DNA of 64,000 nucleotides, taken from an uncultured Eubacteriales bacterium. Lineage in GTDB: Bacteria; Bacillota; Clostridia; Christensenellales; CAG-138. The position numbers were made by a program, and so were the translations under genes. Positions within the stretch are counted from its first letter, which is position 1. Each line of letters starts with the position of its first letter. Below, piece by piece: positions 1-64,000 of the stretch. The notes below the pieces were generated by a model. That model was given only the letters and a program-made list of their open reading frames with translations, searched no databases and had not been told where the DNA came from. Location of the stretch: NCBI GenBank assembly GCA_902768795.1, contig CACXMS010000007.1, forward strand, positions 1 through 64,000. Direction: 5' to 3'.

Positions 1-83
1 ATGGCCGCCAAAAGTACCCAGACCGTATCCAGTCCGCTAATTCCGCTCTCCATAGCGCTAACGCTTTCAATAATCTCTTCCAT
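1..83 (-). CDS. amt: Ammonium transporter, N-terminal fragment (runs off window)
   Basis: Only the first 27 codons are visible, reading leftward from an ATG at 83. After a short polar start the peptide reads SGLDTVWVLLAA, the usual beginning of the first membrane helix of Amt/MEP ammonium channels. The call rests mostly on context: a P-II family fragment lies 46 bp upstream on the same strand, and glnK-amtB is a very conserved gene pair. Amt conducts ammonium across the membrane and P-II plugs it when nitrogen is plentiful. No ribosome-binding site sits at the usual distance, so Met-11 is an alternative start. The rest of the gene is outside the window. Confidence 0.6.
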   Translation of the reverse strand, partial: MEEIIESVSAMESGISGLDTVWVLLAA

Positions 84-129
84 TTTAGTAATGTTTTTCA
101 GTTATACTTTCCTTTTTTGTCTTTCACAG

Positions 130-375
130 TTATTTCTTGTCTGCAAGGACGGAGTCTCCGTGTTCTCCCGTTCGGATTGACCAGGTGTCATCGACAGGGC
201 TTACGAATATACGTCCGTCTCCTACCTCACCGGTGCGACCTGCCTTCATGATGGCGTCAATCGCCGGCTTGACGAACTGGTCACGGCAGATGATCGTAAT
301 CTCGATTCGCGAGATGATATCAGTACTGTACATGACACCACGGTAGATCCTGTCTTCACGGTCCTGACCGATGGC
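130..375 (-). pseudogene. P-II nitrogen regulator, 5'-truncated
   Basis: Reading leftward from about 375 to the TAA at 130-132, the peptide contains the second half of a P-II protein. It has the end of the T-loop (IYRGVMY, with the conserved Tyr), the core strand RIEITIICRD, and the nucleotide-binding and C-terminal motifs RTGEVGDGRIFV and IRTGEHG. P-II proteins sense ATP/ADP and 2-oxoglutarate and gate Amt channels. The N-terminal strand and helix are missing: upstream of about 375 the frame becomes nonsense and the DNA belongs to a gene on the other strand. The piece is therefore a rearrangement remnant or an assembly join. It precedes the Amt fragment, as in glnK-amtB. Confidence 0.75.
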
Positions 376-813
376 ATGAACCTGTATGAATACTTTTATT
401 GGATGGAAAAGGATGGATGGCAGGTTGAGGAAATTCAAATGCTGCAGATCGAAATGCCGTGCATCTTCCGTCTCAGAAAGGCAAATGAGACGATCCTTGT
501 ATCCGCAGGATTGGATTATCGTCCGGTTCCGTTTGGCGATTACTACGTCGAAGGATATGTCCGATACACAGGTCGCAAGGTGCAATCCTGGGCAGGTTAT
601 ACGCCGAAGGATAATACAATTGCGGAGAATTATACGCTCCGGAAAGGACAAAGCAGCGCCTATGTTTTCGGCGCGCCAGGGTACTCTCCCTCTTCGCTGT
701 GTCACTTCTATTTTCTCGATGACTGCCGCGTAGTCGGTATTCAAACCGACTATATCACGATTGAGGAAGATAAAATTGAAATATACGATGCGCTGACCGG
801 TGAAATCAACTAA
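376..813 (+). CDS. Hypothetical protein, probably a 5'-truncated remnant
   Basis: The plus strand is open up to the TAA at 811-813 and has protein-like composition from about codon 376 onward: rich in Tyr and Trp, with motifs such as FGDYYVEGYVRYTG and FGAPGYSPSS and a regular beta-strand pattern. I do not recognise the family. The first ATG, at 376, lies right at the point where the opposite-strand P-II match ends, and the frame stays open further upstream only because it is antisense to P-II. The most economical reading is a fusion of two broken genes head to head, both having lost their 5' ends. No ribosome-binding site precedes 376. ATG 403 is another possible start. Confidence 0.45.
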   Translation: MNLYEYFYWMEKDGWQVEEIQMLQIEMPCIFRLRKANETILVSAGLDYRPVPFGDYYVEGYVRYTGRKVQSWAGYTPKDNTIAENYTLRKGQSSAYVFGAPGYSPSSLCHFYFLDDCRVVGIQTDYITIEEDKIEIYDALTGEIN

Positions 814-870
814 TCCCTTGCAGACAGACAAGACGCAGAACAATTGTTTTTTCAATCATATCGCCCAAGG

Positions 871-891
871 CATTGTGAGACAGTCACAATG
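871..891. repeat. Perfect 8-bp inverted repeat
   Basis: CATTGTGA, five bases, TCACAATG. It lies in the non-coding stretch after the gene remnant ending at 813. There is no T-run, so it is more likely an operator or repeat-element piece than a terminator. The rest of 814-998 shows nothing recognisable. Confidence 0.4.
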
Positions 892-998
892 ATCATTCGA
901 GCATGGGATTATACAATTGATGGAATTATTAGTGTTCTTTTATTGAATGCTTTTTGATAACGACAATAAAGTTTCTTTCTCGGAAGGTAAAAAGAAAT

Positions 999-1033
999 CG
1001 AGCGGTGATAACCAAATCCGTTATCACCACTCG
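999..1033 (-). terminator. Hairpin following the displaced tRNA-Leu 3' end
   Basis: Arms 999-1012 and 1020-1033 pair over 14 bp with one G-U. On the minus strand the hairpin is followed by a T-rich tract. It lies just after the duplicated tRNA 3' end at 1037-1056, as a terminator would after an intact tRNA gene. Confidence 0.5.
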
Positions 1034-1036
1034 ACA

Positions 1037-1056
1037 TGGTGCGATTGGCGGGATTT
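1037..1056 (-). repeat. Duplicated tRNA-Leu 3' end (att-like 20-bp direct repeat)
   Basis: tggtgcgattggcgggattt is identical to 1232-1251, which is the 3' end of the intact tRNA-Leu including CCA, the acceptor strand and part of the T-arm. Identity stops abruptly after 20 bp. A displaced tRNA 3' end is what site-specific integration into a tRNA gene leaves behind. Confidence 0.65.
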
Positions 1057-1200
1057 CTTTGCGGCGGTGGATATCGGACAGGTTTGCTTGTGCTTCGCAC
1101 CGCGCATCCCGTCCTGCCGCAAAGCCGCCTCGCTGCAAAATACCGCACCGCGGTGTTTTGCAGCCGCTCGGTCAAATCCCTTCCTTTCCAAAACCAAATA
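1057..1200. repeat. Palindromic insert between the tRNA 3'-end copies
   Basis: The segment between the two 20-bp repeats is made of inverted repeats and has no convincing gene. CTTTGCGGC at 1057-1065 pairs with GCCGCAAAG at 1116-1124. CTGCAAAATACCGC at 1133-1146 pairs with 1150-1163 (14 bp, one G-U). The perfect hairpin at 1201-1227 follows. Apparent reading frames across it are by-products of these palindromes. It resembles a miniature non-autonomous element or a cluster of extragenic palindromes. Confidence 0.5.
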
Positions 1201-1227
1201 CAATACCCACCCGAGGGGTGGGTATTG
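1201..1227 (-). terminator. Terminator hairpin of the tRNA-Leu gene
   Basis: CAATACCCACCC and GGGTGGGTATTG form a perfect 12-bp stem around GAG, 5 bp past the tRNA CCA end. The following tract on the minus strand is only moderately T-rich (TATTTGGTTTTGG). Confidence 0.6.
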
Positions 1228-1231
1228 TGTT

Positions 1232-1314
1232 TGGTGCGATTGGCGGGATTTGAACCCGCAAGCTTTCGCCGACAGATTTTAAGTCTGTTGTGTATGCCGT
1301 TCCACCACAATCGC
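1232..1314 (-). tRNA. tRNA-Leu (anticodon TAA), CCA encoded
   Basis: An 83-nt class II tRNA on the minus strand. The acceptor stem pairs GCGATTG with CAATCGC. The anticodon arm is ACAGA-CTTAAAA-TCTGT, with anticodon TAA. There is a long variable arm and the T-arm motif GGTTCAAATCC. The A discriminator and CCA are encoded at 1232-1235. It decodes UUA and, by wobble, UUG. A consensus promoter lies just upstream and a hairpin just downstream, so it is probably a single-gene unit. Its 3' 20 bp are duplicated at 1037-1056. Confidence 0.95.
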
Positions 1315-1322
1315 CTGGCTTT

Positions 1323-1350
1323 ATTGTATTCCGATTTCGAATTTTGTCAA
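1323..1350 (-). promoter_or_regulatory. Sigma-A promoter of tRNA-Leu
   Basis: On the minus strand, -35 TTGACA and -10 TACAAT with a 16-bp spacer. The -10 box ends 9 bp before the first tRNA base. Confidence 0.75.
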
Positions 1351-1367
1351 TCCCCGCTTCGGGGATT
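1349..1367 (-). terminator. Short hairpin after the glycosyltransferase gene
   Basis: AATCCCCG and CGGGGATT form an 8-bp stem 5 bp beyond the stop at 1372. It overlaps the -35 box of the tRNA promoter and the downstream tract is weak, so it may end transcription of the operon only partly. Confidence 0.4.
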
Positions 1368-1371
1368 CCGC

Positions 1372-2724
1372 TCAGATTGCCGCGCCGTAAACAGTATAAC
1401 CGCCGACCACTGCTGTCAGATACAGCAAGAACAGCCCGAACCCCACGGCATACAGCACATACCGCAGCCACTTCGGTTTCACCGATAAGGTGATCGTCAA
1501 AATGAACGGCGCGCAAAGGGAGAGAAGCCGCGGCACCTCAAGAAGCGTTCCCGTACATGCGATCGCAAGATAGGCAGCAATCATATATGCGATATGCGAC
1601 GTACGCACCCTGCCCGGCGCCAGAATCAGTAATGCGGCGCCAAGCACGAGATAGAATAGATTCGGTACGGTATTGCCGAGTTCAAACAACAGTTCTTCTC
1701 CGCTTGTTGTGCGAATCGCATCCAGGAAGCGGTTTGACAGAGCCGCTGCCGAGGCAAACGGCGTCGAAGGAACATACCCGAACGTCTCAGCCGCTGCGCG
1801 GAACAACTCCGACGGGCTTCCGAACTGCACGGAGCTGTACAAAAGAACCGCCGCAAACCCGAGCGGAATCAGTAAAAAAGAAATCGCCGGTAAAATCCTC
1901 CGCAGCAAATACCCGCTTTTTTCCTCGCGGTGCTTTCTAAGATCCTCGACCAGCATCTCAGAAAACTCAATGATGCACGGAACAAACAGCAATACGCCCA
2001 GCAGATGCGTCATCACCGACAGCATTGCGAATACATTCGCAAGCACGAACTTTCGCTTCTGTGCGAACATCAGGCACAGCAGACTAAACAGGATGAACAA
2101 CCCGTCCGGAAGCGTTCCCATCAGCAGGCAGCCCGCCGGAAGAAGCAGCCAGAAGAAAACGGTATGCCGCGCGACCGGGCGATCGAAATCCATCAGCACC
2201 CAATAATAGAACATCGCGCCGGCAAGCGCTGTAACCAAATAGGATGAAATAAACCGCGCATGATTGAAGTTGAACGAAACGAACCAGAACAGATTCGACA
2301 GCAGCGGATATGCCGGAAAGCTCGTCCGGGCATGATAAAAATCGAGCCAGATGCGCTGCACGCGGAAAAACGTTTCCGTGTATCCGAACAAACCGAAATG
2401 GATCAGGTAGGTAATCAGAAGCTGCAAAAGCCGCAGCACAAGGATCCAGAGAACCACGCCGGCCAGTTCTCTTAACCCGCAGCGGCGATAGGTGCGCTCC
2501 CCGATGCGTTCCAGATGCGGTTCCTTGCCCGTCTCAAAATAGAGCAGCAAATATGGAACAAACCGGATGATCGCAATCGAAAACAGCAAAAACAACAGCG
2601 TCACAAACAGAAACGTCTCCCAGTAGGAAGGCGCTTCCGTGATGACCCATACGCCATAGCATACGACCATGGCCGCAAGCAGGGCGGATGTGACCCATAT
2701 CCGCGTTGTTTTTGCCGTTTTCAT
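1372..2724 (-). CDS. Polytopic membrane glycosyltransferase, GT-C / PIG-V-like
   Basis: A 450-residue protein with roughly ten hydrophobic segments spread over its whole length. Extramembrane loops carry aromatic and charged patches (for example FFRVQRIWLDFYHARTSFPAYPLLS), the layout of GT-C lipid-linked sugar transferases, especially PIG-V-type mannosyltransferases. Such enzymes move a sugar from a polyprenyl phosphate to an acceptor on the outer face of the membrane. I cannot point to a certain catalytic Asp/Glu, so donor and acceptor are unknown. It is the last gene of the nfeD-zinc ribbon-floA operon and starts directly after the stop of the gene before it. A membrane-domain or envelope role is inferred from context. 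Confidence 0.55.
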   Translation of the reverse strand: MKTAKTTRIWVTSALLAAMVVCYGVWVITEAPSYWETFLFVTLLFLLFSIAIIRFVPYLLLYFETGKEPHLERIGERTYRRCGLRELAGVVLWILVLRLLQLLITYLIHFGLFGYTETFFRVQRIWLDFYHARTSFPAYPLLSNLFWFVSFNFNHARFISSYLVTALAGAMFYYWVLMDFDRPVARHTVFFWLLLPAGCLLMGTLPDGLFILFSLLCLMFAQKRKFVLANVFAMLSVMTHLLGVLLFVPCIIEFSEMLVEDLRKHREEKSGYLLRRILPAISFLLIPLGFAAVLLYSSVQFGSPSELFRAAAETFGYVPSTPFASAAALSNRFLDAIRTTSGEELLFELGNTVPNLFYLVLGAALLILAPGRVRTSHIAYMIAAYLAIACTGTLLEVPRLLSLCAPFILTITLSVKPKWLRYVLYAVGFGLFLLYLTAVVGGYTVYGAAI

Positions 2725-3129
2725 TTACCGTCTTAATGCTTTCGGTTTTCCGAGAATTTCCGCATACACGATACCCTGCATCGCGGTATTCCCGTTCCAC
2801 TGCACCGACACCGGCGCAGCAGTCACGCCGGTTGTCGGCTCTTCCCTTTTTGCCGGGGCGGAAGATTGCTTTGCCCGCTCTTTCTCATGCGACCGGACGG
2901 ACTCCTTCGCAGAATAGGCCGTCTTCGGAGTCAGCGGCTCACGGTAGGTCGGCGCAGCAGGACGGCGCGGCTCTTCAGGCGGTTGTTTCTCTGCCGCCGC
3001 CTGCTTTGCCGCCTGTTCGTTCCGGATTCTCTGCGCTTCCGCTGCCTGCTGCTGCCGTTTTTTTGCGGACATCAACGAAATGAAGACAATCAGTCCGGCA
3101 AAAAGGATCGGGAAAAGAAAGAACATCAT
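2725..3129 (-). CDS. Small membrane-anchored Ala/Pro/Glu-rich protein
   Basis: A 134-residue protein of no recognised family. Residues 2-20 form one hydrophobic segment, followed by a strongly basic and Gln/Ala-rich stretch (about 22-50) likely to be helical or coiled coil. A low-complexity Pro-rich linker follows, then a short ordered-looking C-terminus ([26 protein letters not shown]). The probable topology is a short membrane anchor with a cytoplasmic tail. Its start overlaps the floA stop by 4 bp, which suggests translational coupling, so it may be a partner of FloA. That role is inference from position only. Confidence 0.6.
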
Positions 3130-4172
3130 GCGTTGTCTTTCTTATCCTTGGCGGGCGCCGCGGATTTTCCGATCGCATTCCGCATCTCGGTATCGGAGAT
3201 TACGTTCTGCATGTTATAGTAATCCATCACGCCGAGTTTCCCTTCACGGAACGCGGACGCGATCGCCTTCGGAACCTCTGCCTCTGCCTCGATCACGCGG
3301 GCGCGCATGCCCTGTACCGCAGCGATGTTCTCCTGCTCCTGTGCGACCGCCATTGCGCGGCGCTCCTCGGCCTTTGCCTGCGCGATTCGCTTATCGGCCT
3401 CCGCCTGATCGATTTGCAGCTGTGCGCCGACGTTGCGTCCGACGTCCACATCTGCGATATCGATGGACAAAATTTCAAAAGCGGTTCCGGCATCAAGACC
3501 CTTGCCGAGAACGGTGCGGGAAATCAGATCCGGGTTCTCAAGAACCTCTTTATGGCTCGCTGCCGAGCCGACGGTCGTGACGATGCCTTCGCCGACACGA
3601 GCGATGATCGTTTCTTCTCCCGCGCCACCGACCAGGCGATCAATGTTCGCCCGAACGGTTACCTTTGCTTTGGCGCGCAGTTCAATACCGTCCATAGCAA
3701 CCGCCGCAATGATCGGCGTTTCGATGACCTTGGGATTGACGCTCATTTGCACGGCATTCAGAACATCGCGTCCTGCAAGGTCGATCGCGCAGGAACGTTC
3801 AAAGTCCAGCGGAATGCCCGCACGCTGCGCCGCGATCAACGAGTCGACAACGCGATTCACGCTTGCTTTGCCGTTGACTTTGCCGCCCTTTGCGAGGTAA
3901 TGCGCTTCGAGCTTGTTCATCGGGATATCCAGACCGGCTTTCGTGGCCTTGATCATCGGGTTCACGATGTCCGCCGCCGAAACCTTGCGAATCCGCATGC
4001 CGATCAGATCGAACAAACCGATCTTTACGCCGCTCGCGCTGGCCGAGATCCAAAGACCGACCGGAACGAAAGACAGGAAAACGATCAGGACGATGATCAC
4101 CAGAATAGCGATCAAAACGTACAGAAAGTTGAATGCAGCCGCAACCATCGCGGCGCCGACAAGAGTGTTCAT
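3126..4172 (-). CDS. floA: Flotillin-like protein FloA
   Basis: This 348-residue protein matches FloA (YqfA) along its length. It has an N-terminal membrane-inserted segment (about 12-45), an SPFH/PHB region including [25 protein letters not shown], and the highly conserved stretch [14 protein letters not shown]-terminal Ala/Glu/Lys-rich coiled coil (about 255-310) drives oligomerisation. FloA organises liquid-ordered membrane domains that hold signalling, secretion and cell-wall enzymes. The family is about 330 residues long, so this is full length. It follows an nfeD gene and a small zinc-ribbon gene. NfeD-flotillin pairing is the usual arrangement. Confidence 0.95.
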
Positions 4173-4184
4173 ACGATTTCCTCC

Positions 4185-4397
4185 TTATGAATTGAATACG
4201 GTTCGGAACAGATAAACGATCAGGATGATCGCGCCGATAAACGCCGGAATTCCGATCAGCAGTGCGATCCAGTTTCTGCGAACTTCACGCGGGTCCCGAG
4301 GTCTCTGTTCCATAGCTTCGGGATCCGGCGTGAGAACGCCGCATTTGGGGCAAACATCCGTCGAATACAATACCCCGCACTTTTTGCAATACTTCAT
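4185..4397 (-). CDS. Small zinc-ribbon membrane protein
   Basis: A 70-residue protein. Residues 4-20 form a zinc ribbon with two CxxC pairs (CKKC and CPKC). A polar linker follows (DPEAMEQRPRDPREVRR), then one membrane helix (about 43-65) and a short tail. The ribbon presumably faces the cytoplasm. The start overlaps the nfeD stop by 4 bp, and floA begins 12 bp after its own stop, so it belongs to the flotillin operon. Its function is unknown. It may be an adaptor in FloA/NfeD membrane assemblies, which is inference. Confidence 0.7.
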   Translation of the reverse strand: MKYCKKCGVLYSTDVCPKCGVLTPDPEAMEQRPRDPREVRRNWIALLIGIPAFIGAIILIVYLFRTVFNS

Positions 4398-4885
4398 TCC
4401 ACGATCCAGTCCAGTCCGTCCGACGCAATCACCGTGACATTCTCGCCTTTTTCAATGAAACGCGCCTGCGTTTTGGCCGTATAACGCTTTCCGTCGATCA
4501 GAATCGTTCCGCTCGGCCGCAGCGTCGTCAGCACGACGCCCTGTTTTCCGAGCAGTGACGGCGTCTCCGACGTGTTCAGAGAAGCGCCTGCCTCGATGCG
4601 TTCCCGCAATACGATCGGAGAACGGAACAGCAGCCCGCGGCTCATCGACCGCACAAACATCGCCACCAACAACAGAATGATTGCCGCCATCACTGCGGAA
4701 ACGATCGTTGCCGTCGTCGGATTGTTGGTGGAAAACTGCATGACGATCACCGCGATAAAGCAAAGCGCGCCGGTGCATCCCGCCAAACCGAATCCCGGCA
4801 GACACAGCTCAAGAATCAAAAGCACCATCCCGATGATAAAACAGATCAGACACGGCAGCCACAATGCACCGAAAACCGCTTCCAT
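4394..4885 (-). CDS. NfeD-family membrane protein
   Basis: This 163-residue protein has three N-terminal membrane helices, then a C-terminal OB-fold-like NfeD domain (about 105-163). The domain carries the family motif LLGKQGVVLTTLRPSGTILIDGKRY and ends in a short beta-rich tail. It is the short NfeD form without the ClpP-like protease domain. NfeD proteins associate with flotillins in membrane domains, and floA lies two genes downstream. It is the first gene of the operon, preceded by a promoter. Confidence 0.9.
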   Translation of the reverse strand: MEAVFGALWLPCLICFIIGMVLLILELCLPGFGLAGCTGALCFIAVIVMQFSTNNPTTATIVSAVMAAIILLLVAMFVRSMSRGLLFRSPIVLRERIEAGASLNTSETPSLLGKQGVVLTTLRPSGTILIDGKRYTAKTQARFIEKGENVTVIASDGLDWIVE

Positions 4886-4912
4886 AACGTGTTCCCCTTT
4901 TCTTTTTTATTC

Positions 4913-4941
4913 AGTATAGCATATTGTTAGCAAATTGAAAA
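4913..4941 (-). promoter_or_regulatory. Probable promoter of the nfeD-floA operon
   Basis: Minus strand -10 TATACT and weak -35 TTTTCA, 17 bp apart, about 30 bp before the nfeD start. An AAGGGGA ribosome-binding site follows. Confidence 0.5.
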
Positions 4942-5015
4942 GTCTTTTTTCATTCTCGCGGCTTTCCGCTGGTGATTCGACAGAATACTGTCTGCAATTC
5001 CCGTCAACGAGCATC

Positions 5016-5044
5016 TTGCAACCGCCCGGTTCCCATGGTAAAAT
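5016..5044 (+). promoter_or_regulatory. Promoter of the PfkB kinase gene
   Basis: -35 TTGCAA and -10 TAAAAT with a 17-bp spacer, ending 29 bp before the ATG at 5074. CGGAGAG is a likely ribosome-binding site. Confidence 0.65.
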
Positions 5045-5073
5045 AATGAAAAAGCTTTCACCGGAGAGAAACG

Positions 5074-6024
5074 ATGAAACCGATTCTTTGTCTCGGAGAT
5101 ATCTGCGCGGATCTGATTCTTCCGCTCGGCGCCGTTCGGCGCGCCAGGCGCGGCGAGCCCATACCGGTTCGGGAAACGGACGCCGTGTTTCGCCACGGCG
5201 GCAGCGTTGCCAACACCGCAGTCGGCCTTGCCGGTCGCGGTCTGCCCGTCCTGTTTTGCGGAACCTGCGGCGACGACGCATACGGACATGCGCTCGCGCA
5301 GGAGCTGCAGCAACGCCACGTCGATACCGCCTGTCTCCGATTTGACCGCAGCGTTCCGACGCTTCTGATCGCGATTACGGTTGACGAAGACGGCGATCGC
5401 GTCGCCTTTGCCACGCACCGTACCGGCGCTTCCCAGCACCGAATTCTTCCGGAGCAGCTGCCTTCCGATCTTGTCGGCACGGTCGGTTGGCTGCATTGCA
5501 GCGGAATGATGCTGCGCGAGGAGCCGGCGGCTTCGACACAGCTTGCGGCAATGCGGCAGTGCCATAACGCAGGTATCCCGGTATCGCTCGATATCAACGC
5601 GCGCATCGAATCCCGAAAGGATCCATTCTTCTGCCGCAACCTGAAGGAAGCCGCCGAATACTGCACGGTACTGCTCGGATCCCTGGACACCGAGCTGCCG
5701 CTTCTTGCAGGAAACGCCGAGCCGGCATCGCTCCATAAGCTCGCTTCCGACAGCCGAATTGTCATTGCGCGCAGCGGAGAACACGGCGCAACCGTATTTA
5801 CCGAAGACAAAGCGTTTTACTGTCCGGCATTTGACGTCCCCGTTTCGGATACGATCGGTGCGGGAGACGCATACAACGCCGGTTTCATTGCTTCCGTCCT
5901 GCAGGGACAATCGCTTCCGGAGGCAAACCGTACCGCAAATGCCGTCGCCGCCTTCTGCGTCATGCATGCCGGCGGCAGATCTGTGCCGACACAGGCGGAG
6001 CTTGACGCGATCCTGAACGGATGA
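5074..6024 (+). CDS. PfkB-family carbohydrate kinase
   Basis: A 316-residue ribokinase-like protein. The N-terminal signature is GGSVANTAVGLAGRG (about 48-62). The C-terminal PfkB signature is DTIGAGDAYNAGFIASVL (about 254-271), where the Asp of GAGD is the catalytic base and the preceding Gly residues form the anion hole. The family phosphorylates sugars or nucleosides with ATP. The residues seen do not decide between ribokinase, ketohexokinase, 2-keto-3-deoxygluconokinase or a nucleoside kinase. It is monocistronic: its own promoter lies upstream, a terminator follows at once, and neighbours on both sides are on the other strand. Confidence 0.9.
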   Translation: MKPILCLGDICADLILPLGAVRRARRGEPIPVRETDAVFRHGGSVANTAVGLAGRGLPVLFCGTCGDDAYGHALAQELQQRHVDTACLRFDRSVPTLLIAITVDEDGDRVAFATHRTGASQHRILPEQLPSDLVGTVGWLHCSGMMLREEPAASTQLAAMRQCHNAGIPVSLDINARIESRKDPFFCRNLKEAAEYCTVLLGSLDTELPLLAGNAEPASLHKLASDSRIVIARSGEHGATVFTEDKAFYCPAFDVPVSDTIGAGDAYNAGFIASVLQGQSLPEANRTANAVAAFCVMHAGGRSVPTQAELDAILNG

Positions 6025-6026
6025 TC

Positions 6027-6055
6027 AAAGGCCGGCGAAAGAATCATCGGCCTTT
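6027..6055 (+). terminator. Terminator after the PfkB kinase gene
   Basis: AAAGGCCG and CGGCCTTT form an 8-bp stem starting 3 bp past the stop. The A-run on one side and T-run on the other let it act in both directions between converging genes. Confidence 0.6.
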
Positions 6056-6077
6056 GTATATACGGACTCGTCTCAGT

Positions 6078-6632
6078 TCATTCCTGCTCGGTAATGGTGA
6101 CCGAAGAATTTGCTTTCCTGCGCCGGATGGCGCGGTAGAGGAAATACCCGCCCGCCAGCAGCAACAGTCCCGAAAACGCAAGGTACTGCCAGATCGTCGC
6201 CCGGCCCGTTGCGCCGGCAATCTCACGGATCTGATTGTCGGACAGCTCCTGTTCCTGTATCACTTCATTCAGCTTTCCGTCCAGATAATAGGTATAGACA
6301 TACCGATACACGGCGCGGTGTTCGGCTTCGTTTTCCCGTGCAATCTCAAAATCCGAATACTCTTCCGCGCTGACCTCGCGCAGGAAAGAAAAACGCCCGT
6401 CCTCGCTGCGATATTCGACGTACTGCATCAATACGGTTTCATCCGGATCGCCCTTTTCATCGTTGTACGCCGTTCCGTATCCGAACGTCGATACATAAAA
6501 CGGCATGAGTCCGTACGAAGAGATTTCGGTCGGTTCCGGCTGCGCCCGGAATTGGATATATCCGACAATGCCGAATGCCAACGCTGCAAGCAGCAGAATC
6601 AACGCAATAATCAAATAATGCACCCGCTTCAT
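6078..6632 (-). CDS. Hypothetical membrane protein with two terminal helices
   Basis: A 184-residue protein of no recognised family. One membrane helix lies at about 5-26 (LIIALILLLAALAFGIVGYI) and a second near the C-terminus (about 146-166), followed by a basic tail. The roughly 115 residues between them are acidic and Tyr-rich and probably face the outside. The ATG at 6632 was chosen because GGGAGGAAACGG precedes it at the right distance. Longer in-frame readings run into mutS2 and have unnatural composition. It starts 14 bp after the mutS2 stop and is probably co-transcribed with it. Confidence 0.65.
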   Translation of the reverse strand: MKRVHYLIIALILLLAALAFGIVGYIQFRAQPEPTEISSYGLMPFYVSTFGYGTAYNDEKGDPDETVLMQYVEYRSEDGRFSFLREVSAEEYSDFEIARENEAEHRAVYRYVYTYYLDGKLNEVIQEQELSDNQIREIAGATGRATIWQYLAFSGLLLLAGGYFLYRAIRRRKANSSVTITEQE

Positions 6633-6646
6633 TCCGTTTCCTCCCA

Positions 6647-9001
6647 TCATTTCAAAGTGACGACCGTGACGCCGGCGTCGCCCTCGCCGTAATTGCCGAT
6701 GCGAAAGCTTTTCACCTTCGGATGCGTTCGCAGATAGTTCTGCACCCCCGCACGCAAAGCCCCCGTCCCCTTGCCGTGAATGATATTGAATTCGGTCCGG
6801 CCGGTCATAAGACATTGATCGATAAACGCATCAATCTTCAGGATCGCGTCGTCCACCATATTTCCGCGAAGATCCAGTTCATAAGAAACGGTCCGGATTT
6901 CGGTCATAATCTCGCGCGGACGCGTCACGACTTTCGGCGCCGCTTCCGGTTTTTCGGGGATCCTGAGATCGCTTATCGGTACGAACAGCTTTACGACTCC
7001 CGCCTGCACCTGCACATTTCCCTTCGCGTCCGCCGCTTTCAGCACTGTCGCGGTGCTGTTCAGACTTGCAACGAATACGGATTGTCCCTGCGTCACTTTC
7101 TGCGGAACAGCCCCCGGCGCATCCGAGGCAGCAACGTTATCATACAGGGTTGCTTCCCGTTCCCGCAGCGCATCGCGTGAGGACTGCACCGCACGCTCAA
7201 GCGCTTTTCGGTCGATGTTCTGCACCTTCCGAAGCTGGGCGATCAGCGATTCCATTTCCCGTCGCGTTTCGTTCACGACGCTGCGCGCTTCTTCCCTCGC
7301 CTTTTCCCGCAGCGCTGCCCGCTCATTTTTCAGACGGTTTTGTTCGCGCTCCAGTTCTTCCCGCAGTCTTTTCACCTTCTCGTACTCGGCATTTGCGCGC
7401 TCCGCCGTTTCTTCCGCCACGCGCCGCTGCGCTTCTGCGCCGCTGAGAACGTCTTCAAACGCAACGTCTTCCGATTCCAGAAACGTTCTGGCGCGCTCAA
7501 TGATCGTCTCTGACAGTCCAAGCCGCTTGCTGATTTCAAAAGCGTTCGATTTTCCCGGAATTCCGATGAACAGCCGGTACGTCGGGCACAGGCGGTCGAC
7601 GTCAAACTCCATTGACGCATTCTGCATTCCGTCCCGTGTCAGTGCAAAGGCCTTGATCTCGCTGTAATGCGTCGTCGCAAACGTTACCGCCCCGCTGTTT
7701 TGCAAATGCTCCAAAATCGCCTGCGCGAGCGCGGCTCCCTCGTTCGGATCGGTTCCCGCGCCGAGCTCGTCCAGCAGAACAAGCGTCTTTTCGTCCGCGG
7801 TGTTCAGGATACCGACAATGTTCGTCATGTGCGCCGAGAACGTGGAAAGCGACTGCTCAATCGACTGCTCGTCTCCGATGTCAGCGAGAACCTCCCGGAA
7901 AACGGAAATGTCGCTGTTCTCATCGGCCGGGAGGAACATACCGGATGAAGCCATCAGCGTGAAGAGACCGACGGTTTTGAGCGTAACCGTTTTGCCTCCG
8001 GTATTCGGTCCGGTGATGATCAGCGTACGGTACCCGTCGCCGATCCAGATCGATACCGGAACGACCGTATGTTTGTCGATCAGCGGATGGCGTCCGTTCT
8101 TGATGCGGATCAGGCCTTCATCGTTCAGGCGCGGGCAATACGCGCCGAGCTCACGCGCAAGAACCGCTCTTGCAAAGATGCAATCGATTTTCGCAAGCAG
8201 CAGCAGACTCGTGTACAGCTCGTCCGCGTAAGGCGCTACCAGTGCCGTCAAGCCCGCCAGGATCCTCTCGATCTCCTGTTTTTCTTCCGCAAGCAGCCGC
8301 TTGTATTCATTACCGAGTTCGACAACTGCAGTCGGCTCAATGAACAGCGTCTGTCCGGAGCTGCTCTGATCATGCACAAGGCCACTGATCTGGGCGCGAT
8401 ACTCGGCTTTCACGGGAATTGCGTATCGACCGTTTCGCATCGTGACGATCGGCTCCTGCAAATACTTCTGATAGGACGTACTTTTGATGAAGCTGTTGAG
8501 TTTATCGCGCACGCGCTCGTTTGTGATCCGCATCTGCCGGCGAATATGGGCAAGGGTCGGCGAAGCATTGTCCGCCATTTCCTCTTCCGACAGAATGCAG
8601 CGGTCGATCTCATCTTCAATCGATCGGTGCGAGGAAAGCGGCGCGGCGATTTCATTCAACTCCGAACCGGGTTCGCCCCCCGTCAGCGTCTCCCGTGCAC
8701 AGCGGCTCACCGTCAGGCAGCGCGCGACGCCGAGCAAATCGGTCATCGAAAGCGAATACGCCGCATGAGCGCGGCGCAGCGTATTTCTCAAATCCGGAAA
8801 GCTTTCGACCGGCGTTCTTCCCGTGCGGCGATAGATCGCATCCGCCTCCCATGTCTGTCGAAGCAGTTTCCTTGCGGTCTCGAGATCGGACACCGGCACA
8901 AGCGCCTCTGTCTCTGCCTTTCCGAGATCGGAAGCGGCAAAGGAGGCGCAAAGCGTTCGGATCTTATCATATTCCAGCGTAAGAAACGCTTTCGAATTCA
9001 T
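6647..9001 (-). CDS. mutS2: MutS2-family ATPase/endonuclease (RqcU-like)
   Basis: A full-length MutS2 of 784 residues. The order is: helical core and clamp, ABC-type ATPase with Walker A GPNTGGKT at about 330-337 and Walker B region LVLLDELGAGTDPNEGAAL, a long coiled coil (about 515-610), a KOW-like region, and a C-terminal Smr nuclease domain (about 705-784). The Smr domain retains its LDLRG and HGKGTGAL motifs. MutS2 suppresses recombination by cutting branched DNA, and in Bacillus it also splits collided ribosomes for quality control. It lacks the mismatch-recognition domain of MutS. The small membrane protein after it is likely co-transcribed. Confidence 0.95.
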   Translation of the reverse strand: MNSKAFLTLEYDKIRTLCASFAASDLGKAETEALVPVSDLETARKLLRQTWEADAIYRRTGRTPVESFPDLRNTLRRAHAAYSLSMTDLLGVARCLTVSRCARETLTGGEPGSELNEIAAPLSSHRSIEDEIDRCILSEEEMADNASPTLAHIRRQMRITNERVRDKLNSFIKSTSYQKYLQEPIVTMRNGRYAIPVKAEYRAQISGLVHDQSSSGQTLFIEPTAVVELGNEYKRLLAEEKQEIERILAGLTALVAPYADELYTSLLLLAKIDCIFARAVLARELGAYCPRLNDEGLIRIKNGRHPLIDKHTVVPVSIWIGDGYRTLIITGPNTGGKTVTLKTVGLFTLMASSGMFLPADENSDISVFREVLADIGDEQSIEQSLSTFSAHMTNIVGILNTADEKTLVLLDELGAGTDPNEGAALAQAILEHLQNSGAVTFATTHYSEIKAFALTRDGMQNASMEFDVDRLCPTYRLFIGIPGKSNAFEISKRLGLSETIIERARTFLESEDVAFEDVLSGAEAQRRVAEETAERANAEYEKVKRLREELEREQNRLKNERAALREKAREEARSVVNETRREMESLIAQLRKVQNIDRKALERAVQSSRDALREREATLYDNVAASDAPGAVPQKVTQGQSVFVASLNSTATVLKAADAKGNVQVQAGVVKLFVPISDLRIPEKPEAAPKVVTRPREIMTEIRTVSYELDLRGNMVDDAILKIDAFIDQCLMTGRTEFNIIHGKGTGALRAGVQNYLRTHPKVKSFRIGNYGEGDAGVTVVTLK

Positions 9002-9013
9002 GGCCTTTCCTTT

Positions 9014-10297
9014 TCAGTTGATGTTATTGAGATCTCCGATGACAACGCTCAGATCGATCTGCTTTCCGTCCCGTTCGATCGTGAACACGACCGTCTGACC
9101 GACCGCCGTCTGATTGGCGATAAAGCGAACAATCTCGTTGTAATCGTCGAATTCCGTGCCGTCGAGCGCAAGAATCACGTCTCCGACCTGCATCCCGGCA
9201 AGGTCTGCAGGGCCGCCCTCGGTAACCGACGCGACATAGGGGCGCTTTTCATCCTGCTCCGCAGCATACTGCAGATTCGCCTGCGCGATCTTAATCCCGA
9301 TGCCGGGCTTTGGGATGCTGCCCGAAGTGATCAGCTGCGTCGCGATCTCCCAAACGTGATTGATCGGTAGCGCATAGCCGATTCCCTCGGCCGAAACGGT
9401 GTTGCCGAAGCTGTCATAACCCGCGACAACGGTTTTCGCACTCGCCATGCCGATAACATTGCCGTTCATATCGATCAAAGGACCGCCGCTGTTGCCGAAA
9501 TTGATTGCGGCATCGGTCTGAATATAGGTGTTCGTAAATCCTTCGATATTGATTTCACGCGACTTCGCGCTGATGATCCCGAACGTAACAGAGCCGGCAA
9601 GCTCGCTCTTGACCGGATCGCCGATCGTCATAACAAATTCACCGACGCGGATCGTATCCGAGTCGCCTTTGGGCAGCGCAGTAAGGCCGTCTCTGTCAAT
9701 CTTAACGACAGCGACATCGTTCGTGCGATCCATGCCGACGACAACCGCGTCCACGATTTCACCGTCGCTGAGCCGGATCGTAACGCGCTCCGCATCCTCA
9801 ACAATATGCGCGTTCGTCAGAATGTACCCGTCGGTCGTAATAATGAAGCCGGAGCCGGCAGACCATTCCACGAGCGAATTGTTGCGATCGTACGTGCGCC
9901 AGTTGCTAACGCCGACCACGCCCGGCGAAACCGCCTCGATCACATCCGGCAGCGTTGCAAACGTCTCGGCGAACGGATCTGCCGCGTCGTTCATGAAATC
10001 GGGATCAGGCGCATAGGTGGGCGCCGGCGTGGCTGTAACCTTCGGCGCTTTCGGCGCAGTTGTTTCGTTCGGCAAAGGCGTGGCCTTTGGAATCAACGAT
10101 CCGACGATTCGCTGCGCGCCGCATGCCTGCCGCAGCAAACCGATTCCGCGCGCGGAAAGAACCGTGCAGGCAACGGAGCCGATTGCAAGCAGGCCGATCA
10201 GAATCCAGACAAGGATAACGCCGCCTGTATGCTCGCGCCGAAGTTTTTTGTCCTCTGCATAATCTGCCGGGTAAGAATATTTATAGGGTTGTTTCAT
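9014..10297 (-). CDS. HtrA/DegP-type serine protease (trypsin fold + PDZ)
   Basis: A 427-residue membrane-anchored S1C protease. It has a basic cytoplasmic start, one membrane helix (about 25-50), a Pro/Thr-rich linker and a trypsin-like domain. The catalytic triad residues are visible: His in TNAHIV (about 162), Asp in DRTNDVAVVK (about 191) and Ser in FGNSGGPL (about 267). One PDZ domain (about 330-425) carries ADLAGMQVGDVILALDG. Such proteases degrade or refold misfolded proteins outside the membrane. The start overlaps the histidine kinase stop by 17 bp, so it is transcribed behind the two-component system. That fits CssRS-HtrA-like control of secretion stress. Confidence 0.93.
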   Translation of the reverse strand: MKQPYKYSYPADYAEDKKLRREHTGGVILVWILIGLLAIGSVACTVLSARGIGLLRQACGAQRIVGSLIPKATPLPNETTAPKAPKVTATPAPTYAPDPDFMNDAADPFAETFATLPDVIEAVSPGVVGVSNWRTYDRNNSLVEWSAGSGFIITTDGYILTNAHIVEDAERVTIRLSDGEIVDAVVVGMDRTNDVAVVKIDRDGLTALPKGDSDTIRVGEFVMTIGDPVKSELAGSVTFGIISAKSREINIEGFTNTYIQTDAAINFGNSGGPLIDMNGNVIGMASAKTVVAGYDSFGNTVSAEGIGYALPINHVWEIATQLITSGSIPKPGIGIKIAQANLQYAAEQDEKRPYVASVTEGGPADLAGMQVGDVILALDGTEFDDYNEIVRFIANQTAVGQTVVFTIERDGKQIDLSVVIGDLNNIN

Positions 10298-11741
10298 CGT
10301 GTTTTCCTCCGTCCGTCATTCTTTTCATGACGCCCGCCCGTTCCAGCGAGAACGTGAACTGCGTTCCTCTGCCGCGCGCGCTGCGTACCGTTATGGTCTG
10401 TCCGTGCTGTTCAATGATACGCTTGACGATCGACAGTCCGAGACCTGAACCGACCGTCGGCGAAGGCGTATGCGCCTTTTCCACCTTATAAAAACGATCG
10501 AAAACGTGCGGAATATCCTCCTGCGGAATCCCGATGCCGTTATCCTTGACCGTGACAAATACTTCCTTTCGCATCGAATACGTGGAAACGCAAACCGTTT
10601 GCCCCGGTTCGGAATACTTGATTGCGTTGTCGATCAGGTTCCGCAAGACCTGACCGATCTTATCGCTGTCCGCATACACAAAAAACTGTTCCTGTGCGAA
10701 GCGAACATCCATCTCCATCTTGCGTTCCGTCAGCCGCGCTTCAAACGTGATCAGCGTGCGGCGAATCAGTTCGTTGATATCGAACGTTTCATACTGCAGT
10801 TCGATCATTCCCGATTCGATTCGGCTGAGATCAAGAAGATCGTTGACCATTGTCGTCATACGCCGCGTTTCCGCCAGTACGATCCCGATATACTCGGGAT
10901 AATTCTCCGGAGGGATCGTGCCGTCCTGCATCGCCTCCAAGAACCCTTTCATGGACGTCAGCGGCGATCGGAGTTCATGCGATACGTTGGCGACAAAGCT
11001 GCGGCGCGTATTGTCCAGATCCTTGATCTGTTCGGCCATTTCGTTGAAGCTGCGGCCGAGCTGCGCCGCCTCGTCGCGCCCTTTCAGCGTGATGCGCTGG
11101 GAAAAATCGCCCCGGGAATAGCATCGCACGATATGGTTGATCTCCACAAACGGATCGATCAGACGGTGCGCGTTGTAATAGGAAAGCATGACGGCGCCCA
11201 AAAACACAAGCAGCGCGACGAGCAGCATCCAAAGCAGCATTTCGCTCATGCGGCGGTTCAGTTCGGACAGATCGGTATGGATCAACAGAATCTCCGGACT
11301 GTCGCCGATACGGATGCTGCGGTACAGCGTCATAATCGGAAGATCGGCAAAGCGGAAATACCGCCGATGAAAATCACCGATTTTTGACGCGCCCGCCGCA
11401 ACCGACGCGTAGGCGGTCTTCTCCGCCGGGTACTCGGAATACGGTTTCCATTTGTCGTCCGTATAGTAGGAACGAACGGATCCGTGATCGTCGATCCGTT
11501 CGATCAGATAATCGCCGTCATCCGCGATTTCGTTCAGCGTTTCCGCCGGGTCTTTCCCGCCTTGCAGCGCCGTGTCAATCGCTTGCGACCTGGTATACAG
11601 TACAGTCTGAACGGCCTGTACGTTTTGAACGCGAACCACCAATGCCAGCGTTCCGCCGACCAGCAGAATCACCGCCAAAGCGGCAAGACTCTGCATGACC
11701 AGCATGCGCGAAAAGATGGTCCGAAAACGCAGCTTTCGCAT
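10281..11741 (-). CDS. Sensor histidine kinase, HAMP type
   Basis: A 486-residue kinase with a first membrane helix at about 17-37 and an extracytoplasmic sensor domain (about 40-165) carrying SEYPAEKTAYASVAAGA. A second helix (about 168-190) leads to HAMP. The HisKA box is FVANVSHELRSPLTSMKGF (His at about 253). The HATPase has N box NLIDNAIKYSE, G1 VKDNGIGIP, F box HVFDRFYKV and G2 GSGLGLSIVKRI. It is the partner of the OmpR-family regulator whose stop lies 6 bp upstream of its start. The signal is unknown. The co-transcribed HtrA protease suggests envelope or protein-folding stress. Confidence 0.95.
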   Translation of the reverse strand: MRKLRFRTIFSRMLVMQSLAALAVILLVGGTLALVVRVQNVQAVQTVLYTRSQAIDTALQGGKDPAETLNEIADDGDYLIERIDDHGSVRSYYTDDKWKPYSEYPAEKTAYASVAAGASKIGDFHRRYFRFADLPIMTLYRSIRIGDSPEILLIHTDLSELNRRMSEMLLWMLLVALLVFLGAVMLSYYNAHRLIDPFVEINHIVRCYSRGDFSQRITLKGRDEAAQLGRSFNEMAEQIKDLDNTRRSFVANVSHELRSPLTSMKGFLEAMQDGTIPPENYPEYIGIVLAETRRMTTMVNDLLDLSRIESGMIELQYETFDINELIRRTLITFEARLTERKMEMDVRFAQEQFFVYADSDKIGQVLRNLIDNAIKYSEPGQTVCVSTYSMRKEVFVTVKDNGIGIPQEDIPHVFDRFYKVEKAHTPSPTVGSGLGLSIVKRIIEQHGQTITVRSARGRGTQFTFSLERAGVMKRMTDGGKHDETTL

Positions 11742-11747
11742 GATGAA

Positions 11748-12437
11748 TCAGGACTGTTGCTTAATATCGAATTTGTATCCGACGCCCCAAACGGTCTTCA
11801 GCTGCCAGGAATCGCGCTCTCCCAGTTTTTCGCGGATTCGCTTCACATGAACGTCCACTGTGCGCGAATCGCCGAAAAAGTCGAACCCCCAGACCTGCTC
11901 GAGCAGCTGCTCACGGGTAAACACTTTTCCGCTGTGCGATGCGAGGAAATACAGAAGCTCAATCTCCTTGGGCGGCATATCGATTGCTATGCCGTCCAGC
12001 AGAACGGAATAGTTCTCCAGCGAAATGTGAAGATCGGGCAGATCCACAACCTTCGCTACATCATCCGCCGGCGTCATACGGCGCAGAACGGCTTTGATCC
12101 GCGCAACAAGCTCGTTGGAATCGAATGGCTTGGCAATATAATCGTCGGCGCCGAGCTCAAGGCCGCGAACACGCTCGCCGGTGTCGCCCTTTGCCGTCAG
12201 CATGATGACCGGCGTCGTGCTTTCCTGCCGAATTTCATGCAGGATCGACCAACCGTCCTTTCCGGGCAGCATAACGTCGAGTACGACAAGCGTCGGCCGA
12301 ACCGAACGAAACGTCGGCAGCGCTTCATACCCGGTCGTGCAGGTTGCAACTTCAAATCCCGCTTTTTTCAGATACAGTTCGATGATCGCAAGAATATTTC
12401 TGTCGTCATCAATGACAAGAATGCTGTTGTTTTCCAT
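11748..12437 (-). CDS. OmpR/PhoB-family response regulator
   Basis: A 229-residue regulator. The receiver domain has acidic pocket DDD near the start, phospho-acceptor Asp in VVLDVMLPGKDGW (about 53), Thr in VIMLTAKGD and Lys in DDYIAKPF. The C-terminal winged-helix DNA-binding domain (about 130-225) contains FTREQLLEQVWG and SRTVDVHVKRIREKLG. The start at 12437 is preferred because GGAGGAAACC lies directly before it. An ATG 15 bp further upstream overlaps the previous stop and would contain that ribosome-binding site. It is expected to control its own operon and targets such as the htrA gene. Confidence 0.95.
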   Translation of the reverse strand: MENNSILVIDDDRNILAIIELYLKKAGFEVATCTTGYEALPTFRSVRPTLVVLDVMLPGKDGWSILHEIRQESTTPVIMLTAKGDTGERVRGLELGADDYIAKPFDSNELVARIKAVLRRMTPADDVAKVVDLPDLHISLENYSVLLDGIAIDMPPKEIELLYFLASHSGKVFTREQLLEQVWGFDFFGDSRTVDVHVKRIREKLGERDSWQLKTVWGVGYKFDIKQQS

Positions 12438-12448
12438 GGTTTCCTCCG

Positions 12449-12859
12449 TCATTCTCTCACTTCTACGGCAATGCCGTTTTGCATCAGCACCGCCGCGGTG
12501 ACGCCGTACCCCTCAGTCAGCGTTCCCGTAAACGTTCCGTCATAGATCCTGCCCGCTCCGCAGGACGGACTTCGCGCTTTCAGCACCGCACGGTCGCATC
12601 CGTACATGCGCGCAAGTCGCAGCGTTTCCTGCGCGCCCAAGGCGTATGCTTCGGTTCTGTCCACCCCGTCCTTTGCCATGACCCGACCGTCCGGCAAGCG
12701 CTCGCACGGAATGCGCGGGCACGGCAAACCGCCGAGCATTTCAGGACAAACCGGAATTGCCCGGCCATCCTGCACCCAGGCGACAACCGTTTCGTCGGGC
12801 GCAACGGCAGCATCGTATCGGCATCGAAAGCCGGCAAGACAGGCGCTGACGAGAATCAT
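12449..12859 (-). CDS. DUF523 protein, TudS-like desulfurase candidate
   Basis: This 136-residue protein has the DUF523 hallmarks: SACLAGFRCRYD at the start, then CPEMLGGLP.PR and LKARSPSCGAGRIYDGTFTG. The conserved Cys residues at about 7, 13, 38 and 99 include the set that holds a [4Fe-4S] cluster in TudS, the thiouracil desulfurase of this family. Removal of sulfur from thiolated pyrimidines is therefore possible but not proven, as the family is functionally mixed. It is the first gene of the run leading into the response regulator (stop and upstream ATG overlap), with its own promoter. Confidence 0.85.
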   Translation of the reverse strand: MILVSACLAGFRCRYDAAVAPDETVVAWVQDGRAIPVCPEMLGGLPCPRIPCERLPDGRVMAKDGVDRTEAYALGAQETLRLARMYGCDRAVLKARSPSCGAGRIYDGTFTGTLTEGYGVTAAVLMQNGIAVEVRE

Positions 12860-12886
12860 TGCATACTACCTCTATTTTGCTGACTT

Positions 12887-12915
12887 ATTTTAACACATCT
12901 TTTTGTTTCTGTAAA
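12887..12915 (-). promoter_or_regulatory. Promoter upstream of the DUF523 gene
   Basis: Minus strand -35 TTTACA and -10 TAAAAT, 17 bp apart, about 28 bp before the start codon. Confidence 0.55.
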
Positions 12916-12964
12916 TAGTTTGTTCATTTTTTCGGCATCTCACACCTGTGTTTTTTAGTTGCAA

Positions 12965-12996
12965 ATACCTGCTCCCGGGACTTTGGAAGCAGGTAT
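12965..12996 (-). terminator. Terminator after ygeW
   Basis: ATACCTGCT and AGCAGGTAT form a 9-bp stem about 25 bp past the ygeW stop at 13022. The tract beyond it on the minus strand includes TTTGCAACTAAAAAA, so the T-run is imperfect. Confidence 0.5.
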
Positions 12997-13021
12997 GTTT
13001 TGATTTTATCCGGATTGAATT

Positions 13022-14245
13022 TTAACGATCGCCGCCCTCCCAGCGTTTTTGAGCGCGGGCTTCGAGCTCAAGCAGCGTTTTCTGCGGATTTTTGACCTTG
13101 GCAAGGAAGATCATCGCCGCGATGATATACGGCTTGAACGACGCCTGCTTATACAGCGGATCACGGTACCGGTCAAACACCGACGCGGCAACCTCGCCGG
13201 CTTCGCAGGATACATCCGTGATATCGGCAGGCAGGCAATGCAGATAGAGTGCTTTGCCGTCCTTGGTAAGCTGCATCATTTCCTCGGTGCATTCCCAGTC
13301 CTTATGCTCGGCGTTCTGGGCAAGCAACTGTTTTTCAAGCGTTTTGATTCCCTCGAGATCGCCGTTTCCGTACAGCTCCGTGCGCTCCTCCATTGCTTTG
13401 TACGGCGCCCAGGACTTCGGATAAACGATGTCCGCATCCCGGAACGCTTCTTTCATGTCGTGTGTGATCTGAAACTTCGCGCCGGTTTTGCGGCAGTTCT
13501 CCTCCGCCACCTTCACGACGTCCTCCATGATCTCGTATCCCTCGGGATACGCCAGCGTGACGTCCATGCCGAACCGTGTGAACAGTCCCGAAACGCCCTG
13601 CGGAACGGACAAGGGCTTTCCGTACGACGGGCTGTACGCCCACGTCATCGCGACTTTTTTGCCTTTCAGGTTTTTGATTGCCTCATCGAGATCGTCGCTG
13701 CCGCCGAGCGCATGGATGCAATGCAGCATGTCCGCCATGCACTGCGTCGGATGGTCGATGTCACACTGGAGGTTCACAAGCGTCGGCTTCTGTTCCAGTA
13801 CGCCCGCCTTATTGCCCTCGGTTACCGCGTGAACGACGTTGTGCATATAAGTGTTGCCCTTCCCGATGTACATATCGTCGCGGATACCGATGACATCCGC
13901 CATGAAGGAAATCATGTTCGCGGTCTCGCGCACCGTTTCGCCGTGTGCGATCTGGCTCTTGCCTTCGTCAAGATCCTGTACCTCCAGGCCGAGCAGATTG
14001 CAGGCCGACGCAAACGAAAAGCGCGTGCGCGTTGAATTGTCGCGAAACAGCGAGATGCCAAGCCCGGAATCAAAGATTTTCGTCGAGATATTGTTTTCCC
14101 TGAGATGCCGGAGCGCGTCCGCCACCGTGAATACGGCCGCGATCTCATCGTCGGTTTTTTCCCAGGTCAGGAAAAAATCGCCGTTGTACATGTTCTCAAA
14201 ATGCAGCTCATTGAGCTTATCGGTATACTTTTTGACGTTGCTCAT
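13022..14245 (-). CDS. ygeW: Knotted carbamoyltransferase YgeW
   Basis: A 407-residue member of the aspartate/ornithine carbamoyltransferase superfamily. It has the carbamoyl-phosphate loop NSTRTRFSF (here DNSTRTRF), the HPTQ motif (DHPTQCMADM) and HCLPAD near the C-terminus. Length and motifs such as SQIAHGETVRETANMISFMADVIGIRDD match YgeW rather than OTC or ATC. YgeW keeps the knotted fold and transfers a carbamoyl group, but its second substrate is not established. It is the last gene of a three-gene group with the ygeY-like hydrolase and a DauR-like regulator. In Escherichia coli the yge cluster also contains ygeX, hyuA and ssnA, which are absent here. Confidence 0.92.
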   Translation of the reverse strand: MSNVKKYTDKLNELHFENMYNGDFFLTWEKTDDEIAAVFTVADALRHLRENNISTKIFDSGLGISLFRDNSTRTRFSFASACNLLGLEVQDLDEGKSQIAHGETVRETANMISFMADVIGIRDDMYIGKGNTYMHNVVHAVTEGNKAGVLEQKPTLVNLQCDIDHPTQCMADMLHCIHALGGSDDLDEAIKNLKGKKVAMTWAYSPSYGKPLSVPQGVSGLFTRFGMDVTLAYPEGYEIMEDVVKVAEENCRKTGAKFQITHDMKEAFRDADIVYPKSWAPYKAMEERTELYGNGDLEGIKTLEKQLLAQNAEHKDWECTEEMMQLTKDGKALYLHCLPADITDVSCEAGEVAASVFDRYRDPLYKQASFKPYIIAAMIFLAKVKNPQKTLLELEARAQKRWEGGDR

Positions 14246-14256
14246 GGAATCCCCCT

Positions 14257-15633
14257 TTAATCATTCGCAAAAATCGTGTTCGTTTTCCCCGCGCGGAACT
14301 CCGCAGCGTCGACGCTCTTATCCGCCTCGAGATAGAAATGCGGCGTCAGCGCATAGACTGCGGCGCAAGTGACAAGATCCTGCTTCCATGTAATCTCATT
14401 CGGCGCATGCGCCTGCGATTCCGCACCCGGACCGAAACCGACGCACGGGATCCCGTACCGGCCCTGGATCGAAACGCCGTTTGTTGAGAACGTCCATTTG
14501 TCGATCAGCGGACGGTTCCTAAGGTGCATTGCCGTCGGCGAGCCGATACGCTGATCGCCGAACAGCGCTTTATGCGCGTTTGTGATCGCCTGCACATGCG
14601 CGGCGTTTTCCTTGTTGATCCACGTCGGGAAATAGCATTCGGTCTCATATTTGAGGCCGGTCCACGCGGGACGGTCGTACAGATACATCGAAACCTTGAC
14701 GTCGTCTCCGTACTTTTTGCAGGAAGGAAGATTGCGGATCTCCTCGAGACACGAATCCCACGTTTCTCCGGCCGTCATTCTCCGGTCGAGCGAAACAGCG
14801 CAGGAATCCGCGACCGCGCAACGCGACGGCGAAGTATAGAAGATTTGCGAGCAGGTGATCGTTCCTCTGCCGAGGAAACGCGCATCCTCATAATGCTCGG
14901 GATTGTACTTCGGATCGAGCATTTTCACAAGGCCCTTGATTTCGTCCGCATCGTTCGCGGTGTTTTCGTTCAATGCCCGCACGTCGCGCAGAATGTCCGC
15001 CATCTTGTAGATTGCGTTATCGCCGCGCTCCGGCGCGGAGCCGTGGCAGGAAACGCCGTGTACGTCCACGCGGATCTCCATTCTGCCCCGATGTCCGCGA
15101 TAGATACCGCCGTCGGTCGGCTCCGTGGAAACGACGAATTCCGGAGTGACGCCGTCTTCCTTGTGAATGTACTGCCAGCATAGCCCGTCGCAATCCTCCT
15201 CCTGAACGGTGGCGGTCACGAGGATTTTGTATCCTTCTGGAATCAGATTCAGGTCCTTCATGATTTTCGCGCCGTAAACCGCGCTCACGACGCCGCCTTC
15301 CTGATCGGATCCGCCGCGGCCGTAAATGACGTCGTCGGTCTCATAGCCCCGATACGGATCCTGCTCCCAATTTGCGAGATTCCCGATGCCGACCGTATCG
15401 ATGTGCCCGTCAAACGCGATGATTTTATCGCCGGTTCCCATCCAGCCGAGCGCATTGCCCTCCGGATCAATCTCCGCCTTGTCAAACCCGAGTTTCTCCA
15501 TCTCCGCGATTGTGCGGCGAATGACGCCTTCTTCCTCACAGCTTTCGCTCGGAATGGCGATCAGATCGCGCAGAAACCGAACCATGTCGGGAAGATATGC
15601 GGCTGCCGCCTGTTTGATTGCTTTTACGTCCAT
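14257..15633 (-). CDS. ygeY: YgeY-type M20 metallohydrolase
   Basis: A 458-residue M20-family amidohydrolase/peptidase. Metal ligands are visible in [10 protein letters not shown] (His and the following catalytic Asp), the bridging Asp in [10 protein letters not shown], the catalytic Glu-Glu in [10 protein letters not shown], and STEPTDGG. The final His should lie in the [13 protein letters not shown] segment. The length and the [24 protein letters not shown] dimerisation segment fit the YgeY group, which is linked to selenium-dependent purine or amidohydrolysis gene sets in other bacteria. It ends 11 bp before ygeW begins. It may release an amino acid or diamine from a carbamoylated or ureido compound, which is inference. 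Confidence 0.88.
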
Positions 15634-15662
15634 AGTGGTCTTCCTTTCCTTACAAAAAATAA

Positions 15663-16301
15663 TTACGGTTCATCCGACGTCTTCGCGTCGATATACGAAT
15701 ACAGAGTGTATTTACTGATGCCGAAATACTTCGCCACCTTATCGCCGCTGCGCGTCACCAAAAACGCGCCGGCCTTGTTGAGGAAACGAATCGCGCGGAT
15801 CTTATCGTCTTTGGTCATCATCGCAACCGGCTTGCCCACCTGCGCCGCAGCCTGTTCGATCAGATCATCCAGCAGGTCATTCACGGAAATCGGGATTCGT
15901 TCCGGCATTCTCGGTTCGCTGTTGTGATGCAGGATTGAATCAATCGCACGCTCCGCCATCAAAAGCTCTGTAATATCGTAGTTGATCGACAGAACGCCTT
16001 CCAGTTCCCCCGCATCGCTGCGGAGATAGATCGTGGAGGATTTCAGAATACGCCCGTCATGCGTCTTCGTCAGATACCCCGCGCTGTCCTTCAGATCCGC
16101 AGGATTTTCGGAATGCAGCGCTTCCAGTACGATGCGGCTCGGTCCGTCTCCTTCCTTGCGGTGCGTAACGTGACCGTTTTCGATTACGGCCACCGTATGG
16201 TCCGGATCCCCTCCCCGAAGATCATGCAGAACGATCTCACAGTTGCCTCCGAATTGCTGTGCCAGCGCAGCGGCAAGACGCTTGAAAAAATCCAGCTGCA
16301 T
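15663..16301 (-). CDS. YheO/DauR-type transcriptional regulator
   Basis: This 212-residue protein has an N-terminal PAS-like YheO domain (about 10-120) with [10 protein letters not shown] and [20 protein letters not shown]. The C-terminal helix-turn-helix (about 150-205) contains [38 protein letters not shown]. DauR of this family represses D-arginine catabolism in Pseudomonas. The gene lies just upstream of ygeY-ygeW on the same strand, so it most likely regulates them in response to their substrate. It has its own consensus promoter and is divergent from the DUF1292 gene. Confidence 0.88.
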
Positions 16302-16330
16302 CCCCGTCTCCTCTCTGTTTTTTCATTTAT

Positions 16331-16359
16331 ATTATAAAAAAAACGCGCTTGCATGGCAA
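16331..16359 (-). promoter_or_regulatory. Promoter of the DauR-like/ygeY/ygeW operon
   Basis: Minus strand -35 TTGCCA and -10 TATAAT, 17 bp apart. The spacer carries a T7 run and the start codon is about 30 bp downstream. Confidence 0.7.
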
Positions 16360-16417
16360 TAGGAAAATCCAAAAAATTTTTGGGTTTCGCAAAGATTTTT
16401 AGTTTTCCGGAAAATGC

Positions 16418-16446
16418 TTGCAAAGCGGCCGTACTTCGGGTACAAT
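16418..16446 (+). promoter_or_regulatory. Promoter of the DUF1292 gene
   Basis: -35 TTGCAA and -10 TACAAT with a 17-bp spacer, 30 bp before the ATG at 16476. The ribosome-binding site is AAAGGAG. Confidence 0.75.
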
Positions 16447-16475
16447 AAATTTGACAAAATGAAAGGAGCAAGCCA

Positions 16476-16769
16476 ATGGAAGAGGAACGGGATCTTGTTA
16501 CGTTTGTAGATGATGAAGGAAATGAATTTGATCTGGAAGTGATTGATTATTTCATGCACAACGATAAGGAATACGGCGTTTTGATCGATCCGGATCTGGA
16601 GGACGACGCGGAGTATTTCGAGGTCTGCATCATGGAGATCGTGCAGCATGAGGAAGAAGAGATTGAGGAATTCCTGCCCGTTGAGGACGAAGCGCTGCAG
16701 GAAGAACTTCTGAAGATTGCGGAAGAACGCATGGCGTCCTGGGATGATGAATTGACCGGCGAAGAGTAA
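16476..16769 (+). CDS. DUF1292 acidic protein
   Basis: A 97-residue, extremely acidic protein. The conserved DUF1292 core is VTFVDDEGNEFDLEVIDYFMHNDKEYGVL followed by VCIMEIV. The C-terminal third is a run of Glu/Asp that is probably helical. The family is widespread in Firmicutes, often near ruvX (yrrK), and has no firmly established function. Here it stands alone between its own promoter and a strong terminator, which argues for a small, well expressed monocistronic transcript. Confidence 0.88.
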   Translation: MEEERDLVTFVDDEGNEFDLEVIDYFMHNDKEYGVLIDPDLEDDAEYFEVCIMEIVQHEEEEIEEFLPVEDEALQEELLKIAEERMASWDDELTGEE

Positions 16770-16805
16770 TGCTGTCCATGCCGTAACGGCATCGCCGCAT
16801 AGTTT

Positions 16806-16841
16806 GGGCGGGAGCTCCAAGGGAGCCCCCGCCCTTCTTTT
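16806..16841 (+). terminator. Strong terminator after the DUF1292 gene
   Basis: GGGCGGGAGCTCC pairs with GGGAGCCCCCGCCC (one bulge), followed by TTCTTTT. It lies 36 bp past the stop and faces the converging hydrogenase operon. Confidence 0.85.
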
Positions 16842-16858
16842 GTGTGATTGACAGTTGA

Positions 16859-18622
16859 TTACGGTTTCTGATAGAGGCCCTTGAACACGCCGCGCTCGGT
16901 ATAGTGCGTATGCAGGATCTCATGCGCCTTGTGGCTGTTCGGCGCGCCGAGGTACTCGTCATAAATCGCCTTAACCTCGGGGTTCTCGTGGCTCTTGCGA
17001 AGCTGCATGCCGGCGTCCTCGCTGTACAGCGCCGCCGCACGCTCCTTACGCAGATCGACGAAGTTGCGGATGTAGCCGGGCTGAATCGGCTGACCGCCGC
17101 CGTTGACGCAGCCGCCGGGGCACGCCATGACTTCGATGAACTCATAGGACTTCTCGCCGCTCTTGACCATATCCAGCAGCTTCGAGGCGTTCTCGAGACC
17201 GCTCGTGACCGCAACGCGCACCTTGACGCCGTTGAGATCATACTCGGCTTCCTTGATTGCTTCTACGCCGCGAACCGCATGGAAGTCAACCTTTTCAAGC
17301 GTTTCGCCGGTGACTTTTTCATAAACGGTACGGAGCGCCGCTTCCATAACGCCGCCGGTTGCGCCGAAGATGTGACCTGCGCCGGACGCAATGCCGAGCA
17401 GCGGATCGCACTGTTCATCGGGCAGCTTCTCGAACTCGATGCCGGCACGGCGGATCATGCGGGCAAGCTCGCGCGTGGTCAGCGAAACGTCGATATCCGG
17501 CAAGCCGTTCTCGGACAGCTCGGGACGGGACGCCTCGAACTTCTTCGCGGTGCAGGGCATGATCGAAACGACGACGATATCCTTCGGATCGATGCCGCTC
17601 TTTTCCGCATAATACGTCTTGCACAGAGCGCCGAACATCCCCTGCGGAGATTTGCAGGTCGAAAGGTTCGGGATGAATTCCGGATAGTAATGCTCGCAGA
17701 ACTTGATCCAGCCGGGGCTGCAGCTCGTAATCATCGGGAGTTTGCCGCCGTTCTGGAGCCGATCCAGAAGCTCGGTGCCCTCTTCCATGATCGTGACGTC
17801 CGCCGCGTGGTCCACGTCGAACACCCGGTCAAAGCCGAGACGGCGCAGCGCCGCAATCAGTTTGCCTTCCACGTTCGTGCCGATCGGCAGACCGAAGCAC
17901 TCGCCAAGCTGTGCGCGGACCGAAGGAGCGGGACCGACGATGACATGTTTCGTCGGATCGGCCAGCGCCTTCCAGACCTTTTCGGTGTCGTCACGCTCGG
18001 TCAAGGCGCCGGTCGGGCAGACCGCGATGCACTGGCCGCAGTTGACGCAGGACGTCTGATTCAGCGGCAGGTCAAACGCGCTGCCGATGTGCGTCTTGAA
18101 ACCGCGTTCGTTCGCGCCGATGACGGCAACATGCTGGTTCGCTTTGCAGACCGCTACGCAGCGACGGCAAAGAATGCACTTCGAATTGTCGCGGACAAGA
18201 TGGATCGCGGAATCGTCAATGTCCGGCTTGAGCGGCGTCGGCGGAGCATATTTCTCCGGATCGCAGCCGTATTCCTGCGAAAGCTGCTGGAATTCGCAGT
18301 TGCCGCTGCGAACGCAGCCGAGACAGTCGAGCCGATGGTTCGAGAGCAGAAGTTCCATCGTCTTTTTACGGGATTCCCGCAACGCGGGCGTATTCGTCTG
18401 CACTTCCATGCCCTCGGAAACGACCTGCAGACAGGCCGCCGGATTCGAGCGTGCGCCCTTGACTTCGACAACGCACATACGGCATGCGCCGATGGCATTG
18501 ATGTCCTTCATGTAGCACAGCGTCGGGATGCGGACGCCCGCGATCTCGGCCGCTTCGAGAATGGTCGAACCGGCGGGGACTTCTACTTCAAGCCCGTTGA
18601 TTTTCATTTTAATGGTTTCCAT
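16859..18622 (-). CDS. hydA: NADH-linked [FeFe]-hydrogenase catalytic subunit (HydA/HndD type)
   Basis: A 587-residue group A hydrogenase. An N-terminal [2Fe-2S] plant-type ferredoxin domain is followed by a His-Cys [4Fe-4S] domain (HRLDCLGCVRSGNCEFQ) and two [4Fe-4S] clusters (CILCRRCVAVCK and CVNCGQCIAVCP). The H-cluster domain has all three signatures: ITSCSPGWIKFCE, MPCTAKKFEASR and MACPGGCVNGGGQP. Domain count and length fit the multimeric NAD(P)-linked A3 type. With the NuoE- and NuoF-like subunits of the same operon it should form the cytoplasmic complex that reversibly makes H2 from NADH and reduced ferredoxin. It is the last gene of the operon. Confidence 0.95.
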   Translation of the reverse strand: METIKMKINGLEVEVPAGSTILEAAEIAGVRIPTLCYMKDINAIGACRMCVVEVKGARSNPAACLQVVSEGMEVQTNTPALRESRKKTMELLLSNHRLDCLGCVRSGNCEFQQLSQEYGCDPEKYAPPTPLKPDIDDSAIHLVRDNSKCILCRRCVAVCKANQHVAVIGANERGFKTHIGSAFDLPLNQTSCVNCGQCIAVCPTGALTERDDTEKVWKALADPTKHVIVGPAPSVRAQLGECFGLPIGTNVEGKLIAALRRLGFDRVFDVDHAADVTIMEEGTELLDRLQNGGKLPMITSCSPGWIKFCEHYYPEFIPNLSTCKSPQGMFGALCKTYYAEKSGIDPKDIVVVSIMPCTAKKFEASRPELSENGLPDIDVSLTTRELARMIRRAGIEFEKLPDEQCDPLLGIASGAGHIFGATGGVMEAALRTVYEKVTGETLEKVDFHAVRGVEAIKEAEYDLNGVKVRVAVTSGLENASKLLDMVKSGEKSYEFIEVMACPGGCVNGGGQPIQPGYIRNFVDLRKERAAALYSEDAGMQLRKSHENPEVKAIYDEYLGAPNSHKAHEILHTHYTERGVFKGLYQKP

Positions 18623-18634
18623 AGCAGCCTCCCC

Positions 18635-20431
18635 TTATTTCTTGATGATTGCATCGAACTTGCAGCCGTCCATGCAGGCGCCGCACTTGATGCACTTGCT
18701 CTGGTCGATGACGTGCGGTTCCTTGACCTTGCCGGTGATTGCACCGACCGGGCAGTTCCGGGCGCACTTGGTGCAGCCGCGGCACTTATCGGCGACGATC
18801 TCAAACCGCAGGAGCTTCTTGCAGACGCCGGCCGGGCAGCGTTTCTCGACGACATGCGCTTCATACTCATCACGGAAATGCTTCAGCGTGGACAGAACCG
18901 GGTTCGGCGCCGTCTGACCGAGCGCGCACATCGAGTTGTTCTTAATGTAGTTGCACAGCTCTTCCATCTTGTCGAGATCTTCGAGCGTGCCGTTGCCGGA
19001 CGTGATCTTATCCAGCATTTCGAGCAGGCGGCGCGTGCCGATACGGCACGGCGTGCACTTGCCGCAGCTCTCGTCGACCGTGAAGTCGAGGAAGAAACGC
19101 GCAACGTCTACCATACAGGTCGTATCGTCCATGACGATCAGACCGCCGGAACCCATCATCGAGCCGATACGGGTCAGGTTGCCGTAGTCGATCGGCGTAT
19201 CGAGGAACTTCGCCGGGATGCAGCCGCCGGACGGGCCGCCCGTCTGCGCCGCCTTGAACTTGCGGCCGTTCGGGATGCCGCCGCCGATGTCGAAGATGAT
19301 CTCACGCAGCGTCGTGCCGAGCGGGATCTCGACAAGGCCCGTGTTGACGATCTTTCCGCCGAGCGCAAAGACCTTCGTGCCCTTCGAATCCTCGGTGCCC
19401 ATCGAAGCGAACCATTCCGGTCCCTTCAGGATGATCTGCGGGATGTTTGCCAGCGTTTCAACGTTGTTGATGATCGTCGGCTGACCGAACAGACCTTTGT
19501 TTGCCGGGAACGGCGGCTTGGCTTTCGGTTCGCCGCGGTTGCCCTCGATCGAGGTGATCAGAGCGGTTTCTTCGCCGCAGACAAACGCGCCTGCGCCAAG
19601 GCGGGTTTCGATGTCAAAGTTGAAACCGGTATCGAAAATGTTCTCACCGAGCAGACCGTATTCACGCGCCTGGTTGATGGCGATGTTCAGACGCTTGACC
19701 GCGATCGGGTACTCCGCACGGACGTAGATATAGCCCTTGTTCGCGCCGATCGCGTAACCGGCGATCGCCATAGCTTCGAGCACCGCGTGCGGGTCGCCTT
19801 CGAGCACGGAACGGTCCATGAACGCGCCGGGGTCGCCCTCGTCCGCGTTGCAGACGACGTACTTCTGCGGAACCTTGTTCTTTGCCGCAAACTCCCATTT
19901 CAGACCGGTCGGGAAGCCCGCGCCGCCTCTGCCGCGCAGACCGCTGTCCTTCATCAGCTGAATGACCTGTTCCGGCGTCATTTCCGTCAACACCTTGCCG
20001 AGCGCGGCATAACCGTCGACGGCAATGTACTCTTCGATGTTCTCCGGATCGATCAAGCCGCAGTTGTGCAGCGCAACGCGCTTCTGGGTCTTATAGAATC
20101 CCGTTTCCTGCAAAGACGGAACTTCGACCTTTTCTTCGCCGCCCTCGTCTTCACGATAAACAAGGCGATCGACGACGCGGCCTTTTAAGAGATGTTCCTC
20201 GACGAGCTCCGGAACGTCTTCCACCTTTACGCGGCTGTAGAACGTTCCCTCGGGATAAACGATCATGACCGGGCCGAGTGCACAGAGGCCGAAACAGCCG
20301 GTGCGGACAACTTTCACTTCTTCGGCAAGGCCCTGTCTGGCGACTTCTTCTTCCATGCGATCCGCGATCAGCATGCTGTTCGAAGAGCTGCAGCCGGTGC
20401 CGCCGCAAATCAAAACGTGTGTACGAATCAT
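18635..20431 (-). CDS. hydB: NuoF-like diaphorase subunit of the hydrogenase (HydB/HndC)
   Basis: A 598-residue flavoprotein. An N-terminal thioredoxin-like [2Fe-2S] domain (CGGTGCSSSNS and CFGLCALGP) precedes the NuoF core, with FMN/NADH-binding GLRGRGGAGFPTGLKW and ADEGDPGAFMDR. The SLBB domain and [4Fe-4S] region follow (ESCGKCTPCRIGT and a later Cys in NSMCALGQ). The C-terminus carries two ferredoxin clusters (CRGCTKCARNCP and CIKCGACMDGCK). This architecture is typical of bifurcating hydrogenase HydB and NADP-hydrogenase HndC. FMN is the expected site of bifurcation or confurcation between NAD(H) and ferredoxin. The gene ends 12 bp before hydA. Confidence 0.95.
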   Translation of the reverse strand: MIRTHVLICGGTGCSSSNSMLIADRMEEEVARQGLAEEVKVVRTGCFGLCALGPVMIVYPEGTFYSRVKVEDVPELVEEHLLKGRVVDRLVYREDEGGEEKVEVPSLQETGFYKTQKRVALHNCGLIDPENIEEYIAVDGYAALGKVLTEMTPEQVIQLMKDSGLRGRGGAGFPTGLKWEFAAKNKVPQKYVVCNADEGDPGAFMDRSVLEGDPHAVLEAMAIAGYAIGANKGYIYVRAEYPIAVKRLNIAINQAREYGLLGENIFDTGFNFDIETRLGAGAFVCGEETALITSIEGNRGEPKAKPPFPANKGLFGQPTIINNVETLANIPQIILKGPEWFASMGTEDSKGTKVFALGGKIVNTGLVEIPLGTTLREIIFDIGGGIPNGRKFKAAQTGGPSGGCIPAKFLDTPIDYGNLTRIGSMMGSGGLIVMDDTTCMVDVARFFLDFTVDESCGKCTPCRIGTRRLLEMLDKITSGNGTLEDLDKMEELCNYIKNNSMCALGQTAPNPVLSTLKHFRDEYEAHVVEKRCPAGVCKKLLRFEIVADKCRGCTKCARNCPVGAITGKVKEPHVIDQSKCIKCGACMDGCKFDAIIKK

Positions 20432-20449
20432 AGTGCGGTTTACCTCCGA

Positions 20450-20818
20450 TTATGCTTCAACGGCGCCGATGGTGTACTTTGCCACAGGCTTTCCGCCTTT
20501 GATGTGCTGCTCGATGATCTCCGGAACCTTATCCGGCGTCATCTTGACGTACGTAACGCGCTCCTGATCGGGGATGAACACCTCAACGATCGGCTCCAGC
20601 CGACACATCCCGATGCAGCCCGTCTGCGTCACGGTAACGTTTTCGAGGTTCTCTTTGGAGACCGCTTCGACCAAAGCATTCAGCACGGGACGCGCGCCCG
20701 CCGCAATGCCGCAGGTCGCCATACCGACTACAATGCGGATATCGCCGTTCGCCTCGCGAAGAGCAACCTTGTTTTTCATCCGTTCACGGATTGCCGCAAG
20801 TTCTTGCAATGACTTCAT
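20450..20818 (-). CDS. Thioredoxin-like [2Fe-2S] ferredoxin (HndB-like)
   Basis: A 122-residue protein with a thioredoxin-like [2Fe-2S] fold. Four Cys are arranged as ATCGIAAGARP...TGCIGMCRLEP, as in HndB and the N-terminal domain of NuoF-type subunits. It probably carries electrons to or from the NuoF-like subunit and is usually encoded directly before it, as here. The start at 20818 is chosen because AAAGGA lies 10 bp upstream. Codons further upstream are in frame but have no ribosome-binding site and odd composition. Confidence 0.9.
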   Translation of the reverse strand: MKSLQELAAIRERMKNKVALREANGDIRIVVGMATCGIAAGARPVLNALVEAVSKENLENVTVTQTGCIGMCRLEPIVEVFIPDQERVTYVKMTPDKVPEIIEQHIKGGKPVAKYTIGAVEA

Positions 20819-20887
20819 GATTGTTTGATCCTTTCGTTTGATTTTCTGTTTGTTTCCATTCGGTTTCTTGCAAACCTGTATGTTCAC

Positions 20888-21436
20888 TCAGGAGCCGTAC
20901 TGCTCCCGAAGCGATTCCGTAATCCAGTTCAGCACCGCAAAATCGTTCAGCGGCACTTCGTCGCCGAGCACGGCGCGAAGATCGCGCGTGTCGAGCTCCA
21001 CTTCCTTGTCCGGCATCGTATGAACGAACCGGAAATCAATATCCGGATTGCCCTGGATCAGCAACACGACCGTCGAAACGATATCCCCGATCGGTGTGAA
21101 ATCCATGTGATCCGTGTGGAAAAACGCTTCCACAGTCGTCCCGCATGCGTCGGGCGAAGCGCTTTTCGGCACGGATGCAATCGAGAGCGTCCCTCCGGTC
21201 TGCTCCGCCGCCAGTTTCAGAAGCGGCAGACCGAGTCCGACCTTGCGCGTGGTGCGCGTCGTCGAAAACGGATCGAGCACCCTGGTCAGAAAATCCGGTT
21301 CCATTCCGTACCCGTTGTCACGGATGCGAAGCAGGAGCGTTGTTTCCGTTTCGATCAGTTCGATCCCGATCAGCGTTGCCTCCGCTTTTACGGAGTTTTT
21401 CGCCACGTCGAGAATATTCAGTGACAGTTCTTTCAT
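20888..21436 (-). CDS. GHKL ATP-binding protein of the hydrogenase operon (1)
   Basis: This 182-residue protein consists of a histidine-kinase-type ATPase domain without any phospho-accepting His. It has an N box (ILDVAKNSVKAEA), a G1 box (RIRDNGYGM) and a G2-like motif (KVGLGLPLLKLAAEQTGG). The C-terminal 60 residues are mixed alpha/beta with no match I know. It resembles anti-sigma kinases or orphan HATPase proteins found beside clostridial hydrogenase genes. The start overlaps the PHP gene stop by 4 bp. A regulatory role tied to redox state is inferred from context. Confidence 0.8.
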   Translation of the reverse strand: MKELSLNILDVAKNSVKAEATLIGIELIETETTLLLRIRDNGYGMEPDFLTRVLDPFSTTRTTRKVGLGLPLLKLAAEQTGGTLSIASVPKSASPDACGTTVEAFFHTDHMDFTPIGDIVSTVVLLIQGNPDIDFRFVHTMPDKEVELDTRDLRAVLGDEVPLNDFAVLNWITESLREQYGS

Positions 21437-22152
21437 TCCGCACCCCGTTTCAGATACGCGATCAGCGCATGCCGCACCGCCTCGGGATCCTCCTTCGGCG
21501 CATCCAGTTCCAGCGGCGTACCGCCTTCCTTGAGTTCCCACAGCCGATGCGCGTCCGAGCTGACAACCGTCGTTCTGCCCTCCGCCAGCGCAGCGTGCTC
21601 CGCTTCCCGAAGTTCCGCGCACCGGAAAACCGGCTCCGGCGGAAATGCGCCGAGAATTGCCAGCAGACCGTTCGCTTCGCGGTCGATATGGGCGGGATAG
21701 CATGCGCCTCCGTACGCATCGACCAGCCGTGCCGCGGTCTCCAGGTCCAGCGACGTTGCCGCCGGCAGGAACCACGGATCCTCGCCGATCACTTCATCGC
21801 GCTCGTTCAGAATGCGCTGCTCGCCGTAAATCCCTTTGCGGTTGCGGATTTGCATCCGGTGCGGCTGAATCGCCTCCTCGAACGAGAGCGCCGCCTCGAG
21901 CGTCTCAAACAGGCAAACGAGGTGGATATCCTCCGCCGTCGTCAGCTCCATGCCCGCCACCGGAATGATTCCATACTCCGCACAGGCGCGGAAGAATGCA
22001 GGACAGTTTCGGCTCGCGTTGTGATCGGTCAAAGCGACCAGTTCCAGTCCGTTCAGATGCGCCATTCCTGCGATGTTGCATGGCGTCATGTCGTCGTCCC
22101 CGCAGGGAGACAGGCACGAGTGCACATGCAGATCGTAGGTAAAAGCGCTCAT
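21433..22152 (-). CDS. PHP-domain phosphoesterase-like protein
   Basis: A 239-residue PHP protein. The metal-binding motifs are DLHVHSCLSPCGD at the start, ALTDHNAS, PGMELTTAEDIHLV (as VAGMELTTAED), CYPAHIDR and SSDAHRL. These supply the His/Asp/Glu ligands of a trinuclear metal site. PHP enzymes hydrolyse phosphomono- or diesters. In this setting, between ATP-binding and DRTGG genes of a hydrogenase operon, the substrate is unknown and could be a signal molecule or phosphoprotein. The start at 22152 gives a 4-bp overlap with the preceding DRTGG stop. Longer starts add an unlikely Ala-rich leader. Confidence 0.82.
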   Translation of the reverse strand: MSAFTYDLHVHSCLSPCGDDDMTPCNIAGMAHLNGLELVALTDHNASRNCPAFFRACAEYGIIPVAGMELTTAEDIHLVCLFETLEAALSFEEAIQPHRMQIRNRKGIYGEQRILNERDEVIGEDPWFLPAATSLDLETAARLVDAYGGACYPAHIDREANGLLAILGAFPPEPVFRCAELREAEHAALAEGRTTVVSSDAHRLWELKEGGTPLELDAPKEDPEAVRHALIAYLKRGAE

Positions 22153-22478
22153 CGAAGCAGCTCCCCAAGCCGCGCGCAAGCCGCATACGTCGGCTCCTCG
22201 GCACGGATCAGGTTGATATCATGCAGCGCCGCCGCCTTCAGGATGGCTTCGTCCGGCATGACGCCCTCCGTGAACACCACACATGCCACGTCGGTCAGCT
22301 GCGCGACTGCGACAACGTTGAGGTTCGACATAATCGTGAACCAGCAATCGCCGCTTTCAGCTCTGCCCATGACCCAGCTCAACAGATCTCCCGCGTATCC
22401 GCCGGCAATTTCTCTGGTTTCATCAACCGACAGCAGAGACTGCCATCCGGTTTTTTCCAGCAACTGCGCTACTGTCAT
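22149..22478 (-). CDS. DRTGG-domain protein (2)
   Basis: This 109-residue protein has the compact fold of stand-alone DRTGG proteins: a helical start (MTVAQLLEKTGW), a GGYAGDLLSWVMG segment and a beta-alpha core ending in HDINLIRAEEPTYAACARLGELL. DRTGG domains accompany CBS domains in nucleotide-sensing pyrophosphatases and occur in Pta, so ligand binding is more likely than catalysis. It overlaps both neighbours by 4 bp. A paralogous DRTGG gene lies at 24192-24533 in the same operon, each next to an ATPase or hydrogenase-like gene. Confidence 0.72.
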   Translation of the reverse strand: MTVAQLLEKTGWQSLLSVDETREIAGGYAGDLLSWVMGRAESGDCWFTIMSNLNVVAVAQLTDVACVVFTEGVMPDEAILKAAALHDINLIRAEEPTYAACARLGELLR

Positions 22479-23758
22479 ACGTTACCGTCCTGTTCCGTTT
22501 TTTTCAACTGCTCCCGCATGCGAATCACGCAATCCTCAATCTTTGCTTCGCCTTTTACCACGTCCTCCGCAAATGCATCGCAGGTCGGCGCGCCGCAGGA
22601 GCCGCAGTCCATTCCGGGCAGCATCTGCTTGACGCGCGCGATTTCGAGCATCATGCGAAACGATTTGGCGCGGTCCGCATTCAAAAGCTCCGCGCTGCTG
22701 TATTCGCCCGGTTTCGTTGCCAGCATCGATTCGGGGATTTCGCTGTCCGGATCGTCGGTCAGGTAATTCCGCATGATCGGAAGATACCTTCTCAGAGATT
22801 GCAGCCGCACCCGCGCAATAAACGGATTCTCCACCGCCATCACGCCGCCGACGCATCCGCCCGGGCAGGCGTTCAGCTCGACAAACTCGAGATCCGGAAA
22901 ATGTCCCGTTTCGATCTCGTCCAACACGCGAATCACGTTCTCGATGCCGTCGGCCGCCAAGTATTTTTCGTTCATCAGCGCGCTCGCTTCGCCGCCGCTT
23001 GACGCCCAGCTGATGCCGACGACGCCGCTTTCGGATTCCACCTCCGGAACCTGATCGCGCCGCATCTTGGACAGAACGCGGAAATAAACGTCGCTCATCG
23101 ACACAATATAATCGATGTACCGTTTCTTGTCCGCAGGCGTATTCTTGACCCAACTGACCTTTGCGGGACACGGGGAGATGAATACGGTTCGCACATCCTC
23201 CTCGGCCAGTTCCGGGTGTTCTCTTAAAGCACGCTCTTTCGCCAGCTTTCCCGCCACCTCAATCGGCGGCGTGATCGGCAGAAGCTTGCTCCGCAAAGAC
23301 GGAAACCGCATCGACACGAGCCGCACCACAACGGGGCACGCCGTGCTGATAAACGGGCGCATTTTTTCGTCCGCCTGACGAATATAGCGCCGCGTATATT
23401 CGGTTACGATTTCGGCAGCCTTTGCGACCTCATACACATCGTCGAATCCGAGATCCCGAAGTCCCTGCAGCAGATAGTCCGCTTCTTCCAGATTTGCAAA
23501 CTGTCCGAACAGACTCGGCGCGGGAAGCGCAATCAGATATTTTTCGTGATTGAGCGTATCGAGCGAATCAAACGACGCTTTCTTTGCCTTGTAGGGGCAA
23601 TGGCGAATGCACTCGCCGCAGTCGATACAGAGGGTCGGATTGATACATGCTTTCCCGTCGCGTACGCGAATCGCCTGCGTCGGGCAACGCCTTAAGCAGG
23701 TCGTACATCCTTTGCACTTTTCTGCGTCCAGAGAGACGGAATGCTTGTATACAATCAT
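22475..23758 (-). CDS. Sensory [FeFe]-hydrogenase-like iron-sulfur protein
   Basis: A 427-residue protein. Two N-terminal [4Fe-4S] clusters (CKGCTTCLRRCP and CIDCGECIRHCP) precede a reduced H-cluster domain. It has one Cys in ISTACPVVVRLV, one in ISPCPAKVSW and two in NACPGGCVGGV, so all four H-cluster ligands remain. The C-terminus adds a [4Fe-4S] domain of the RnfB/Fes type (CGSCGAPTC and a fourth Cys 16 residues on). The TACP form of the first motif, the shorter domain and the extra C-terminal cluster match the putative sensory branches of the family (group C/D-like). It probably senses H2 or redox state for the operon rather than making H2 in bulk. There is no PAS or kinase domain, so the neighbouring ATPases may be the output. 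Confidence 0.8.
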   Translation of the reverse strand: MIVYKHSVSLDAEKCKGCTTCLRRCPTQAIRVRDGKACINPTLCIDCGECIRHCPYKAKKASFDSLDTLNHEKYLIALPAPSLFGQFANLEEADYLLQGLRDLGFDDVYEVAKAAEIVTEYTRRYIRQADEKMRPFISTACPVVVRLVSMRFPSLRSKLLPITPPIEVAGKLAKERALREHPELAEEDVRTVFISPCPAKVSWVKNTPADKKRYIDYIVSMSDVYFRVLSKMRRDQVPEVESESGVVGISWASSGGEASALMNEKYLAADGIENVIRVLDEIETGHFPDLEFVELNACPGGCVGGVMAVENPFIARVRLQSLRRYLPIMRNYLTDDPDSEIPESMLATKPGEYSSAELLNADRAKSFRMMLEIARVKQMLPGMDCGSCGAPTCDAFAEDVVKGEAKIEDCVIRMREQLKKTEQDGNV

Positions 23759-23761
23759 GCC

Positions 23762-24187
23762 TTATACCGATCGGAACACCAGCGTGATGGTGGTTCCGAC
23801 GCCGACGGTCGACTCGACCGTCATGTCGTCGGAGTAACGCTTCATGTTCGGCAGACCCATCCCGGCGCCGAAACCAAGCGAGCGAATGTTGTCCGGCGCA
23901 GTCGAATATCCCTCCTGCATGGCAAGCGCGATATCCTTGATGCCGGGACCATGATCCTTGAGTACAACGCGAATCTGCTCCGGATCCATATAGATATCCG
24001 CATCGCCGCCGTTCGCATGGATGACCATATTGATCTCTCCTTCGTACATGGCGATGGAAACGCGCCGGATCAGATCGGGAGAAAAGCCCATTTGCCGCAG
24101 CAGGCGTTTGACCTGTACGGAGGCCTCGCCGGCAGACGCGAAGTTTGCGCCGTCTACATCAAAATGATAGTGCAGCAACTCTTCCAT
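23762..24187 (-). CDS. Anti-sigma-type ATP-binding protein (2)
   Basis: This 141-residue protein is a single HATPase domain of the RsbW/SpoIIAB kind. It has N box IAMYEGEINMVIHA, G1 motif LKDHGPGIKDI and G2 motif SLGFGAGMGLPNMKRYSDD, ending in TVGVGTTITLVF. Such proteins bind ATP and control partner proteins through phosphorylation or sequestration. It lies 3 bp before the sensory hydrogenase-like gene and right after a DRTGG gene. The start at 24187 is preferred over upstream in-frame codons, which overlap the previous gene and have unnatural composition. Confidence 0.82.
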   Translation of the reverse strand: MEELLHYHFDVDGANFASAGEASVQVKRLLRQMGFSPDLIRRVSIAMYEGEINMVIHANGGDADIYMDPEQIRVVLKDHGPGIKDIALAMQEGYSTAPDNIRSLGFGAGMGLPNMKRYSDDMTVESTVGVGTTITLVFRSV

Positions 24188-24191
24188 TCCG

Positions 24192-24533
24192 TCACCTGTC
24201 CAGTCCGGCGGTATACAGAATGCCGCACGTTGCATACATCCGCAGCGGCGTAGACAGTACGACGATATGGTTTTCCTCTGCAAGCGTCAGAATTTCCTTC
24301 GTCGGAACCTTACCGCGAACAAAAACGATGCACGGCATATCCAGCATGTGCGCGGTACGGATGACCTGCGGATTCAGAAGGCCGGAAATGAGAAGACTGC
24401 CCTCGTCTGCATAGGCGAGAACGTCGCTCATCATATCGCTTCCGAACGCCGCTTCCACTTCCTTATTGAGAAGGGATGCGTCGGTGCTGCAGACGGCTGC
24501 ATTCAGCAGCCCGGCAATCTCACGGATCGTCAT
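24192..24533 (-). CDS. DRTGG-domain protein (1)
   Basis: A 113-residue stand-alone DRTGG protein: MTIREIAGLLNAAV, then a beta-alpha core with DEGSLLISGLLNPQVIRTAHMLDMPCIVFVRGK and VVLSTPLRMYATCGILY. It is similar in length and plan to the one at 22149-22478 but clearly diverged. It may bind a nucleotide or a metabolite. It lies between nuoE-like hydC and the RsbW-like ATPase and is clearly part of the hydrogenase transcript. Confidence 0.78.
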   Translation of the reverse strand: MTIREIAGLLNAAVCSTDASLLNKEVEAAFGSDMMSDVLAYADEGSLLISGLLNPQVIRTAHMLDMPCIVFVRGKVPTKEILTLAEENHIVVLSTPLRMYATCGILYTAGLDR

Positions 24534-24542
24534 AGTCTTCGA

Positions 24543-25040
24543 TTAATCGCGGTATTTATCCAGAATGCCCTTGATATCGGCAGGCGTAAGCCGACCGTAC
24601 ACGTCGTCATCGACCGTGAATACCGGCGCGAGGCCGCAGCAGCCGAGGCAACGCGTTGCTTCGAGGGTGAATTTTCCGTCGGGCGTGGTATGTCCGGCAT
24701 CAATCTTGAGTTGCTTTTCAAGCTCTGCCAGAATATCCGCAGAACCCTTGACGTAGCACGCTGTGCCGAGGCAAACGCGAATCAGATGTTCGCCCTTCGG
24801 TTCGAGGTTGAACCACGAATAGAAGGTCGAAACGCCGTAAACCTGCTCCAGCGAAATGCCGAGCCCCTCCGCGATCATCGTCTGAACTTCGATGGGCAGA
24901 TAGCCGTAAACGTCCTGTGCCTGCTGCAGCACGGGCATCAACGCGCCTTCCTGTCCCTTGTGCGCGGCAATGATCTCTTTCAGCTTTGCTTCCTGTTCTG
25001 GTGTGCCGCGGAACGGGATTTCCGTGATTTTGTTTTGCAT
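24543..25040 (-). CDS. hydC: NuoE-like [2Fe-2S] subunit of the hydrogenase (HydC/HndA)
   Basis: A 165-residue NuoE family protein. An N-terminal helical bundle is followed by a thioredoxin-like domain whose four Cys bind a [2Fe-2S] cluster (CLGTACYVKGS and TRCLGCCGLAP). GVSTFYSWFNLEPKGEH is typical of HydC/HndA. It is the first gene of the ten-gene operon, behind a good promoter and the ribosome-binding site AGGAGG. It completes the three-subunit hydrogenase together with the NuoF-like and catalytic subunits encoded at the other end of the operon. Confidence 0.95.
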   Translation of the reverse strand: MQNKITEIPFRGTPEQEAKLKEIIAAHKGQEGALMPVLQQAQDVYGYLPIEVQTMIAEGLGISLEQVYGVSTFYSWFNLEPKGEHLIRVCLGTACYVKGSADILAELEKQLKIDAGHTTPDGKFTLEATRCLGCCGLAPVFTVDDDVYGRLTPADIKGILDKYRD

Positions 25041-25131
25041 TGTATCCTCCTGTCAAAATGGGTGTCGTTCCCGTTTGTCCTGATAGTTCCCGTAAAATGC
25101 CTGCAAAAAATACAGACTTTTACGCATGCTC

Positions 25132-25160
25132 ATTTTACCATATCTTTTCGCAAAATTCAA
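25132..25160 (-). promoter_or_regulatory. Promoter of the hydrogenase operon
   Basis: Minus strand -35 TTGAAT and -10 TAAAAT with a 17-bp spacer. The leader before hydC is about 85 nt and contains two direct copies of ACGGGAAC, 19 bp apart (25067-25074 and 25086-25093 on the plus strand), possibly a regulator site. Confidence 0.6.
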
Positions 25161-25321
25161 CATTTCTTTTTGGATTTTCGTAAAGACTGCCATCCCCGTT
25201 ATTTTCCCTTGAAAACTGTATCAAATGAAATAAAAATCTTTTCTTTTGCACAAATTGTTTCTCTCGGGTGCGTTCGTCGTAACCGGCAAAAAAGCAGGGA
25301 CCGGCCAAAGGCTGTGACCAT

Positions 25322-25391
25322 CGTTTCGAAACGTGTGCTGACGCTGCCGGGGCGAGAGTTAAACGGTCGCCCGTGCTGCTGGCGGTTTAGC
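25322..25391 (+). other. Candidate structured region with pseudoknot potential
   Basis: The 466-bp stretch 25041-25506 has no convincing gene. Besides the hydrogenase promoter it holds a 12-bp palindrome CGTTTCGAAACG (25322-25333). It also holds a stem GGGCGA/TCGCCC (25350-25355 with 25367-25372) whose loop contains GTTAAAC (25358-25364). That loop can pair with GTTTAGC (25385-25391, one G-U), giving an H-type pseudoknot. It matches no RNA family that I recognise, and the strand is uncertain. Confidence 0.35.
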
Positions 25392-25506
25392 ATATCTCTT
25401 TGCGACAGTCCGCACAGTGGATGTTGCATTTTGACGCTATTTCTGTTATGTTGATAGAGTTATAAGGGATACAATTCTTTTCAGATGAGGCAAGGAGGGG
25501 AATGTC

Positions 25507-26424
25507 ATGTTTCTCGAATCGTTTTCCCTTCCCGGCCTTCTGACCGAAGAACGGCGCATCATTGAACCGCGTATCTCTGAAAACGGCGGATACATTGACA
25601 ATATCTACCCCTGCAAGATATTCAGCAAGAAGGGACTGTCAGAGGTTTTCTTTCGGAACATTACAATCTTTTACGGCGGAAACGGCTCCGGCAAAAGCAC
25701 GCTGCTGAACCTGATTGCCGGTAAGTTGGAGCTGAAGCGTCTCGCGCCGTTCAATTCGAGCGAGCTGTTCGATGCGTATCTCGGTTGTTGCGACTATACG
25801 CTCGGTTCCGACGACGAGGGGTTCCGATACCGCATTCCCAACGGAAGCAGCATCATCACCAGCGACGACATCTTCGATTACATGCTTGCCGTTCGTGTCA
25901 ACAATGCCGAAATCAGCGAGGCGATCGAAAAAGGGAAAGAAGAATACCAACGTGTCAAGTTCGGCGAAACAATCAAGCTGAACAGTATGGAAGGCTATGA
26001 GGACTTTCGGACGCAGGTGCAGACACGCCGAAAATCTCTTTCCAGAAGGAAATTCCTTCGGCAGCGATTGTGACAGGAGCTTGGATTAAACAGCAACGGC
26101 GAGACCGCGCTGAAATATTTCAATCTGAGACTGGAAAACGACACTTTGTACTGTCTGGATGAGCCGGAAAACAGTATGTCGCCGAAAATGCAGCTGGAGC
26201 TCAAGGCGATGCTGGAGCAAATGGCGCGGTACTGCGGATGTCAGTTCATCATAGCAACACACTCGCCGTTCCTTCTGGCATTGGAGGGCGCTCGGATTTA
26301 TGATCTGGATGCCGATCCGGTCGATATGAAGAAGTTGTGGGAGCTTGAAAACACAAAGCTGTATGCTTCCTTCTTCCGGAAGTATCGGGCGTTCTTTGAG
26401 AATGACGGTACGCAGGATAAATGA
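25507..26424 (+). pseudogene. AAA-type ATPase interrupted by one in-frame TGA
   Basis: The frame encodes a 305-residue P-loop ATPase apart from a TGA at 26071-26073. The first part (188 codons) has Walker A YGGNGSGKST (about 57-66). The second part continues in the same frame with SNGETALKYF and Walker B-like YCLDEPENSMSPKMQLELKAML. IIATHSPFLLAL and a C-terminal helical tail follow, as in RecF/OLD-like ATPases. Both halves are well preserved with no other lesion, so the nonsense change is recent or a sequence error. Start at ATG 25507 with ribosome-binding site AAGGAGGGG. The terminator at 26554-26596 follows. Role unknown. Confidence 0.8.
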
Positions 26425-26553
26425 TGTCGTACGATGCTCAACGAAGTTCGCAATGTGCCGGAATTGCTGAGTTTTTCTCAATGCAGCAGTCCCATCCCGC
26501 ATCTATTTCTTTCTGATGCTTCACCGCAAACAAACATCTTCATTGTGGCAGTT

Positions 26554-26596
26554 CAGGAGCCGACCGGAAGAATCCGATCGGCTCCTGTTTTATTGT
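26554..26596 (+). terminator. Terminator after the ATPase gene
   Basis: CAGGAGCCGA and TCGGCTCCTG form a 10-bp stem, extended inward, followed by TTTTATTGTTT. It lies between converging genes. Confidence 0.8.
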
Positions 26597-26600
26597 TTCG

Positions 26601-28394
26601 TTATTTCAAAATCATGCGAAGGATCGCCGCTGCGTCGCGGCCGTCCACTACGCCGTCCCTGTTCAGATCGGCGCGCCGGAACTGCTCATCCTTCAGTTCA
26701 ATCAATCCAAGCCAATGCTGCATGACAAGCTGCGCGTCCGCTGTCGTTACGCCGTTCACGCCGTCCACATCCCCTGCATTCGGATCGGGATCTGGGGATA
26801 CCGTGGGCTCCGGGGATTCTGTCGGTTCCGGGGAGGCCGTCGGTTCCGGGGTTTCTGTGGGTTCCGGGGAGGCCGTCGGTTCCGGGGTTTCTGTCGGTTC
26901 CGGGGAGGCCGTCGGTTCCGGGGTTTCTGTGGGTTCCGGGGAGGCCGTCGGTTCCGGGGTTTCCGTCGGCTCCGGGGACGCTGTGGACTCCGGCGATGCT
27001 GTCGGCTCCGGGGTTTCTGTCGGTTCCGGGGTTTCAGCTGCGGGCGTCGGCGTCGGATCGGGTTCAGGGCCGGTATAGGTGAAGCTGAAATCGGCCGTCG
27101 ACGGGATCACGTTTCCGGAAGCGTCGTACAGATCGGCGCCGGAATAATAAAACTTCAGAATATCGACGTAGGAATAACCCTGCCTGGCCATCACTCCGGC
27201 GCCGCGATGCGACAGACCGACGCGGTTTCCCTTGCTCTCGCCGAACACGAGCACCCATTTTTGCGCTTCGGTCCGTACAACGAAAGAGACGGTTCCCGAC
27301 GCGGAGACGCCGCCGCCGGATTTCAGTTCGCCCGGCGTAAACGATGCGGTTGCCTGACGGTACTCTCCCGCCTTTGTACGCACGTTCATCGTAATCGAAA
27401 TCTGCGTCTGCGGCGCAAGATCTTTGGGATAACGGCTTGTTCCGTTCGGGTTCGCAGGATCATACAGGCCGCTCATTGCGACAATACTCTCCACGGTATC
27501 GACGGATTCGCCGAGCGCGGCTTCGGCAAGGGAACGAAAATATGCGTACAGCTTGTCGGAAAGTGAGGACGGGTCCGCCCCGTTGACAGTCACCGTCACG
27601 TTTTTCGACGAGCCCATCAGATCAAACGGATCGTATCCGTAAGAATACACCGGATCGGTCGCTCCGCCCCAGTGGATCGTCGGGGTGATGATCTGGCCGC
27701 CGTTTGCCGTGGTGTAATACGTTTTTACGACCTTCCCGTTATACAGCAGCGTGTTCTCCCACACCGCGTCCACCGCGGCGATCGAATTGACGTCCTCCGC
27801 GACGTAGCCGTGATACAGCTGGGACTTCGCCGTATCATAAACGTCAAAGTCTTCTTTGGTTCGGGCAGCGACCTCGGCCAGAGCAAAGCATTTGGCACAG
27901 ATCGCTTCGACCTTCAACTGCTCCGCCGGAGAGCTGTCGCTCATTTCGCCGGAAACAACGCCGTACAGGTATTCGCGAATGCCGATGTCGTTGACGACGC
28001 AAAGCTTGCCGCCGTCGCTGTAGAAAATGAGATCGCCGAGATATGTCCGCAGTGTATTCTGTCCTGCGTTCATCAGCGTCAGATTCGCTTCGTCTTTATC
28101 CGCTTCAAGGCGCACAACGCGCACGGGATTTGTGCTTGCGGCGAGCATGCCTTTCCCGGAATGCGATACGGTGATCGTCCCGTTATTGATCGAAGCGGTC
28201 AAGGTTCCGTCCGTAAATTCCGTGTCGCCGACCGAATAGGTTCCCTTCACGGTGACGTCCACCTGTGCGGCGCCTTCCGTGCCGAGCAGAACACGAACGG
28301 TTGCCGGAGCTGTTTCCTCCGCTTCGGTATGCCGCAGCATCGGAAGCGCGGCGAGCATCAGCAGAGCCAGCGCCAGCGCGATCCGTTTTCTCAT
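26601..28394 (-). CDS. Secreted SpoIID/LytB-domain protein with PT-repeat linker and dockerin
   Basis: A 597-residue secreted protein. The signal peptide is at 1-25 (MRKRIALALALLMLAALPML). The SpoIID/LytB domain is at about 100-400, with YLYGVVSGEMSDSSPAEQLKVEAI and catalytic-region motifs TYYTTANGGQ and LSHRGAGVMA.QGYSY. A Pro/Thr/Glu/Ser linker (about 455-540) is built of near-identical 12-residue units such as TPEPTASPEPTE. The C-terminal type I dockerin pair is GDVDGVNGVTTADAQLVMQ and ADLNRDGVVDGRDAAAILRMI. SpoIID is a lytic transglycosylase acting on stem-less glycan. A dockerin on it is unusual. The start at 28394 has GAGAGGAGGG before it. Confidence 0.85.
   Translation of the reverse strand: MRKRIALALALLMLAALPMLRHTEAEETAPATVRVLLGTEGAAQVDVTVKGTYSVGDTEFTDGTLTASINNGTITVSHSGKGMLAASTNPVRVVRLEADKDEANLTLMNAGQNTLRTYLGDLIFYSDGGKLCVVNDIGIREYLYGVVSGEMSDSSPAEQLKVEAICAKCFALAEVAARTKEDFDVYDTAKSQLYHGYVAEDVNSIAAVDAVWENTLLYNGKVVKTYYTTANGGQIITPTIHWGGATDPVYSYGYDPFDLMGSSKNVTVTVNGADPSSLSDKLYAYFRSLAEAALGESVDTVESIVAMSGLYDPANPNGTSRYPKDLAPQTQISITMNVRTKAGEYRQATASFTPGELKSGGGVSASGTVSFVVRTEAQKWVLVFGESKGNRVGLSHRGAGVMARQGYSYVDILKFYYSGADLYDASGNVIPSTADFSFTYTGPEPDPTPTPAAETPEPTETPEPTASPESTASPEPTETPEPTASPEPTETPEPTASPEPTETPEPTASPEPTETPEPTASPEPTESPEPTVSPDPDPNAGDVDGVNGVTTADAQLVMQHWLGLIELKDEQFRRADLNRDGVVDGRDAAAILRMILK
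26775..27056 (-). repeat. 36-bp coding tandem repeat (PT-rich linker)
   Basis: About four to seven near-identical 36-bp units within the SpoIID-dockerin gene, each encoding TPEPTASPEPTE or a one-residue variant. Their near-identity suggests recent slippage or unequal recombination, and copy number may vary between strains. Confidence 0.8.
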
Positions 28395-28541
28395 CAGCGT
28401 ACCCTCCTCTCGGTAAATCTGCCCCATTTATACCATATTTCAATTCGGTTGGAAAGACCCTGCGTCGTTTTTTGCGAAAAATATCACAACTTTGCCGCAA
28501 ATGCGGATTCTGTTTGCCAAAATCCGGAAAAGCGGAGGTGC

Positions 28542-30149
28542 TTACAGTTCCTTTCGGAACCGGCGCATGATCGCTTCAGCAGCGTTCCAGCCGTCGACGG
28601 CCGCGCTGACAATGCCGCCCGCATACCCTGCGCCCTCGCCGACCGGATACAGATTGGCACAGGAAACCGATTGCCGATCCGTTCCGCGCAGGATCCGCAG
28701 CGGCGACGACGTGCGGCTTTCCACCGCCGTTAAAACCGCATCCGGGAGGTCGTACCCCTTCAGCTGCGCGCCGAACGACAGCAAGCCGTCCTGCACGCCC
28801 TGCGCCGCAAACGCCGGAAGGCAATCCCAGAGATTCGCACCCTCCACCGCCGGGCGATACGTCGGACGAACGCTTTGAAACCGCGTCGTTTTCCGATGCT
28901 CCAGAAAATCCGCAACGCGGCACGCGGGAGCGAGTCCTCCGCCCAGGCGGAACGCATCGGTCTCCAGACGTTCCTGGAAGCGAAGGCCCGCCAAAGGATC
29001 GGTTCCGAAATCCTCCGGACCGACCTGCACAACCACCGCCGCGTTTGCGTTTTCGCCGTCACGCGCATAATCGCTCATCCCGTTGACAACGATCTGCTCC
29101 GCCCCGCTTGCGCTTGCAACGACGCGGCCGCCGGGACACATGCAGAAGGTATAAACGCCGCGGTCGCCGCTTTTTCCGGTCAAACGGTATTCAGCTGCGC
29201 CGAGCCGCGGATGCGACGCGAATTCACCGTATTGGCTTCGGTCGATCAACGTTTGCGGATGCTCGGCGCGCACGCCGACCGCAAACGCCTTCGGCGCCAT
29301 TGCGATCCCCGCGTCAAACAGCATGCGAACCGTATCCCGCGCGCCCTGCCCGATTGCGAGCACCATGGAGGCGCAGGGAACGGTCTCGGTTCTCCCGTTT
29401 TGCGAAACAACGATGGAGCGCAGCACCCCGTTCGCCATCCGGATCTCTTTCAGCTTGGTTGAGAACCGGACCTCGCCGCCGAGCGAAACGATCTCCTCCC
29501 GCATGGCGCGGACGACCGTCCTCAACCGGTCGGTCCCGATATGCGGTTTGGCAAGATACGCGATCTCCTCCGGCGCGCCGCACGCGACAAACTGCCGCAA
29601 AACGCCGTCAATCTTTTCATCCTTGATCCGCGTCGTCAGCTTACCGTCCGAAAATGTGCCGGCGCCGCCCTCGCCGAACGCAACATTGCTTTCCCCGTCG
29701 AGCGGCCCGCCTGTCCAGTATGTCTCAACATCCCGCACACGCTCGTCGATCGGCCGGCCGCGCTCGATCACCAGCGGACGGTACCCGTTCATGGCAAGCT
29801 GCCACGCGGCAAACAGTCCGCCCGGGCCGAGGCCGACCACGACAATACGCCCGTTCTGCGGTTCGCTGCCGAAAGCAAACGGTTCCTGTTTGGCTTTTTG
29901 AACCGGTTCGGCATCAAGTTTTTTATCATGCAGCAATCTTTTGGCCAGGCGCGCATCCAGCGTGACCTCTGCGTGAATCACGAAACAGATATCGTGCTTT
30001 TTCCGCGCGTCAAGCGCCTGCCGCACAATGCGAAGCCGCATCGGAACGTCCGCGGGAATATCCCATCTTTTCCGGCAGACCGAAAGGAACGCCTCCTCCG
30101 AGGCGTCCAGTTCGCGGCGTATATTCCGGATTAAAACGGTTTGTTCCAT
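28542..30149 (-). CDS. FAD-dependent oxidoreductase, COG2509 type
   Basis: A 535-residue flavoprotein. A short N-terminal domain (about 1-95) precedes a Rossmann FAD-binding motif VVVGLGPGGLFAAWQLA (about 102-118). The conserved family block is GGPLDGESNVAFGEGGAGTFSDGKLTTRIKD, followed by HIGTDRLRTVV, TFCMCPGGRVVASASG and the C-terminal FAD loop NLYPVGEGAGYAGGIVSAAVDG. The family is a widespread, largely uncharacterised set of FAD-dependent dehydrogenases in anaerobes. The substrate is unknown. It starts 3 bp after the cdaR stop, so it is transcribed with the cyclic di-AMP genes, as in several Clostridia. Confidence 0.88.
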   Translation of the reverse strand: MEQTVLIRNIRRELDASEEAFLSVCRKRWDIPADVPMRLRIVRQALDARKKHDICFVIHAEVTLDARLAKRLLHDKKLDAEPVQKAKQEPFAFGSEPQNGRIVVVGLGPGGLFAAWQLAMNGYRPLVIERGRPIDERVRDVETYWTGGPLDGESNVAFGEGGAGTFSDGKLTTRIKDEKIDGVLRQFVACGAPEEIAYLAKPHIGTDRLRTVVRAMREEIVSLGGEVRFSTKLKEIRMANGVLRSIVVSQNGRTETVPCASMVLAIGQGARDTVRMLFDAGIAMAPKAFAVGVRAEHPQTLIDRSQYGEFASHPRLGAAEYRLTGKSGDRGVYTFCMCPGGRVVASASGAEQIVVNGMSDYARDGENANAAVVVQVGPEDFGTDPLAGLRFQERLETDAFRLGGGLAPACRVADFLEHRKTTRFQSVRPTYRPAVEGANLWDCLPAFAAQGVQDGLLSFGAQLKGYDLPDAVLTAVESRTSSPLRILRGTDRQSVSCANLYPVGEGAGYAGGIVSAAVDGWNAAEAIMRRFRKEL

Positions 30150-30152
30150 GGT

Positions 30153-31478
30153 TTATTCCGCGCTCTTTTCCAGGAGCGTTACCGTGATCGACGGCTGTAC
30201 AAGCTCAGCCGCGATGCCTTCCGCGTGGGTATCGACCGAGATCTGCAGCGGAATCGTGTGCGTACCCGCCCCATATCCGGTCAGCTCGGCCGTAACCGTC
30301 AAATTGGCCGTCGTAAACGCGTCCAGCTTCTTCACGGTTCCTTTGGCGGAAACGGCGGCTTCCGTCGGGAAATCTTCGCCGCGCAGCAGGCTGCTGTCAA
30401 GTCCCTTAACGACGATCGGAACGGAAAGCGTACGTGTTTCGATCCGTTCGCTGACCGTCAGCGTCACCGTCACGGAATCGGTATCGCCGCTGCCGGTTGT
30501 TATTCCCTCGGGCAATACCAGCTGTGCCGTGACCGTTTCGCCGGTCATGCCGGGCAGAGCGCTGATCGGTTCCGTCACAATCGTGTCGATCGCATCCAGC
30601 GCGGCGCGGTCCCCGTAAAGGGTAATATATCTGCGGGAAAGCGTGTAAGTGTACTCATACCCGTCCGGCACGGCAATTTCCGGTTCGATCGTAGCTTCCC
30701 GGTACGCGCGGATCGTGATCGGAACATCGAGCGTATAGGAATCTCCGGAATCGTCGTAGACATTTTCAACCGGATTGTTGCTGCTGTCTAAGAACTGGAT
30801 CGAATAAACGCCGCTGTATTCACCGGCCAGCGCTTCGAGATCGGCCCGTGGGAACGCGGACAAATCGATCGACACAACGCCTTTGGCGATCCGGTCAACC
30901 TGCGACTGCATGCCGGACACCGTGACCGTCAGCCGATCCGGCGTGCTTACGCGGAATCCGGCAGGCAAAGCCCCGGTGTATTCCACCGAAACGGGGATTC
31001 CCGTGCGCGTCGAAACGCGCGCGATCTCAACGCTTACGGTGCTGTTCTCGACCGAAGTGATCGTGCCGTAGCCGGAACGGATCGAAGCCGAAACGGTCAG
31101 CGGAACGATCTTGCTCATTTCATCGTCGGAAAGCGTCAGCGCACGGTCGGACAGATCGACCGAACAGGTAATGCGGGACGCATCGAGCTCACTGTGTTTG
31201 CCGATCACGCACTGCACGGTAACATCCGTCGTTCCGAGTTCCCGTGAAACGAGCGTCAAACCTCGTTCCGTCAAGGTGCTTTCACCGGTCATTGTGATTT
31301 CAACATCGCGAACGACCTTCGGATACTCGGGGTTTTCAATCGTCAGAACATACCCCCAAAGCATGATCGCAAACAGCAGGGAGATGATCTTCAGCGGAAT
31401 GTTTTTCGTGAAGAAATCCTTGAAAAACGAACCGACGCGCTGCAGAATGCGCTTTTTGCTGGCAGTTTTATTCGGCAT
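30153..31478 (-). CDS. cdaR: CdaR/YbbR-domain regulator of the diadenylate cyclase
   Basis: This 441-residue protein has a short basic cytoplasmic start, one membrane helix (about 27-45, IISLLFAIMLWGYVLT) and then four YbbR-type beta-rich repeats in the extracytoplasmic part. An example is SVEYTGALPAGFRVSTPDRLTVTVSG and its counterparts. CdaR binds and modulates CdaA, the membrane diadenylate cyclase encoded just upstream. The ATG at 31478 is favoured because AGGAGGGTGCGCGCC precedes it. It overlaps the cdaA stop by 11 bp. The usual third gene glmM is not here. Confidence 0.9.
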   Translation of the reverse strand: MPNKTASKKRILQRVGSFFKDFFTKNIPLKIISLLFAIMLWGYVLTIENPEYPKVVRDVEITMTGESTLTERGLTLVSRELGTTDVTVQCVIGKHSELDASRITCSVDLSDRALTLSDDEMSKIVPLTVSASIRSGYGTITSVENSTVSVEIARVSTRTGIPVSVEYTGALPAGFRVSTPDRLTVTVSGMQSQVDRIAKGVVSIDLSAFPRADLEALAGEYSGVYSIQFLDSSNNPVENVYDDSGDSYTLDVPITIRAYREATIEPEIAVPDGYEYTYTLSRRYITLYGDRAALDAIDTIVTEPISALPGMTGETVTAQLVLPEGITTGSGDTDSVTVTLTVSERIETRTLSVPIVVKGLDSSLLRGEDFPTEAAVSAKGTVKKLDAFTTANLTVTAELTGYGAGTHTIPLQISVDTHAEGIAAELVQPSITVTLLEKSAE

Positions 31479-32334
31479 GGCGCGCACCCTCCTTTCTCAT
31501 CAGACGGCTCCACGGCATTACGGTCGTGCCGGACGCCAAAAGCCCCGTCAACAGATCGTGTACCGCCTTTTCATCCAGATAGCGGATCAGCTTTCCCTCC
31601 CTTGCGACCGATATCGCGCCGGTTTCCTCGGAAACGACCAGAACGATGCAGTCCGACGCGGCCGAGCAGCCGATCGCGGCGCGATGGCGCGTACCGAGTT
31701 CGCGAGCCACCTTCGGATCGTCCGAAAGCGGAAGCAGACAGGCCGCCGCGACGATCGTCGTTCCGCGGATCACGGCGGCGCCGTCATGCAGCGGTGTTTT
31801 CGGCTCAAAGATGTTTTCGATCAAGGCGCCCGAAAGCGCGGCGTCGAGCCGCGTTCCCGTTGCCGCGATATCCTCAAGGCCGGTCTTCTGCTCGAAAACG
31901 AGAAGCGCGCCGACGCGCCTGCGGGAAAGCCGCAGCAGCGTATGGGTCAGATCCTGAACAACGGCCTGCCGTTCCACGTCGTCCGCAAGGATCTTTCGGC
32001 CGAGCCGCTTGGTTCCGCTGCCGAGCCGTTCGAGCATGCGTCTCAGTTCCGGCGTGAACAGAATGAACAGAATCACAAAAACGGTACCGCTTGCCAGTAT
32101 GCCGTCGAGCACCCAGGAGATCGTGTTCAGGCCGAACGCCCGTCCGAGAATCGACATCAGGAACAGAAGCCCGACGCCCTTCAAAACCTCGTTGGCGCGC
32201 GTGCCCTTCGTATAACTGAGCAGTTTATACACAAGGAATGCGATGATCAGCACGTCGAAAATGACGCTCGCCAATCCGCTCGGCTGCTTCAGAACGTTGA
32301 ATATGGTTCGCAAAATCTCACGAAAATCCGTCAT
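31468..32334 (-). CDS. cdaA: Diadenylate cyclase CdaA
   Basis: A 288-residue CdaA with three N-terminal membrane helices (about 15-85) and a cytoplasmic DAC domain. The DAC active-site motifs are present: DGA in LHDGAAVI (about 182) and RHR in GTRHRAAIG (about 216). The enzyme condenses two ATP into cyclic di-AMP, which controls potassium and osmolyte transport and cell-wall balance in Gram-positive bacteria. It is followed by cdaR with overlapping reading frames. Confidence 0.96.
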   Translation of the reverse strand: MTDFREILRTIFNVLKQPSGLASVIFDVLIIAFLVYKLLSYTKGTRANEVLKGVGLLFLMSILGRAFGLNTISWVLDGILASGTVFVILFILFTPELRRMLERLGSGTKRLGRKILADDVERQAVVQDLTHTLLRLSRRRVGALLVFEQKTGLEDIAATGTRLDAALSGALIENIFEPKTPLHDGAAVIRGTTIVAAACLLPLSDDPKVARELGTRHRAAIGCSAASDCIVLVVSEETGAISVAREGKLIRYLDEKAVHDLLTGLLASGTTVMPWSRLMRKEGARHAE

Positions 32335-32452
32335 TCAGGTTGCCTCATTTCCAAATTCATTTGCGTCCTTTCATGGTACCCCATGAAGTTGAAAAAGTTG
32401 TCACGCGAGTTTGAACTCTTTTCGAACAAACTGTAACGTTTTCTCCCCGCCG

Positions 32453-32725
32453 TTATTCCTCATCCGGCTTCTCACGGTACAAAACGAATTTCCGTCCGAT
32501 GCACTGTATGACCTCCGCCTGCAGTTTTTCGGCAAGAAGCCCCGCTGCCTCGCGTGCGGAAAGGTCGCTTGTTTCAAGCACGGAAAGCTTGATCAGCTCC
32601 CGTTTTTTCAGCGCCGCGTCGACGCCTTCGATCAGCGCATCGGATAAATTGTCCTTTCCGATCTGAAAGATGGCCGGCAGCGTGTTTGCCTGTTTGCGCC
32701 ATTCGGCGCGCTCTTTTCCCGTCAT
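32453..32725 (-). CDS. yhbY: YhbY-type (CRM domain) RNA-binding protein
   Basis: A 90-residue CRM-domain protein. Characteristic parts are RKQANTLPAIFQIGKDNLSDALIEGVDAALKKRELIKLSVL and the C-terminal QAEVIQCIGRKFVLYRE with the GxxG-like loop. YhbY associates with pre-50S ribosomal subunits and assists their maturation. It follows obg by 10 bp, and Obg is likewise a 50S assembly GTPase, so the two form a small ribosome-assembly unit. It is the last gene of the trxB-nth-obg-yhbY run. Confidence 0.93.
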   Translation of the reverse strand: MTGKERAEWRKQANTLPAIFQIGKDNLSDALIEGVDAALKKRELIKLSVLETSDLSAREAAGLLAEKLQAEVIQCIGRKFVLYREKPDEE

Positions 32726-32735
32726 TGTTCCTCTC

Positions 32736-34004
32736 CTATTCCGTAAAAGTGAAATCCCATTCTCCGAGCACGATCGTGTCGCCGTCCTTCGCGCCCATTT
32801 CGCGCAAAGCGGCGATAATGCCCGTTTTGATCAGCAGCTGCTGGAACCGCCGCATCGAGGTCTCGTCGTCCGGATCGGTCGTTTCGAGCAGTCGATCGAC
32901 GTCGCCGCCCTCAACGATGAACGAACCGTCATCGTCCCGGCGAACCGTGAAGCCCTGATCTGCGCCTTGGGGCGTCAGTTCCGCTTCATCGTAAACCCGG
33001 ACGGGCGGCAGCGTATCGAGCATCGAGATAATGCAGTCGAGCATGGCGTCAAAGCCCTGGACGGTCGCCGCCGATACGCCGAACACGGGGATGTTTTCCG
33101 GTTCGAGCACCGTGCGGATCCGGGCAAGGTTCTCCTCCGCTTCCGGCAGATCCATTTTGTTGCAGCAGACGATCTGCGGAAGCGACGCGAGCGCGTCCGA
33201 AAAGCCGGCAAGCTCCGCGTTGATTTTGGCATAGTCCTCCAGCGGGTCCCTCAGTTCGCTGCCCGACGCGTCGATCACATGCAAAAGGATCCGCGTCCGT
33301 TCGATGTGCCGGAGAAAGTCGTGCCCGAGCCCCGCGCCTTCGGCCGCTCCCTCGATCAGACCGGGGATATCCGCCAGCACGAACGAACGTCCGTGCCGCT
33401 CCGCCACGCCGAGATTCGGCGTAAGCGTTGTGAAATGATACGCGGCGATCTTGGGTTTTGCGCTTGTCAGTACCGACAGGATCGTGCTCTTTCCGACCGA
33501 CGGAAACCCGATGATTCCGACGTCGGCAATCGTCTTCAATTCCAGCTCCACCCGGCGCTCCTCGGTTTTTATGCCGTTTTGCGCGAACCGCGGAGATTGG
33601 TGCGTCGGCGTCGCAAAACGGGCGTTGCCCTTGCCGCCTCTGCCGCCGCGCAACACAACGCGCTGCTTGCCGGGCTCGCTCATATCCGCCAGGATACTTC
33701 CCGTTTCCACATCGCGCACGATCGTTCCGACCGGAACGCGAATATAAAGATCGGCGCCGTCCTTGCCGTGCTGCAGCTCCGCCCGGCCGTTTTCGCCGTT
33801 CTCCGCACGAAAATGCACGGCGCGTTTGAACGCGAGCAGCGTAGTGTCCTGCGGATCGGCGACAAAAACCACGCTGCCGCCCTTTCCGCCGTCGCCGCCG
33901 GACGGTCCGCCCTTCGGAACATATTTCTCACGGTGGAACGCAGCGCATCCGTCTCCGCCGTTCCCTGCCTTGATATAAATATCAGTCTTGTCGATGAATT
34001 GCAA
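32736..34004 (-). CDS. obg: Obg/CgtA ribosome-assembly GTPase
   Basis: A 422-residue Obg. The Gly-rich Obg fold (about 1-158) carries NGGDGCAAFHREKYVPKGGPSGGDGG. The G domain has P-loop GFPSVGKSTIL (about 165), switch II DIPGLIEGA and NKMD. The C-terminal OCT domain (about 340-420) is present. Obg binds the 50S subunit and (p)ppGpp and is essential. The start is best placed at a TTG (34002-34004): AAGGAGG lies 9 nt upstream and the encoded MQFIDKTDIYIKAGNGG matches other Obg N-termini. It therefore overlaps the end of nth by 23 bp. Confidence 0.95.
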   Translation of the reverse strand: MQFIDKTDIYIKAGNGGDGCAAFHREKYVPKGGPSGGDGGKGGSVVFVADPQDTTLLAFKRAVHFRAENGENGRAELQHGKDGADLYIRVPVGTIVRDVETGSILADMSEPGKQRVVLRGGRGGKGNARFATPTHQSPRFAQNGIKTEERRVELELKTIADVGIIGFPSVGKSTILSVLTSAKPKIAAYHFTTLTPNLGVAERHGRSFVLADIPGLIEGAAEGAGLGHDFLRHIERTRILLHVIDASGSELRDPLEDYAKINAELAGFSDALASLPQIVCCNKMDLPEAEENLARIRTVLEPENIPVFGVSAATVQGFDAMLDCIISMLDTLPPVRVYDEAELTPQGADQGFTVRRDDDGSFIVEGGDVDRLLETTDPDDETSMRRFQQLLIKTGIIAALREMGAKDGDTIVLGEWDFTFTE

Positions 34005-34623
34005 AGTCGCAAACCTCCTTGAGCGTGCACGCGCCGCATTTCGGGCGCTGCGCCGCACAGACCTGCCGTCCGTGATAGATCAGCCAATGATGCGCCGCAG
34101 ACCAGTCCTCGCGCGGAATGTTCTCCATGAGCTGCCGTTCCGTGTGCTCCACGTCCTTCGCTTCGGCCAGCCCGATGCGGTTCGTTACGCGGAACACGTG
34201 CGTATCCACAGCGATCGCGGGAATTCCGAACGCATTCGATAAAACGACATTTGCCGTCTTGCGGCCGACGCCGGGCAGCGCGGTCAGCTCCTCCATCGTC
34301 CGCGGAACCTCGCCGCCGTACTTCTCGCACAGGATACGGCTCATCGCCAGGATATTCTGTCCCTTCGCGCGGAAGAATCCGCAGCTGTGAATATACGGCT
34401 CCAGCGTTTCAAGGTCGATCGCCGCAAAATCCTTCGCGGTGCGGTATATCTGAAACATAACGTCGGTCACTTTATTGACCTGTTTGTCGGTACACTGCGC
34501 GGACAGCATGGTCGCCACAAGCAGCTCAAACGGCGTTGAAAAATGCAGCGCGGGCCGTGCGTCCGGATACGCGTCCTTCAAAAGGCGAAGCGCCTCGGTT
34601 CTTTTTTCCCCCGAAAGCATCAT
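33982..34623 (-). CDS. nth: Endonuclease III
   Basis: A full-length 213-residue DNA glycosylase/AP lyase. The helix-hairpin-helix is LPGVGRKTANVV (about 113-124), with the catalytic Lys in GRKTA (about 118). The catalytic Asp is in VDTHVFRV (about 136). The [4Fe-4S] cluster has Cys residues in CAAQRPKCGACTLKEVC (C-x6-C-x2-C-x5-C, about 189-205). It removes oxidised pyrimidines and cuts at abasic sites. It lies between trxB (adjacent start/stop) and obg. Confidence 0.96.
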   Translation of the reverse strand: MMLSGEKRTEALRLLKDAYPDARPALHFSTPFELLVATMLSAQCTDKQVNKVTDVMFQIYRTAKDFAAIDLETLEPYIHSCGFFRAKGQNILAMSRILCEKYGGEVPRTMEELTALPGVGRKTANVVLSNAFGIPAIAVDTHVFRVTNRIGLAEAKDVEHTERQLMENIPREDWSAAHHWLIYHGRQVCAAQRPKCGACTLKEVCDFAIHRQD

Positions 34624-35531
34624 ACGCGCACCGCCTCGATCGCATAGGTCGCCGCAATCGCGCCGTCGGCGCAGGCAGTGATGACCTGCCGCAGCGGCGT
34701 ATTGCGGATATCGCCCGCAGCGAACACGCCCCTGACGTTCGTTTCCATACGTTCATTCGTTTCGACCGATCCGTTCGGCGCGAGCGCGATCTGTCCCCGG
34801 ATCAGTTCGGTCCTCGGAACGACGCCGATCGCCACAAACGCGCCGTCCGTCCCAAGGTCGCGCGTTTCGCCTGTTTGGGTATTCTTCAACCGGATCGCCT
34901 GCAGTCTTTCCTCCCCGAGGAACGCTTCGGGGACGCTGTTCCAGACGAATTCGATGTTTTCCGTCCGCAATGCGGCGTTTGCGAGGACCGCGCTCGCGCG
35001 AAGCGCGTCACGCCGATGCACGACATACACCTTTCTGCAGAGTTTGGAAAGGTAGAGCGCATCGGAGATCGCCGTGTCGCCGCCGCCGATCACCGTCGCC
35101 GTCCGGCCGCGGTAGAACGCGCCGTCGCATGTCGCGCAGTAGGATACGCCTTTGCCCGTATATTCCCGCTCGCCGGGAATGCCGAGCATGCGCGGGGAAG
35201 CGCCCATGCAAAGGATTACGGTTTTGGCTTCGAACGAGCTTCCGGAGCTTAATACGATCTCCTTTTTCTCATCTGTGAGCAGCAGCGACGCAACGCCGTC
35301 ATATTCCGGCTCCGCGCCGAACGCGCGCGCATGCTCCTCCAGCCGCGCCGCAAGCGCATACCCGTCCGGCCCGTCCGAAATGCCCGGATAGTTTTCGACG
35401 CAATGCGTTTTCACGATCTGACCGCCGGCAAACAACTCCTCCAGCAAACGTACCGACGCGCCGCCGCGCACGGCATACAGCGCCGCCGCAAGCCCCGCGG
35501 GACCGCCTCCGATAATGGCAATATCCGTCAT
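34620..35531 (-). CDS. trxB: Thioredoxin reductase
   Basis: A 303-residue low-molecular-weight thioredoxin reductase. The FAD-binding motif is IGGGPAGLAAALYA near the N-terminus, the redox-active CATC is at about 133-136 (SYCATCDGAFYRG), and the NADPH/NADH motif VIGGGDTA follows at once. The C-terminal FAD motif is FAAGDIRN. It keeps thioredoxin reduced in the cytoplasm. The gene is in the same transcript as nth, with stop and start sharing four bases. Confidence 0.95.
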   Translation of the reverse strand: MTDIAIIGGGPAGLAAALYAVRGGASVRLLEELFAGGQIVKTHCVENYPGISDGPDGYALAARLEEHARAFGAEPEYDGVASLLLTDEKKEIVLSSGSSFEAKTVILCMGASPRMLGIPGEREYTGKGVSYCATCDGAFYRGRTATVIGGGDTAISDALYLSKLCRKVYVVHRRDALRASAVLANAALRTENIEFVWNSVPEAFLGEERLQAIRLKNTQTGETRDLGTDGAFVAIGVVPRTELIRGQIALAPNGSVETNERMETNVRGVFAAGDIRNTPLRQVITACADGAIAATYAIEAVRV

Positions 35532-35549
35532 AAGCCCTCCCGAAAAGAA

Positions 35550-36251
35550 TCAAGTCGTCGGTATCAGATGCAGAAGCGGATTCACATGATAGAAAAATCC
35601 GCCAAGCAGCGATTCGTTCAAAAACGTTTCAAGGCGCGGAACAACCGTCAGCGCAACCGGCACCAGCAGGAACAGCGTATAAACCAGCAGAACACCGTGC
35701 AAAAAGCCGATCCCGCAGGAGAATACCGCGTCATAGCGGTTCATCACCGGGAATCCCTCGAACGAGGAATCTATGATCCGCAGCGTCCAGCCCATGATCA
35801 GGCGAAGCACAACGAAGATTCCGATCATGGACAGGATATTGATGACGACGTCCACGATCGTCTGATTGAAATAATCGCCGAGCGTAACGATTCCCTTTTC
35901 CTGATACGCGAGTCGGCGGATGTTCTTCTGAACGGCGTCTCCCATCGGAATCGGCATGTTCGCATTGTTGACGATCGTTTTCAGGTCGCCGTCGGATACG
36001 GCGTTCGCAGGCGTGTGGACCTGTTCGACGCTCGTCGCGCTGACATACTCATACCCTTCGAAATAATAGAGCATCCCCTTATACAACCGATCGGAATGCT
36101 TGATGACGCCGGCCGCCGCCGGAATCATCAGCAGCGCAATCAGCAGCGCAAGAACCGTCACGCCGGTATTGATCGCGGCATAAATGGTGCCCCGATAATA
36201 CCCGGCCAGAACGCAAAGACTCAATATGATTAAGATCGCAAGATCGATCAT
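35550..36251 (-). CDS. CvpA-family-like membrane protein
   Basis: This 233-residue protein has two N-terminal membrane helices (about 3-45, starting DLAILIILSLCVLAGYYRG as in CvpA). An extracytoplasmic loop of about 65 residues follows, then two more helices (about 122-145 and 165-195). CvpA proteins support colicin V export in Escherichia coli and envelope homeostasis elsewhere. The function here is unknown. It starts 21 bp after the DUF5711-like gene and ends 18 bp before trxB, so it may be co-transcribed with both. Confidence 0.7.
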   Translation of the reverse strand: MIDLAILIILSLCVLAGYYRGTIYAAINTGVTVLALLIALLMIPAAAGVIKHSDRLYKGMLYYFEGYEYVSATSVEQVHTPANAVSDGDLKTIVNNANMPIPMGDAVQKNIRRLAYQEKGIVTLGDYFNQTIVDVVINILSMIGIFVVLRLIMGWTLRIIDSSFEGFPVMNRYDAVFSCGIGFLHGVLLVYTLFLLVPVALTVVPRLETFLNESLLGGFFYHVNPLLHLIPTT

Positions 36252-36272
36252 TTCCCCGCTCCTTTCTGCCGC

Positions 36273-37469
36273 TTACGAAACGGTCGCCCGATACACGACG
36301 GTATCGGTAAACAGCAGGAACGTCGTCTCCGCCGGAATGACCGCCTTCGGCGTCACATTCAGATCGAGGATCAGCTGTGATTTCCCGGCATAGCTGTATT
36401 CCTCATAAGCTTCGTCCGTTACAATGCAGATACGATTGTTCTGCAGAAACGCTGAAACAATCGGCGCGGGCATGAACTGCTGCAGCACGGTGGCCCAGGA
36501 TTCATCCGACTGTGAAACCGTTAACAAACGAAACAGCCGCGTTTGCTCCCCGGCCTCGGTTTCCGGCAATGTAACAAAATATGCGCTCGATCCGTCCTGC
36601 GCCTCCTTGCAGTCAATGACGCGGCTTCCGTATATGCTGATGCGCGCGCGTTCCGACGAAAAGCCGTCGTCCGTGCGGTCATACCGGACGATGTCCTGCG
36701 TTCCGATCAGAAACAGGCACCGGCTCGTAAGGCGAACGTCCTCGATCGTCTGGTTGTAAAACGACGCCGAATAGAACATCAGCCCGCCGGAACGGTCGCA
36801 GTTGTAGACGCGCACGATGGCTTCCTCGGAAAACTGATTCACATCGACGGTTGAAACCCACAGCAACTCCGAATTGTTGGATGCTTCCAAAAATCCGAAC
36901 GCGGTGACCTCGCCCCCCGCGATCGGGATTGTCGCCACGACCTCGGTCGTCGGGCGGGACTGCGCGTCCACCAGCAGAATACGCGAATCGCCGTACTGGT
37001 TGCGATACAGAAACGCCGCATACCGACGTCCCGCGCGGCCGGACAGGATCGTTTCCCCGCCGCCCATCACGAAAGCATCCTGTCCCATGATCTGCGCGGA
37101 GCTGCCGAGATACAGAAGGCGAACGGACGAAGACATATCGTATCCGTCGGCGTCGACATAAAGTTCAACCTGTTCCACGCGCGTCGATTCATTCGGATCA
37201 ATGGAAACATAGTAATGCTCCGTTTCGTAAAAGACGACGCCGTCGTTGACGCGATAGGTATGACCGGGTTCGATATCCGTCCGTTCCAGTTCAATGGATA
37301 CTTCGCGGTTGCTCAGGGAAATCACAATCGGCGCCAAAATTGCGACCGCAACGATCAAAACGGCGGCAAGCAAAAGATAGCTCCGCTTGATCCCCCGCCC
37401 GAGGATGCGGACCTCCTCATCTCCGAGCTTGCTCAGCCGCGCTTTGATGTTTTCCCAAAAGTCTCTCAC
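36273..37469 (-). CDS. Membrane-anchored beta-propeller-like protein (DUF5711-like)
   Basis: A 398-residue protein with a basic cytoplasmic start (about 1-28), one membrane helix (about 31-52) and a large extracytoplasmic domain. That domain is made of repeated four-strand patterns such as FVMGGGETILSGRAGRRYAAFLYRNQYGDSRILLVDA. The pattern and size suggest a seven-bladed propeller. Pairing with a CvpA-like gene is typical of the DUF5711 family in Clostridia. Its role is unknown. A scaffold or sensor in the envelope is possible. Confidence 0.6.
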   Translation of the reverse strand: MRDFWENIKARLSKLGDEEVRILGRGIKRSYLLLAAVLIVAVAILAPIVISLSNREVSIELERTDIEPGHTYRVNDGVVFYETEHYYVSIDPNESTRVEQVELYVDADGYDMSSSVRLLYLGSSAQIMGQDAFVMGGGETILSGRAGRRYAAFLYRNQYGDSRILLVDAQSRPTTEVVATIPIAGGEVTAFGFLEASNNSELLWVSTVDVNQFSEEAIVRVYNCDRSGGLMFYSASFYNQTIEDVRLTSRCLFLIGTQDIVRYDRTDDGFSSERARISIYGSRVIDCKEAQDGSSAYFVTLPETEAGEQTRLFRLLTVSQSDESWATVLQQFMPAPIVSAFLQNNRICIVTDEAYEEYSYAGKSQLILDLNVTPKAVIPAETTFLLFTDTVVYRATVS

Positions 37470-37496
37470 TGCCCAGGCAATCCTCTTGTTTTTCGT

Positions 37497-38381
37497 TTAT
37501 CGGCGCGGCAAGCGGATCCGCAGCGCCTTCTCCAAAATCCGGAACGTGACCGGCGTTCCCGGCATCCGTTCCCCGTCCACCTCAATGCGCGAGACCGGCT
37601 CGCACGTTACTGCGCACGCACGCTCTTTCCGATAGGTCACGTAGCGCGAGCCGAGATGTTTTCCTTTCATAAACCGCGGCAAAACCGTCAGCACGCCGAA
37701 AAATCCGACGTCATGGATGATGCAGATATCGAGCAGCCCGTCCGCGGGATCGGCGTTCGGGGTGACCTCCATACCGCCGCCGAAGAAGCGGCCGTTCCCC
37801 GCCGCAATCAGCAGTACATTCATTTCAAGCGTTTCATTCGGAAGCGTAATGACCGATCGGCGCAGCTTCATGCCGAACAGCGCTTTCAAAAGCCCGCGAA
37901 GATATGCGGTGCTGCCGTTTTTGCATTTCGGCTTATACTGTTCGGTGTAATCCAGCACGTCCACATCGAAGCCGAAGCCGGCCACGTTGAAAAAGACCTC
38001 TTCGTTCGCCGTTCCCGCGTCAAGCATGCGTGTTTCGCCGCCAAGCAGCATTTCAGCCGCCGCGTCCGGATCGTCCCCGATTCCGAGCGCGCGTGCAAAA
38101 TCGTTCCCGGTCCCGCAGGGAACCACCGCAAACGTTGCGTCGGAATGAATCAGCGGAACAGCCGTTTCCCGCATCGTTCCGTCTCCGCCTACTGCTGCGA
38201 TCAGATCATATCCTTCCGCAAGCGCTCGCCGGCTGAGCTCGGTCGCATGGCCCGGATACCCGGTCATATAAACAGTCGGTTCCGCTCCTCGCGCCTTCAG
38301 CCGTTCAATTACGGCTTTGATCGTTTCCCCTGCGCCGCCGCTTTTTGCGGTCGGATTGCAAATCAGACAAATTCGCTCCAT
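37497..38381 (-). CDS. Diacylglycerol kinase-family lipid kinase
   Basis: A 294-residue DagK/YegS-type enzyme. The nucleotide-binding loop is NPTAKSGGAGE (about 8-18), and the hallmark AVGGDGTMRE (about 63-72) and PCGTGNDFARAL (about 89-100) follow. The C-terminal beta-sandwich domain is complete (GRFFGGGMEVTPNADPADGLLD). Enzymes of this family phosphorylate diacylglycerol or related lipids for phospholipid recycling. The ATG at 38381 is chosen because MERICLICNP matches the family start and a consensus promoter lies 30 bp upstream. Confidence 0.9.
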   Translation of the reverse strand: MERICLICNPTAKSGGAGETIKAVIERLKARGAEPTVYMTGYPGHATELSRRALAEGYDLIAAVGGDGTMRETAVPLIHSDATFAVVPCGTGNDFARALGIGDDPDAAAEMLLGGETRMLDAGTANEEVFFNVAGFGFDVDVLDYTEQYKPKCKNGSTAYLRGLLKALFGMKLRRSVITLPNETLEMNVLLIAAGNGRFFGGGMEVTPNADPADGLLDICIIHDVGFFGVLTVLPRFMKGKHLGSRYVTYRKERACAVTCEPVSRIEVDGERMPGTPVTFRILEKALRIRLPRR

Positions 38382-38411
38382 AGTCGCCCCATCGCATGCC
38401 AATCTAACGGT

Positions 38412-38440
38412 ATAGTACCATAGAAACGCCGTTCGGTCAA
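38412..38440 (-). promoter_or_regulatory. Promoter of the lipid kinase gene
   Basis: Minus strand -35 TTGACC and -10 TACTAT with a 17-bp spacer, 30 bp before the start codon. Confidence 0.7.
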
Positions 38441-38604
38441 GGGATTGCGCGGATGCAAAATGGGGCATTGCTGTGAAATTCCCTTTTCCGGCGAATCCTG
38501 AAAAACAAGGAAATTATCGGAATTTCACGCAGCTTTTTTTTGCCGGTGCACAGGCGGTGATTGCAAACTTCTTGCAACATTGTAATAAAATAAGGAAAAA
38601 CTCC

Positions 38605-38633
38605 TTGCAAAGTATTTTTTCCTATGGTACACT
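38605..38633 (+). promoter_or_regulatory. Promoter of tig-clpP-clpX
   Basis: -35 TTGCAA and -10 TACACT with a 17-bp spacer, 44 bp before the tig start. A second TATAAT at 38658-38663 has TTTTGA 17 bp upstream, but it lies only 14 bp before the start codon and would give a transcript without a full ribosome-binding site. Confidence 0.6.
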
Positions 38634-38677
38634 ATTTTGAATCCGGCCAAAAGGCAGTATAATGAAGGAGAAACACA

Positions 38678-39967
38678 ATGGCACAATTGGAGATGTTGGA
38701 AGGCAAAAAAGCAAAGCTTACGATCACAATCCCGGGGGACGTTTTTGAAAAGGCAACGGAGGCCGCTTACCGCAAGACCGCGGGGCGTTACACGGTTCCG
38801 GGGTTCCGCAAGGGCAAGGCCCCGCGGAGAATCATCGAATCCGCATACGGGGAAGGCGTTTTCTACGAAGATGCGTTTGACGCGGTCTGGGGCGCAGCTT
38901 ACGACGCTGCGATCGCCGAACACGATCTTGTTCCGGTCGATCAGCCCGCTCTCGATATCAATAAAATCGGCAAGGAGGGCGTGGAATTCGTAGCAATCGT
39001 TCAGCTCCAGCCCGACGTGACCCTCGGTCAGTACAAGGGTGTTTCCGTTCCGAAATCGGACGTTTCCGTTTCCGACGCGGACGTTGACAAGGCGCTCGGG
39101 GAAGAGCGTGAAAAGCAGGCGCGGTTTACGGACGTTGACCGCCCGGCCGAATCCGGCGACCGGCTGCTTTTAGACTACAGCGGCAGCGTGGACGGCGTAA
39201 AGTTTGACGGCGGCACGGCCGAGGATCAGGCGCTTGTGCTCGGCTCCGGCTCGTTCATTCCGGGATTTGAGGATCAGCTCATCGGCACGCACGCCGGCGA
39301 ACAAAAGGATATCACCGTTACGTTCCCGGCGGAATATCATGCAACAGAGCTTGCCGGCAAAGAAGCCGTGTTTGCGTGCAACGTGAAAGCGGTTCAGGTC
39401 AAGGAGCTGCCCGAAATTGACGATGATTTTATCGCGGATATTTCCGAGTTTGACACCGTCGCCGAATGGAAAGCCGATAAAAAGGAAAAAATGATCGAAG
39501 AGAAACGGCGCGCTGCGGCGAATGCCCGTGAAAACGCGGCGCTCAAGCGCGCATGCGACAACGCGGCCGTTGAAATCCCCGACGTCATGATCGACCGTGA
39601 AACGGATCGCATGGTGCGCGATCTCGAATACCGGCTCTCCGGCAGCGGACTTGATATGAACACCTACTGCCAATACCTCGGCACGACCGTGGAGGAAATG
39701 AAAAAGAACTTCCGCCCCGACGCCGCCGAGCGCGTAAAGATGCAGCTTTTGATCGACGCGGTCATCAAGGCCGAAGCGCTGACCGTGACCGATGAGGAAA
39801 TCGATGCGGAGATCGACCGTTATGCGGAGGCAAACGGCATGGTTTCAGAGGATCTGAAGCCGCGTCTGACCGAAGACGACAGAAATTACTTCAAAGAGCG
39901 TGCCACCGTCGATAAGGCGGTGCGTCTGATCGCCGATTCCGCGGTGGAAACATCGGAGGAGGCGTAA
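38678..39967 (+). CDS. tig: Trigger factor
   Basis: A 429-residue ribosome-associated chaperone and prolyl isomerase. The N-terminal ribosome-binding domain has the signature [13 protein letters not shown] (about 44-56). The FKBP-type PPIase domain (about 160-245) contains [22 protein letters not shown] and [31 protein letters not shown] long helical C-terminal domain forms the cradle. It binds nascent chains at the tunnel exit. Ribosome-binding site GAAGGAG. clpP begins 47 bp after the stop, the conserved tig-clpP-clpX order. Confidence 0.97.
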
Positions 39968-40014
39968 CCGCATACGCTGTTGCGTATGACTTTTCAAAAA
40001 AGGAGGGGTTCCGT

Positions 40015-40599
40015 ATGAACCTGATACCGATGGTCGTTGAACAGTCCGCTCACGGAGAGCGCTCGTTTGACATTTACTCCCGTCTGCTGAAGGATCGCAT
40101 TATCTTTTTAGGCGGTCCGATCGACGACGACGTTGCGAACCTTGTAATCGCACAAATGCTCTTTCTGGAAGCGGAAGACCCCGACAAGGATATTTTCCTG
40201 TACATCAACAGCCCCGGCGGATCCGTTTCCGCAGGTCTTGCGATCTACGACACGATGCAGTACATCCGCTGTGAGTGCCAGACAATCTGCGTCGGGCTTG
40301 CCGCAAGCATGGGCGCGTTCCTGCTGGCCGCCGGCGCAAAAGGCAAGCGTCGGGCGCTCGAAAACGCCGAAATTATGATCCATCAGCCGAGCGGCGGCGC
40401 GCAGGGGCAGGCAACCGAGATCCGCATCCATGCGGAACAGATTCTGAAGATCCGCGATCGCCTGAACAAGGTTCTCGCAGCGCGGACCGGACAGCCGCTT
40501 TCCGTCATCGAAGCCGATACGGAGCGCGACAATTTCATGGACGTCGAACATGCCCTTTCTTACGGGCTGATCGACGAGATCATCCAACCGAGGAGATGA
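40015..40599 (+). CDS. clpP: ATP-dependent Clp protease proteolytic subunit
   Basis: A 194-residue ClpP with the full catalytic triad: Ser in [11 protein letters not shown] (about 98), His in MIHQPSGG (about 123) and Asp in TERDNFM (about 172). The oxyanion-loop motif SPGGSVSAG and N-terminal IPMVVEQ are typical. It forms the 14-mer protease chamber fed by ClpX and other ATPases. The ribosome-binding site AAAAAAGGAGGGG lies directly before the start and clpX follows after 4 bp. Confidence 0.97.
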
Positions 40600-40603
40600 G
40601 AGA

Positions 40604-41923
40604 ATGGCAACAAGGGACAGAGATAATTTGGACAAAGTACGCTGCAGCTTCTGCGGAAAGCCGCGCGGTCAGGTTCGCAAGCTAATTGCCGGTCCGAACG
40701 CCTATATCTGCAACGAATGCGTCGAACTGTGCCGTGAAATCGTCCAGGAGGATATGCAGTACGAACAGCCCGAAGCGGCGGAAGCCGAATCCTCCGTGCA
40801 GAAGGAAATCCCCAAGCCCGCAGAGATCGTCGCCGCGCTCGATGAATACGTGATCGGGCAGAAGGCCGCAAAGCGCGCGCTCTCCGTCGCGGTTTACAAC
40901 CACTACAAGCGCGTCCGGCTTCAGAAAAAGGATGACGACGTTGAACTGCAGAAAAGCAATATCATCATGCTCGGGCCGACGGGCTGCGGTAAAACGCTGC
41001 TCGCACAAACGCTCGCCAAAGTGCTGGACGTTCCGTTTGCCGTCGCCGACGCGACGGCGCTCACCGAGGCCGGATATGTCGGCGACGACGTGGAAAACAT
41101 TCTGCTGAAGCTGATCCAGGCCGCGGACTTTGACATCAAGCGCGCCGAGCGCGGCATCGTATACATCGATGAAATCGACAAGATCGCGCGGAAAGGCGAA
41201 AACGTCTCCATCACGCGGGATGTTTCCGGCGAAGGCGTTCAGCAGGCGCTTCTGAAAATCCTCGAAGGCACGGTTGCCAACGTACCGCCGCAGGGCGGGC
41301 GCAAGCATCCGCAGCAGGAATGTCTGCAGATCGACACGACGAACATCCTGTTCATCGTCGGCGGCGCGTTCACGGGAATCGAAAAAATCATCGAAAAGCG
41401 CAGCGGCAACAAGATGATGGGCTTCGGCGCCGAGATCAAGACGTTCGAAGAGAAAGACATCGGAACGATCCTGAAAAGCATCCTGCCCGAAGATCTTTTG
41501 AAATTCGGTCTGATTCCCGAGTTCGTCGGCCGCGTTCCCGTGATCGTAACGCTCGAAAGTCTTGACGAAGCTGCCCTGATCAAAATCCTGACCGAGCCGA
41601 AAAACGCTCTGACGCGGCAGTATCAGCGGCTGTTTGAGATGGACGGCGTGAACCTCGTCGTCACCGAGGAAGCGCTGCGCGAGGTCGCCAAGAAGGCTAT
41701 TGAACGGAAAACCGGCGCAAGAGGTCTCCGCGCCATCATGGAAGACGTGATGCTCGATATCATGTATGATATCCCGTCGTTGACCGGCGTAACGACCTGT
41801 GAAATTACCGGTGAAACGATCCGAAAGGTTGCTCCGCCGCATTTGATCCGGGAGAATGAAGAGGATCCCGCCGCGCTGCCCACGGCGCGTAAGCGGAAAA
41901 CGCCCGCGAAAAAAGCGGAGTAA
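40604..41923 (+). CDS. clpX: ATP-dependent protease ATPase subunit ClpX
   Basis: A 439-residue AAA+ unfoldase. The N-terminal zinc-binding domain is C-x2-C...C-x2-C (CSFCGK and CNEC, about 11-36). Walker A is GPTGCGKT (about 125-132), and Walker B and sensor motifs follow in [12 protein letters not shown]. The pore loop GYVG and ClpP-contacting IGF-like loop (KMMGFGAE) are present. It unfolds tagged proteins and feeds ClpP, encoded 4 bp upstream. A strong terminator follows. Confidence 0.97.
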
Positions 41924-41934
41924 TATGGGATTGC

Positions 41935-41972
41935 AAAAGGAGCATGCTGTCAAAAAGCATGCTCCTTTTTGA
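41935..41972. terminator. Bidirectional terminator between clpX and the carboxypeptidase relative
   Basis: AAAAGGAGCATGC (41935-41947) pairs perfectly with GCATGCTCCTTTT (41957-41969), with T-runs on both strands. It serves clpX and the converging gene ending at 41982. Confidence 0.9.
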
Positions 41973-41981
41973 TTCTGCGAT

Positions 41982-43103
41982 TTATTCGGTCAGATAGCCG
42001 GACAGAATCCTGCGGCAGACATCCGAAAAGCCGTTTGGCTGGACTGTTTCGTCCGGATAAAGGGAAACCGTTCCCAGCATCTCCCCTTCCGCATTATAGA
42101 AGGTTGCCGTTCCGACAGGCGTTTCGGGATCCAAAGGCGCGAGCAGCGTTTCCGGTACGTTCAGTTCAGTCACGACGCCGCCGTCCGCTTTGTTCATCAG
42201 CAGCACGATCGTCTCTTTCGGCACCAGATTTACGGTCTTGCGGTCGCCGTACAGTACCGGGTACGCCTGTTCCAACGGTTCCCCCGCCTTTGCCGGCGTT
42301 TCCAGTCGGTAATTGGCAAAGGCGTTGTCGAACAGCCGGATCGCCTCTGCAAACCGCGCTTCACTTGTGGCGCTTCCGATGACCGCGCACAGATACGTCA
42401 TATCATTTCTTTTCGCTGCAAACAAGCCGCTGTATCCATCCATCTTTGAACTTCCGGTCAGAAGGCCGAAGCATCCGGAATAGGTGCGAATCAGCCGGTT
42501 CGCATTGACAAGCTCTGTTTCGCCGCCCTTTTGATGCGGCGTCGCATCCATATACCGTCCGCAATACTGCAGGAACGAATCGCTCTCCAGCGCAAGATTG
42601 CCGAGCCGGATCAGATCGGTGCAGGAGAACGGCGTTCCTGTGCCGAGACAGGTTTCCAGCTGTACCTCGACGTTCGCTTCCCGCAGAATCACGCCGATGT
42701 TGTTCAAAAACACCTCTTCCGAGCCGAACGCATTCTCCATCAACGCATAGATTGCGTCGCCGGCGGAGATCATAACGGCGGCCTTCAAAAGCTCGTCGGC
42801 ACGAATGCGCTCCCCCGCTTCCAAAAATGCCGTCGGACCGGACACCTTGCTTGCTTTCTTCGATACTTCCATTTCGGTTTCCGGCGCGATCAGGCCTGAA
42901 TCAAACGCACGGCACAGCGTTAAGATTGCAGGGAGTTTGGTCAGCCCGGCCACGGGCAGCTTTTCCTCCGCATTTTCCTCCGACAGCACGGCGGCGCTGC
43001 CTGCAGGCATCAGCACAGACGCCCGGGCCGATTTCGAATCGGCCTCGCTCTTTCCGGCAAGCAGCATCACCGCGCACAACAGCACGATCAGTTTTCTTCG
43101 CAT
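41982..43103 (-). CDS. D-Ala-D-Ala carboxypeptidase-like protein lacking the catalytic motifs
   Basis: A 373-residue secreted protein with signal peptide MRRKLIVLLCAVMLLAG and the overall plan of DacF/S11 penicillin-binding proteins, including a C-terminal beta-rich domain. The three active-site motifs are all altered. SxxK reads GLTK (VAGLTKLPAIL), so the nucleophilic Ser is Gly. SxN reads SAG (MISAGDAIYAL). KTG reads KMDG (SSKMDGYSGLF). The reading frame is intact and the fold-defining stretches are kept, so this looks like a pseudoenzyme rather than a decaying gene. It may bind peptidoglycan without cutting it. The start at 43103 has GGAGGG 6 bp upstream. Confidence 0.82.
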   Translation of the reverse strand: MRRKLIVLLCAVMLLAGKSEADSKSARASVLMPAGSAAVLSEENAEEKLPVAGLTKLPAILTLCRAFDSGLIAPETEMEVSKKASKVSGPTAFLEAGERIRADELLKAAVMISAGDAIYALMENAFGSEEVFLNNIGVILREANVEVQLETCLGTGTPFSCTDLIRLGNLALESDSFLQYCGRYMDATPHQKGGETELVNANRLIRTYSGCFGLLTGSSKMDGYSGLFAAKRNDMTYLCAVIGSATSEARFAEAIRLFDNAFANYRLETPAKAGEPLEQAYPVLYGDRKTVNLVPKETIVLLMNKADGGVVTELNVPETLLAPLDPETPVGTATFYNAEGEMLGTVSLYPDETVQPNGFSDVCRRILSGYLTE

Positions 43104-43147
43104 ACGCATCCCTCCGCTCTCATGGTATGCGGGAAACGATAACAAAA

Positions 43148-43424
43148 GAACGGAACCGACGGTTCCGTTCCAAGACTGTCAATAAAGGGGTCAGATCATT
43201 TTCGACGATAGAAAGCAAAGAAAACTTGTATGTAGGAACGGCCGCTTCGAGGCCGTTTCATATATCTATTCGTCGAAAATTAGCCGGTTTCTCGCCCTCA
43301 CGATAGCGTCAGTATACGTTTCGGGCAAGAATCCCGGCTTCTGAACACCCTTCTTGGCAGTCTGCTCAGCGTGTCAAAAGAATTTTTGACACGCTGAGAA
43401 CGGAACCGACGGTTCCGTTCCAAG
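43148..43424. repeat. Mosaic of palindromic repeats between dac-like gene and pnp
   Basis: A 27-bp unit containing GAACGGAACCG-A-CGGTTCCGTTC occurs identically at 43148-43174 and 43398-43424. Between the copies lies a long stem-loop: ATTTTCGACGA with TTCGTCGAAAAT, enclosing AACGGCC/GGCCGTT. A perfect 15-bp hairpin with arms CTCAGCGTGTCAAAA and TTTTGACACGCTGAG (43365-43398) follows. The last module and the phrase gactgtcaataaa recur at 53801-53854. No coding sequence is evident. The hairpin next to pnp may also end its transcript. Confidence 0.75.
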
Positions 43425-43433
43425 TTCGGTTTT

Positions 43434-44249
43434 TCAGAAAAGATCGGAGACGATGCGATCGACGAGGCGCGTAAACCGCTCGGACGCGTTGTTTGCCGCT
43501 TCCGTGACCTCCGCATGGGAAAGCGGCTGATCTAAGATTCCCGCCGCCGCGTTTGTAATCAAAGAAATACCGACCACCCTGACGCCGCAATGCGCCGCGG
43601 CAATCGCCTCCGGGACAGTGGACATCCCGACCGCGTCCGCACCGAGCACACGCGCCATACGAATCTCCGCAGGCGTTTCATAGCAGGGACCGGACATCAT
43701 CAGATATACACCTTCCGCAAGCGGGATGCCGTCCGCCGCAGCCAGTTCCTTCAGCTTCGTCCGAAGCGCGCGGTCATAAACGTTGGAAAGATCGGGGAAT
43801 CGCGGTCCGAAGGACGCAAGGTTCTCTCCGATCAGCGGATTGGTTCCGGAAAGATTGATGTGATCGGAAATCAGCATCAGCGTGCCGGCCGGAAAATTGA
43901 TTCCGCCCGCCGCATTCGTGATCAGCAGCTTTTCGACGCCGAGCCGCTTCATGGTTCGTACGCCGAGCGCAAGCAGGGCTTGCGGATATCCTTCGTAAAA
44001 ATGGAATCGGCCCTGCATGACGACGACCGTCTTCCCCGCCTTCTCCCCGATTACAAACCGGGATTTATGCCCGACAACGCCCGAAACCGGAAACCCTTCG
44101 ATCGAGGCATATTCGACATATCGCTTGTTCTCCAGCGTCTCGGCATAACCGCCGAGTCCGCTGCCGAGGATCAGTCCTATCTTGGCGCTGTCCGCGCCGA
44201 CTTCCCGCAGCGCGCGAACCGCATGTTCGATGATACGCTCCTGTTCCAT
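43434..44249 (-). CDS. Purine nucleoside phosphorylase
   Basis: A 271-residue trimeric-type PNP (PunA/XapA group). Motifs: ILGSGLGGYAE with the phosphate-binding Ser, GRFHFYEGYP, ITNAAGG, MMSGPCYETPAEIRM with the purine-site Glu, GADAVGMSTVPE, and SLITNAAAG with the base-binding Asn. It cleaves purine nucleosides with phosphate to base and (deoxy)ribose 1-phosphate, which phosphopentomutase (the gene 2 bp upstream) isomerises to the 5-phosphate. The start at 44249 has GGGAGG upstream. Earlier in-frame codons lie inside deoB. Confidence 0.95.
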   Translation of the reverse strand: MEQERIIEHAVRALREVGADSAKIGLILGSGLGGYAETLENKRYVEYASIEGFPVSGVVGHKSRFVIGEKAGKTVVVMQGRFHFYEGYPQALLALGVRTMKRLGVEKLLITNAAGGINFPAGTLMLISDHINLSGTNPLIGENLASFGPRFPDLSNVYDRALRTKLKELAAADGIPLAEGVYLMMSGPCYETPAEIRMARVLGADAVGMSTVPEAIAAAHCGVRVVGISLITNAAAGILDQPLSHAEVTEAANNASERFTRLVDRIVSDLF

Positions 44250-44251
44250 AT

Positions 44252-45427
44252 TCAATCCTCCCAAATCTCCTGCAAGAACGAAGTCCCTTCGCGCCATGTC
44301 TCGCCCGTCAGATATTCATAGACCGTCGCGCCGATATCGTTGAACGCGGGACGGATATGCAGATTTACGCCCGGACGCACATGCTTTCCCGCAATCAGCA
44401 GCGGAATGTATTCGCGCGTATGATCTGTGCCGGGATACGTCGGGTCGCATCCGTGATCCGCCGTCACAAGCAGCAGATCGCCTTCGCCCATCTTTGCCGT
44501 CAGATCCTTTAGCTTCGCATCGAAATACTCAAGCGCCTGCGCGTAGCCCTCAACGTCGTTTCGATGACCGTACAGCATATCGGTATCGACGAGGTTTGTG
44601 AAAATGAAATCGCCTGTGCCCTCGCCCAGGAACCGCTCGGTAGCTGCGATACCCGCCGGATTGTTCTTCGTATGATCGACAATCGAGATCCCGCGATGGC
44701 GGAAGATGTCCTCAATCTTGCCGATCGCAACGACCGAAAGCCCCTTTTCCGTCAACCCGTCCAGGATCGTCGGCTGGAACGGAGCGAGCGCATAGTCCTT
44801 CCGGTACTCGGTGCGCGTATAATGCCCGCTCGTTCCCGTAAACGGACGCGCGATCACGCGGCCCACCAGGTATTCCCCGACCAGCATCTCCCTTGCGATC
44901 TCACACATCCGGTACAATTCTTCCAACGGAATCACATCGCCGTGCGCGGCGATCTGGAATACGCTGTCCGCGCTCGTATAAACGATCGGACAGCCGGTTC
45001 TTACATGCTCGTCGCCAAGCTCCTGAATGATCGCGGTGCCCGACGCAACGGTATTTCCGATCGTTTTGCGCCCGATCCGCGCTTCGAACGCGTCCAGAAA
45101 CTCCCGCGGAAACCCGTTCGGATACGTGCGGAACGGCTCCTCAAGCGAATACCCTGCCATTTCCCAGTGGCCGCAGGTCGTGTCCTTGGCGTGCGTTTTT
45201 TCGGCGCATTTGCCGTAAGCGCCGACGATCCTTCCGTCATAAGGCGGGAGCGTGCAGCCGTCGATCGCGGCAAGACCGAGCGATTTCATGTTCGGAACCT
45301 CGAGCCGTCCGCGCTTATGATAAATGTTGCAAATGGTATTCGCGCCTTCATCTCCGAATTCCGCCGCATCCGGCAGGGATCCGATGCCTGCGCTGTCCAG
45401 TACGATCAGCGCTACCCGTTTTTTCAT
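44252..45427 (-). CDS. deoB: Phosphopentomutase
   Basis: A 391-residue DeoB of the alkaline phosphatase superfamily. Metal site and active-site motifs are VLDSAGIGSLPDA near the N-terminus, the phospho-accepting Thr in HAKDTTCGHWEMAG, and the C-terminal TADHGCDPTYPGTDHTREYIPLL with the Asp/His manganese ligands. It interconverts (deoxy)ribose 1- and 5-phosphate in nucleoside salvage. It is transcribed with the purine nucleoside phosphorylase gene. The start at 45427 (MKKRVALIVLDSAG) matches the family. Upstream in-frame codons include the promoter. Confidence 0.96.
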   Translation of the reverse strand: MKKRVALIVLDSAGIGSLPDAAEFGDEGANTICNIYHKRGRLEVPNMKSLGLAAIDGCTLPPYDGRIVGAYGKCAEKTHAKDTTCGHWEMAGYSLEEPFRTYPNGFPREFLDAFEARIGRKTIGNTVASGTAIIQELGDEHVRTGCPIVYTSADSVFQIAAHGDVIPLEELYRMCEIAREMLVGEYLVGRVIARPFTGTSGHYTRTEYRKDYALAPFQPTILDGLTEKGLSVVAIGKIEDIFRHRGISIVDHTKNNPAGIAATERFLGEGTGDFIFTNLVDTDMLYGHRNDVEGYAQALEYFDAKLKDLTAKMGEGDLLLVTADHGCDPTYPGTDHTREYIPLLIAGKHVRPGVNLHIRPAFNDIGATVYEYLTGETWREGTSFLQEIWED

Positions 45428-45459
45428 CCGCGTTTCTCTCCTTTTGTTTCGATATCGGT

Positions 45460-45489
45460 ATTTTACCACGTTCTTACATGTCCCGTCAA
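45460..45489 (-). promoter_or_regulatory. Promoter of deoB-pnp
   Basis: Minus strand -35 TTGACG and -10 TAAAAT with an 18-bp spacer, 32 bp before the deoB start. The ribosome-binding site is AAGGAGAG. Confidence 0.65.
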
Positions 45490-45547
45490 TCATCGGGCGA
45501 AAGAAAGCGTCCTGATTTTGACGTACTGTTTTGGAAAGCGTTCCGGT

Positions 45548-47035
45548 TTACTCCGCGACCTTGTAGTTCCCGAGCACGGCCGGCACGTGATCCAGTCCGG
45601 TTGCGCAGGCGGCGTCACAGCAAAAGACGCCGGCGGTCCAGACGAGCGCTTCGCCGGTATCGGCGCGAATGAAGATGGACTGCAGTCCTCTGCTCACCCC
45701 CTGCGAACCCATTGTTTTCGTGAAGCAAACCTCCCATGCAGGGATCAGTTTCCCTGTACCGTCCGTTTCGGGATCGGATTCGATCAGCATCGTCAGCGCG
45801 ATCGATTCCACAGTATCGGTGATCGAGACCGTTCGATCCTTATCGGCTTCATACAGAATCGTCTGCGCGATCTCGACGGCCTCCCGGAACGGAATCAGTT
45901 CCGGCCCGCTTCCGGACAAACGCTCCACCGAAACCGGATCCTCCCAGAAGATGCGGCGGATCCCGGTATCCGCGACGAGAAACACGAGCCGTTCGTACTT
46001 CCATTCCTCCGCCGATCGCGTTTTCGCGGCCGACGTACGGCGCGTTCCGTGAAGCGAGTCGGCAGGGTAAACGGTTGTGATTGAAACGCCTCCCACGGTG
46101 CGTTTGCAGGAGATCCGATACCATTGCGGATAGGAGCGGGAATTTGCATACAGCGCGACGCGCTCCACCGAGAAATCGTCCAGCCCCGCGTCGGTCAAAA
46201 ACCTCTGAACCGATTCGACTGCGGAAAACGGGTCCGTTTCCATCGTGCAGCCCTCCGGCAGCAAGCCGCGTACACGGGACTCCTTCGTCACATCCCGCCT
46301 GTAATTTTTGTTTTGCGTATCCAGGAAATTCAGCGTCGGATCCATTTCATATAGACAGGAGAAAGACGCCGCACCGCCCGCGTCCTCGTTGCTTACGGCA
46401 AACACATCGCCGTATCCCCATTCGTTTGCCGTCTGAACCGTGGCGGCGCCATCCTGCAAAACGGGGCGGGTCGGCGTTCGCAAAACGGTCTCAGGCGCTG
46501 TCGGCAGCAGCTTTTCCAGGCGTTTTCGCTCCGTTTCGCAGCGGTAAACGACGGATTTGACGCGGGACATTTGGGCATACCGGTCCAACACGCCGAGCAT
46601 CCCCTCGATCTCGGCGCGGCTGTACGCCGTCTGATCGGAATAATCGAACGTCCCTCCGTCCGGAAAGCACGCATCATACAGCCGATCGACCGTTTTCTGA
46701 TCGAAGGAAGAAGCGAAAACGCGCGCCGACGGCAGTTCGGATACGTCGGGCACATGCACAATCGCATTGCCGGTAATCGTGATCTTTCCTTCGCTGTAAT
46801 CGAACCGCACCGTTTCGGGGATCGCGTACCGTTCCCGCAGCAGAGGCGGCTCCGTCGGTTCGGGCGTCGGGTCGTTCCAAAGCGCGGCGGTCGGTTCTAT
46901 AGGCACGGGCAACTCCGTCGTTTCCGACAAAACGGGCAAAACGGCCTCTGCCCGGTAATCCGCCGGATCGATCGACGTAAAAGCACTCGTGCAGCCGAGC
47001 AGCAGGCAAAACAGCAGCAGGATTATCCGTTTCAT
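45548..47035 (-). CDS. Lipoprotein associated with a two-component system
   Basis: A 495-residue protein with a lipoprotein signal (LLLFCLLLGC, predicted lipidated Cys at about 15), a Pro/Glu/Thr-rich spacer (about 45-65) and a large alpha/beta extracytoplasmic domain. I recognise no characterised domain. Its size and position recall clostridial DUF6034-type lipoproteins, but this is uncertain. The start overlaps the histidine kinase stop by 4 bp, so it is made with the kinase and may act as an accessory sensor on the outer face of the membrane, as YycH/YycI do. That role is inference. Confidence 0.6.
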   Translation of the reverse strand: MKRIILLLFCLLLGCTSAFTSIDPADYRAEAVLPVLSETTELPVPIEPTAALWNDPTPEPTEPPLLRERYAIPETVRFDYSEGKITITGNAIVHVPDVSELPSARVFASSFDQKTVDRLYDACFPDGGTFDYSDQTAYSRAEIEGMLGVLDRYAQMSRVKSVVYRCETERKRLEKLLPTAPETVLRTPTRPVLQDGAATVQTANEWGYGDVFAVSNEDAGGAASFSCLYEMDPTLNFLDTQNKNYRRDVTKESRVRGLLPEGCTMETDPFSAVESVQRFLTDAGLDDFSVERVALYANSRSYPQWYRISCKRTVGGVSITTVYPADSLHGTRRTSAAKTRSAEEWKYERLVFLVADTGIRRIFWEDPVSVERLSGSGPELIPFREAVEIAQTILYEADKDRTVSITDTVESIALTMLIESDPETDGTGKLIPAWEVCFTKTMGSQGVSRGLQSIFIRADTGEALVWTAGVFCCDAACATGLDHVPAVLGNYKVAE

Positions 47036-48411
47036 GCGCCGCGCCTCCTCTCTTTCTCATTTTTTGGCAATCGCACCGTCACCGTCGTTCCTTTGCCCGG
47101 TTCGCTTTGAAATGACAGCATGCCGCCGTGCAGATCCACGATGCGCTGTACAAGCGCAAGCCCCAGCCCCGCATGACCGCCCGCGCGGCCGCGCGCTTTG
47201 TCTGCGCGGAAAAACGGCTCGGTCACACGCGCCAGCACCTCGGGCGCCATGCCGGCGCCGTCGTCGGATACCGATAAGGTCGATCCGTCTCCGGCAATCA
47301 GAATATGCCGGGCGCCCGCGCTCGCGGCGTTGTCAAACAGATTGGACAGCACGCTGGCGATCAGATTCGAATCCCCGACCGCAGAAAAACCGGCAAGATC
47401 GAACGTTACTTCCGTGCCGCGCTTTTGAGCGATCGGCTTCAGCATCGGTTCAAGGATCCCTTCGAGCGTTTCGCCATAGATCGGTTCCGGTGTGATCGAC
47501 TCCCCGCCGTCCAATGTGATCAGACGCATCATTTTCTGCGTCAGAACCTCAAGGCGCTTGCTTTCGCGGTGCAGATACGTGATGCACTCGGCTTTCTGTT
47601 CCTCCGAAAGGCGCAGCGCGTTCAGCGCTTCGCTGTATCCGACGATTGCCGTCATCGGCGTTTTCATTTCGTGCGTCAGAGCGCCGAGCAGGAGTTTTCG
47701 TTCCTCGGCGACGCCGGACAGTTCCGCAAGGTGTTTCTGTACCGCGCCGCGCATCGTTTCAAAACTTTCCGCCAGAGAACCGACCTCGTCGGAATGCCGC
47801 TTTCGGATCGGCGTACTGTAATCGCCACCCGCCATGCGCCGTGCCGCGCGTTCCAGTTCCTTCAGCGGGGAAAGCGCCGCGTACGTCAGCAGAAGCGCGG
47901 CGACGGTCAAACCGCAAAACGCGACCGCTCCGACCGTGAGAAGCGTTCTTTTCAGTCCCTGCAGCGCACGTATGCCCGCCGTGCAGTCATACAGAAGATA
48001 CACCGTGCAGCCGTTTTCAAGCGTGCGGCGCACGGCGACGCCGTATCGGCCGTCCGCTTCTATCAATCGCTCATCGGTCGCTTCCAGCAGCCGGTCGAGC
48101 GCAAGAGCGCCGCTGTTACAGAGCGTTTCGCCGCCGTAAACCAGCTCGTGCTGTTCCTCTCCGCGATCGAGCCGCCGAAACAGGTATTGCAGCCGGCTTT
48201 TCTGCGCGCGTTCGGAAAGCGTTCCGGCCTCGTCCCAATCGGACGCGAACAGGAACGCTTCACACAGATATCCGATCTGCGCTTCGGCACTTTCCCGCGC
48301 AGTCGCAACCGTTCGATCCTGCACCGAACGCAGCACGATCAGACCGCACAGCAACAGCGTCAGCGCGGTCAGTCCGATCGTCAGCAAGCTCATTTTCAGA
48401 GACAGTTTCAT
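47032..48411 (-). CDS. Sensor histidine kinase (second two-component system)
   Basis: A 459-residue kinase. Membrane helices at about 10-30 and 150-175 enclose an extracytoplasmic sensor region, followed by HAMP (about 175-230). The HisKA box is LLLGALTHEMKTPMTAIVGYSEAL (His at about 254). The HATPase has N box LSNLFDNAASAGA, G1 VSDDGAGM, F box TEPFFRADK and G2 HAGLGLALVQRI. The start at 48411 (MKLSLKMSLL) leaves a 4-bp gap after the response regulator stop. The partner regulator is encoded upstream and a lipoprotein downstream. Signal unknown. Confidence 0.94.
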   Translation of the reverse strand: MKLSLKMSLLTIGLTALTLLLCGLIVLRSVQDRTVATARESAEAQIGYLCEAFLFASDWDEAGTLSERAQKSRLQYLFRRLDRGEEQHELVYGGETLCNSGALALDRLLEATDERLIEADGRYGVAVRRTLENGCTVYLLYDCTAGIRALQGLKRTLLTVGAVAFCGLTVAALLLTYAALSPLKELERAARRMAGGDYSTPIRKRHSDEVGSLAESFETMRGAVQKHLAELSGVAEERKLLLGALTHEMKTPMTAIVGYSEALNALRLSEEQKAECITYLHRESKRLEVLTQKMMRLITLDGGESITPEPIYGETLEGILEPMLKPIAQKRGTEVTFDLAGFSAVGDSNLIASVLSNLFDNAASAGARHILIAGDGSTLSVSDDGAGMAPEVLARVTEPFFRADKARGRAGGHAGLGLALVQRIVDLHGGMLSFQSEPGKGTTVTVRLPKNEKERRRGA

Positions 48412-48415
48412 GGAT

Positions 48416-49069
48416 TCAATCCACTTCAAGCCGATAGCCGACGCGGGAAACGGATACGATCGGCAGGCCGGTTCGCTTGCGAAGCTGGGAAATATGATTG
48501 TCGATTGTGCGGCTTTCGCCCATAAAGTCGCTGTTCCAGATCGCGGCAAGGATGCGTTCGCGACTCATTGCGACGTTTCGGTTCTTCGCAAGCAGGTACA
48601 GCAGATCGTACTGCGTCGGCGTCAGGTCGATCGTTTCTCCGTTCTTCTGCACGATCCGGCTCTCCAGGTTCATCACAACGTCGCCGATCACAAGCGTTTT
48701 CTGCGTCGGCGTATGCCGCTCCAGCACCTTTTCGATCCGCACCAGCAGTTCCAGCAGTTCAAACGGCTTGACGATATAATCCTCCGCTCCGTCGCGCAGG
48801 CCCTTGACCCGATCCGCAAGCTCATTCTTCGCCGTCAGAAAGATCACCGGAATCCCATGCGCGCGAAACGTGTCCAGCAGCGTGAATCCGTCCATGCCGG
48901 GCAGCATCACATCGAGCAGCGCCAGATCGTACCGTTCGCCGCGCTCGATCCGTGCTTTCGCTTTCAGACCGTCGGTTTCTCCTTCCGTCGCGTAGCCCGT
49001 TACCGACAGATTCATACACAGAAGGCGATTGATCGCCTCGTCATCCTCCACGACAAAAATCCGGTGCAT
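48416..49069 (-). CDS. OmpR-family response regulator (second two-component system)
   Basis: A 217-residue regulator. The receiver domain has acidic pair VEDDEAIN, phospho-acceptor Asp in LALLDVMLPGMDGF (about 51), VIFLTAKNE and YIVKPFEL. The winged-helix domain (about 125-215) contains LTPTQYDLLYLLAKN and SRTIDNHISQLRKR. It is first in an operon with its kinase and a lipoprotein, behind a consensus promoter. Confidence 0.95.
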   Translation of the reverse strand: MHRIFVVEDDEAINRLLCMNLSVTGYATEGETDGLKAKARIERGERYDLALLDVMLPGMDGFTLLDTFRAHGIPVIFLTAKNELADRVKGLRDGAEDYIVKPFELLELLVRIEKVLERHTPTQKTLVIGDVVMNLESRIVQKNGETIDLTPTQYDLLYLLAKNRNVAMSRERILAAIWNSDFMGESRTIDNHISQLRKRTGLPIVSVSRVGYRLEVD

Positions 49070-49104
49070 CGCCTGACTCCCTTCCTTCTTCTTTCCGTAT
49101 TGCT

Positions 49105-49133
49105 ATTATAACAGAAGGACGTCCGACCGTCAC
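49105..49133 (-). promoter_or_regulatory. Promoter of the second two-component operon
   Basis: Minus strand -35 GTGACG and -10 TATAAT with a 17-bp spacer, 35 bp before the regulator start. Confidence 0.65.
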
Positions 49134-49190
49134 CCCGAAAAATGTAACGATTCTGTCTCGATTCGCCCGACTCTTTTTCCGCTCCTCCAA

Positions 49191-49222
49191 AAAGCATGAC
49201 GCGCGGGCGAGCCGCGCGTCAT
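49191..49222 (-). terminator. Terminator of the CBS-domain gene
   Basis: ATGACGCGCGG (49196-49206) and CCGCGCGTCAT (49212-49222) form a perfect 11-bp stem. On the minus strand GCTTTTTGG follows. It begins 10 bp past the stop at 49233. Confidence 0.75.
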
Positions 49223-49232
49223 AAGGATGCTT

Positions 49233-49649
49233 TCATTCCATTCCTTGCATTCGGTTGAAATAGGTGTCGATGAAATACCGAATAATGGCCTTTCGCGTTA
49301 CGATTCCGATGAACATTCCCCGGTCATCGACCACCGGAACAAAGTTCTGATTCGTTGCGGTACGAAGAAGTTCTTCGATTCCCGTCATCACCGTGACCGG
49401 CGGATTGAAATCTGTCCGCATCACAGACAGCATCGGTATGGTTTCCCATTCCCGTGAATTCTCGGTGTCCAGTATGCCCCGCAGGAGATCTCCCTCCGAA
49501 ACGCTTCCGATGTAATAACCCTGCTCGTCGATCACGGGGACGGCCGAGCGGCCCGAAGCCCGCAGCTTTTCGATCGCCTGTCGAAGCGAATAGTCCTTTT
49601 TCAGGACGCAGACATCGCACTTCGGCGTCAGAAAAAACAGAAGATTCAT
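49233..49649 (-). CDS. CBS-domain pair protein
   Basis: A 138-residue protein made of two CBS repeats (about 5-60 and 75-135). The pattern VPVIDEQGYYIGSVSEGDLLRGI is repeated as VPVVDDRGMFIGIVTRKAIIRYFI. CBS pairs bind adenine nucleotides such as AMP, ATP, SAM or c-di-AMP. This stand-alone form has no attached effector domain, so its target is unknown. It is monocistronic with its own promoter and terminator. Confidence 0.88.
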   Translation of the reverse strand: MNLLFFLTPKCDVCVLKKDYSLRQAIEKLRASGRSAVPVIDEQGYYIGSVSEGDLLRGILDTENSREWETIPMLSVMRTDFNPPVTVMTGIEELLRTATNQNFVPVVDDRGMFIGIVTRKAIIRYFIDTYFNRMQGME

Positions 49650-49675
49650 CGCATACTCCTTTCTGTTCTGTCTTG

Positions 49676-49704
49676 ATTATACCAAAACTTTACATAAGGC
49701 GCAA
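49676..49704 (-). promoter_or_regulatory. Promoter of the CBS-domain gene
   Basis: Minus strand -35 TTGCGC and -10 TATAAT with a 17-bp spacer, 26 bp before the start codon. Confidence 0.7.
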
Positions 49705-49779
49705 CTGTTTTAGCAGATCTTCACGGGATTGTTACATTTTTGTTCGGCTTCGGAACATTTTTCCTTCCTGCTTCCCGTC

Positions 49780-49825
49780 TTGACAGCTTTTCTGTTTTCT
49801 GCTATAATGATAAAAAATTATCATT
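49780..49825 (+). promoter_or_regulatory. Promoter and overlapping palindromic operator of the Y-family polymerase gene
   Basis: Perfect -35 TTGACA (49780-49785) and -10 TATAAT (49803-49808) with a 17-bp spacer. Overlapping the end of the -10 box and the start site is AATGATAA-AAAA-TTATCATT (49806-49825), an 8-bp perfect inverted repeat. Its place suggests repression. It is not the GAAC-N4-GTTC LexA/DinR box. The half-sites resemble Fur-type boxes but with one extra central base. Confidence 0.7.
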
Positions 49826-49840
49826 CAAGGGGGTGACGGA

Positions 49841-51331
49841 ATGAGCGCTCAAAAAGCATATCTGGCGATCGATCTGAAGTCCTTTTATGCCTCCGTGGAA
49901 TGCCATGAACGCGGGCTCGACCCGCTGAAGACGAATCTGGTTGTCGCCGATCCCGACCGTACCGAAAAAACAATTTGTCTTGCCGTTTCTCCGTCCCTGC
50001 GCAGCTTCGGAATTCCGGCGCGGGCGCGGCTGTTTGAAGTCATTCAAAAGGTTCGCGAAGTCAACCGGCAGCGCCGACTGCTCGCCCCGGGCCGCACGTT
50101 TACGGGCAAGAGCGCAAATATTGACGCGCTCGGGCGGAATCCTTCCCTTGCGCTCGATTATATCGTCGCCGTACCGCGCATGGCGTGCTATATGGAATAC
50201 AGCACACGCATCGTGGATATTTATCTCAAGTATGTATCCTTTGACGATATGCATATCTATTCGGTGGACGAAGTGTTCATTGACGCGACCGCATACCTTG
50301 GCACCTATCGCATGACGGCGCATGATCTGGCGATGCGAATGATCCGCGACGTTTTGCTTACAACCGGCATCACGGCGACCGTCGGGATCGGCACGAATCT
50401 GTATCTGGCCAAAATTGCAATGGATATCGTGGCAAAACGCATGCCGGCGGATTCGGACGGCGTTCGGATCGCGGAACTGGATGAGCGGCGCTACCGCGAG
50501 CAGCTCTGGACACACCGGCCGCTGACGGATTTCTGGCGCATCGGCAGAGGATATGCCGCAAAGCTGGAGGCCCGCAACCTGTTCACAATGGGCGACATCG
50601 CCGCCTGTTCCCTGCGAAACGAGGATCTGCTGTACAAGCTGTTCGGCGTCAACGCGGAGCTTCTGATCGACCATGCGTGGGGCTGGGAGCCCTGCGAGAT
50701 CCGGCACATCAAGGACTACCGTCCCGAAAGCAACAGTCTCAGCGTCGGACAGGTTCTGCCGACGCCGTATTCCTTCGAAAACGGGAAAATTATTCTGCGC
50801 GAAATGGCCGGCGGGCTCTCGCTCGATCTCTTCAAAAAGCGGCTTTTGACCGATCAGATCGTCCTCTCCGTCTGTTATGATATTTCTAATGTAACGGGTG
50901 ACTTTCACGGCGAAACGGAAGTCGATGCGTACGGCCGCAAAGTGCCGAAATCCGTCCACGGTTCCGAGAATCTCGGCGGCCGGACTTCCTCGACGGCGCA
51001 GATCACCGGCGCAGCGCTGCGGCTGTACGAGCGCATCGCCGATCCTGCGCTTTACATCCGGCGCGTATATGTGGTTGCAAATCACGTCGTTTCCGACGCC
51101 GTTTTGAAGCTGCCCTCCATGGAACAGCTGAATCTGTTTACCGACGCCGAAGCGATCAGCCGTGAACGGGAAGCCAAGGCGCAGCGGCTCAAGCGCGAGC
51201 AGCAGCTGCAAAAAGCGATGCTCACGATCCAGGAGCGATACGGAAAAAACGCGATCCTGTTCGGAACGAGCTATCGGGAAGGCGCAACGGGGCGGGAACG
51301 CAACAAAACGGTCGGAGGGCACAAGGCATGA
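49841..51331 (+). CDS. Y-family DNA polymerase, UmuC/UvrX-like
   Basis: A 496-residue translesion polymerase. The palm has AIDLKSFYASVEC (first metal-binding Asp) and YSVDEVFID (catalytic Asp-Glu), followed by thumb (HhH, GIGTNLYLAKIAMD), little finger and a C-terminal clamp-binding motif EQLNLF (about 428). These features fit the UvrX/YqjW group, usually DNA-damage induced and carried by chromosomes or mobile elements. It is followed by a YolD-like gene with a 4-bp overlap, as in Bacillus. The ribosome-binding site is AAGGGGGTGA. Confidence 0.93.
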   Translation: MSAQKAYLAIDLKSFYASVECHERGLDPLKTNLVVADPDRTEKTICLAVSPSLRSFGIPARARLFEVIQKVREVNRQRRLLAPGRTFTGKSANIDALGRNPSLALDYIVAVPRMACYMEYSTRIVDIYLKYVSFDDMHIYSVDEVFIDATAYLGTYRMTAHDLAMRMIRDVLLTTGITATVGIGTNLYLAKIAMDIVAKRMPADSDGVRIAELDERRYREQLWTHRPLTDFWRIGRGYAAKLEARNLFTMGDIAACSLRNEDLLYKLFGVNAELLIDHAWGWEPCEIRHIKDYRPESNSLSVGQVLPTPYSFENGKIILREMAGGLSLDLFKKRLLTDQIVLSVCYDISNVTGDFHGETEVDAYGRKVPKSVHGSENLGGRTSSTAQITGAALRLYERIADPALYIRRVYVVANHVVSDAVLKLPSMEQLNLFTDAEAISREREAKAQRLKREQQLQKAMLTIQERYGKNAILFGTSYREGATGRERNKTVGGHKA

Positions 51332-51729
51332 ACCCGTATCAATCCCTTTTATCGCTGCCGCATCCGGTTTCCGGAAAGCATCCCCCGATGCCGATCGCAA
51401 ACCGCGCGGCGCAGTTTGCGCCGTTTGCCGCGCTGACCGGCTTTGAAGAAGCTGTCGAGGAAACGGCACGAACAACGGAGCAGCGGCCCGATCCGACCGA
51501 CGAGCAGCTTGAAAAGATTGACGCCGTCCTGCGCCGGATTGCCGAAATCTCTTTTTCGCATCCCGCAGTCCGCATCGAACGGTTCGTGCCCGACCCGCAA
51601 AAAAGCGGTGGAAAAATCGTGTCCCTGACGGGGGCAGTCCGAAAAGTCGACCCCATGCAGGGACAGCTGGTATTCGTTGACGGAAGCGCCGTTCCGTTTT
51701 CGGAAATCCTTGCGATCGAATTGCAATAA
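51328..51729 (+). CDS. YolD-like protein
   Basis: A 133-residue protein. The N-terminal LPHPVSGKHPPMPIANRAAQFAPFAALTGFEEAV contains the RAAQFAPFAALTG signature seen in YolD-like proteins encoded beside Y-family polymerases. The C-terminal half is beta-rich (KIVSLTGAVRKVDPMQGQLVFVDG), with the pattern of a small Sm-like or SH3-like barrel. It probably assists or controls the polymerase of the preceding overlapping gene. The exact role is not established. Confidence 0.83.
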   Translation: MNPYQSLLSLPHPVSGKHPPMPIANRAAQFAPFAALTGFEEAVEETARTTEQRPDPTDEQLEKIDAVLRRIAEISFSHPAVRIERFVPDPQKSGGKIVSLTGAVRKVDPMQGQLVFVDGSAVPFSEILAIELQ

Positions 51730-51732
51730 CAG

Positions 51733-51772
51733 CGGAAAACGGGGCCGCTTCCAAGCAGCCCCGTTTCCGTTT
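51733..51772 (+). terminator. Terminator between the YolD-like gene and galK
   Basis: CGGAAAACGGGGC and GCCCCGTTTCCG pair over 12 bp with one bulged A, followed by a short T-rich tract. It lies between converging genes. Confidence 0.6.
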
Positions 51773-51783
51773 GAAAACCGGTT

Positions 51784-52965
51784 TTACAGGCCGAGCATAA
51801 CGCCGCCTTCGTTTCGGATGTTCAGCACATGGCAGCTTCCCGCGCCGAGAATGTGTTCGATCTCCTTGCGGAACCGCTCAAGGTCCTCATTCGGGACGAA
51901 GGCCTGAATCGTTCCGGCGAACCCGCCGCCGTGCACGCGATACGCGCCTTTTCCCGCCAGCAGCTTGTCCGTAACCGCCAGCGCAACCGCCATATTCTGA
52001 TGGCGTGTCTCGCCGTTCGGAACGACGTTCTGCAGCAGGTTCCACGAGGATCGGCCCGAAGCCATGACTTCGGCGAAAAACGTTTCGACATCGCCCGCCT
52101 GCAGCGCGGCGATCTCACGCGAGACGCGTTCGTTTTCGGCAAAAAAGTGCATGGCGCGAAGCGCAGCGCGATCGCCGCAGATATCGCGCACGACATTCAG
52201 CATTCCCATGAAGTCCGACTCGGAAACGTCGCGCAGATATTCCTTGCCGAGCAGCGCCGCTACGGCCTTCATATCGCGCGGGATTGCCGCGTATTCGTCG
52301 GTGAGGTTGGCATGATCCGCGCCGGAATCAATGATGCAGAGCGCATAGCCGCTTTCTTCAAAATCAAACCGCACGCGCTCGATCACGGGATGTTCGGGAT
52401 CGGCAAAATCAATGCCGATGATGCTGCCGACCGAAGACGCCATCTGATCCATAAGCCCGCACGGTTTGCCGAAATACATGTTCTCCGCATACTGCGCGAT
52501 CTTGGCGATCTCAACCGCCGATACCGTGCCGCCCGCGTAAAGATGATTCAGCGCCGTGGCGATCATAACCTCGAACGCCGCGGAACTGGACAGGCCGCTG
52601 CCGGGCAGGACCGTCGACACCGCATAAGCGTCGAAGCCGCCGACCTTGTAACCCATCTGGACAAACCGCGCCGCCACGCCGCGAATCAGCGCGGCCGTCG
52701 TGCCGTGTTCATCACCTTTGGGCAGCAGATCGTCAAGCGAGATCGTCACGCGCGGATACCCCTCCGACTGCACGCAGATCTCTCCGCGGTCGTTCGGCGC
52801 GATCGCCGCGGTCGTAACAAGATCGACCGCCGCGGCCAGAACCCGCCCGCGCTGGTGATCGGTATGATTGCCTCCAAGCTCCGTTCTTCCGGGAGCCGCC
52901 GCAAGATAGCGCGGCACTTTCTCAAAAACCTCCGTAAAGCGTTCGACAAGGCGATCCCGTTCCAT
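51784..52965 (-). CDS. galK: Galactokinase
   Basis: A 393-residue GHMP kinase. The galactokinase signature is GRTELGGNHTDHQRG (about 25-39), the ATP-binding GHMP motif is VLPGSGLSSSAAFEV (about 117-131), and the C-terminal motif is RVHGGGFAGTIQAF. GKPCGLMDQMASSVG with the catalytic Asp is present. It phosphorylates galactose to galactose 1-phosphate. The other Leloir genes (galT, galE) are not in the window. Monocistronic, with promoter just upstream. Confidence 0.95.
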   Translation of the reverse strand: MERDRLVERFTEVFEKVPRYLAAAPGRTELGGNHTDHQRGRVLAAAVDLVTTAAIAPNDRGEICVQSEGYPRVTISLDDLLPKGDEHGTTAALIRGVAARFVQMGYKVGGFDAYAVSTVLPGSGLSSSAAFEVMIATALNHLYAGGTVSAVEIAKIAQYAENMYFGKPCGLMDQMASSVGSIIGIDFADPEHPVIERVRFDFEESGYALCIIDSGADHANLTDEYAAIPRDMKAVAALLGKEYLRDVSESDFMGMLNVVRDICGDRAALRAMHFFAENERVSREIAALQAGDVETFFAEVMASGRSSWNLLQNVVPNGETRHQNMAVALAVTDKLLAGKGAYRVHGGGFAGTIQAFVPNEDLERFRKEIEHILGAGSCHVLNIRNEGGVMLGL

Positions 52966-53003
52966 AATCCGTCTCCTTTCCCGCTGTGGCTGTTTCTGAT
53001 TTT

Positions 53004-53032
53004 ATGATACCGCTTCCGCTTCGCTTCGTCAA
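53004..53032 (-). promoter_or_regulatory. Promoter of galK
   Basis: Minus strand -35 TTGACG and -10 TATCAT with a 17-bp spacer, 38 bp before the start codon. No operator was recognised. Confidence 0.6.
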
Positions 53033-53220
53033 TCCGCAAGATGCGATTTTTGTGAGAGATTGCTTCGATTTTTCAAACGCGGGCAGGGCCGCCTCCGTCG
53101 AATTGCGTCTTTTTTGAAAACTCCTTTTGTTTTTTAAAAAAGGGGATGTCAATTCTTTCCTTTTTGTGCTATGATAAAGATGACACAAGAAAGAAACTGT
53201 GTCAGAAGGAGTGAAACAGT

Positions 53221-53742
53221 ATGCGTATTTCGATTAGCGGAAAGAATTTGGAGATCTCCTCCTACATGCGTGAGGTCGCCGAGAAAAAGTTGGCCAAACT
53301 GGATCGGTACTTCCCGCAAGACACCGAAGCGCAGGTCACCCTCTCCGTGGAAAGAAGCCGCCATATCGTGGAAGTCACGATCCCGCACGGCGGCCGTCTG
53401 ATTCGCGCGGAAGAAGTTTCGACCGACATGTACGCTTCCCTCGACAACGTTCTGGACAAGCTGGAAAAGCAGATCGTCCACAACCGCACACGTCTTGAAA
53501 AGGGACTCCGGCAGGGTGCTTTCGTCGATCTTCCGATCGAGGAAGAAGAAGAGGAAAGCGGCCCGCGCATTGTACGCTATAAGTCCTTCCCGTTCAAGCC
53601 GATGAGCGAAGAGGAAGCCATGCTGCAGATCGAACTGCTCGGCCATGCGTTCTTTGTATTCGAGAACGCGGAAACGGGTGACATCAACGTGCTTTATAAA
53701 CGCAAGGATGGGAACTTCGGCCTGATCGAGCCGGCAAAATAA
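53221..53742 (+). CDS. hpf: Ribosome hibernation promoting factor, long form
   Basis: A 173-residue long-form HPF. The N-terminal HPF/YfiA domain (about 1-100) starts MRISISGKNLEISSYMREVAEKKLAKLDRYF. An acidic linker (EEEEEES) leads to the C-terminal dimerisation domain (about 118-170) with RYKSFPFKPMSEEEAMLQIELLGHAFFVF. It pairs 70S ribosomes into inactive 100S dimers in stationary phase. It has the ribosome-binding site AAGGAG and is followed by a strong terminator. The only upstream promoter-like element is TATGAT (53170-53175) with a weak -35. Confidence 0.96.
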   Translation: MRISISGKNLEISSYMREVAEKKLAKLDRYFPQDTEAQVTLSVERSRHIVEVTIPHGGRLIRAEEVSTDMYASLDNVLDKLEKQIVHNRTRLEKGLRQGAFVDLPIEEEEEESGPRIVRYKSFPFKPMSEEEAMLQIELLGHAFFVFENAETGDINVLYKRKDGNFGLIEPAK

Positions 53743-53755
53743 TTCGCTCCGAACC

Positions 53756-53791
53756 GCGCTCTGCAGGATCTCCTGCAGAGCGCTCTTTTTT
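53756..53791 (+). terminator. Terminator of hpf
   Basis: GCGCTCTGCAGGA and TCCTGCAGAGCGC form a perfect 13-bp stem, followed by TCTTTTTT. Confidence 0.92.
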
Positions 53792-53800
53792 GGGGAATCA

Positions 53801-53880
53801 GACTGTCAATAAAAGGCCCGGTGTCAGCGTGTCAAAAGGTTTTTGACACGCTGAGCCGCTCCCGGGCGGGAGCGGCTCAG
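53801..53880. repeat. Palindromic mosaic element, second copy
   Basis: Starts with gactgtcaataaa, shared with 43174-43187. It continues with the hairpin TCAGCGTGTCAAAA/TTTTTGACACGCTGA (53824-53854), almost identical to 43366-43397. A different hairpin with arms CTGAGCCGCTCCC and GGGAGCGGCTCAG follows. The modular build matches the larger element at 43148-43424. Confidence 0.7.
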
Positions 53881-53892
53881 TCGGTATTGTTT

Positions 53893-54942
53893 TCAGCAGA
53901 TCGGCAAATACGGCGTTGCGTTGAGATCGAGATCGGAAAGGCACCCGTTCATCAGAAGATAAAAACCGGCCGAGCCGATCATTGCCGCGTTGTCCGTGCA
54001 GTATTTGAAATCGGGGCAGCAGAAGCGAACGCCCTTTTTTTCACACTTTCTCTGCAGCATATCGCGCAGATTTCGGTTTGCCGATACGCCGCCTGCCAGC
54101 GCCAGCGTATCGTCCGCGGCGCGCACGGCTTTATCGGACAGGATCGAATTGACCGCATACTGGAAGCTTGCCGCCACGTCCGCGCGGCTGACCGCTTCTC
54201 CCTTTTGTTCGGCGGTATGCAGCGTATTGATCACCGCGGTCTTCAGTCCCGAAAAACTCATATCGAAGCCGTCGCCCTCGTTGAACGCGGAATGGAACCG
54301 GATGGCTTTCGGGTCGCCGTCCTTCGCCAGCTTTTCCAGCTCGGGACCGCCCGGATACGGAAGGCCCAGAACGCGCGCGACCTTGTCAAACGCCTCCCCC
54401 GCCGCATCGTCCCGCGTGCATCCGATCAGCTCGCAGCGGTCATACGCCGCAACGCGAACAATATGGCTGTGCCCGCCCGAAGCGATCAAACAGGAAAAAG
54501 GCGGTTCCAGATCCGAAAACGTCAGGTAATTTGCCGCAATATGTCCGAGGATGTGGTTCGTTCCGATCAGCGGCAGATCGTGCGAAAGGGCAAGTCCCTT
54601 CGCATAACTCACGCCGACCAGCAGCGCTCCGACGAGTCCGGGTCCGCAGGTAACGGCGATCGCATCGACCGTATCGAGCGTCCGGCCGGCGTCCTCAAGC
54701 GCCTGTTCGACAACGACGCCGATCTGATCGACATGGTTCCGGCTCGCAAGCTCCGGCACGACGCCGCCGAATCTGCGATGCAGCGGGATCTGCGTATATA
54801 CGACGTTGGACAGAACTTCGCGCCCGTTTCGCACCACGGCGGCGGCTGTTTCGTCGCACGAAGTCTCAATCGCCAATACGGTCGCCGAGCCGCTTTCAAT
54901 CAGCGCTTTCGCCTTTTGCCGCGCTCTTTCAAAATAGGTCAT
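53893..54942 (-). CDS. tsaD: tRNA t6A transferase TsaD
   Basis: A 349-residue Kae1/TsaD/Gcp protein. It begins with VLAIETSCDETAAAVV, and the metal-binding His pair is in NHILGHIAANYL. ASGGHSHIV and GGVSANRNLRDML are the ASKHA nucleotide-binding motifs. It transfers threonylcarbamoyl to adenosine 37 of ANN-decoding tRNAs with TsaB and TsaE, and is essential. The start at 54942 (MTYFERARQKAKAL) overlaps the DUF1461 gene by 14 bp. Longer in-frame leaders are antisense artefacts with odd composition. Confidence 0.95.
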   Translation of the reverse strand: MTYFERARQKAKALIESGSATVLAIETSCDETAAAVVRNGREVLSNVVYTQIPLHRRFGGVVPELASRNHVDQIGVVVEQALEDAGRTLDTVDAIAVTCGPGLVGALLVGVSYAKGLALSHDLPLIGTNHILGHIAANYLTFSDLEPPFSCLIASGGHSHIVRVAAYDRCELIGCTRDDAAGEAFDKVARVLGLPYPGGPELEKLAKDGDPKAIRFHSAFNEGDGFDMSFSGLKTAVINTLHTAEQKGEAVSRADVAASFQYAVNSILSDKAVRAADDTLALAGGVSANRNLRDMLQRKCEKKGVRFCCPDFKYCTDNAAMIGSAGFYLLMNGCLSDLDLNATPYLPIC

Positions 54943-56080
54943 TTTGCAACGCCTCGTCTTCTTTTTCTTCGGCCAGCGCAGGCGCGGCGGATTCTTCGAC
55001 AAAGTCCGCAAACGGAACGGATGATTTTTTCGGTTTTTCTCCGTTTTCCGTTTCGTCCGCATCCCGTTCAAACGCTTCCGCCTTTTCCGCCTCGGTTGCA
55101 ATCTGCTCCTCTTCCTCCGTTTCGCGTTCCTCCGGCGGTTTGCGAAGCTCCTCCATCAGTTTCCGCTTCTGCTCAAGCGACGCATTTTGCAGGCGATGCT
55201 GCAAAACCAGATCCGGCGCGTCCTCCACGGGAACGAACCGTTCTTCCTCCTCAACCATGCGCACTTCGACCAGATCGCTGCCCGCCTGATCGAGCCGCTT
55301 TCCGCGAAGATAGCAGATCAATCCGACGACGAGCAGAACGGCGATTTCCACGCCGAAGAAAATGCCCGCGCGCAGCACAAGCGGGAGAAACAGCTCATCG
55401 AGCATACGGATCATTGCAAAGGTCGGTTCAAACACCCAGTTCAGGCTGTTGTATGCCTCGAGCGTCATGCCGCCGGATAAAAAGTCGATCAGCGAAGACG
55501 GAAAAATGATAAAGTGGAACACGGTCCAGAAGCTGTTGAAATCGCCGACCGCCCAAAGTCCGGCCGCAAGCATCAGACCCGCAAAGATCAGCGTTCCGAT
55601 CAGAATCCCGGTTCCCGCGGGACGGAGTCTGGAATTCTTTTTTCCGAAAAAGACGATCGCCGCGATCAGTCCGAGCGCGATCGCTATGGAAGCGACCGCC
55701 ATGACCGTCAGCGTGCTCCAAAGCGCGCGCACTTCCTCCATGTGAATCTTTTCTTTGGCGTGGTAAAAGAGGTCGTCGGTTTCAACGCCGTTGACGTGGA
55801 CGGAAACGGTGATATCGTCCCGCGCGCCGCGCATGTAATCGAACAGAGCTTTCGTCGCATACGAAAGATCCGGAATCGTCATTCCCATTTCCTGATCGGT
55901 GCCGAGGCGCGAATACTCGTCCTCAATGAATTCAATATCATTTACAACAGCCGAAACGCCGAAAAAACCGATGCCGAACAGCAGCAGAATCGCCGCGAAA
56001 GCCGCTGCCAGACGAATGCCGCCGGTTTTCGTTTCTTTTTCGGGTGATTTGGGTTGTTTCGTTTTTGATGACCGTTTCAT
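54929..56080 (-). CDS. DUF1461/TIGR01906-type membrane protein
   Basis: A 383-residue protein. Its membrane helices lie at about 24-45, 128-150, 163-185 and 240-265, with a long extracytoplasmic loop after the first helix. A conserved YATKALFDYMRGARDDI segment is typical of the TIGR01906 integral membrane family of Firmicutes. The C-terminal 110 residues are charged, Glu-rich and probably disordered. Function unknown. The start overlaps the stop of the uridine kinase-like gene by 4 bp. The ATG at 56080 gives the family N-terminus. Longer readings run antisense-like through the kinase gene. Confidence 0.8.
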   Translation of the reverse strand: MKRSSKTKQPKSPEKETKTGGIRLAAAFAAILLLFGIGFFGVSAVVNDIEFIEDEYSRLGTDQEMGMTIPDLSYATKALFDYMRGARDDITVSVHVNGVETDDLFYHAKEKIHMEEVRALWSTLTVMAVASIAIALGLIAAIVFFGKKNSRLRPAGTGILIGTLIFAGLMLAAGLWAVGDFNSFWTVFHFIIFPSSLIDFLSGGMTLEAYNSLNWVFEPTFAMIRMLDELFLPLVLRAGIFFGVEIAVLLVVGLICYLRGKRLDQAGSDLVEVRMVEEEERFVPVEDAPDLVLQHRLQNASLEQKRKLMEELRKPPEERETEEEEQIATEAEKAEAFERDADETENGEKPKKSSVPFADFVEESAAPALAEEKEDEALQNDLF

Positions 56081-57813
56081 GCTTCGGATTCCTTTTCTTT
56101 CCGATAAAATGTGTTGCCGCCGACAAACTCCCGCAGAATACTTGTGGGCGGAAGCTCCTCCTCCACCGCTGCATCGCGGATATAATGCAGGAATTTGATG
56201 ATGCGGACCACCTCGTCGTAGCACGGGCTTTCCGGCGGCATTTCCTGCAGCAGCGGGTAGATGTGCTTTTTCAGCACGCATAGTTCATAAACAAGCGCGG
56301 TATTCAGGATCGCGTCGGCGCTTTCCTGATACGGGAAGATCCAGCGCTGTTCTCCGCGCTGAACGCTTTCCCACATCCCGAGCGTTCGTTCAATCGACGA
56401 ACCGCGGGTCAGATAGTCGCGCACCATGCGCCGCAGCAGACGCACATCGGTCGACGGAATGCGGTTATGGTTATCGAGGTTGATCGTCGTCAGCGCCGAA
56501 ACATAGAGCTTAAACACCCGTTTCCGGTCAATTGCCGGCGTCAGCAGCGCGGGATTCAGCGCATGCAGACCTTCGATCACAAGGATCGCGTCATCCTTGA
56601 GCGAAACGAATTTCCCGTTGTAGACGCGGGAGCCGGTCGAAAAATCGAACGTCGGAATCTCGACGGTCTCGCCGAGCAGCAGCGCTTCCAGGTCCCGGTT
56701 GAATTGCGGAACGTCGATCATGTTCAGATGTTCATAATCGATCTCCCCGTTCTCGTCGGGCTTCACATACCGCCGGTCAATATAATAATCGTCAAGCGAA
56801 AGCAGGATCGGCGTTTTTCCGAGCACGCGAAGCTGCGTTGCAAGCCGGTTTGCGCTCGTCGTTTTACCGGAGCTGGAAGGGCCGGCGATCAGGACGGCCT
56901 TGGCACCGCGATGCAGGATCCTGGTTGCGATCTCGGCAAAGCGGCGTTCATGCAGCGCCTCGTTGACGCGAATCAGTTCCCGCACACGCCCGCTTTCCAC
57001 CATAGCATTGAGGTCGGCAACCGTTGTGCAATGCATCAGGCCGCCCCAGTGTTCGCTCTCCTCAAACGTCGCGGCCAGATGCGGCGCATAAACATAGCGC
57101 GCCGCCTGATCCGGATCCTTTTGCAGCGGCCGCAGCAGAAACAGGCCGCCGTCCCGATACTGCAGATCGAATACGCTCGCATAGCCCGTTGACGGACACA
57201 TCTCGCCGTAAAAATAATCGACATAATCACCGTGCCGGTAAACGTCAAAATAGGTGAACGCGCGCCAGAGCAGCAGGCGTACTTTATCGGATTGCCCGTC
57301 CTGCTCAAAAAAATCTATCGCTTCCGCAATATCGAGCCGCTGCCGTTCCAGCGGATAATCGGCTTTGACAATGCGGCGGCACTCCTCCCGCAAGCGCTCC
57401 ACATCCTCTTCTCCGAACGGCTCTGTGCTCTGGATTTCAATGTCAAGTCCGGCGCCGATCGCATGATTCACGCGCGCAGTGGCGTTCGGATACAGGGAGC
57501 GCATCGCCATGAAGAACACAAACAGCAGCGTGCGCTCGTAAACGGCGCGCCCGCGCGGCTCATCGTACCGGATCAGCTTAACCCGACCCTCCCCCTTGCG
57601 GATCGCGCGGCGCATCCGCGGCGTCGACGGGGATTCTTCCATATCCGATTTGCGAAACGGAATATAGGTGAGCGTAAAGACCTCTCCCGCAATATCCGCG
57701 GCAAGCGGACGCGTTTTCAAAGAATCGGAATCGAGCCCGAGTCTTTGGGTAAGATCAACCAGGCGGTCACCCGGTTGGGCTTCGATGCTGCGGTCGTCGA
57801 CAAAAATCTGCAT
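56077..57813 (-). CDS. Uridine kinase-like nucleoside kinase with N-terminal TGS/tRNA-synthetase-like domains
   Basis: A 578-residue protein. An N-terminal TGS-like domain (about 1-60) is followed by a threonyl-tRNA synthetase second-additional-domain-like region (about 60-200, with MRSLYPNATARVNHAIGAGLDIEI). The C-terminal phosphoribulokinase/uridine kinase domain has P-loop IAGPSSSGKTTSANRLA (about 306-322), LDDYYIDR and IEGLHALNP. It probably phosphorylates uridine/cytidine or another nucleoside. The family is common in Clostridia as a fusion, and the role of the TGS part is not known. It is first in the operon with the DUF1461 gene and tsaD. The start at 57813 fits MQIFVDD and ribosome-binding site AGGGGA. 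Confidence 0.9.
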   Translation of the reverse strand: MQIFVDDRSIEAQPGDRLVDLTQRLGLDSDSLKTRPLAADIAGEVFTLTYIPFRKSDMEESPSTPRMRRAIRKGEGRVKLIRYDEPRGRAVYERTLLFVFFMAMRSLYPNATARVNHAIGAGLDIEIQSTEPFGEEDVERLREECRRIVKADYPLERQRLDIAEAIDFFEQDGQSDKVRLLLWRAFTYFDVYRHGDYVDYFYGEMCPSTGYASVFDLQYRDGGLFLLRPLQKDPDQAARYVYAPHLAATFEESEHWGGLMHCTTVADLNAMVESGRVRELIRVNEALHERRFAEIATRILHRGAKAVLIAGPSSSGKTTSANRLATQLRVLGKTPILLSLDDYYIDRRYVKPDENGEIDYEHLNMIDVPQFNRDLEALLLGETVEIPTFDFSTGSRVYNGKFVSLKDDAILVIEGLHALNPALLTPAIDRKRVFKLYVSALTTINLDNHNRIPSTDVRLLRRMVRDYLTRGSSIERTLGMWESVQRGEQRWIFPYQESADAILNTALVYELCVLKKHIYPLLQEMPPESPCYDEVVRIIKFLHYIRDAAVEEELPPTSILREFVGGNTFYRKEKESEA

Positions 57814-57848
57814 ACGGAAATCCCCTTCCCACAGAATTATACAAAATA

Positions 57849-57877
57849 AGTATAGCAAGAATCGTTCATTTGAGCAA
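57849..57877 (-). promoter_or_regulatory. Promoter of the kinase/DUF1461/tsaD operon
   Basis: Minus strand -35 TTGCTC and -10 TATACT with a 17-bp spacer, 35 bp before the start at 57813. A second TATAAT lies 8 bp downstream. Confidence 0.6.
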
Positions 57878-57885
57878 GGGAACTC

Positions 57886-57914
57886 TTGACGAGTTCACAA
57901 AAAACTCATATAAT
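57886..57914 (+). promoter_or_regulatory. Promoter of the riboswitch-CaCA exchanger transcript
   Basis: -35 TTGACG and -10 TATAAT with a 17-bp spacer. The expected start site is about 57921, directly before the riboswitch. Confidence 0.8.
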
Positions 57915-57922
57915 GAAACAGA

Positions 57923-58017
57923 TAAAAGGGAGTAGCACCGCTTCGAAAGGAGCGTGGCCGTTTGCGTCAGCACGAACCGTTCGGTTCCGCTTCGGCCGGA
58001 ATTTGCAAGACTTTTGT
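57923..58017 (+). promoter_or_regulatory. yybP-ykoY-type manganese riboswitch
   Basis: The leader contains the family landmarks in order: AAAAGGGAGTAGC at the 5' side, a first hairpin arm, GCGTCAGCACG, a stable hairpin (CCGTTCGG and CCGCTTCGGCCGG region), and GCAAGACTTTT at the 3' side. AAAAG at 57924-57928 pairs with CTTTT at 58011-58015 to close P1. This class binds Mn2+ at the junction of two helices and turns on exporters. After it, GCATA...TATGC can form a hairpin just before the ribosome-binding site GAAAGGA, a plausible expression platform for translation control. Confidence 0.8.
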
Positions 58018-58067
58018 GCATTTTTGCTGTGCATAGAAGTTTTTCTTTTATGCGGAAAGGAAAAAAC

Positions 58068-59063
58068 ATGGTTTACTCATGGAACGGACTCTTTTCTCCC
58101 TCGCTTTGGGGAACGCTGCTGTTTTTCGGCGTCGGGCTTGTCCTGATCTGCTTTGCCGGCGATAAGTTTGTCGACGCGGCGGTCGCCATTGCTACGCGGC
58201 TGAAAATCCCGCATATCGTTGTCGGCGCGACGATCGTTGCGCTCGGAACAACGCTGCCGGAAATACTCGTTTCGACCACGGCCGTGCTCGGCGCGGCGCA
58301 GTCGCCGGACATCTGCTTCGGCAACGCGCTCGGCAGCATTATCTGCAATACCGCCCTGATTGCAGGCGTCGGACAGCTGATCCGTCCGACGCGCGACGCA
58401 AAGACCGGATCCATCAACTGGCGCCTGGCCTTCTTCATTCTGACGGTTCTTGCCATGTTTGCCATGCTGTTCTTCAACGATCTCACATTGCCGCGCTGGT
58501 TCGGATTTATCCTGCTCGGCGGATTTGTCGCATACGCGATCCTTTCGATCCGTTTTTCAAACCGCGACGATGCGGAAGAGGTGGAATCGCTCGACGGCGT
58601 GATGAAGGTTCCGGTTGCGCTGATCGTGCTGGTCATAACCGCCGCCGGCCTGTTCCTCGGCGCAAATCTGCTTGTGGACAACGGGCAGATTCTTGCCGTT
58701 GATTACCTGCATGTGCCGGAACGGGTCGTTGCCGTTACCATGATCGCGCTCGGAACTTCGCTTCCGGAGCTCGTTACGACGCTGTCGTCCGCCATCAAGG
58801 GACGCGAGGACGTCGGGCTCGGCAACATCATCGGCGCGAACCTGTTCAACCTGCTTGCGGTCGTCGGCATTCCGAACGCGCTCGGCGGCGCAATCAGCGC
58901 CAATCCCTCCGCCGCCTACATTGATCTTCCGATCGCGCTTGCCGTCATGCTGATCCTGATCGTCCCGATGATGATCCGCAAGAAGGGGTCCCGTCTGCAG
59001 GGCGGAATCCTGCTGCTCGGGTATATCGCCTATTGCGTCTATTCCTTCCTCGGCGCAAAATAA
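58068..59063 (+). CDS. CaCA-family cation/proton or cation/Na+ exchanger
   Basis: A 331-residue protein with about ten membrane helices in two inverted halves. The two alpha repeats that form the cation site are GATIVALGTTLPEILVSTTAVLGA with GNALGSIICNTALI, and MIALGTSLPELVTTLSSAIKG with GNIIGANLFNLLAV. Members move Ca2+ or Mn2+ out of the cell in exchange for Na+ or H+. The Mn2+ riboswitch in its leader favours Mn2+ export. The start at 58068 follows GAAAGGAAAAAAC. A reading from an upstream ATG would translate the riboswitch. Confidence 0.92.
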   Translation: MVYSWNGLFSPSLWGTLLFFGVGLVLICFAGDKFVDAAVAIATRLKIPHIVVGATIVALGTTLPEILVSTTAVLGAAQSPDICFGNALGSIICNTALIAGVGQLIRPTRDAKTGSINWRLAFFILTVLAMFAMLFFNDLTLPRWFGFILLGGFVAYAILSIRFSNRDDAEEVESLDGVMKVPVALIVLVITAAGLFLGANLLVDNGQILAVDYLHVPERVVAVTMIALGTSLPELVTTLSSAIKGREDVGLGNIIGANLFNLLAVVGIPNALGGAISANPSAAYIDLPIALAVMLILIVPMMIRKKGSRLQGGILLLGYIAYCVYSFLGAK

Positions 59064-59090
59064 ATCATTCACCGTTCTCTCGATGGGCAG

Positions 59091-59420
59091 TCAGGATTTC
59101 AGACTGCCCATCAATTGCATCAATCGCAGAATTTTTTCCATGTCCGGCTTTTGTGCATGCGGCTCCGGCGGCGGAAGCGGCCTCTTTGGCTCATCCTGCA
59201 GGATCGGATCGAACGGCGGAGGAGGCGGCGGTGCCGGCGGGCAGGGCTGTTCCAGTCGTGCCGCAACGTCCCTGACCCATTCGTGCGGCAAGCAGTCCGC
59301 AAGCGCGGAAAGATACGCGCGAACACCGCAGCGCCCGCGCTCGGCGCGAATGCTCTCCCCCAAAAGCACCGCGGCTTCCGTTGTCTTCTGATCCGGCGGA
59401 TCCGGTTGTAAATAGGACAT
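59091..59420 (-). CDS. Small Pro-rich hypothetical protein
   Basis: A 109-residue protein of no recognised family. An ordered-looking helical half (about 8-62, QKTTEAAVLLGESIRAERGRCGVRAYLSALADCLPHEW) is followed by a proline run (PPAPPPPPPFDP) and a short helical C-terminus (MEKILRLMQLMGSL). Three Cys are present. The start at 59420 has AGGAGGTGCG before it. It is divergent from the small helical protein gene at 59501. Confidence 0.6.
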   Translation of the reverse strand: MSYLQPDPPDQKTTEAAVLLGESIRAERGRCGVRAYLSALADCLPHEWVRDVAARLEQPCPPAPPPPPPFDPILQDEPKRPLPPPEPHAQKPDMEKILRLMQLMGSLKS

Positions 59421-59500
59421 TTCGCACCTCCTGTCGCTACATTCTATGCGCGATGCACGGGATCCGTTCCCAAAGCATAAAATGTTGCGGAGGTGATGGC

Positions 59501-59701
59501 ATGCTGCAGGATGATTATGAATACTACCGGAAAAAATCAAAAAGGGAGTTGTTGGAGACGCTTGCCGCCATGACGGAGGAGCAGAAGCGAAACGGCACGC
59601 TCGACGCGGCGACGATGGAGGAAACCTATTCCCTGCTCGCGCCGATGCTCGACGCCCGGCAAAGGCAGCTTCTTCGCTCGCTGATCGACGAGCTGAAATG
59701 A
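59501..59701 (+). CDS. Small helical hypothetical protein
   Basis: A 66-residue protein that is almost entirely charged amphipathic helix: MLQDDYEYYRKKSKRELLETLAAM, then SLLAPMLDARQRQLLRSLIDELK. The start has GGAGGTG 5 bp upstream, a strong ribosome-binding site. No family recognised. It is divergent from the Pro-rich protein gene and followed by a perfect hairpin. Confidence 0.65.
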   Translation: MLQDDYEYYRKKSKRELLETLAAMTEEQKRNGTLDAATMEETYSLLAPMLDARQRQLLRSLIDELK

Positions 59702-59709
59702 GAAACTCA

Positions 59710-59737
59710 GGGCCGCGAAGCGAACGCTTCGCGGCCC
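59710..59737. terminator. Perfect GC-rich hairpin after the small helical protein gene
   Basis: GGGCCGCGAAGCG and CGCTTCGCGGCCC form a 13-bp stem with a 2-base loop. The T-tract is poor on both strands, so its efficiency is uncertain. It lies between converging genes. Confidence 0.65.
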
Positions 59738-59746
59738 CTGTGTTTA

Positions 59747-59863
59747 CTACGGATTTCCGAAGTTGCCGTCCTCGACCGGATCGCCGTCCTGCGAGGTCAC
59801 GATAATGTCGACCGGATCAAAAAGAATCAGTTCGATTTTCGCCGCTTCGTATGGCTTTTTCAT
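59747..59863 (-). CDS. 38-residue small peptide
   Basis: The peptide begins MKKPYEAAKIELILFDPVDII and ends in an acidic, Gly/Asn-rich tail (EDGNFGNP). An excellent ribosome-binding site (AGGAGGAAAGCC) precedes it. The plan of basic start, KIELILFDPVDIIVTS core and variable acidic tail is common among tiny proteins in Clostridia, and some RiPP precursors look like this. There are no Cys or core Ser/Thr clusters and no modification enzymes nearby, so I do not assign a function. The gene is too short for most gene finders. Confidence 0.6.
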   Translation of the reverse strand: MKKPYEAAKIELILFDPVDIIVTSQDGDPVEDGNFGNP

Positions 59864-59878
59864 GGCTTTCCTCCTTTC

Positions 59879-60205
59879 TTACGCAACCGGTACCGCCGTC
59901 TTGCTGCCGTCGGAGGCATACTTCAGCCGGAAGGCGTGTACCGTTGCGTAGGAATAGGTTCCGTCAAGCGTTATGACGTACGGCTGCACCGAGAGAATCT
60001 TTTGACTGTCAAAGTACGTATTCGGCATGCCGATGACCGTCTGCAAAGCGACCTTTGCCGAGATGCCCGCATAGAACCGATCCGGCGTCAGGGAGAAGAC
60101 GTTGCCCTGAGCGTCCTGCACTTTATAGTTTCCGATGATTTCGTCGCAGCAGTACTGCGTGCCGAAAGCAGACTTTGCAGACCGTTTTTTGTTATACTGT
60201 CAACG
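59879..60205 (-). pseudogene. 5'-truncated hypothetical protein
   Basis: An open frame running from about 60205 to the stop at 59879. Protein-like sequence runs throughout, including KSAFGTQYCCDEIIGNY, SLTPDRFYAGISAKVALQTVIG and LSVQPYVITLDGTYSYATVHAF. It has no ATG start and no ribosome-binding site at its upstream limit, where a stop codon follows. It looks like the C-terminal remnant of a longer, beta-rich (possibly surface or phage-type) protein. GTG at about 60123 could start an 81-residue version but lacks a ribosome-binding site. Family not recognised. Confidence 0.4.
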
Positions 60206-60286
60206 GCAGAACCGAATGTTGAAAAAAGCCCGAAATGCGGGCGATATTTCGACATACGTGCTTTTCGTGTAAACAGGGGAAACATT

Positions 60287-60367
60287 TTGAACCGATTTTT
60301 TAAAAAATTCATGAGAAAGAATAACCGAAAAAGGAAGCGTTTCTTCCTTCTCATGAAACAATTTTAA
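60287..60367 (+). CDS. Possible very basic micro-ORF
   Basis: TTG start preceded by AGGGGAAACATT, 26 residues, rich in Lys/Arg and Phe. The DNA also holds an inverted repeat TTCATGAGAA/TTCTCATGAA with an inner GGAAG/CTTCC, so the coding reading may be accidental to an RNA hairpin. There is no supporting context. Confidence 0.2.
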   Translation: MNRFFKKFMRKNNRKRKRFFLLMKQF

Positions 60368-60385
60368 AAAAGCATAGATAAATCA

Positions 60386-60410
60386 GGACCGTGAGCTTGC
60401 CTCACGGTCC
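60386..60410 (-). terminator. Terminator of the SPFH gene
   Basis: GGACCGTGAG and CTCACGGTCC form a perfect 10-bp stem, 20 bp past the stop at 60430. TGATTTATC follows on the minus strand. Confidence 0.65.
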
Positions 60411-60429
60411 CGATTCGATCGGTATTGTT

Positions 60430-61749
60430 TTATTTTTGAATATCCTCGTCGCCGAAGGGATCGCCGCACTCGGGGCAGAACTTCGGGGGCTTGGTCGGAT
60501 CGGACGGCTCCCAGCCGCACTTGTCGCACTTATACTGCGGGACGCCCGCCGGCTTCTTCGCGCCGCACTCGGCACAGAACTTGCCTTTGTTCACCGCGCC
60601 GCATTTCGGACAGGTCCAACCGCCCTCTTCAGGCTTCTTTGCACCGCACTCGGGGCAGAATTTGCCGGTCGCCGCCGCGCCGCATTTCGGGCAGGTCCAG
60701 CCGTTCGCCGCCGGCTGCTGCACGGGCTGCTGCTGCGCGGGCTGCTGATAATAGCCGCCGTACGCATTCGACGCGCCCATGCCCGCCATGGACGCCATGT
60801 TCATGCCCATGAAGCCCATCGCTGCGCCGTTCTCGTTGGCCGCCGCGCTCTGCATCGCCGCGCCCGCGGAACCGGCCAGATGTGCATACCGCATGTTCGG
60901 ATCGCGGAGCGCCGCATTGCGCTGCAGCTCCTTGATCATCTTTTCATCTTCCTCGTTCGCCTTGACGCTCGATACGCCGAAGGAAACGATTTCGATGCCG
61001 CGGAGTTCGCCCCATTTGGTGGAAAGAACGTCGTTCAGCGCGGTCGCCATCTCGTCCGTATGACCCGGCAGCGCGGAATAGCGGATACCCATCTCGCTGA
61101 TCTTCGCAAACGCCGGCTGCAGCGCAGTCAGAAGTTCGGACTTCAGCTGGCTGTCCAGACGGTCGCGCGTGTACTTATCGGTAAAGTTTCCGGAAATGCT
61201 CGTATAGAACAGCAGCGGGTTGCTGATATGATAGCTGTACTCGCCGAAGCACTTGATCGCAATATCCATATCGAGGCCGATATTGTTGTCGACCACGCGG
61301 AACGGAACCGGAGACGCCGTGCCATACTTGTTTCCGATGATCTCCTTGGTATTGATGTAATAAACGCGCTGATCCTTGCCGGTATCGCCGCCGAACGTGA
61401 AGCGGCGGCCGATCTTCTTGAACGTTTCGATAATGCTCTGTCCGAGCTTTCCGGCAAAGATGCTCGGCTCGGAGGAAGAATCGTAAACGAATTCACCCGG
61501 CTCGGCGCAGACTTCGGCGATCTTGCCCTGATCGACAATCAGCATGCACTGACCGTCCGCCACGGCGATCACGGAGCCGTTCGAAATGATGTTGTCGTTG
61601 GCCTTCGTGTTCGAAGAACGGGAAGTGATGCGCTTCTCCCCCTTCACCGCAAGCACGTTTTCGGACATCGCCTCACAATAAAAGTACTCTTTCCACTGGT
61701 CAGCCAGCATTCCGCCGACTGCACCGACAGCAGCCTGAATCAGTCCCAT
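60430..61749 (-). CDS. SPFH-domain protein with three C-terminal zinc ribbons (YdjI-like)
   Basis: A 439-residue protein. The N-terminal SPFH/virion-core-like domain (about 20-290) contains QWKEYFYCEAMSENVLAVKG and DRLDSQLKSELLTALQPAFAKISEMGI. An Ala/Gly/Met and Gln/Pro-rich linker (about 310-355) follows, then three zinc ribbons, each with two CxxC pairs (CPKC/CPEC, CPKC/CAEC, CDKC/CPEC). There is no membrane helix. YdjI in Bacillus works with phage-shock-like membrane stress proteins. No PspA or partner gene is visible here. The start at 61749 gives MGLIQAAVGAVGGMLADQW, the family N-terminus. Confidence 0.9.
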   Translation of the reverse strand: MGLIQAAVGAVGGMLADQWKEYFYCEAMSENVLAVKGEKRITSRSSNTKANDNIISNGSVIAVADGQCMLIVDQGKIAEVCAEPGEFVYDSSSEPSIFAGKLGQSIIETFKKIGRRFTFGGDTGKDQRVYYINTKEIIGNKYGTASPVPFRVVDNNIGLDMDIAIKCFGEYSYHISNPLLFYTSISGNFTDKYTRDRLDSQLKSELLTALQPAFAKISEMGIRYSALPGHTDEMATALNDVLSTKWGELRGIEIVSFGVSSVKANEEDEKMIKELQRNAALRDPNMRYAHLAGSAGAAMQSAAANENGAAMGFMGMNMASMAGMGASNAYGGYYQQPAQQQPVQQPAANGWTCPKCGAAATGKFCPECGAKKPEEGGWTCPKCGAVNKGKFCAECGAKKPAGVPQYKCDKCGWEPSDPTKPPKFCPECGDPFGDEDIQK

Positions 61750-61812
61750 AGTTTTTCTCCTTTCCGTGTGCACAGGCATCGTTCCGTTCGCGGACCGGCC
61801 CTCGCTTTTTTT

Positions 61813-61842
61813 ATTATATCATATTGATTCGATAAAGTGCAA
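61813..61842 (-). promoter_or_regulatory. Promoter of the SPFH gene
   Basis: Minus strand -35 TTGCAC and -10 TATAAT with an 18-bp spacer. The leader to 61749 is about 55 nt. Confidence 0.65.
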
Positions 61843-61881
61843 TAGATTCTGCGTTTTTTCTGCCGTCTTGCCCGGAAATCG

Positions 61882-62949
61882 TTATGGGAGCGGAACGCCT
61901 TCGATGGTTCCTACCTCTTTCTCGAATTCTTTCAGCAGAATATCCTGCAACGACGGATACTCCTCGATCATCTTGAAATAATCCCTTTCAAACAGACCGC
62001 CGTATTCATTTCTCCGGTACAGTGAATTGAAGCTCTCCTGGGTGCCTTCTACGTAGGACACAACGCTGTAGTTTCCTTTCAGGGTCGCGGTTCGCGTGCC
62101 GGCAAGGACTGCCATGGACCAGAACCAGATATCGTCGTTTGTTTCACACAGTCTGGTAAAGCGTTCCTGATCCAGCACGTCCGAATACAGCGAATGCGGC
62201 GGATACAGAATCCCGTAGCATCCGACCGCCTGGTTCACAAACAGCTGTTTTCTGGCAATGGGATGAATGCTTGACACCCGTTCTTTGGAACGGTTCCACT
62301 TGATCAGCAATGTAGGATCAGCATCCCATACGCGACCGATCATTTTCCCGTCGCGCGCAACAAACAGCGAAATGTTATGCGCCCAGATACAATCCGGTTG
62401 TTTCAGATATCTGTCATGCAGCTTCCGAAGCATTGAACGGCGATAATGCACGTCGTCATCCACGGTTACAATAACCGCTTCCGGAAACGCCCGCAGCGCC
62501 GGAATCAGTTTTTTATAGGAACGAAGGTCCTCGCACCAGCGAATTTCGAGCCCGTATCGGCATTGCCTGACCAGTTCTTTCGGAAGATTTGCCTCTTTGT
62601 TCGGAAACTGCGATTCCGCAAGCCACAAAATCAGCCGGTTCGGTTTGCGGTTCTGCAAAAGCAGGGATTTCGTTGCGTAGGGAACAGAGGAAATTCTTGC
62701 GGGATACGTTGTCAAAGAAACGATCAGTTCCCGATCGTACTGCTTGTCCGTCGTTCCTTTCCAGCCCGGAATTTTTGTCAGAATCGAAAAAGCGATTTTC
62801 TGATACACCTTCATTCGGAAAGACTTTGCCTTCTTTTTGTCATAGTTTTTGAAAAAAAAGACATAATGGAGAAAAACCTTCCGTATGACATACCAGAAGT
62901 TCTGACCTTGAATATCTTCTTTGAATGCTTTCCATTTTTCGCCGATCAT
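61882..62949 (-). CDS. Glycosyltransferase (GT-A-like), tandem copy 1
   Basis: A 355-residue cytoplasmic or membrane-associated transferase. The conserved block is LIVSLTTYPARI, then KSLLLQNRKPNRLILWLAESQFP and SYKKLIPALRAFPEAVIVTVDDDVHYR, which contains the DxD-type metal site. ETNDDIWFWSMAVLAGT is a later acceptor-side motif. Such proteins occur in capsule or exopolysaccharide clusters. Donor and acceptor are unknown. It is 62% or more identical by eye to its neighbour in the central part, and both continue past the window edge as a cluster. Confidence 0.78.
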   Translation of the reverse strand: MIGEKWKAFKEDIQGQNFWYVIRKVFLHYVFFFKNYDKKKAKSFRMKVYQKIAFSILTKIPGWKGTTDKQYDRELIVSLTTYPARISSVPYATKSLLLQNRKPNRLILWLAESQFPNKEANLPKELVRQCRYGLEIRWCEDLRSYKKLIPALRAFPEAVIVTVDDDVHYRRSMLRKLHDRYLKQPDCIWAHNISLFVARDGKMIGRVWDADPTLLIKWNRSKERVSSIHPIARKQLFVNQAVGCYGILYPPHSLYSDVLDQERFTRLCETNDDIWFWSMAVLAGTRTATLKGNYSVVSYVEGTQESFNSLYRRNEYGGLFERDYFKMIEEYPSLQDILLKEFEKEVGTIEGVPLP

Positions 62950-63055
62950 CTTTTCGATGCCCCCTTCCGGATTTTAACCGATTCGGAATAATAGTTTGAA
63001 AAGTCGTTTAAAGTTCGAATCTCTTTGGTAATCAGGCCGCTCCAGGCTCCGCACG

Positions 63056-64000
63056 TCAGTGATTGCTGTTTCTCCAATGATTAAATTTCACAGTCGTCAT
63101 TTCCCCGATCGAACCGATCACGCGGTCAAACTCTTCGAGCAGTGTTTTCTCAACTTCCGGATACTCCTTCAGGAGGTGATGGAAGTCCCGATCAAAAACG
63201 CCTCCGCGCTCGTTGATCCAATACAAAGTTTCATCCACGCTCTGCGTACCGTCGACGGTATAATCAATGTAATAATCCCGTTTCGGCACGGCGGTCCTTT
63301 TCCCGGCACGCGCAGCCATCAGCCAGAACCAGATATCGTCGTTCGTGGGGCACAGCGTCATGAATCGATCTTCCTGCAGGACATCCGGATGCAGCGAATG
63401 CGGCGGATACAGTGCGCCGGACACGCCGATCGCCTGATTCAAAAACGTCGGAATCCGGGCATACTGCGCCATGCTTCGGATCTTAACACTCGAACGGTCC
63501 CAAAAGCGCAGGTATTCCGGATTGGATATCCAGACACGGCCAACAAGAGCCCCATCCTTTGCCATAAAGATCGAAACCGCATGCGCCCAGATGACATCCG
63601 GATCTTTCCGATACGCATTATGCAATTTCCGCAGCATGGAGCGCTGATAATACGTATCGTCATCCGTCGTAACAATCACGGCCTCCGGAAACGCCCGCAG
63701 CGCCGGAATCAGCTTCTTATAAGAGCGCAGATCCTCACACCAACGGATCTCAAGCCCGTACCGGCACTGATCGACCAATTCTTTCGGCAAATCCGCTTCT
63801 TTGTTCGGAAACTGCGATTCCGCGAGCCACAAAATCAGCCGGTTCGGCTTCCTGTTCTGCAGCAGAAGGGATTTGGTCGCGTTTGAAACAAACGCGATCC
63901 GCCCCGGATACGTCGTCAAAGAAACGATCAGTTCCCGGTCGTACTTCTTGTTCGTCGTTCCCTTCCAGCCGGGCAGTTTGGACAAAAGCGCAAAGGCAAC
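63056..64000 (-). CDS. Glycosyltransferase (GT-A-like), tandem copy 2, partial
   Basis: Paralogue of the preceding gene. It shares LIVSLTTYPGRI, LLLQNRKPNRLILWLAESQFPN, SYKKLIPALRAFPEAVIVTTDDDTYY with the DxD motif, and PTNDDIWFWLMAARAG. The frame is open to the window edge (VAFALLSKLPGW at the end, matching IAFSILTKIPGW of copy 1), so about 55 N-terminal residues are missing. The gap to copy 1 is 106 bp. It is probably part of a surface-polysaccharide locus. The specificity of both copies is unknown. Confidence 0.78.
   Translation of the reverse strand, partial: VAFALLSKLPGWKGTTNKKYDRELIVSLTTYPGRIAFVSNATKSLLLQNRKPNRLILWLAESQFPNKEADLPKELVDQCRYGLEIRWCEDLRSYKKLIPALRAFPEAVIVTTDDDTYYQRSMLRKLHNAYRKDPDVIWAHAVSIFMAKDGALVGRVWISNPEYLRFWDRSSVKIRSMAQYARIPTFLNQAIGVSGALYPPHSLHPDVLQEDRFMTLCPTNDDIWFWLMAARAGKRTAVPKRDYYIDYTVDGTQSVDETLYWINERGGVFDRDFHHLLKEYPEVEKTLLEEFDRVIGSIGEMTTVKFNHWRNSNH

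Follow-up and report, generated by a model that had tools for sequence, protein, structure and literature searches.

Repeats in the tyrT operon of E. coli were described decades ago, and we know of no accepted origin or function for them. Short palindromic units of the REP/IS200 type carry an internal guide that pairs with the target, and tRNA positions 57-76 form a usual tRNA att block. A tandem G.A motif has been found by covariation analysis in RtT, the RNA associated with the tyrT repeats (PMC7657543), and casposons, which use a Cas1 integrase, insert at tRNA 3' ends with a duplication of 14-15 bp (PMC6977970). A literature search on tRNA-targeted palindromic units in bacteria, whose scope did not extend to the older tyrT papers, returned nothing matching the locus described here. 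This locus consists of a tRNA-Leu(TAA) gene followed by a 195-base unit, which belongs to a large repeat family that had not been filed before.

The tRNA-Leu(TAA) locus

In the 64,000-nucleotide stretch of DNA that was analysed (the window), the 20-mer TGGTGCGATTGGCGGGATTT occurs exactly at both 1037-1056 and 1232-1251, with a spacing of 195 bp and an insert of 175 bp between the copies. This recurrence of the last 20 bp of tRNA-Leu(TAA), reported in an earlier note on the sequence, is thus confirmed; simple arithmetic puts the chance of an exact 20-mer within a few hundred bases at about 1e-10. The features of the locus are:

1232-1314, minus strand: tRNA-Leu(TAA), the host gene (ARAGORN; Rfam RF00005 at 60.6 bits)
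1232-1251, minus strand: T, positions 57-76 of tRNA-Leu(TAA)
1193-1235, minus strand: first terminator-like hairpin, located at the unit's left end and extending into the CCA end of the tRNA (inverted repeat of 20 nt, 95% complementary)
1172-1180, minus strand: T', GGGATTTGA, antisense of tRNA-Leu(TAA) positions 55-63 (9-nt perfect match to the local tRNA)
1128-1171, minus strand: hairpin P2 with the tandem G.A motif (consensus structure, changes on both sides of pairs)
1057-1124, minus strand: hairpin P3, CTTTGCGGC ... GCCGCAAAG with an inner hairpin (consensus structure, changes on both sides of pairs)
1037-1056, minus strand: T'', which repeats tRNA positions 57-76 directly as a 20-nt copy with CCA at its end (exact repeat)
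973-1036, minus strand: left end of a probable large-serine-recombinase element, consisting of an attL half-site, TGTCGAGTGGTGATAACGGATTT, and a terminator hairpin, and abutting T'' (92-94% identity with the ends of elements that lie behind other sites)

Both terminator-like hairpins proposed in the earlier note are real, with inverted repeats at 1193-1212/1216-1235 (95% complementary) and 998-1012/1020-1034 (93%), and a further one lies at 1132-1146/1150-1164 (93%). The DNA between the 20-bp copies, which the note had called palindromes only, is nearly so, with short unpaired joints left over. The minus strand of 985-1240 has a folding energy of -127 kcal/mol (z = -9.2), far better than shuffled sequence, and the first 7 nt of T'' pair with T' to form helix P1. 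Made of hairpins, the 175-bp insert is too short for an integrase gene, and an Rfam scan of the region with E up to 5 returned the tRNA and otherwise only chance matches. A hairpin at the place of 1193-1235 is also seen in other copies of the family. Three things go beyond the earlier description, namely the 9-nt T-arm antisense at 1172-1180, the finding that the whole unit belongs to a repeat family, and the homology of 973-1036 to the ends of larger mobile elements.

The second hairpin had been taken for the displaced native terminator. In the window, 999-1036 is instead probably the attL half-site of a large-serine-recombinase element inserted at the T'' copy, because of the offset of its motif, the recombinase gene found beside such a half-site, and the 92-94% identity of window positions 973-1040 to element ends behind other sites. 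Serine integrases have their recognition motif shifted outwards by 5 bp in attP relative to attB, and attP is a palindrome of about 50 bp (PMC3783163). Several genomes carry TGTCGAGTGGTGATAACGGATTT or something close to it behind the CCA of a tRNA-Arg, -Leu or -Met gene, with half-sites at window 1013-1036 and at loci L002 and L003. AAATCCGTTATCAACACTCGTACCA ends elements elsewhere and, joined to TGTCGAGTGGTGATAACGGATTT, gives a near-palindrome of 48 bp; from the start of the motif to the CCA end there are 25 nt in the element versus 20 nt in the tRNA, and both the palindrome and this offset agree with a serine-integrase attP. In window 1-998, where the contig starts at position 1, no recombinase gene was recognised; the one beside such a half-site lies elsewhere in the same genome (G000:C9:872-2665, locus L137), encodes a 597-aa large serine recombinase (PF00239, PF07508, DUF4368), and is next to an attL-like half-site at tRNA-Leu(CAA). 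Given this spread of the half-site over genes for three kinds of tRNA, the 3' ends of many tRNAs seem to be targets of this recombinase family.

Two other repeats were observed in the window. At 26752-27067 there is an 18-bp tandem repeat with twelve register-matched copies (reference stretch 118 nt), possibly encoding a six-residue protein repeat, and identical 28-bp palindromic sequences lie 250 bp apart at 43147-43174 and 43397-43424.

Distribution and anatomy of the repeat family

The search of related genomes that the earlier note had suggested uncovered a repeat family behind 20 tRNA isoacceptors. Most of the other genus genomes contain matches to the 175-bp insert, and a tRNA gene is present in most of the loci fetched. 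With a covariance model built from 19 copies (R1), we found 56 places in 21 of 23 genus genomes, and matches in 37 of 61 genomes and 16 of 26 sampled genera of the bacterial family, with at most 20 copies per genome, often in tandem; inside one genus the copy number spans 0 to 20. Among sister genomes, G101 has 20 copies, G066 has 17 and G091 has none. All of these genomes are MAGs or draft assemblies. The exact core pattern was matched by 18 stretches in 84,980 species genomes, all of them Clostridia/Clostridiales/Bacillota MAGs, about half named as ruminant samples and one labelled Christensenella sp., and by none in IMG/VR. A broader model (R2), run on 399 genomes of the phylum with strict filters that weak relatives can escape, matched the window's own genome alone.

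Read from the tRNA, the order of the unit is CCA, terminator hairpin, short spacer, T', P2 with its tandem G.A motif, P3, and T'' ending in CCA. Full-length cores of the main subtype measure 144 nt in nearly all copies, and this near-constant length does not fit the tiny remnant that the earlier note had envisaged as one possibility; individual copies do decay and truncate. In set A1, 26 of 44 pairs have changed on both sides, and in helix P1 all 7 pairs are Watson-Crick in 18 of 19 copies, the remaining copy having a single G.U. In set A2 (63 family-wide copies), 43 of 44 pairs have changed on both sides and 93.5% of cells are paired, counts that lean towards structure because A2 was fitted to the model; its covariation score was reached by no shuffle. 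In the window's own genome, T' is found at 4 of 42 tRNA genes: the Leu(TAA) gene of this locus, Thr(GGT), Glu(CTC), whose T'' is a 20/20 match, and Ser(GGA), which lies at the end of a contig. The unit at tRNA-Thr(GGT) (L012; G000:C3:51753-52097) is diverged and split by roughly 180 bp of unrelated sequence.

Tailoring, probable mobility and possible origin

T' is a stretch of 7-11 nt antisense to the T-arm of the local tRNA. Within the genus, T' agrees with the local tRNA at all seven positions from 57 to 63 in 38 of 39 tRNA-adjacent units, and it usually goes on matching over 9-11 nt. Across the fetched loci, a perfect T' heptamer starts 42-58 nt past CCA at 74 of 148 tRNA genes (20 isoacceptors, 13 different heptamers), a fraction that is not an occupancy rate because the loci were chosen by model and fetched mostly for holding units, while the heptamer of a different tRNA is found 0.98 times on average. 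At tRNA-Trp, T' matches 11 nt (positions 53-63), more than T'' contains, so that the tRNA itself is the likelier source of T'. Some family members also have the reverse complement of the acceptor end behind the terminator, such as CTCCACCA-hairpin-TGGTGGAG at tRNA-Ala. Every tRNA-adjacent unit with a full T'' matches its host tRNA. In the sister genomes G066 and G101, units with interiors 93-95% identical stand behind different tRNAs and differ in T' and T'', for example GGGACTC/GAGTCCC at Gly(TCC) versus AGGATTT/AAATCCT at the Arg(ACG) locus. Co-change in situ is seen at Leu(TAA), where the G012 subtype has AAATCCC in the tRNA with GGGATTTGA, and G003 and G006 have GAATCCC with GGGATTCGA.

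Synteny around tRNA-Leu(TAA) is kept throughout the genus, and both empty and occupied sites can be compared. In G007, TCAAAGAAACCTCTTTTGTC lies directly 3' of tRNA-Leu(TAA) as the native terminator, which is the empty site anticipated in the earlier note; in the occupied site of G011, the displaced 20-nt copy comes first and a sequence similar to TCAAAGAAACCTCTTTTGTC after it. The match is shorter in G012, where the first 12 nt of the flank resemble TCAAAGAAACCTCTTTTGTC. This pair of sites (G007 vs G011) bears out the proposal of a non-autonomous palindromic unit that uses tRNA 3' ends as its site, keeps the gene intact and displaces the old end. Three species share a Leu(CAA)-type unit at 98.5-99.5% identity although the flanks downstream of it differ, and an orthologous neighbour gene of this unit is 76-79% identical in the same three species. 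We infer that the unit is mobile and non-autonomous. Copies away from tRNA genes, whose wide occurrence would have counted against such a site, are few, and they adjoin mobile-element ends or carry a tRNA-derived end. Apparent off-tRNA mobility at L052, L054 and L059 was re-read as displacement by larger elements.

Two candidate enzymes were set aside. A Y1 transposase was not found in the unit carriers G000 (the window's own genome), G092 and G089, all incomplete MAGs, and its presence shows no correlation with unit copy number; it was rejected as the mover on both grounds. The tyrosine recombinase examined in G000 is XerC-like and conserved, and its gene has a housekeeping context. Other insertions were seen at these sites. 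Behind tRNA-Leu(TAA) in L134, L129, L130 and L131, a second palindromic insert ("type B") is stacked beside the studied unit; it starts with CGTCGYCGCG, has its own terminator, and in L134 ends in AAATCCGTTATCAACACTCGCACCA. The serine recombinase gene at L141:6661-8136 (G021:C59) has its end precisely at a displaced unit, whose first bases supply the gene's TAG stop codon.

Our preferred reading, held with slightly better than even confidence, is that the feature is a copy of a non-autonomous, structured, RtT-like repeat family that inserts precisely after the tRNA CCA. The unit brings its own terminator hairpin, so that the tRNA keeps a terminator, and has as its distal end a 20-nt copy (T'') of host positions 57-76. 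Its spread would involve copying of the end of the target tRNA, with T'' arising as a 20-bp duplication, T' arising from fold-back copying or from rapid correction and selection of the T'/T'' palindrome, and an enzyme acting in trans; pairing of T' with the T-arm may direct or stabilise insertion. Recombination at att sites alone would carry the donor's ends, and plain target-site duplication makes no T', so that neither explains the unit alone. The tRNA-integration layout recognised in the earlier note is largely right, but incomplete, since plain attB/attR integration would not make T'. The re-tailoring could also be post-insertion selection and not part of insertion. More tentatively, and with less than even confidence, the units may represent a new element class in which insertion is guided by T-arm pairing and the element's own T' and T'' are rewritten from the landing tRNA; such a class may extend to distant phyla, where the tyrT/RtT repeats would represent it, and its movement may depend on a template-copying (fold-back or reverse-transcription-like) mechanism.

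A functional RNA trailer, a regulatory or processing RNA kept by selection and set free from read-through transcripts of the tRNA as in E. coli RtT, appears unlikely to us, although several observations speak for it. T' would alternate between pairing with the T-arm (1:2) and with T'' (2:3), keeping T', T'' and the tRNA in step, as the in-situ co-change of tRNA and T' at Leu(TAA) (G012 vs G003/G006) and the strong covariation in A2 (43/44 pairs) would suggest, and E. coli RtT is annotated as a small RNA. G.U and A.C cells in the units number 73:82 over all columns, and 27:10 in columns with at least 90% Watson-Crick pairs; the all-column ratio had suggested a DNA-level reading, which was dropped on the ratio in these well-aligned columns. 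The latter excess favours some RNA-level constraint, as a modest sense-strand signal, yet it is far below that in the tRNA stems of the same loci (45:1). Also against an RNA trailer, a strong terminator stands ahead of the unit, and copies decay, truncate and range from 0 to 20 in one genus.

Still less probable is that the unit is passive cargo, a cis-mobilisable element which any integrase with a tRNA 3' end as attB could excise, move or accrete, with T' as a by-product of palindrome correction. The unit would be open to such integrases because two copies of the tRNA 3' end flank it as direct copies of 57-76, and larger elements do separate the tRNA from the unit at L052 and L059 and immediately follow T'' in the window; conservative recombination would, however, import the donor's T'' and T', whereas the tRNA-adjacent units with a full T'' all match their host. 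We give very little weight to T'' as a decoy attachment site that draws tRNA-targeting elements off the essential tRNA gene: an end of a serine-recombinase element abuts T'' in the window and in G011, but at L052 and L059 other elements have still gone into the tRNA end proper, displacing the unit, and T' is left unexplained. Decay of a tandem tRNA gene, of which the 3' end alone would remain at 1037-1056, is refuted by the repeat family, as one interior sits behind many different tRNAs, the unit is unlike the 5' part of a tRNA, and a complete second tRNA at that place was found in no relative examined.

Comparison with known systems

The family stands closest to the 178-bp repeats of the E. 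coli K-12 tyrT operon (RtT; rttR, RF00391), which likewise lie downstream of a tRNA, in tandem, and form hairpins. The E. coli tyrTV repeats end in tRNA-Tyr positions 58-76, and the Clostridia units in 57-76; the former contain GGGGAAGGAT, antisense of tRNA-Tyr 59-68, about 58 nt past CCA, and T' of the latter falls on 55-63. The tandem G.A motif of RtT is also present in P2 of the Clostridia units. These units differ from RtT in sequence, in standing behind 20 isoacceptors and in starting with a strong intrinsic terminator. In six genus genomes, RF00391 scored at best 15.5 bits against a gathering cut-off of 45, so that the unit is not filed as a member of RF00391. When R2 was run on 2.6 kb of E. 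coli, the three tyrTV repeats were its best matches (E 0.018-0.065), which is suggestive only. The layout of the unit, and not a model score, is what groups it with the tyrT/RtT repeats.

Parts of this layout are also seen in unrelated sequences from other families of the order. A T''-like copy is found there at 5 of 55 tRNAs; the one at tRNA-Ile (L347) is different in kind, being a short tandem repeat. One tRNA-Thr locus (L353) has TTTGAACCCGT, antisense of positions 49-59, together with a 25-nt copy, another (L338) has tandem units, and a tRNA-Lys locus (L352) has a 13-nt T' without a copy. It may be a widespread layout.

Tyrosine-recombinase elements that integrate into tRNA genes (attB from T-loop to CCA) share with the unit the same identity block, the intact gene and the displaced old end, whereas the unit is only 195 bp long, has no integrase gene and carries its own tailored antisense. 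Casposons also insert at tRNA 3' ends with a duplication, but the unit has a 20-nt copy, ends that are not inverted, and no genes. REP/IS200-type units are similarly short, palindromic and non-autonomous, and the pairing of their internal guide with the target resembles that of T'; they differ in that the Y1 transposase is missing from G000 and uncorrelated with copy number.

In unrelated bacteria, the layout of the E. coli tyrT repeats recurs in a large family whose units stand behind at least 20 isoacceptors, which makes the tyrT puzzle testable. It follows a simple quantitative rule, an antisense of T-arm positions 55-63 and a copy of 57-76, both fitted to the local tRNA. If the proposed explanation is true, a short element would re-tailor its ends between targets, unlike conservative site-specific recombination or cut-and-paste transposition.
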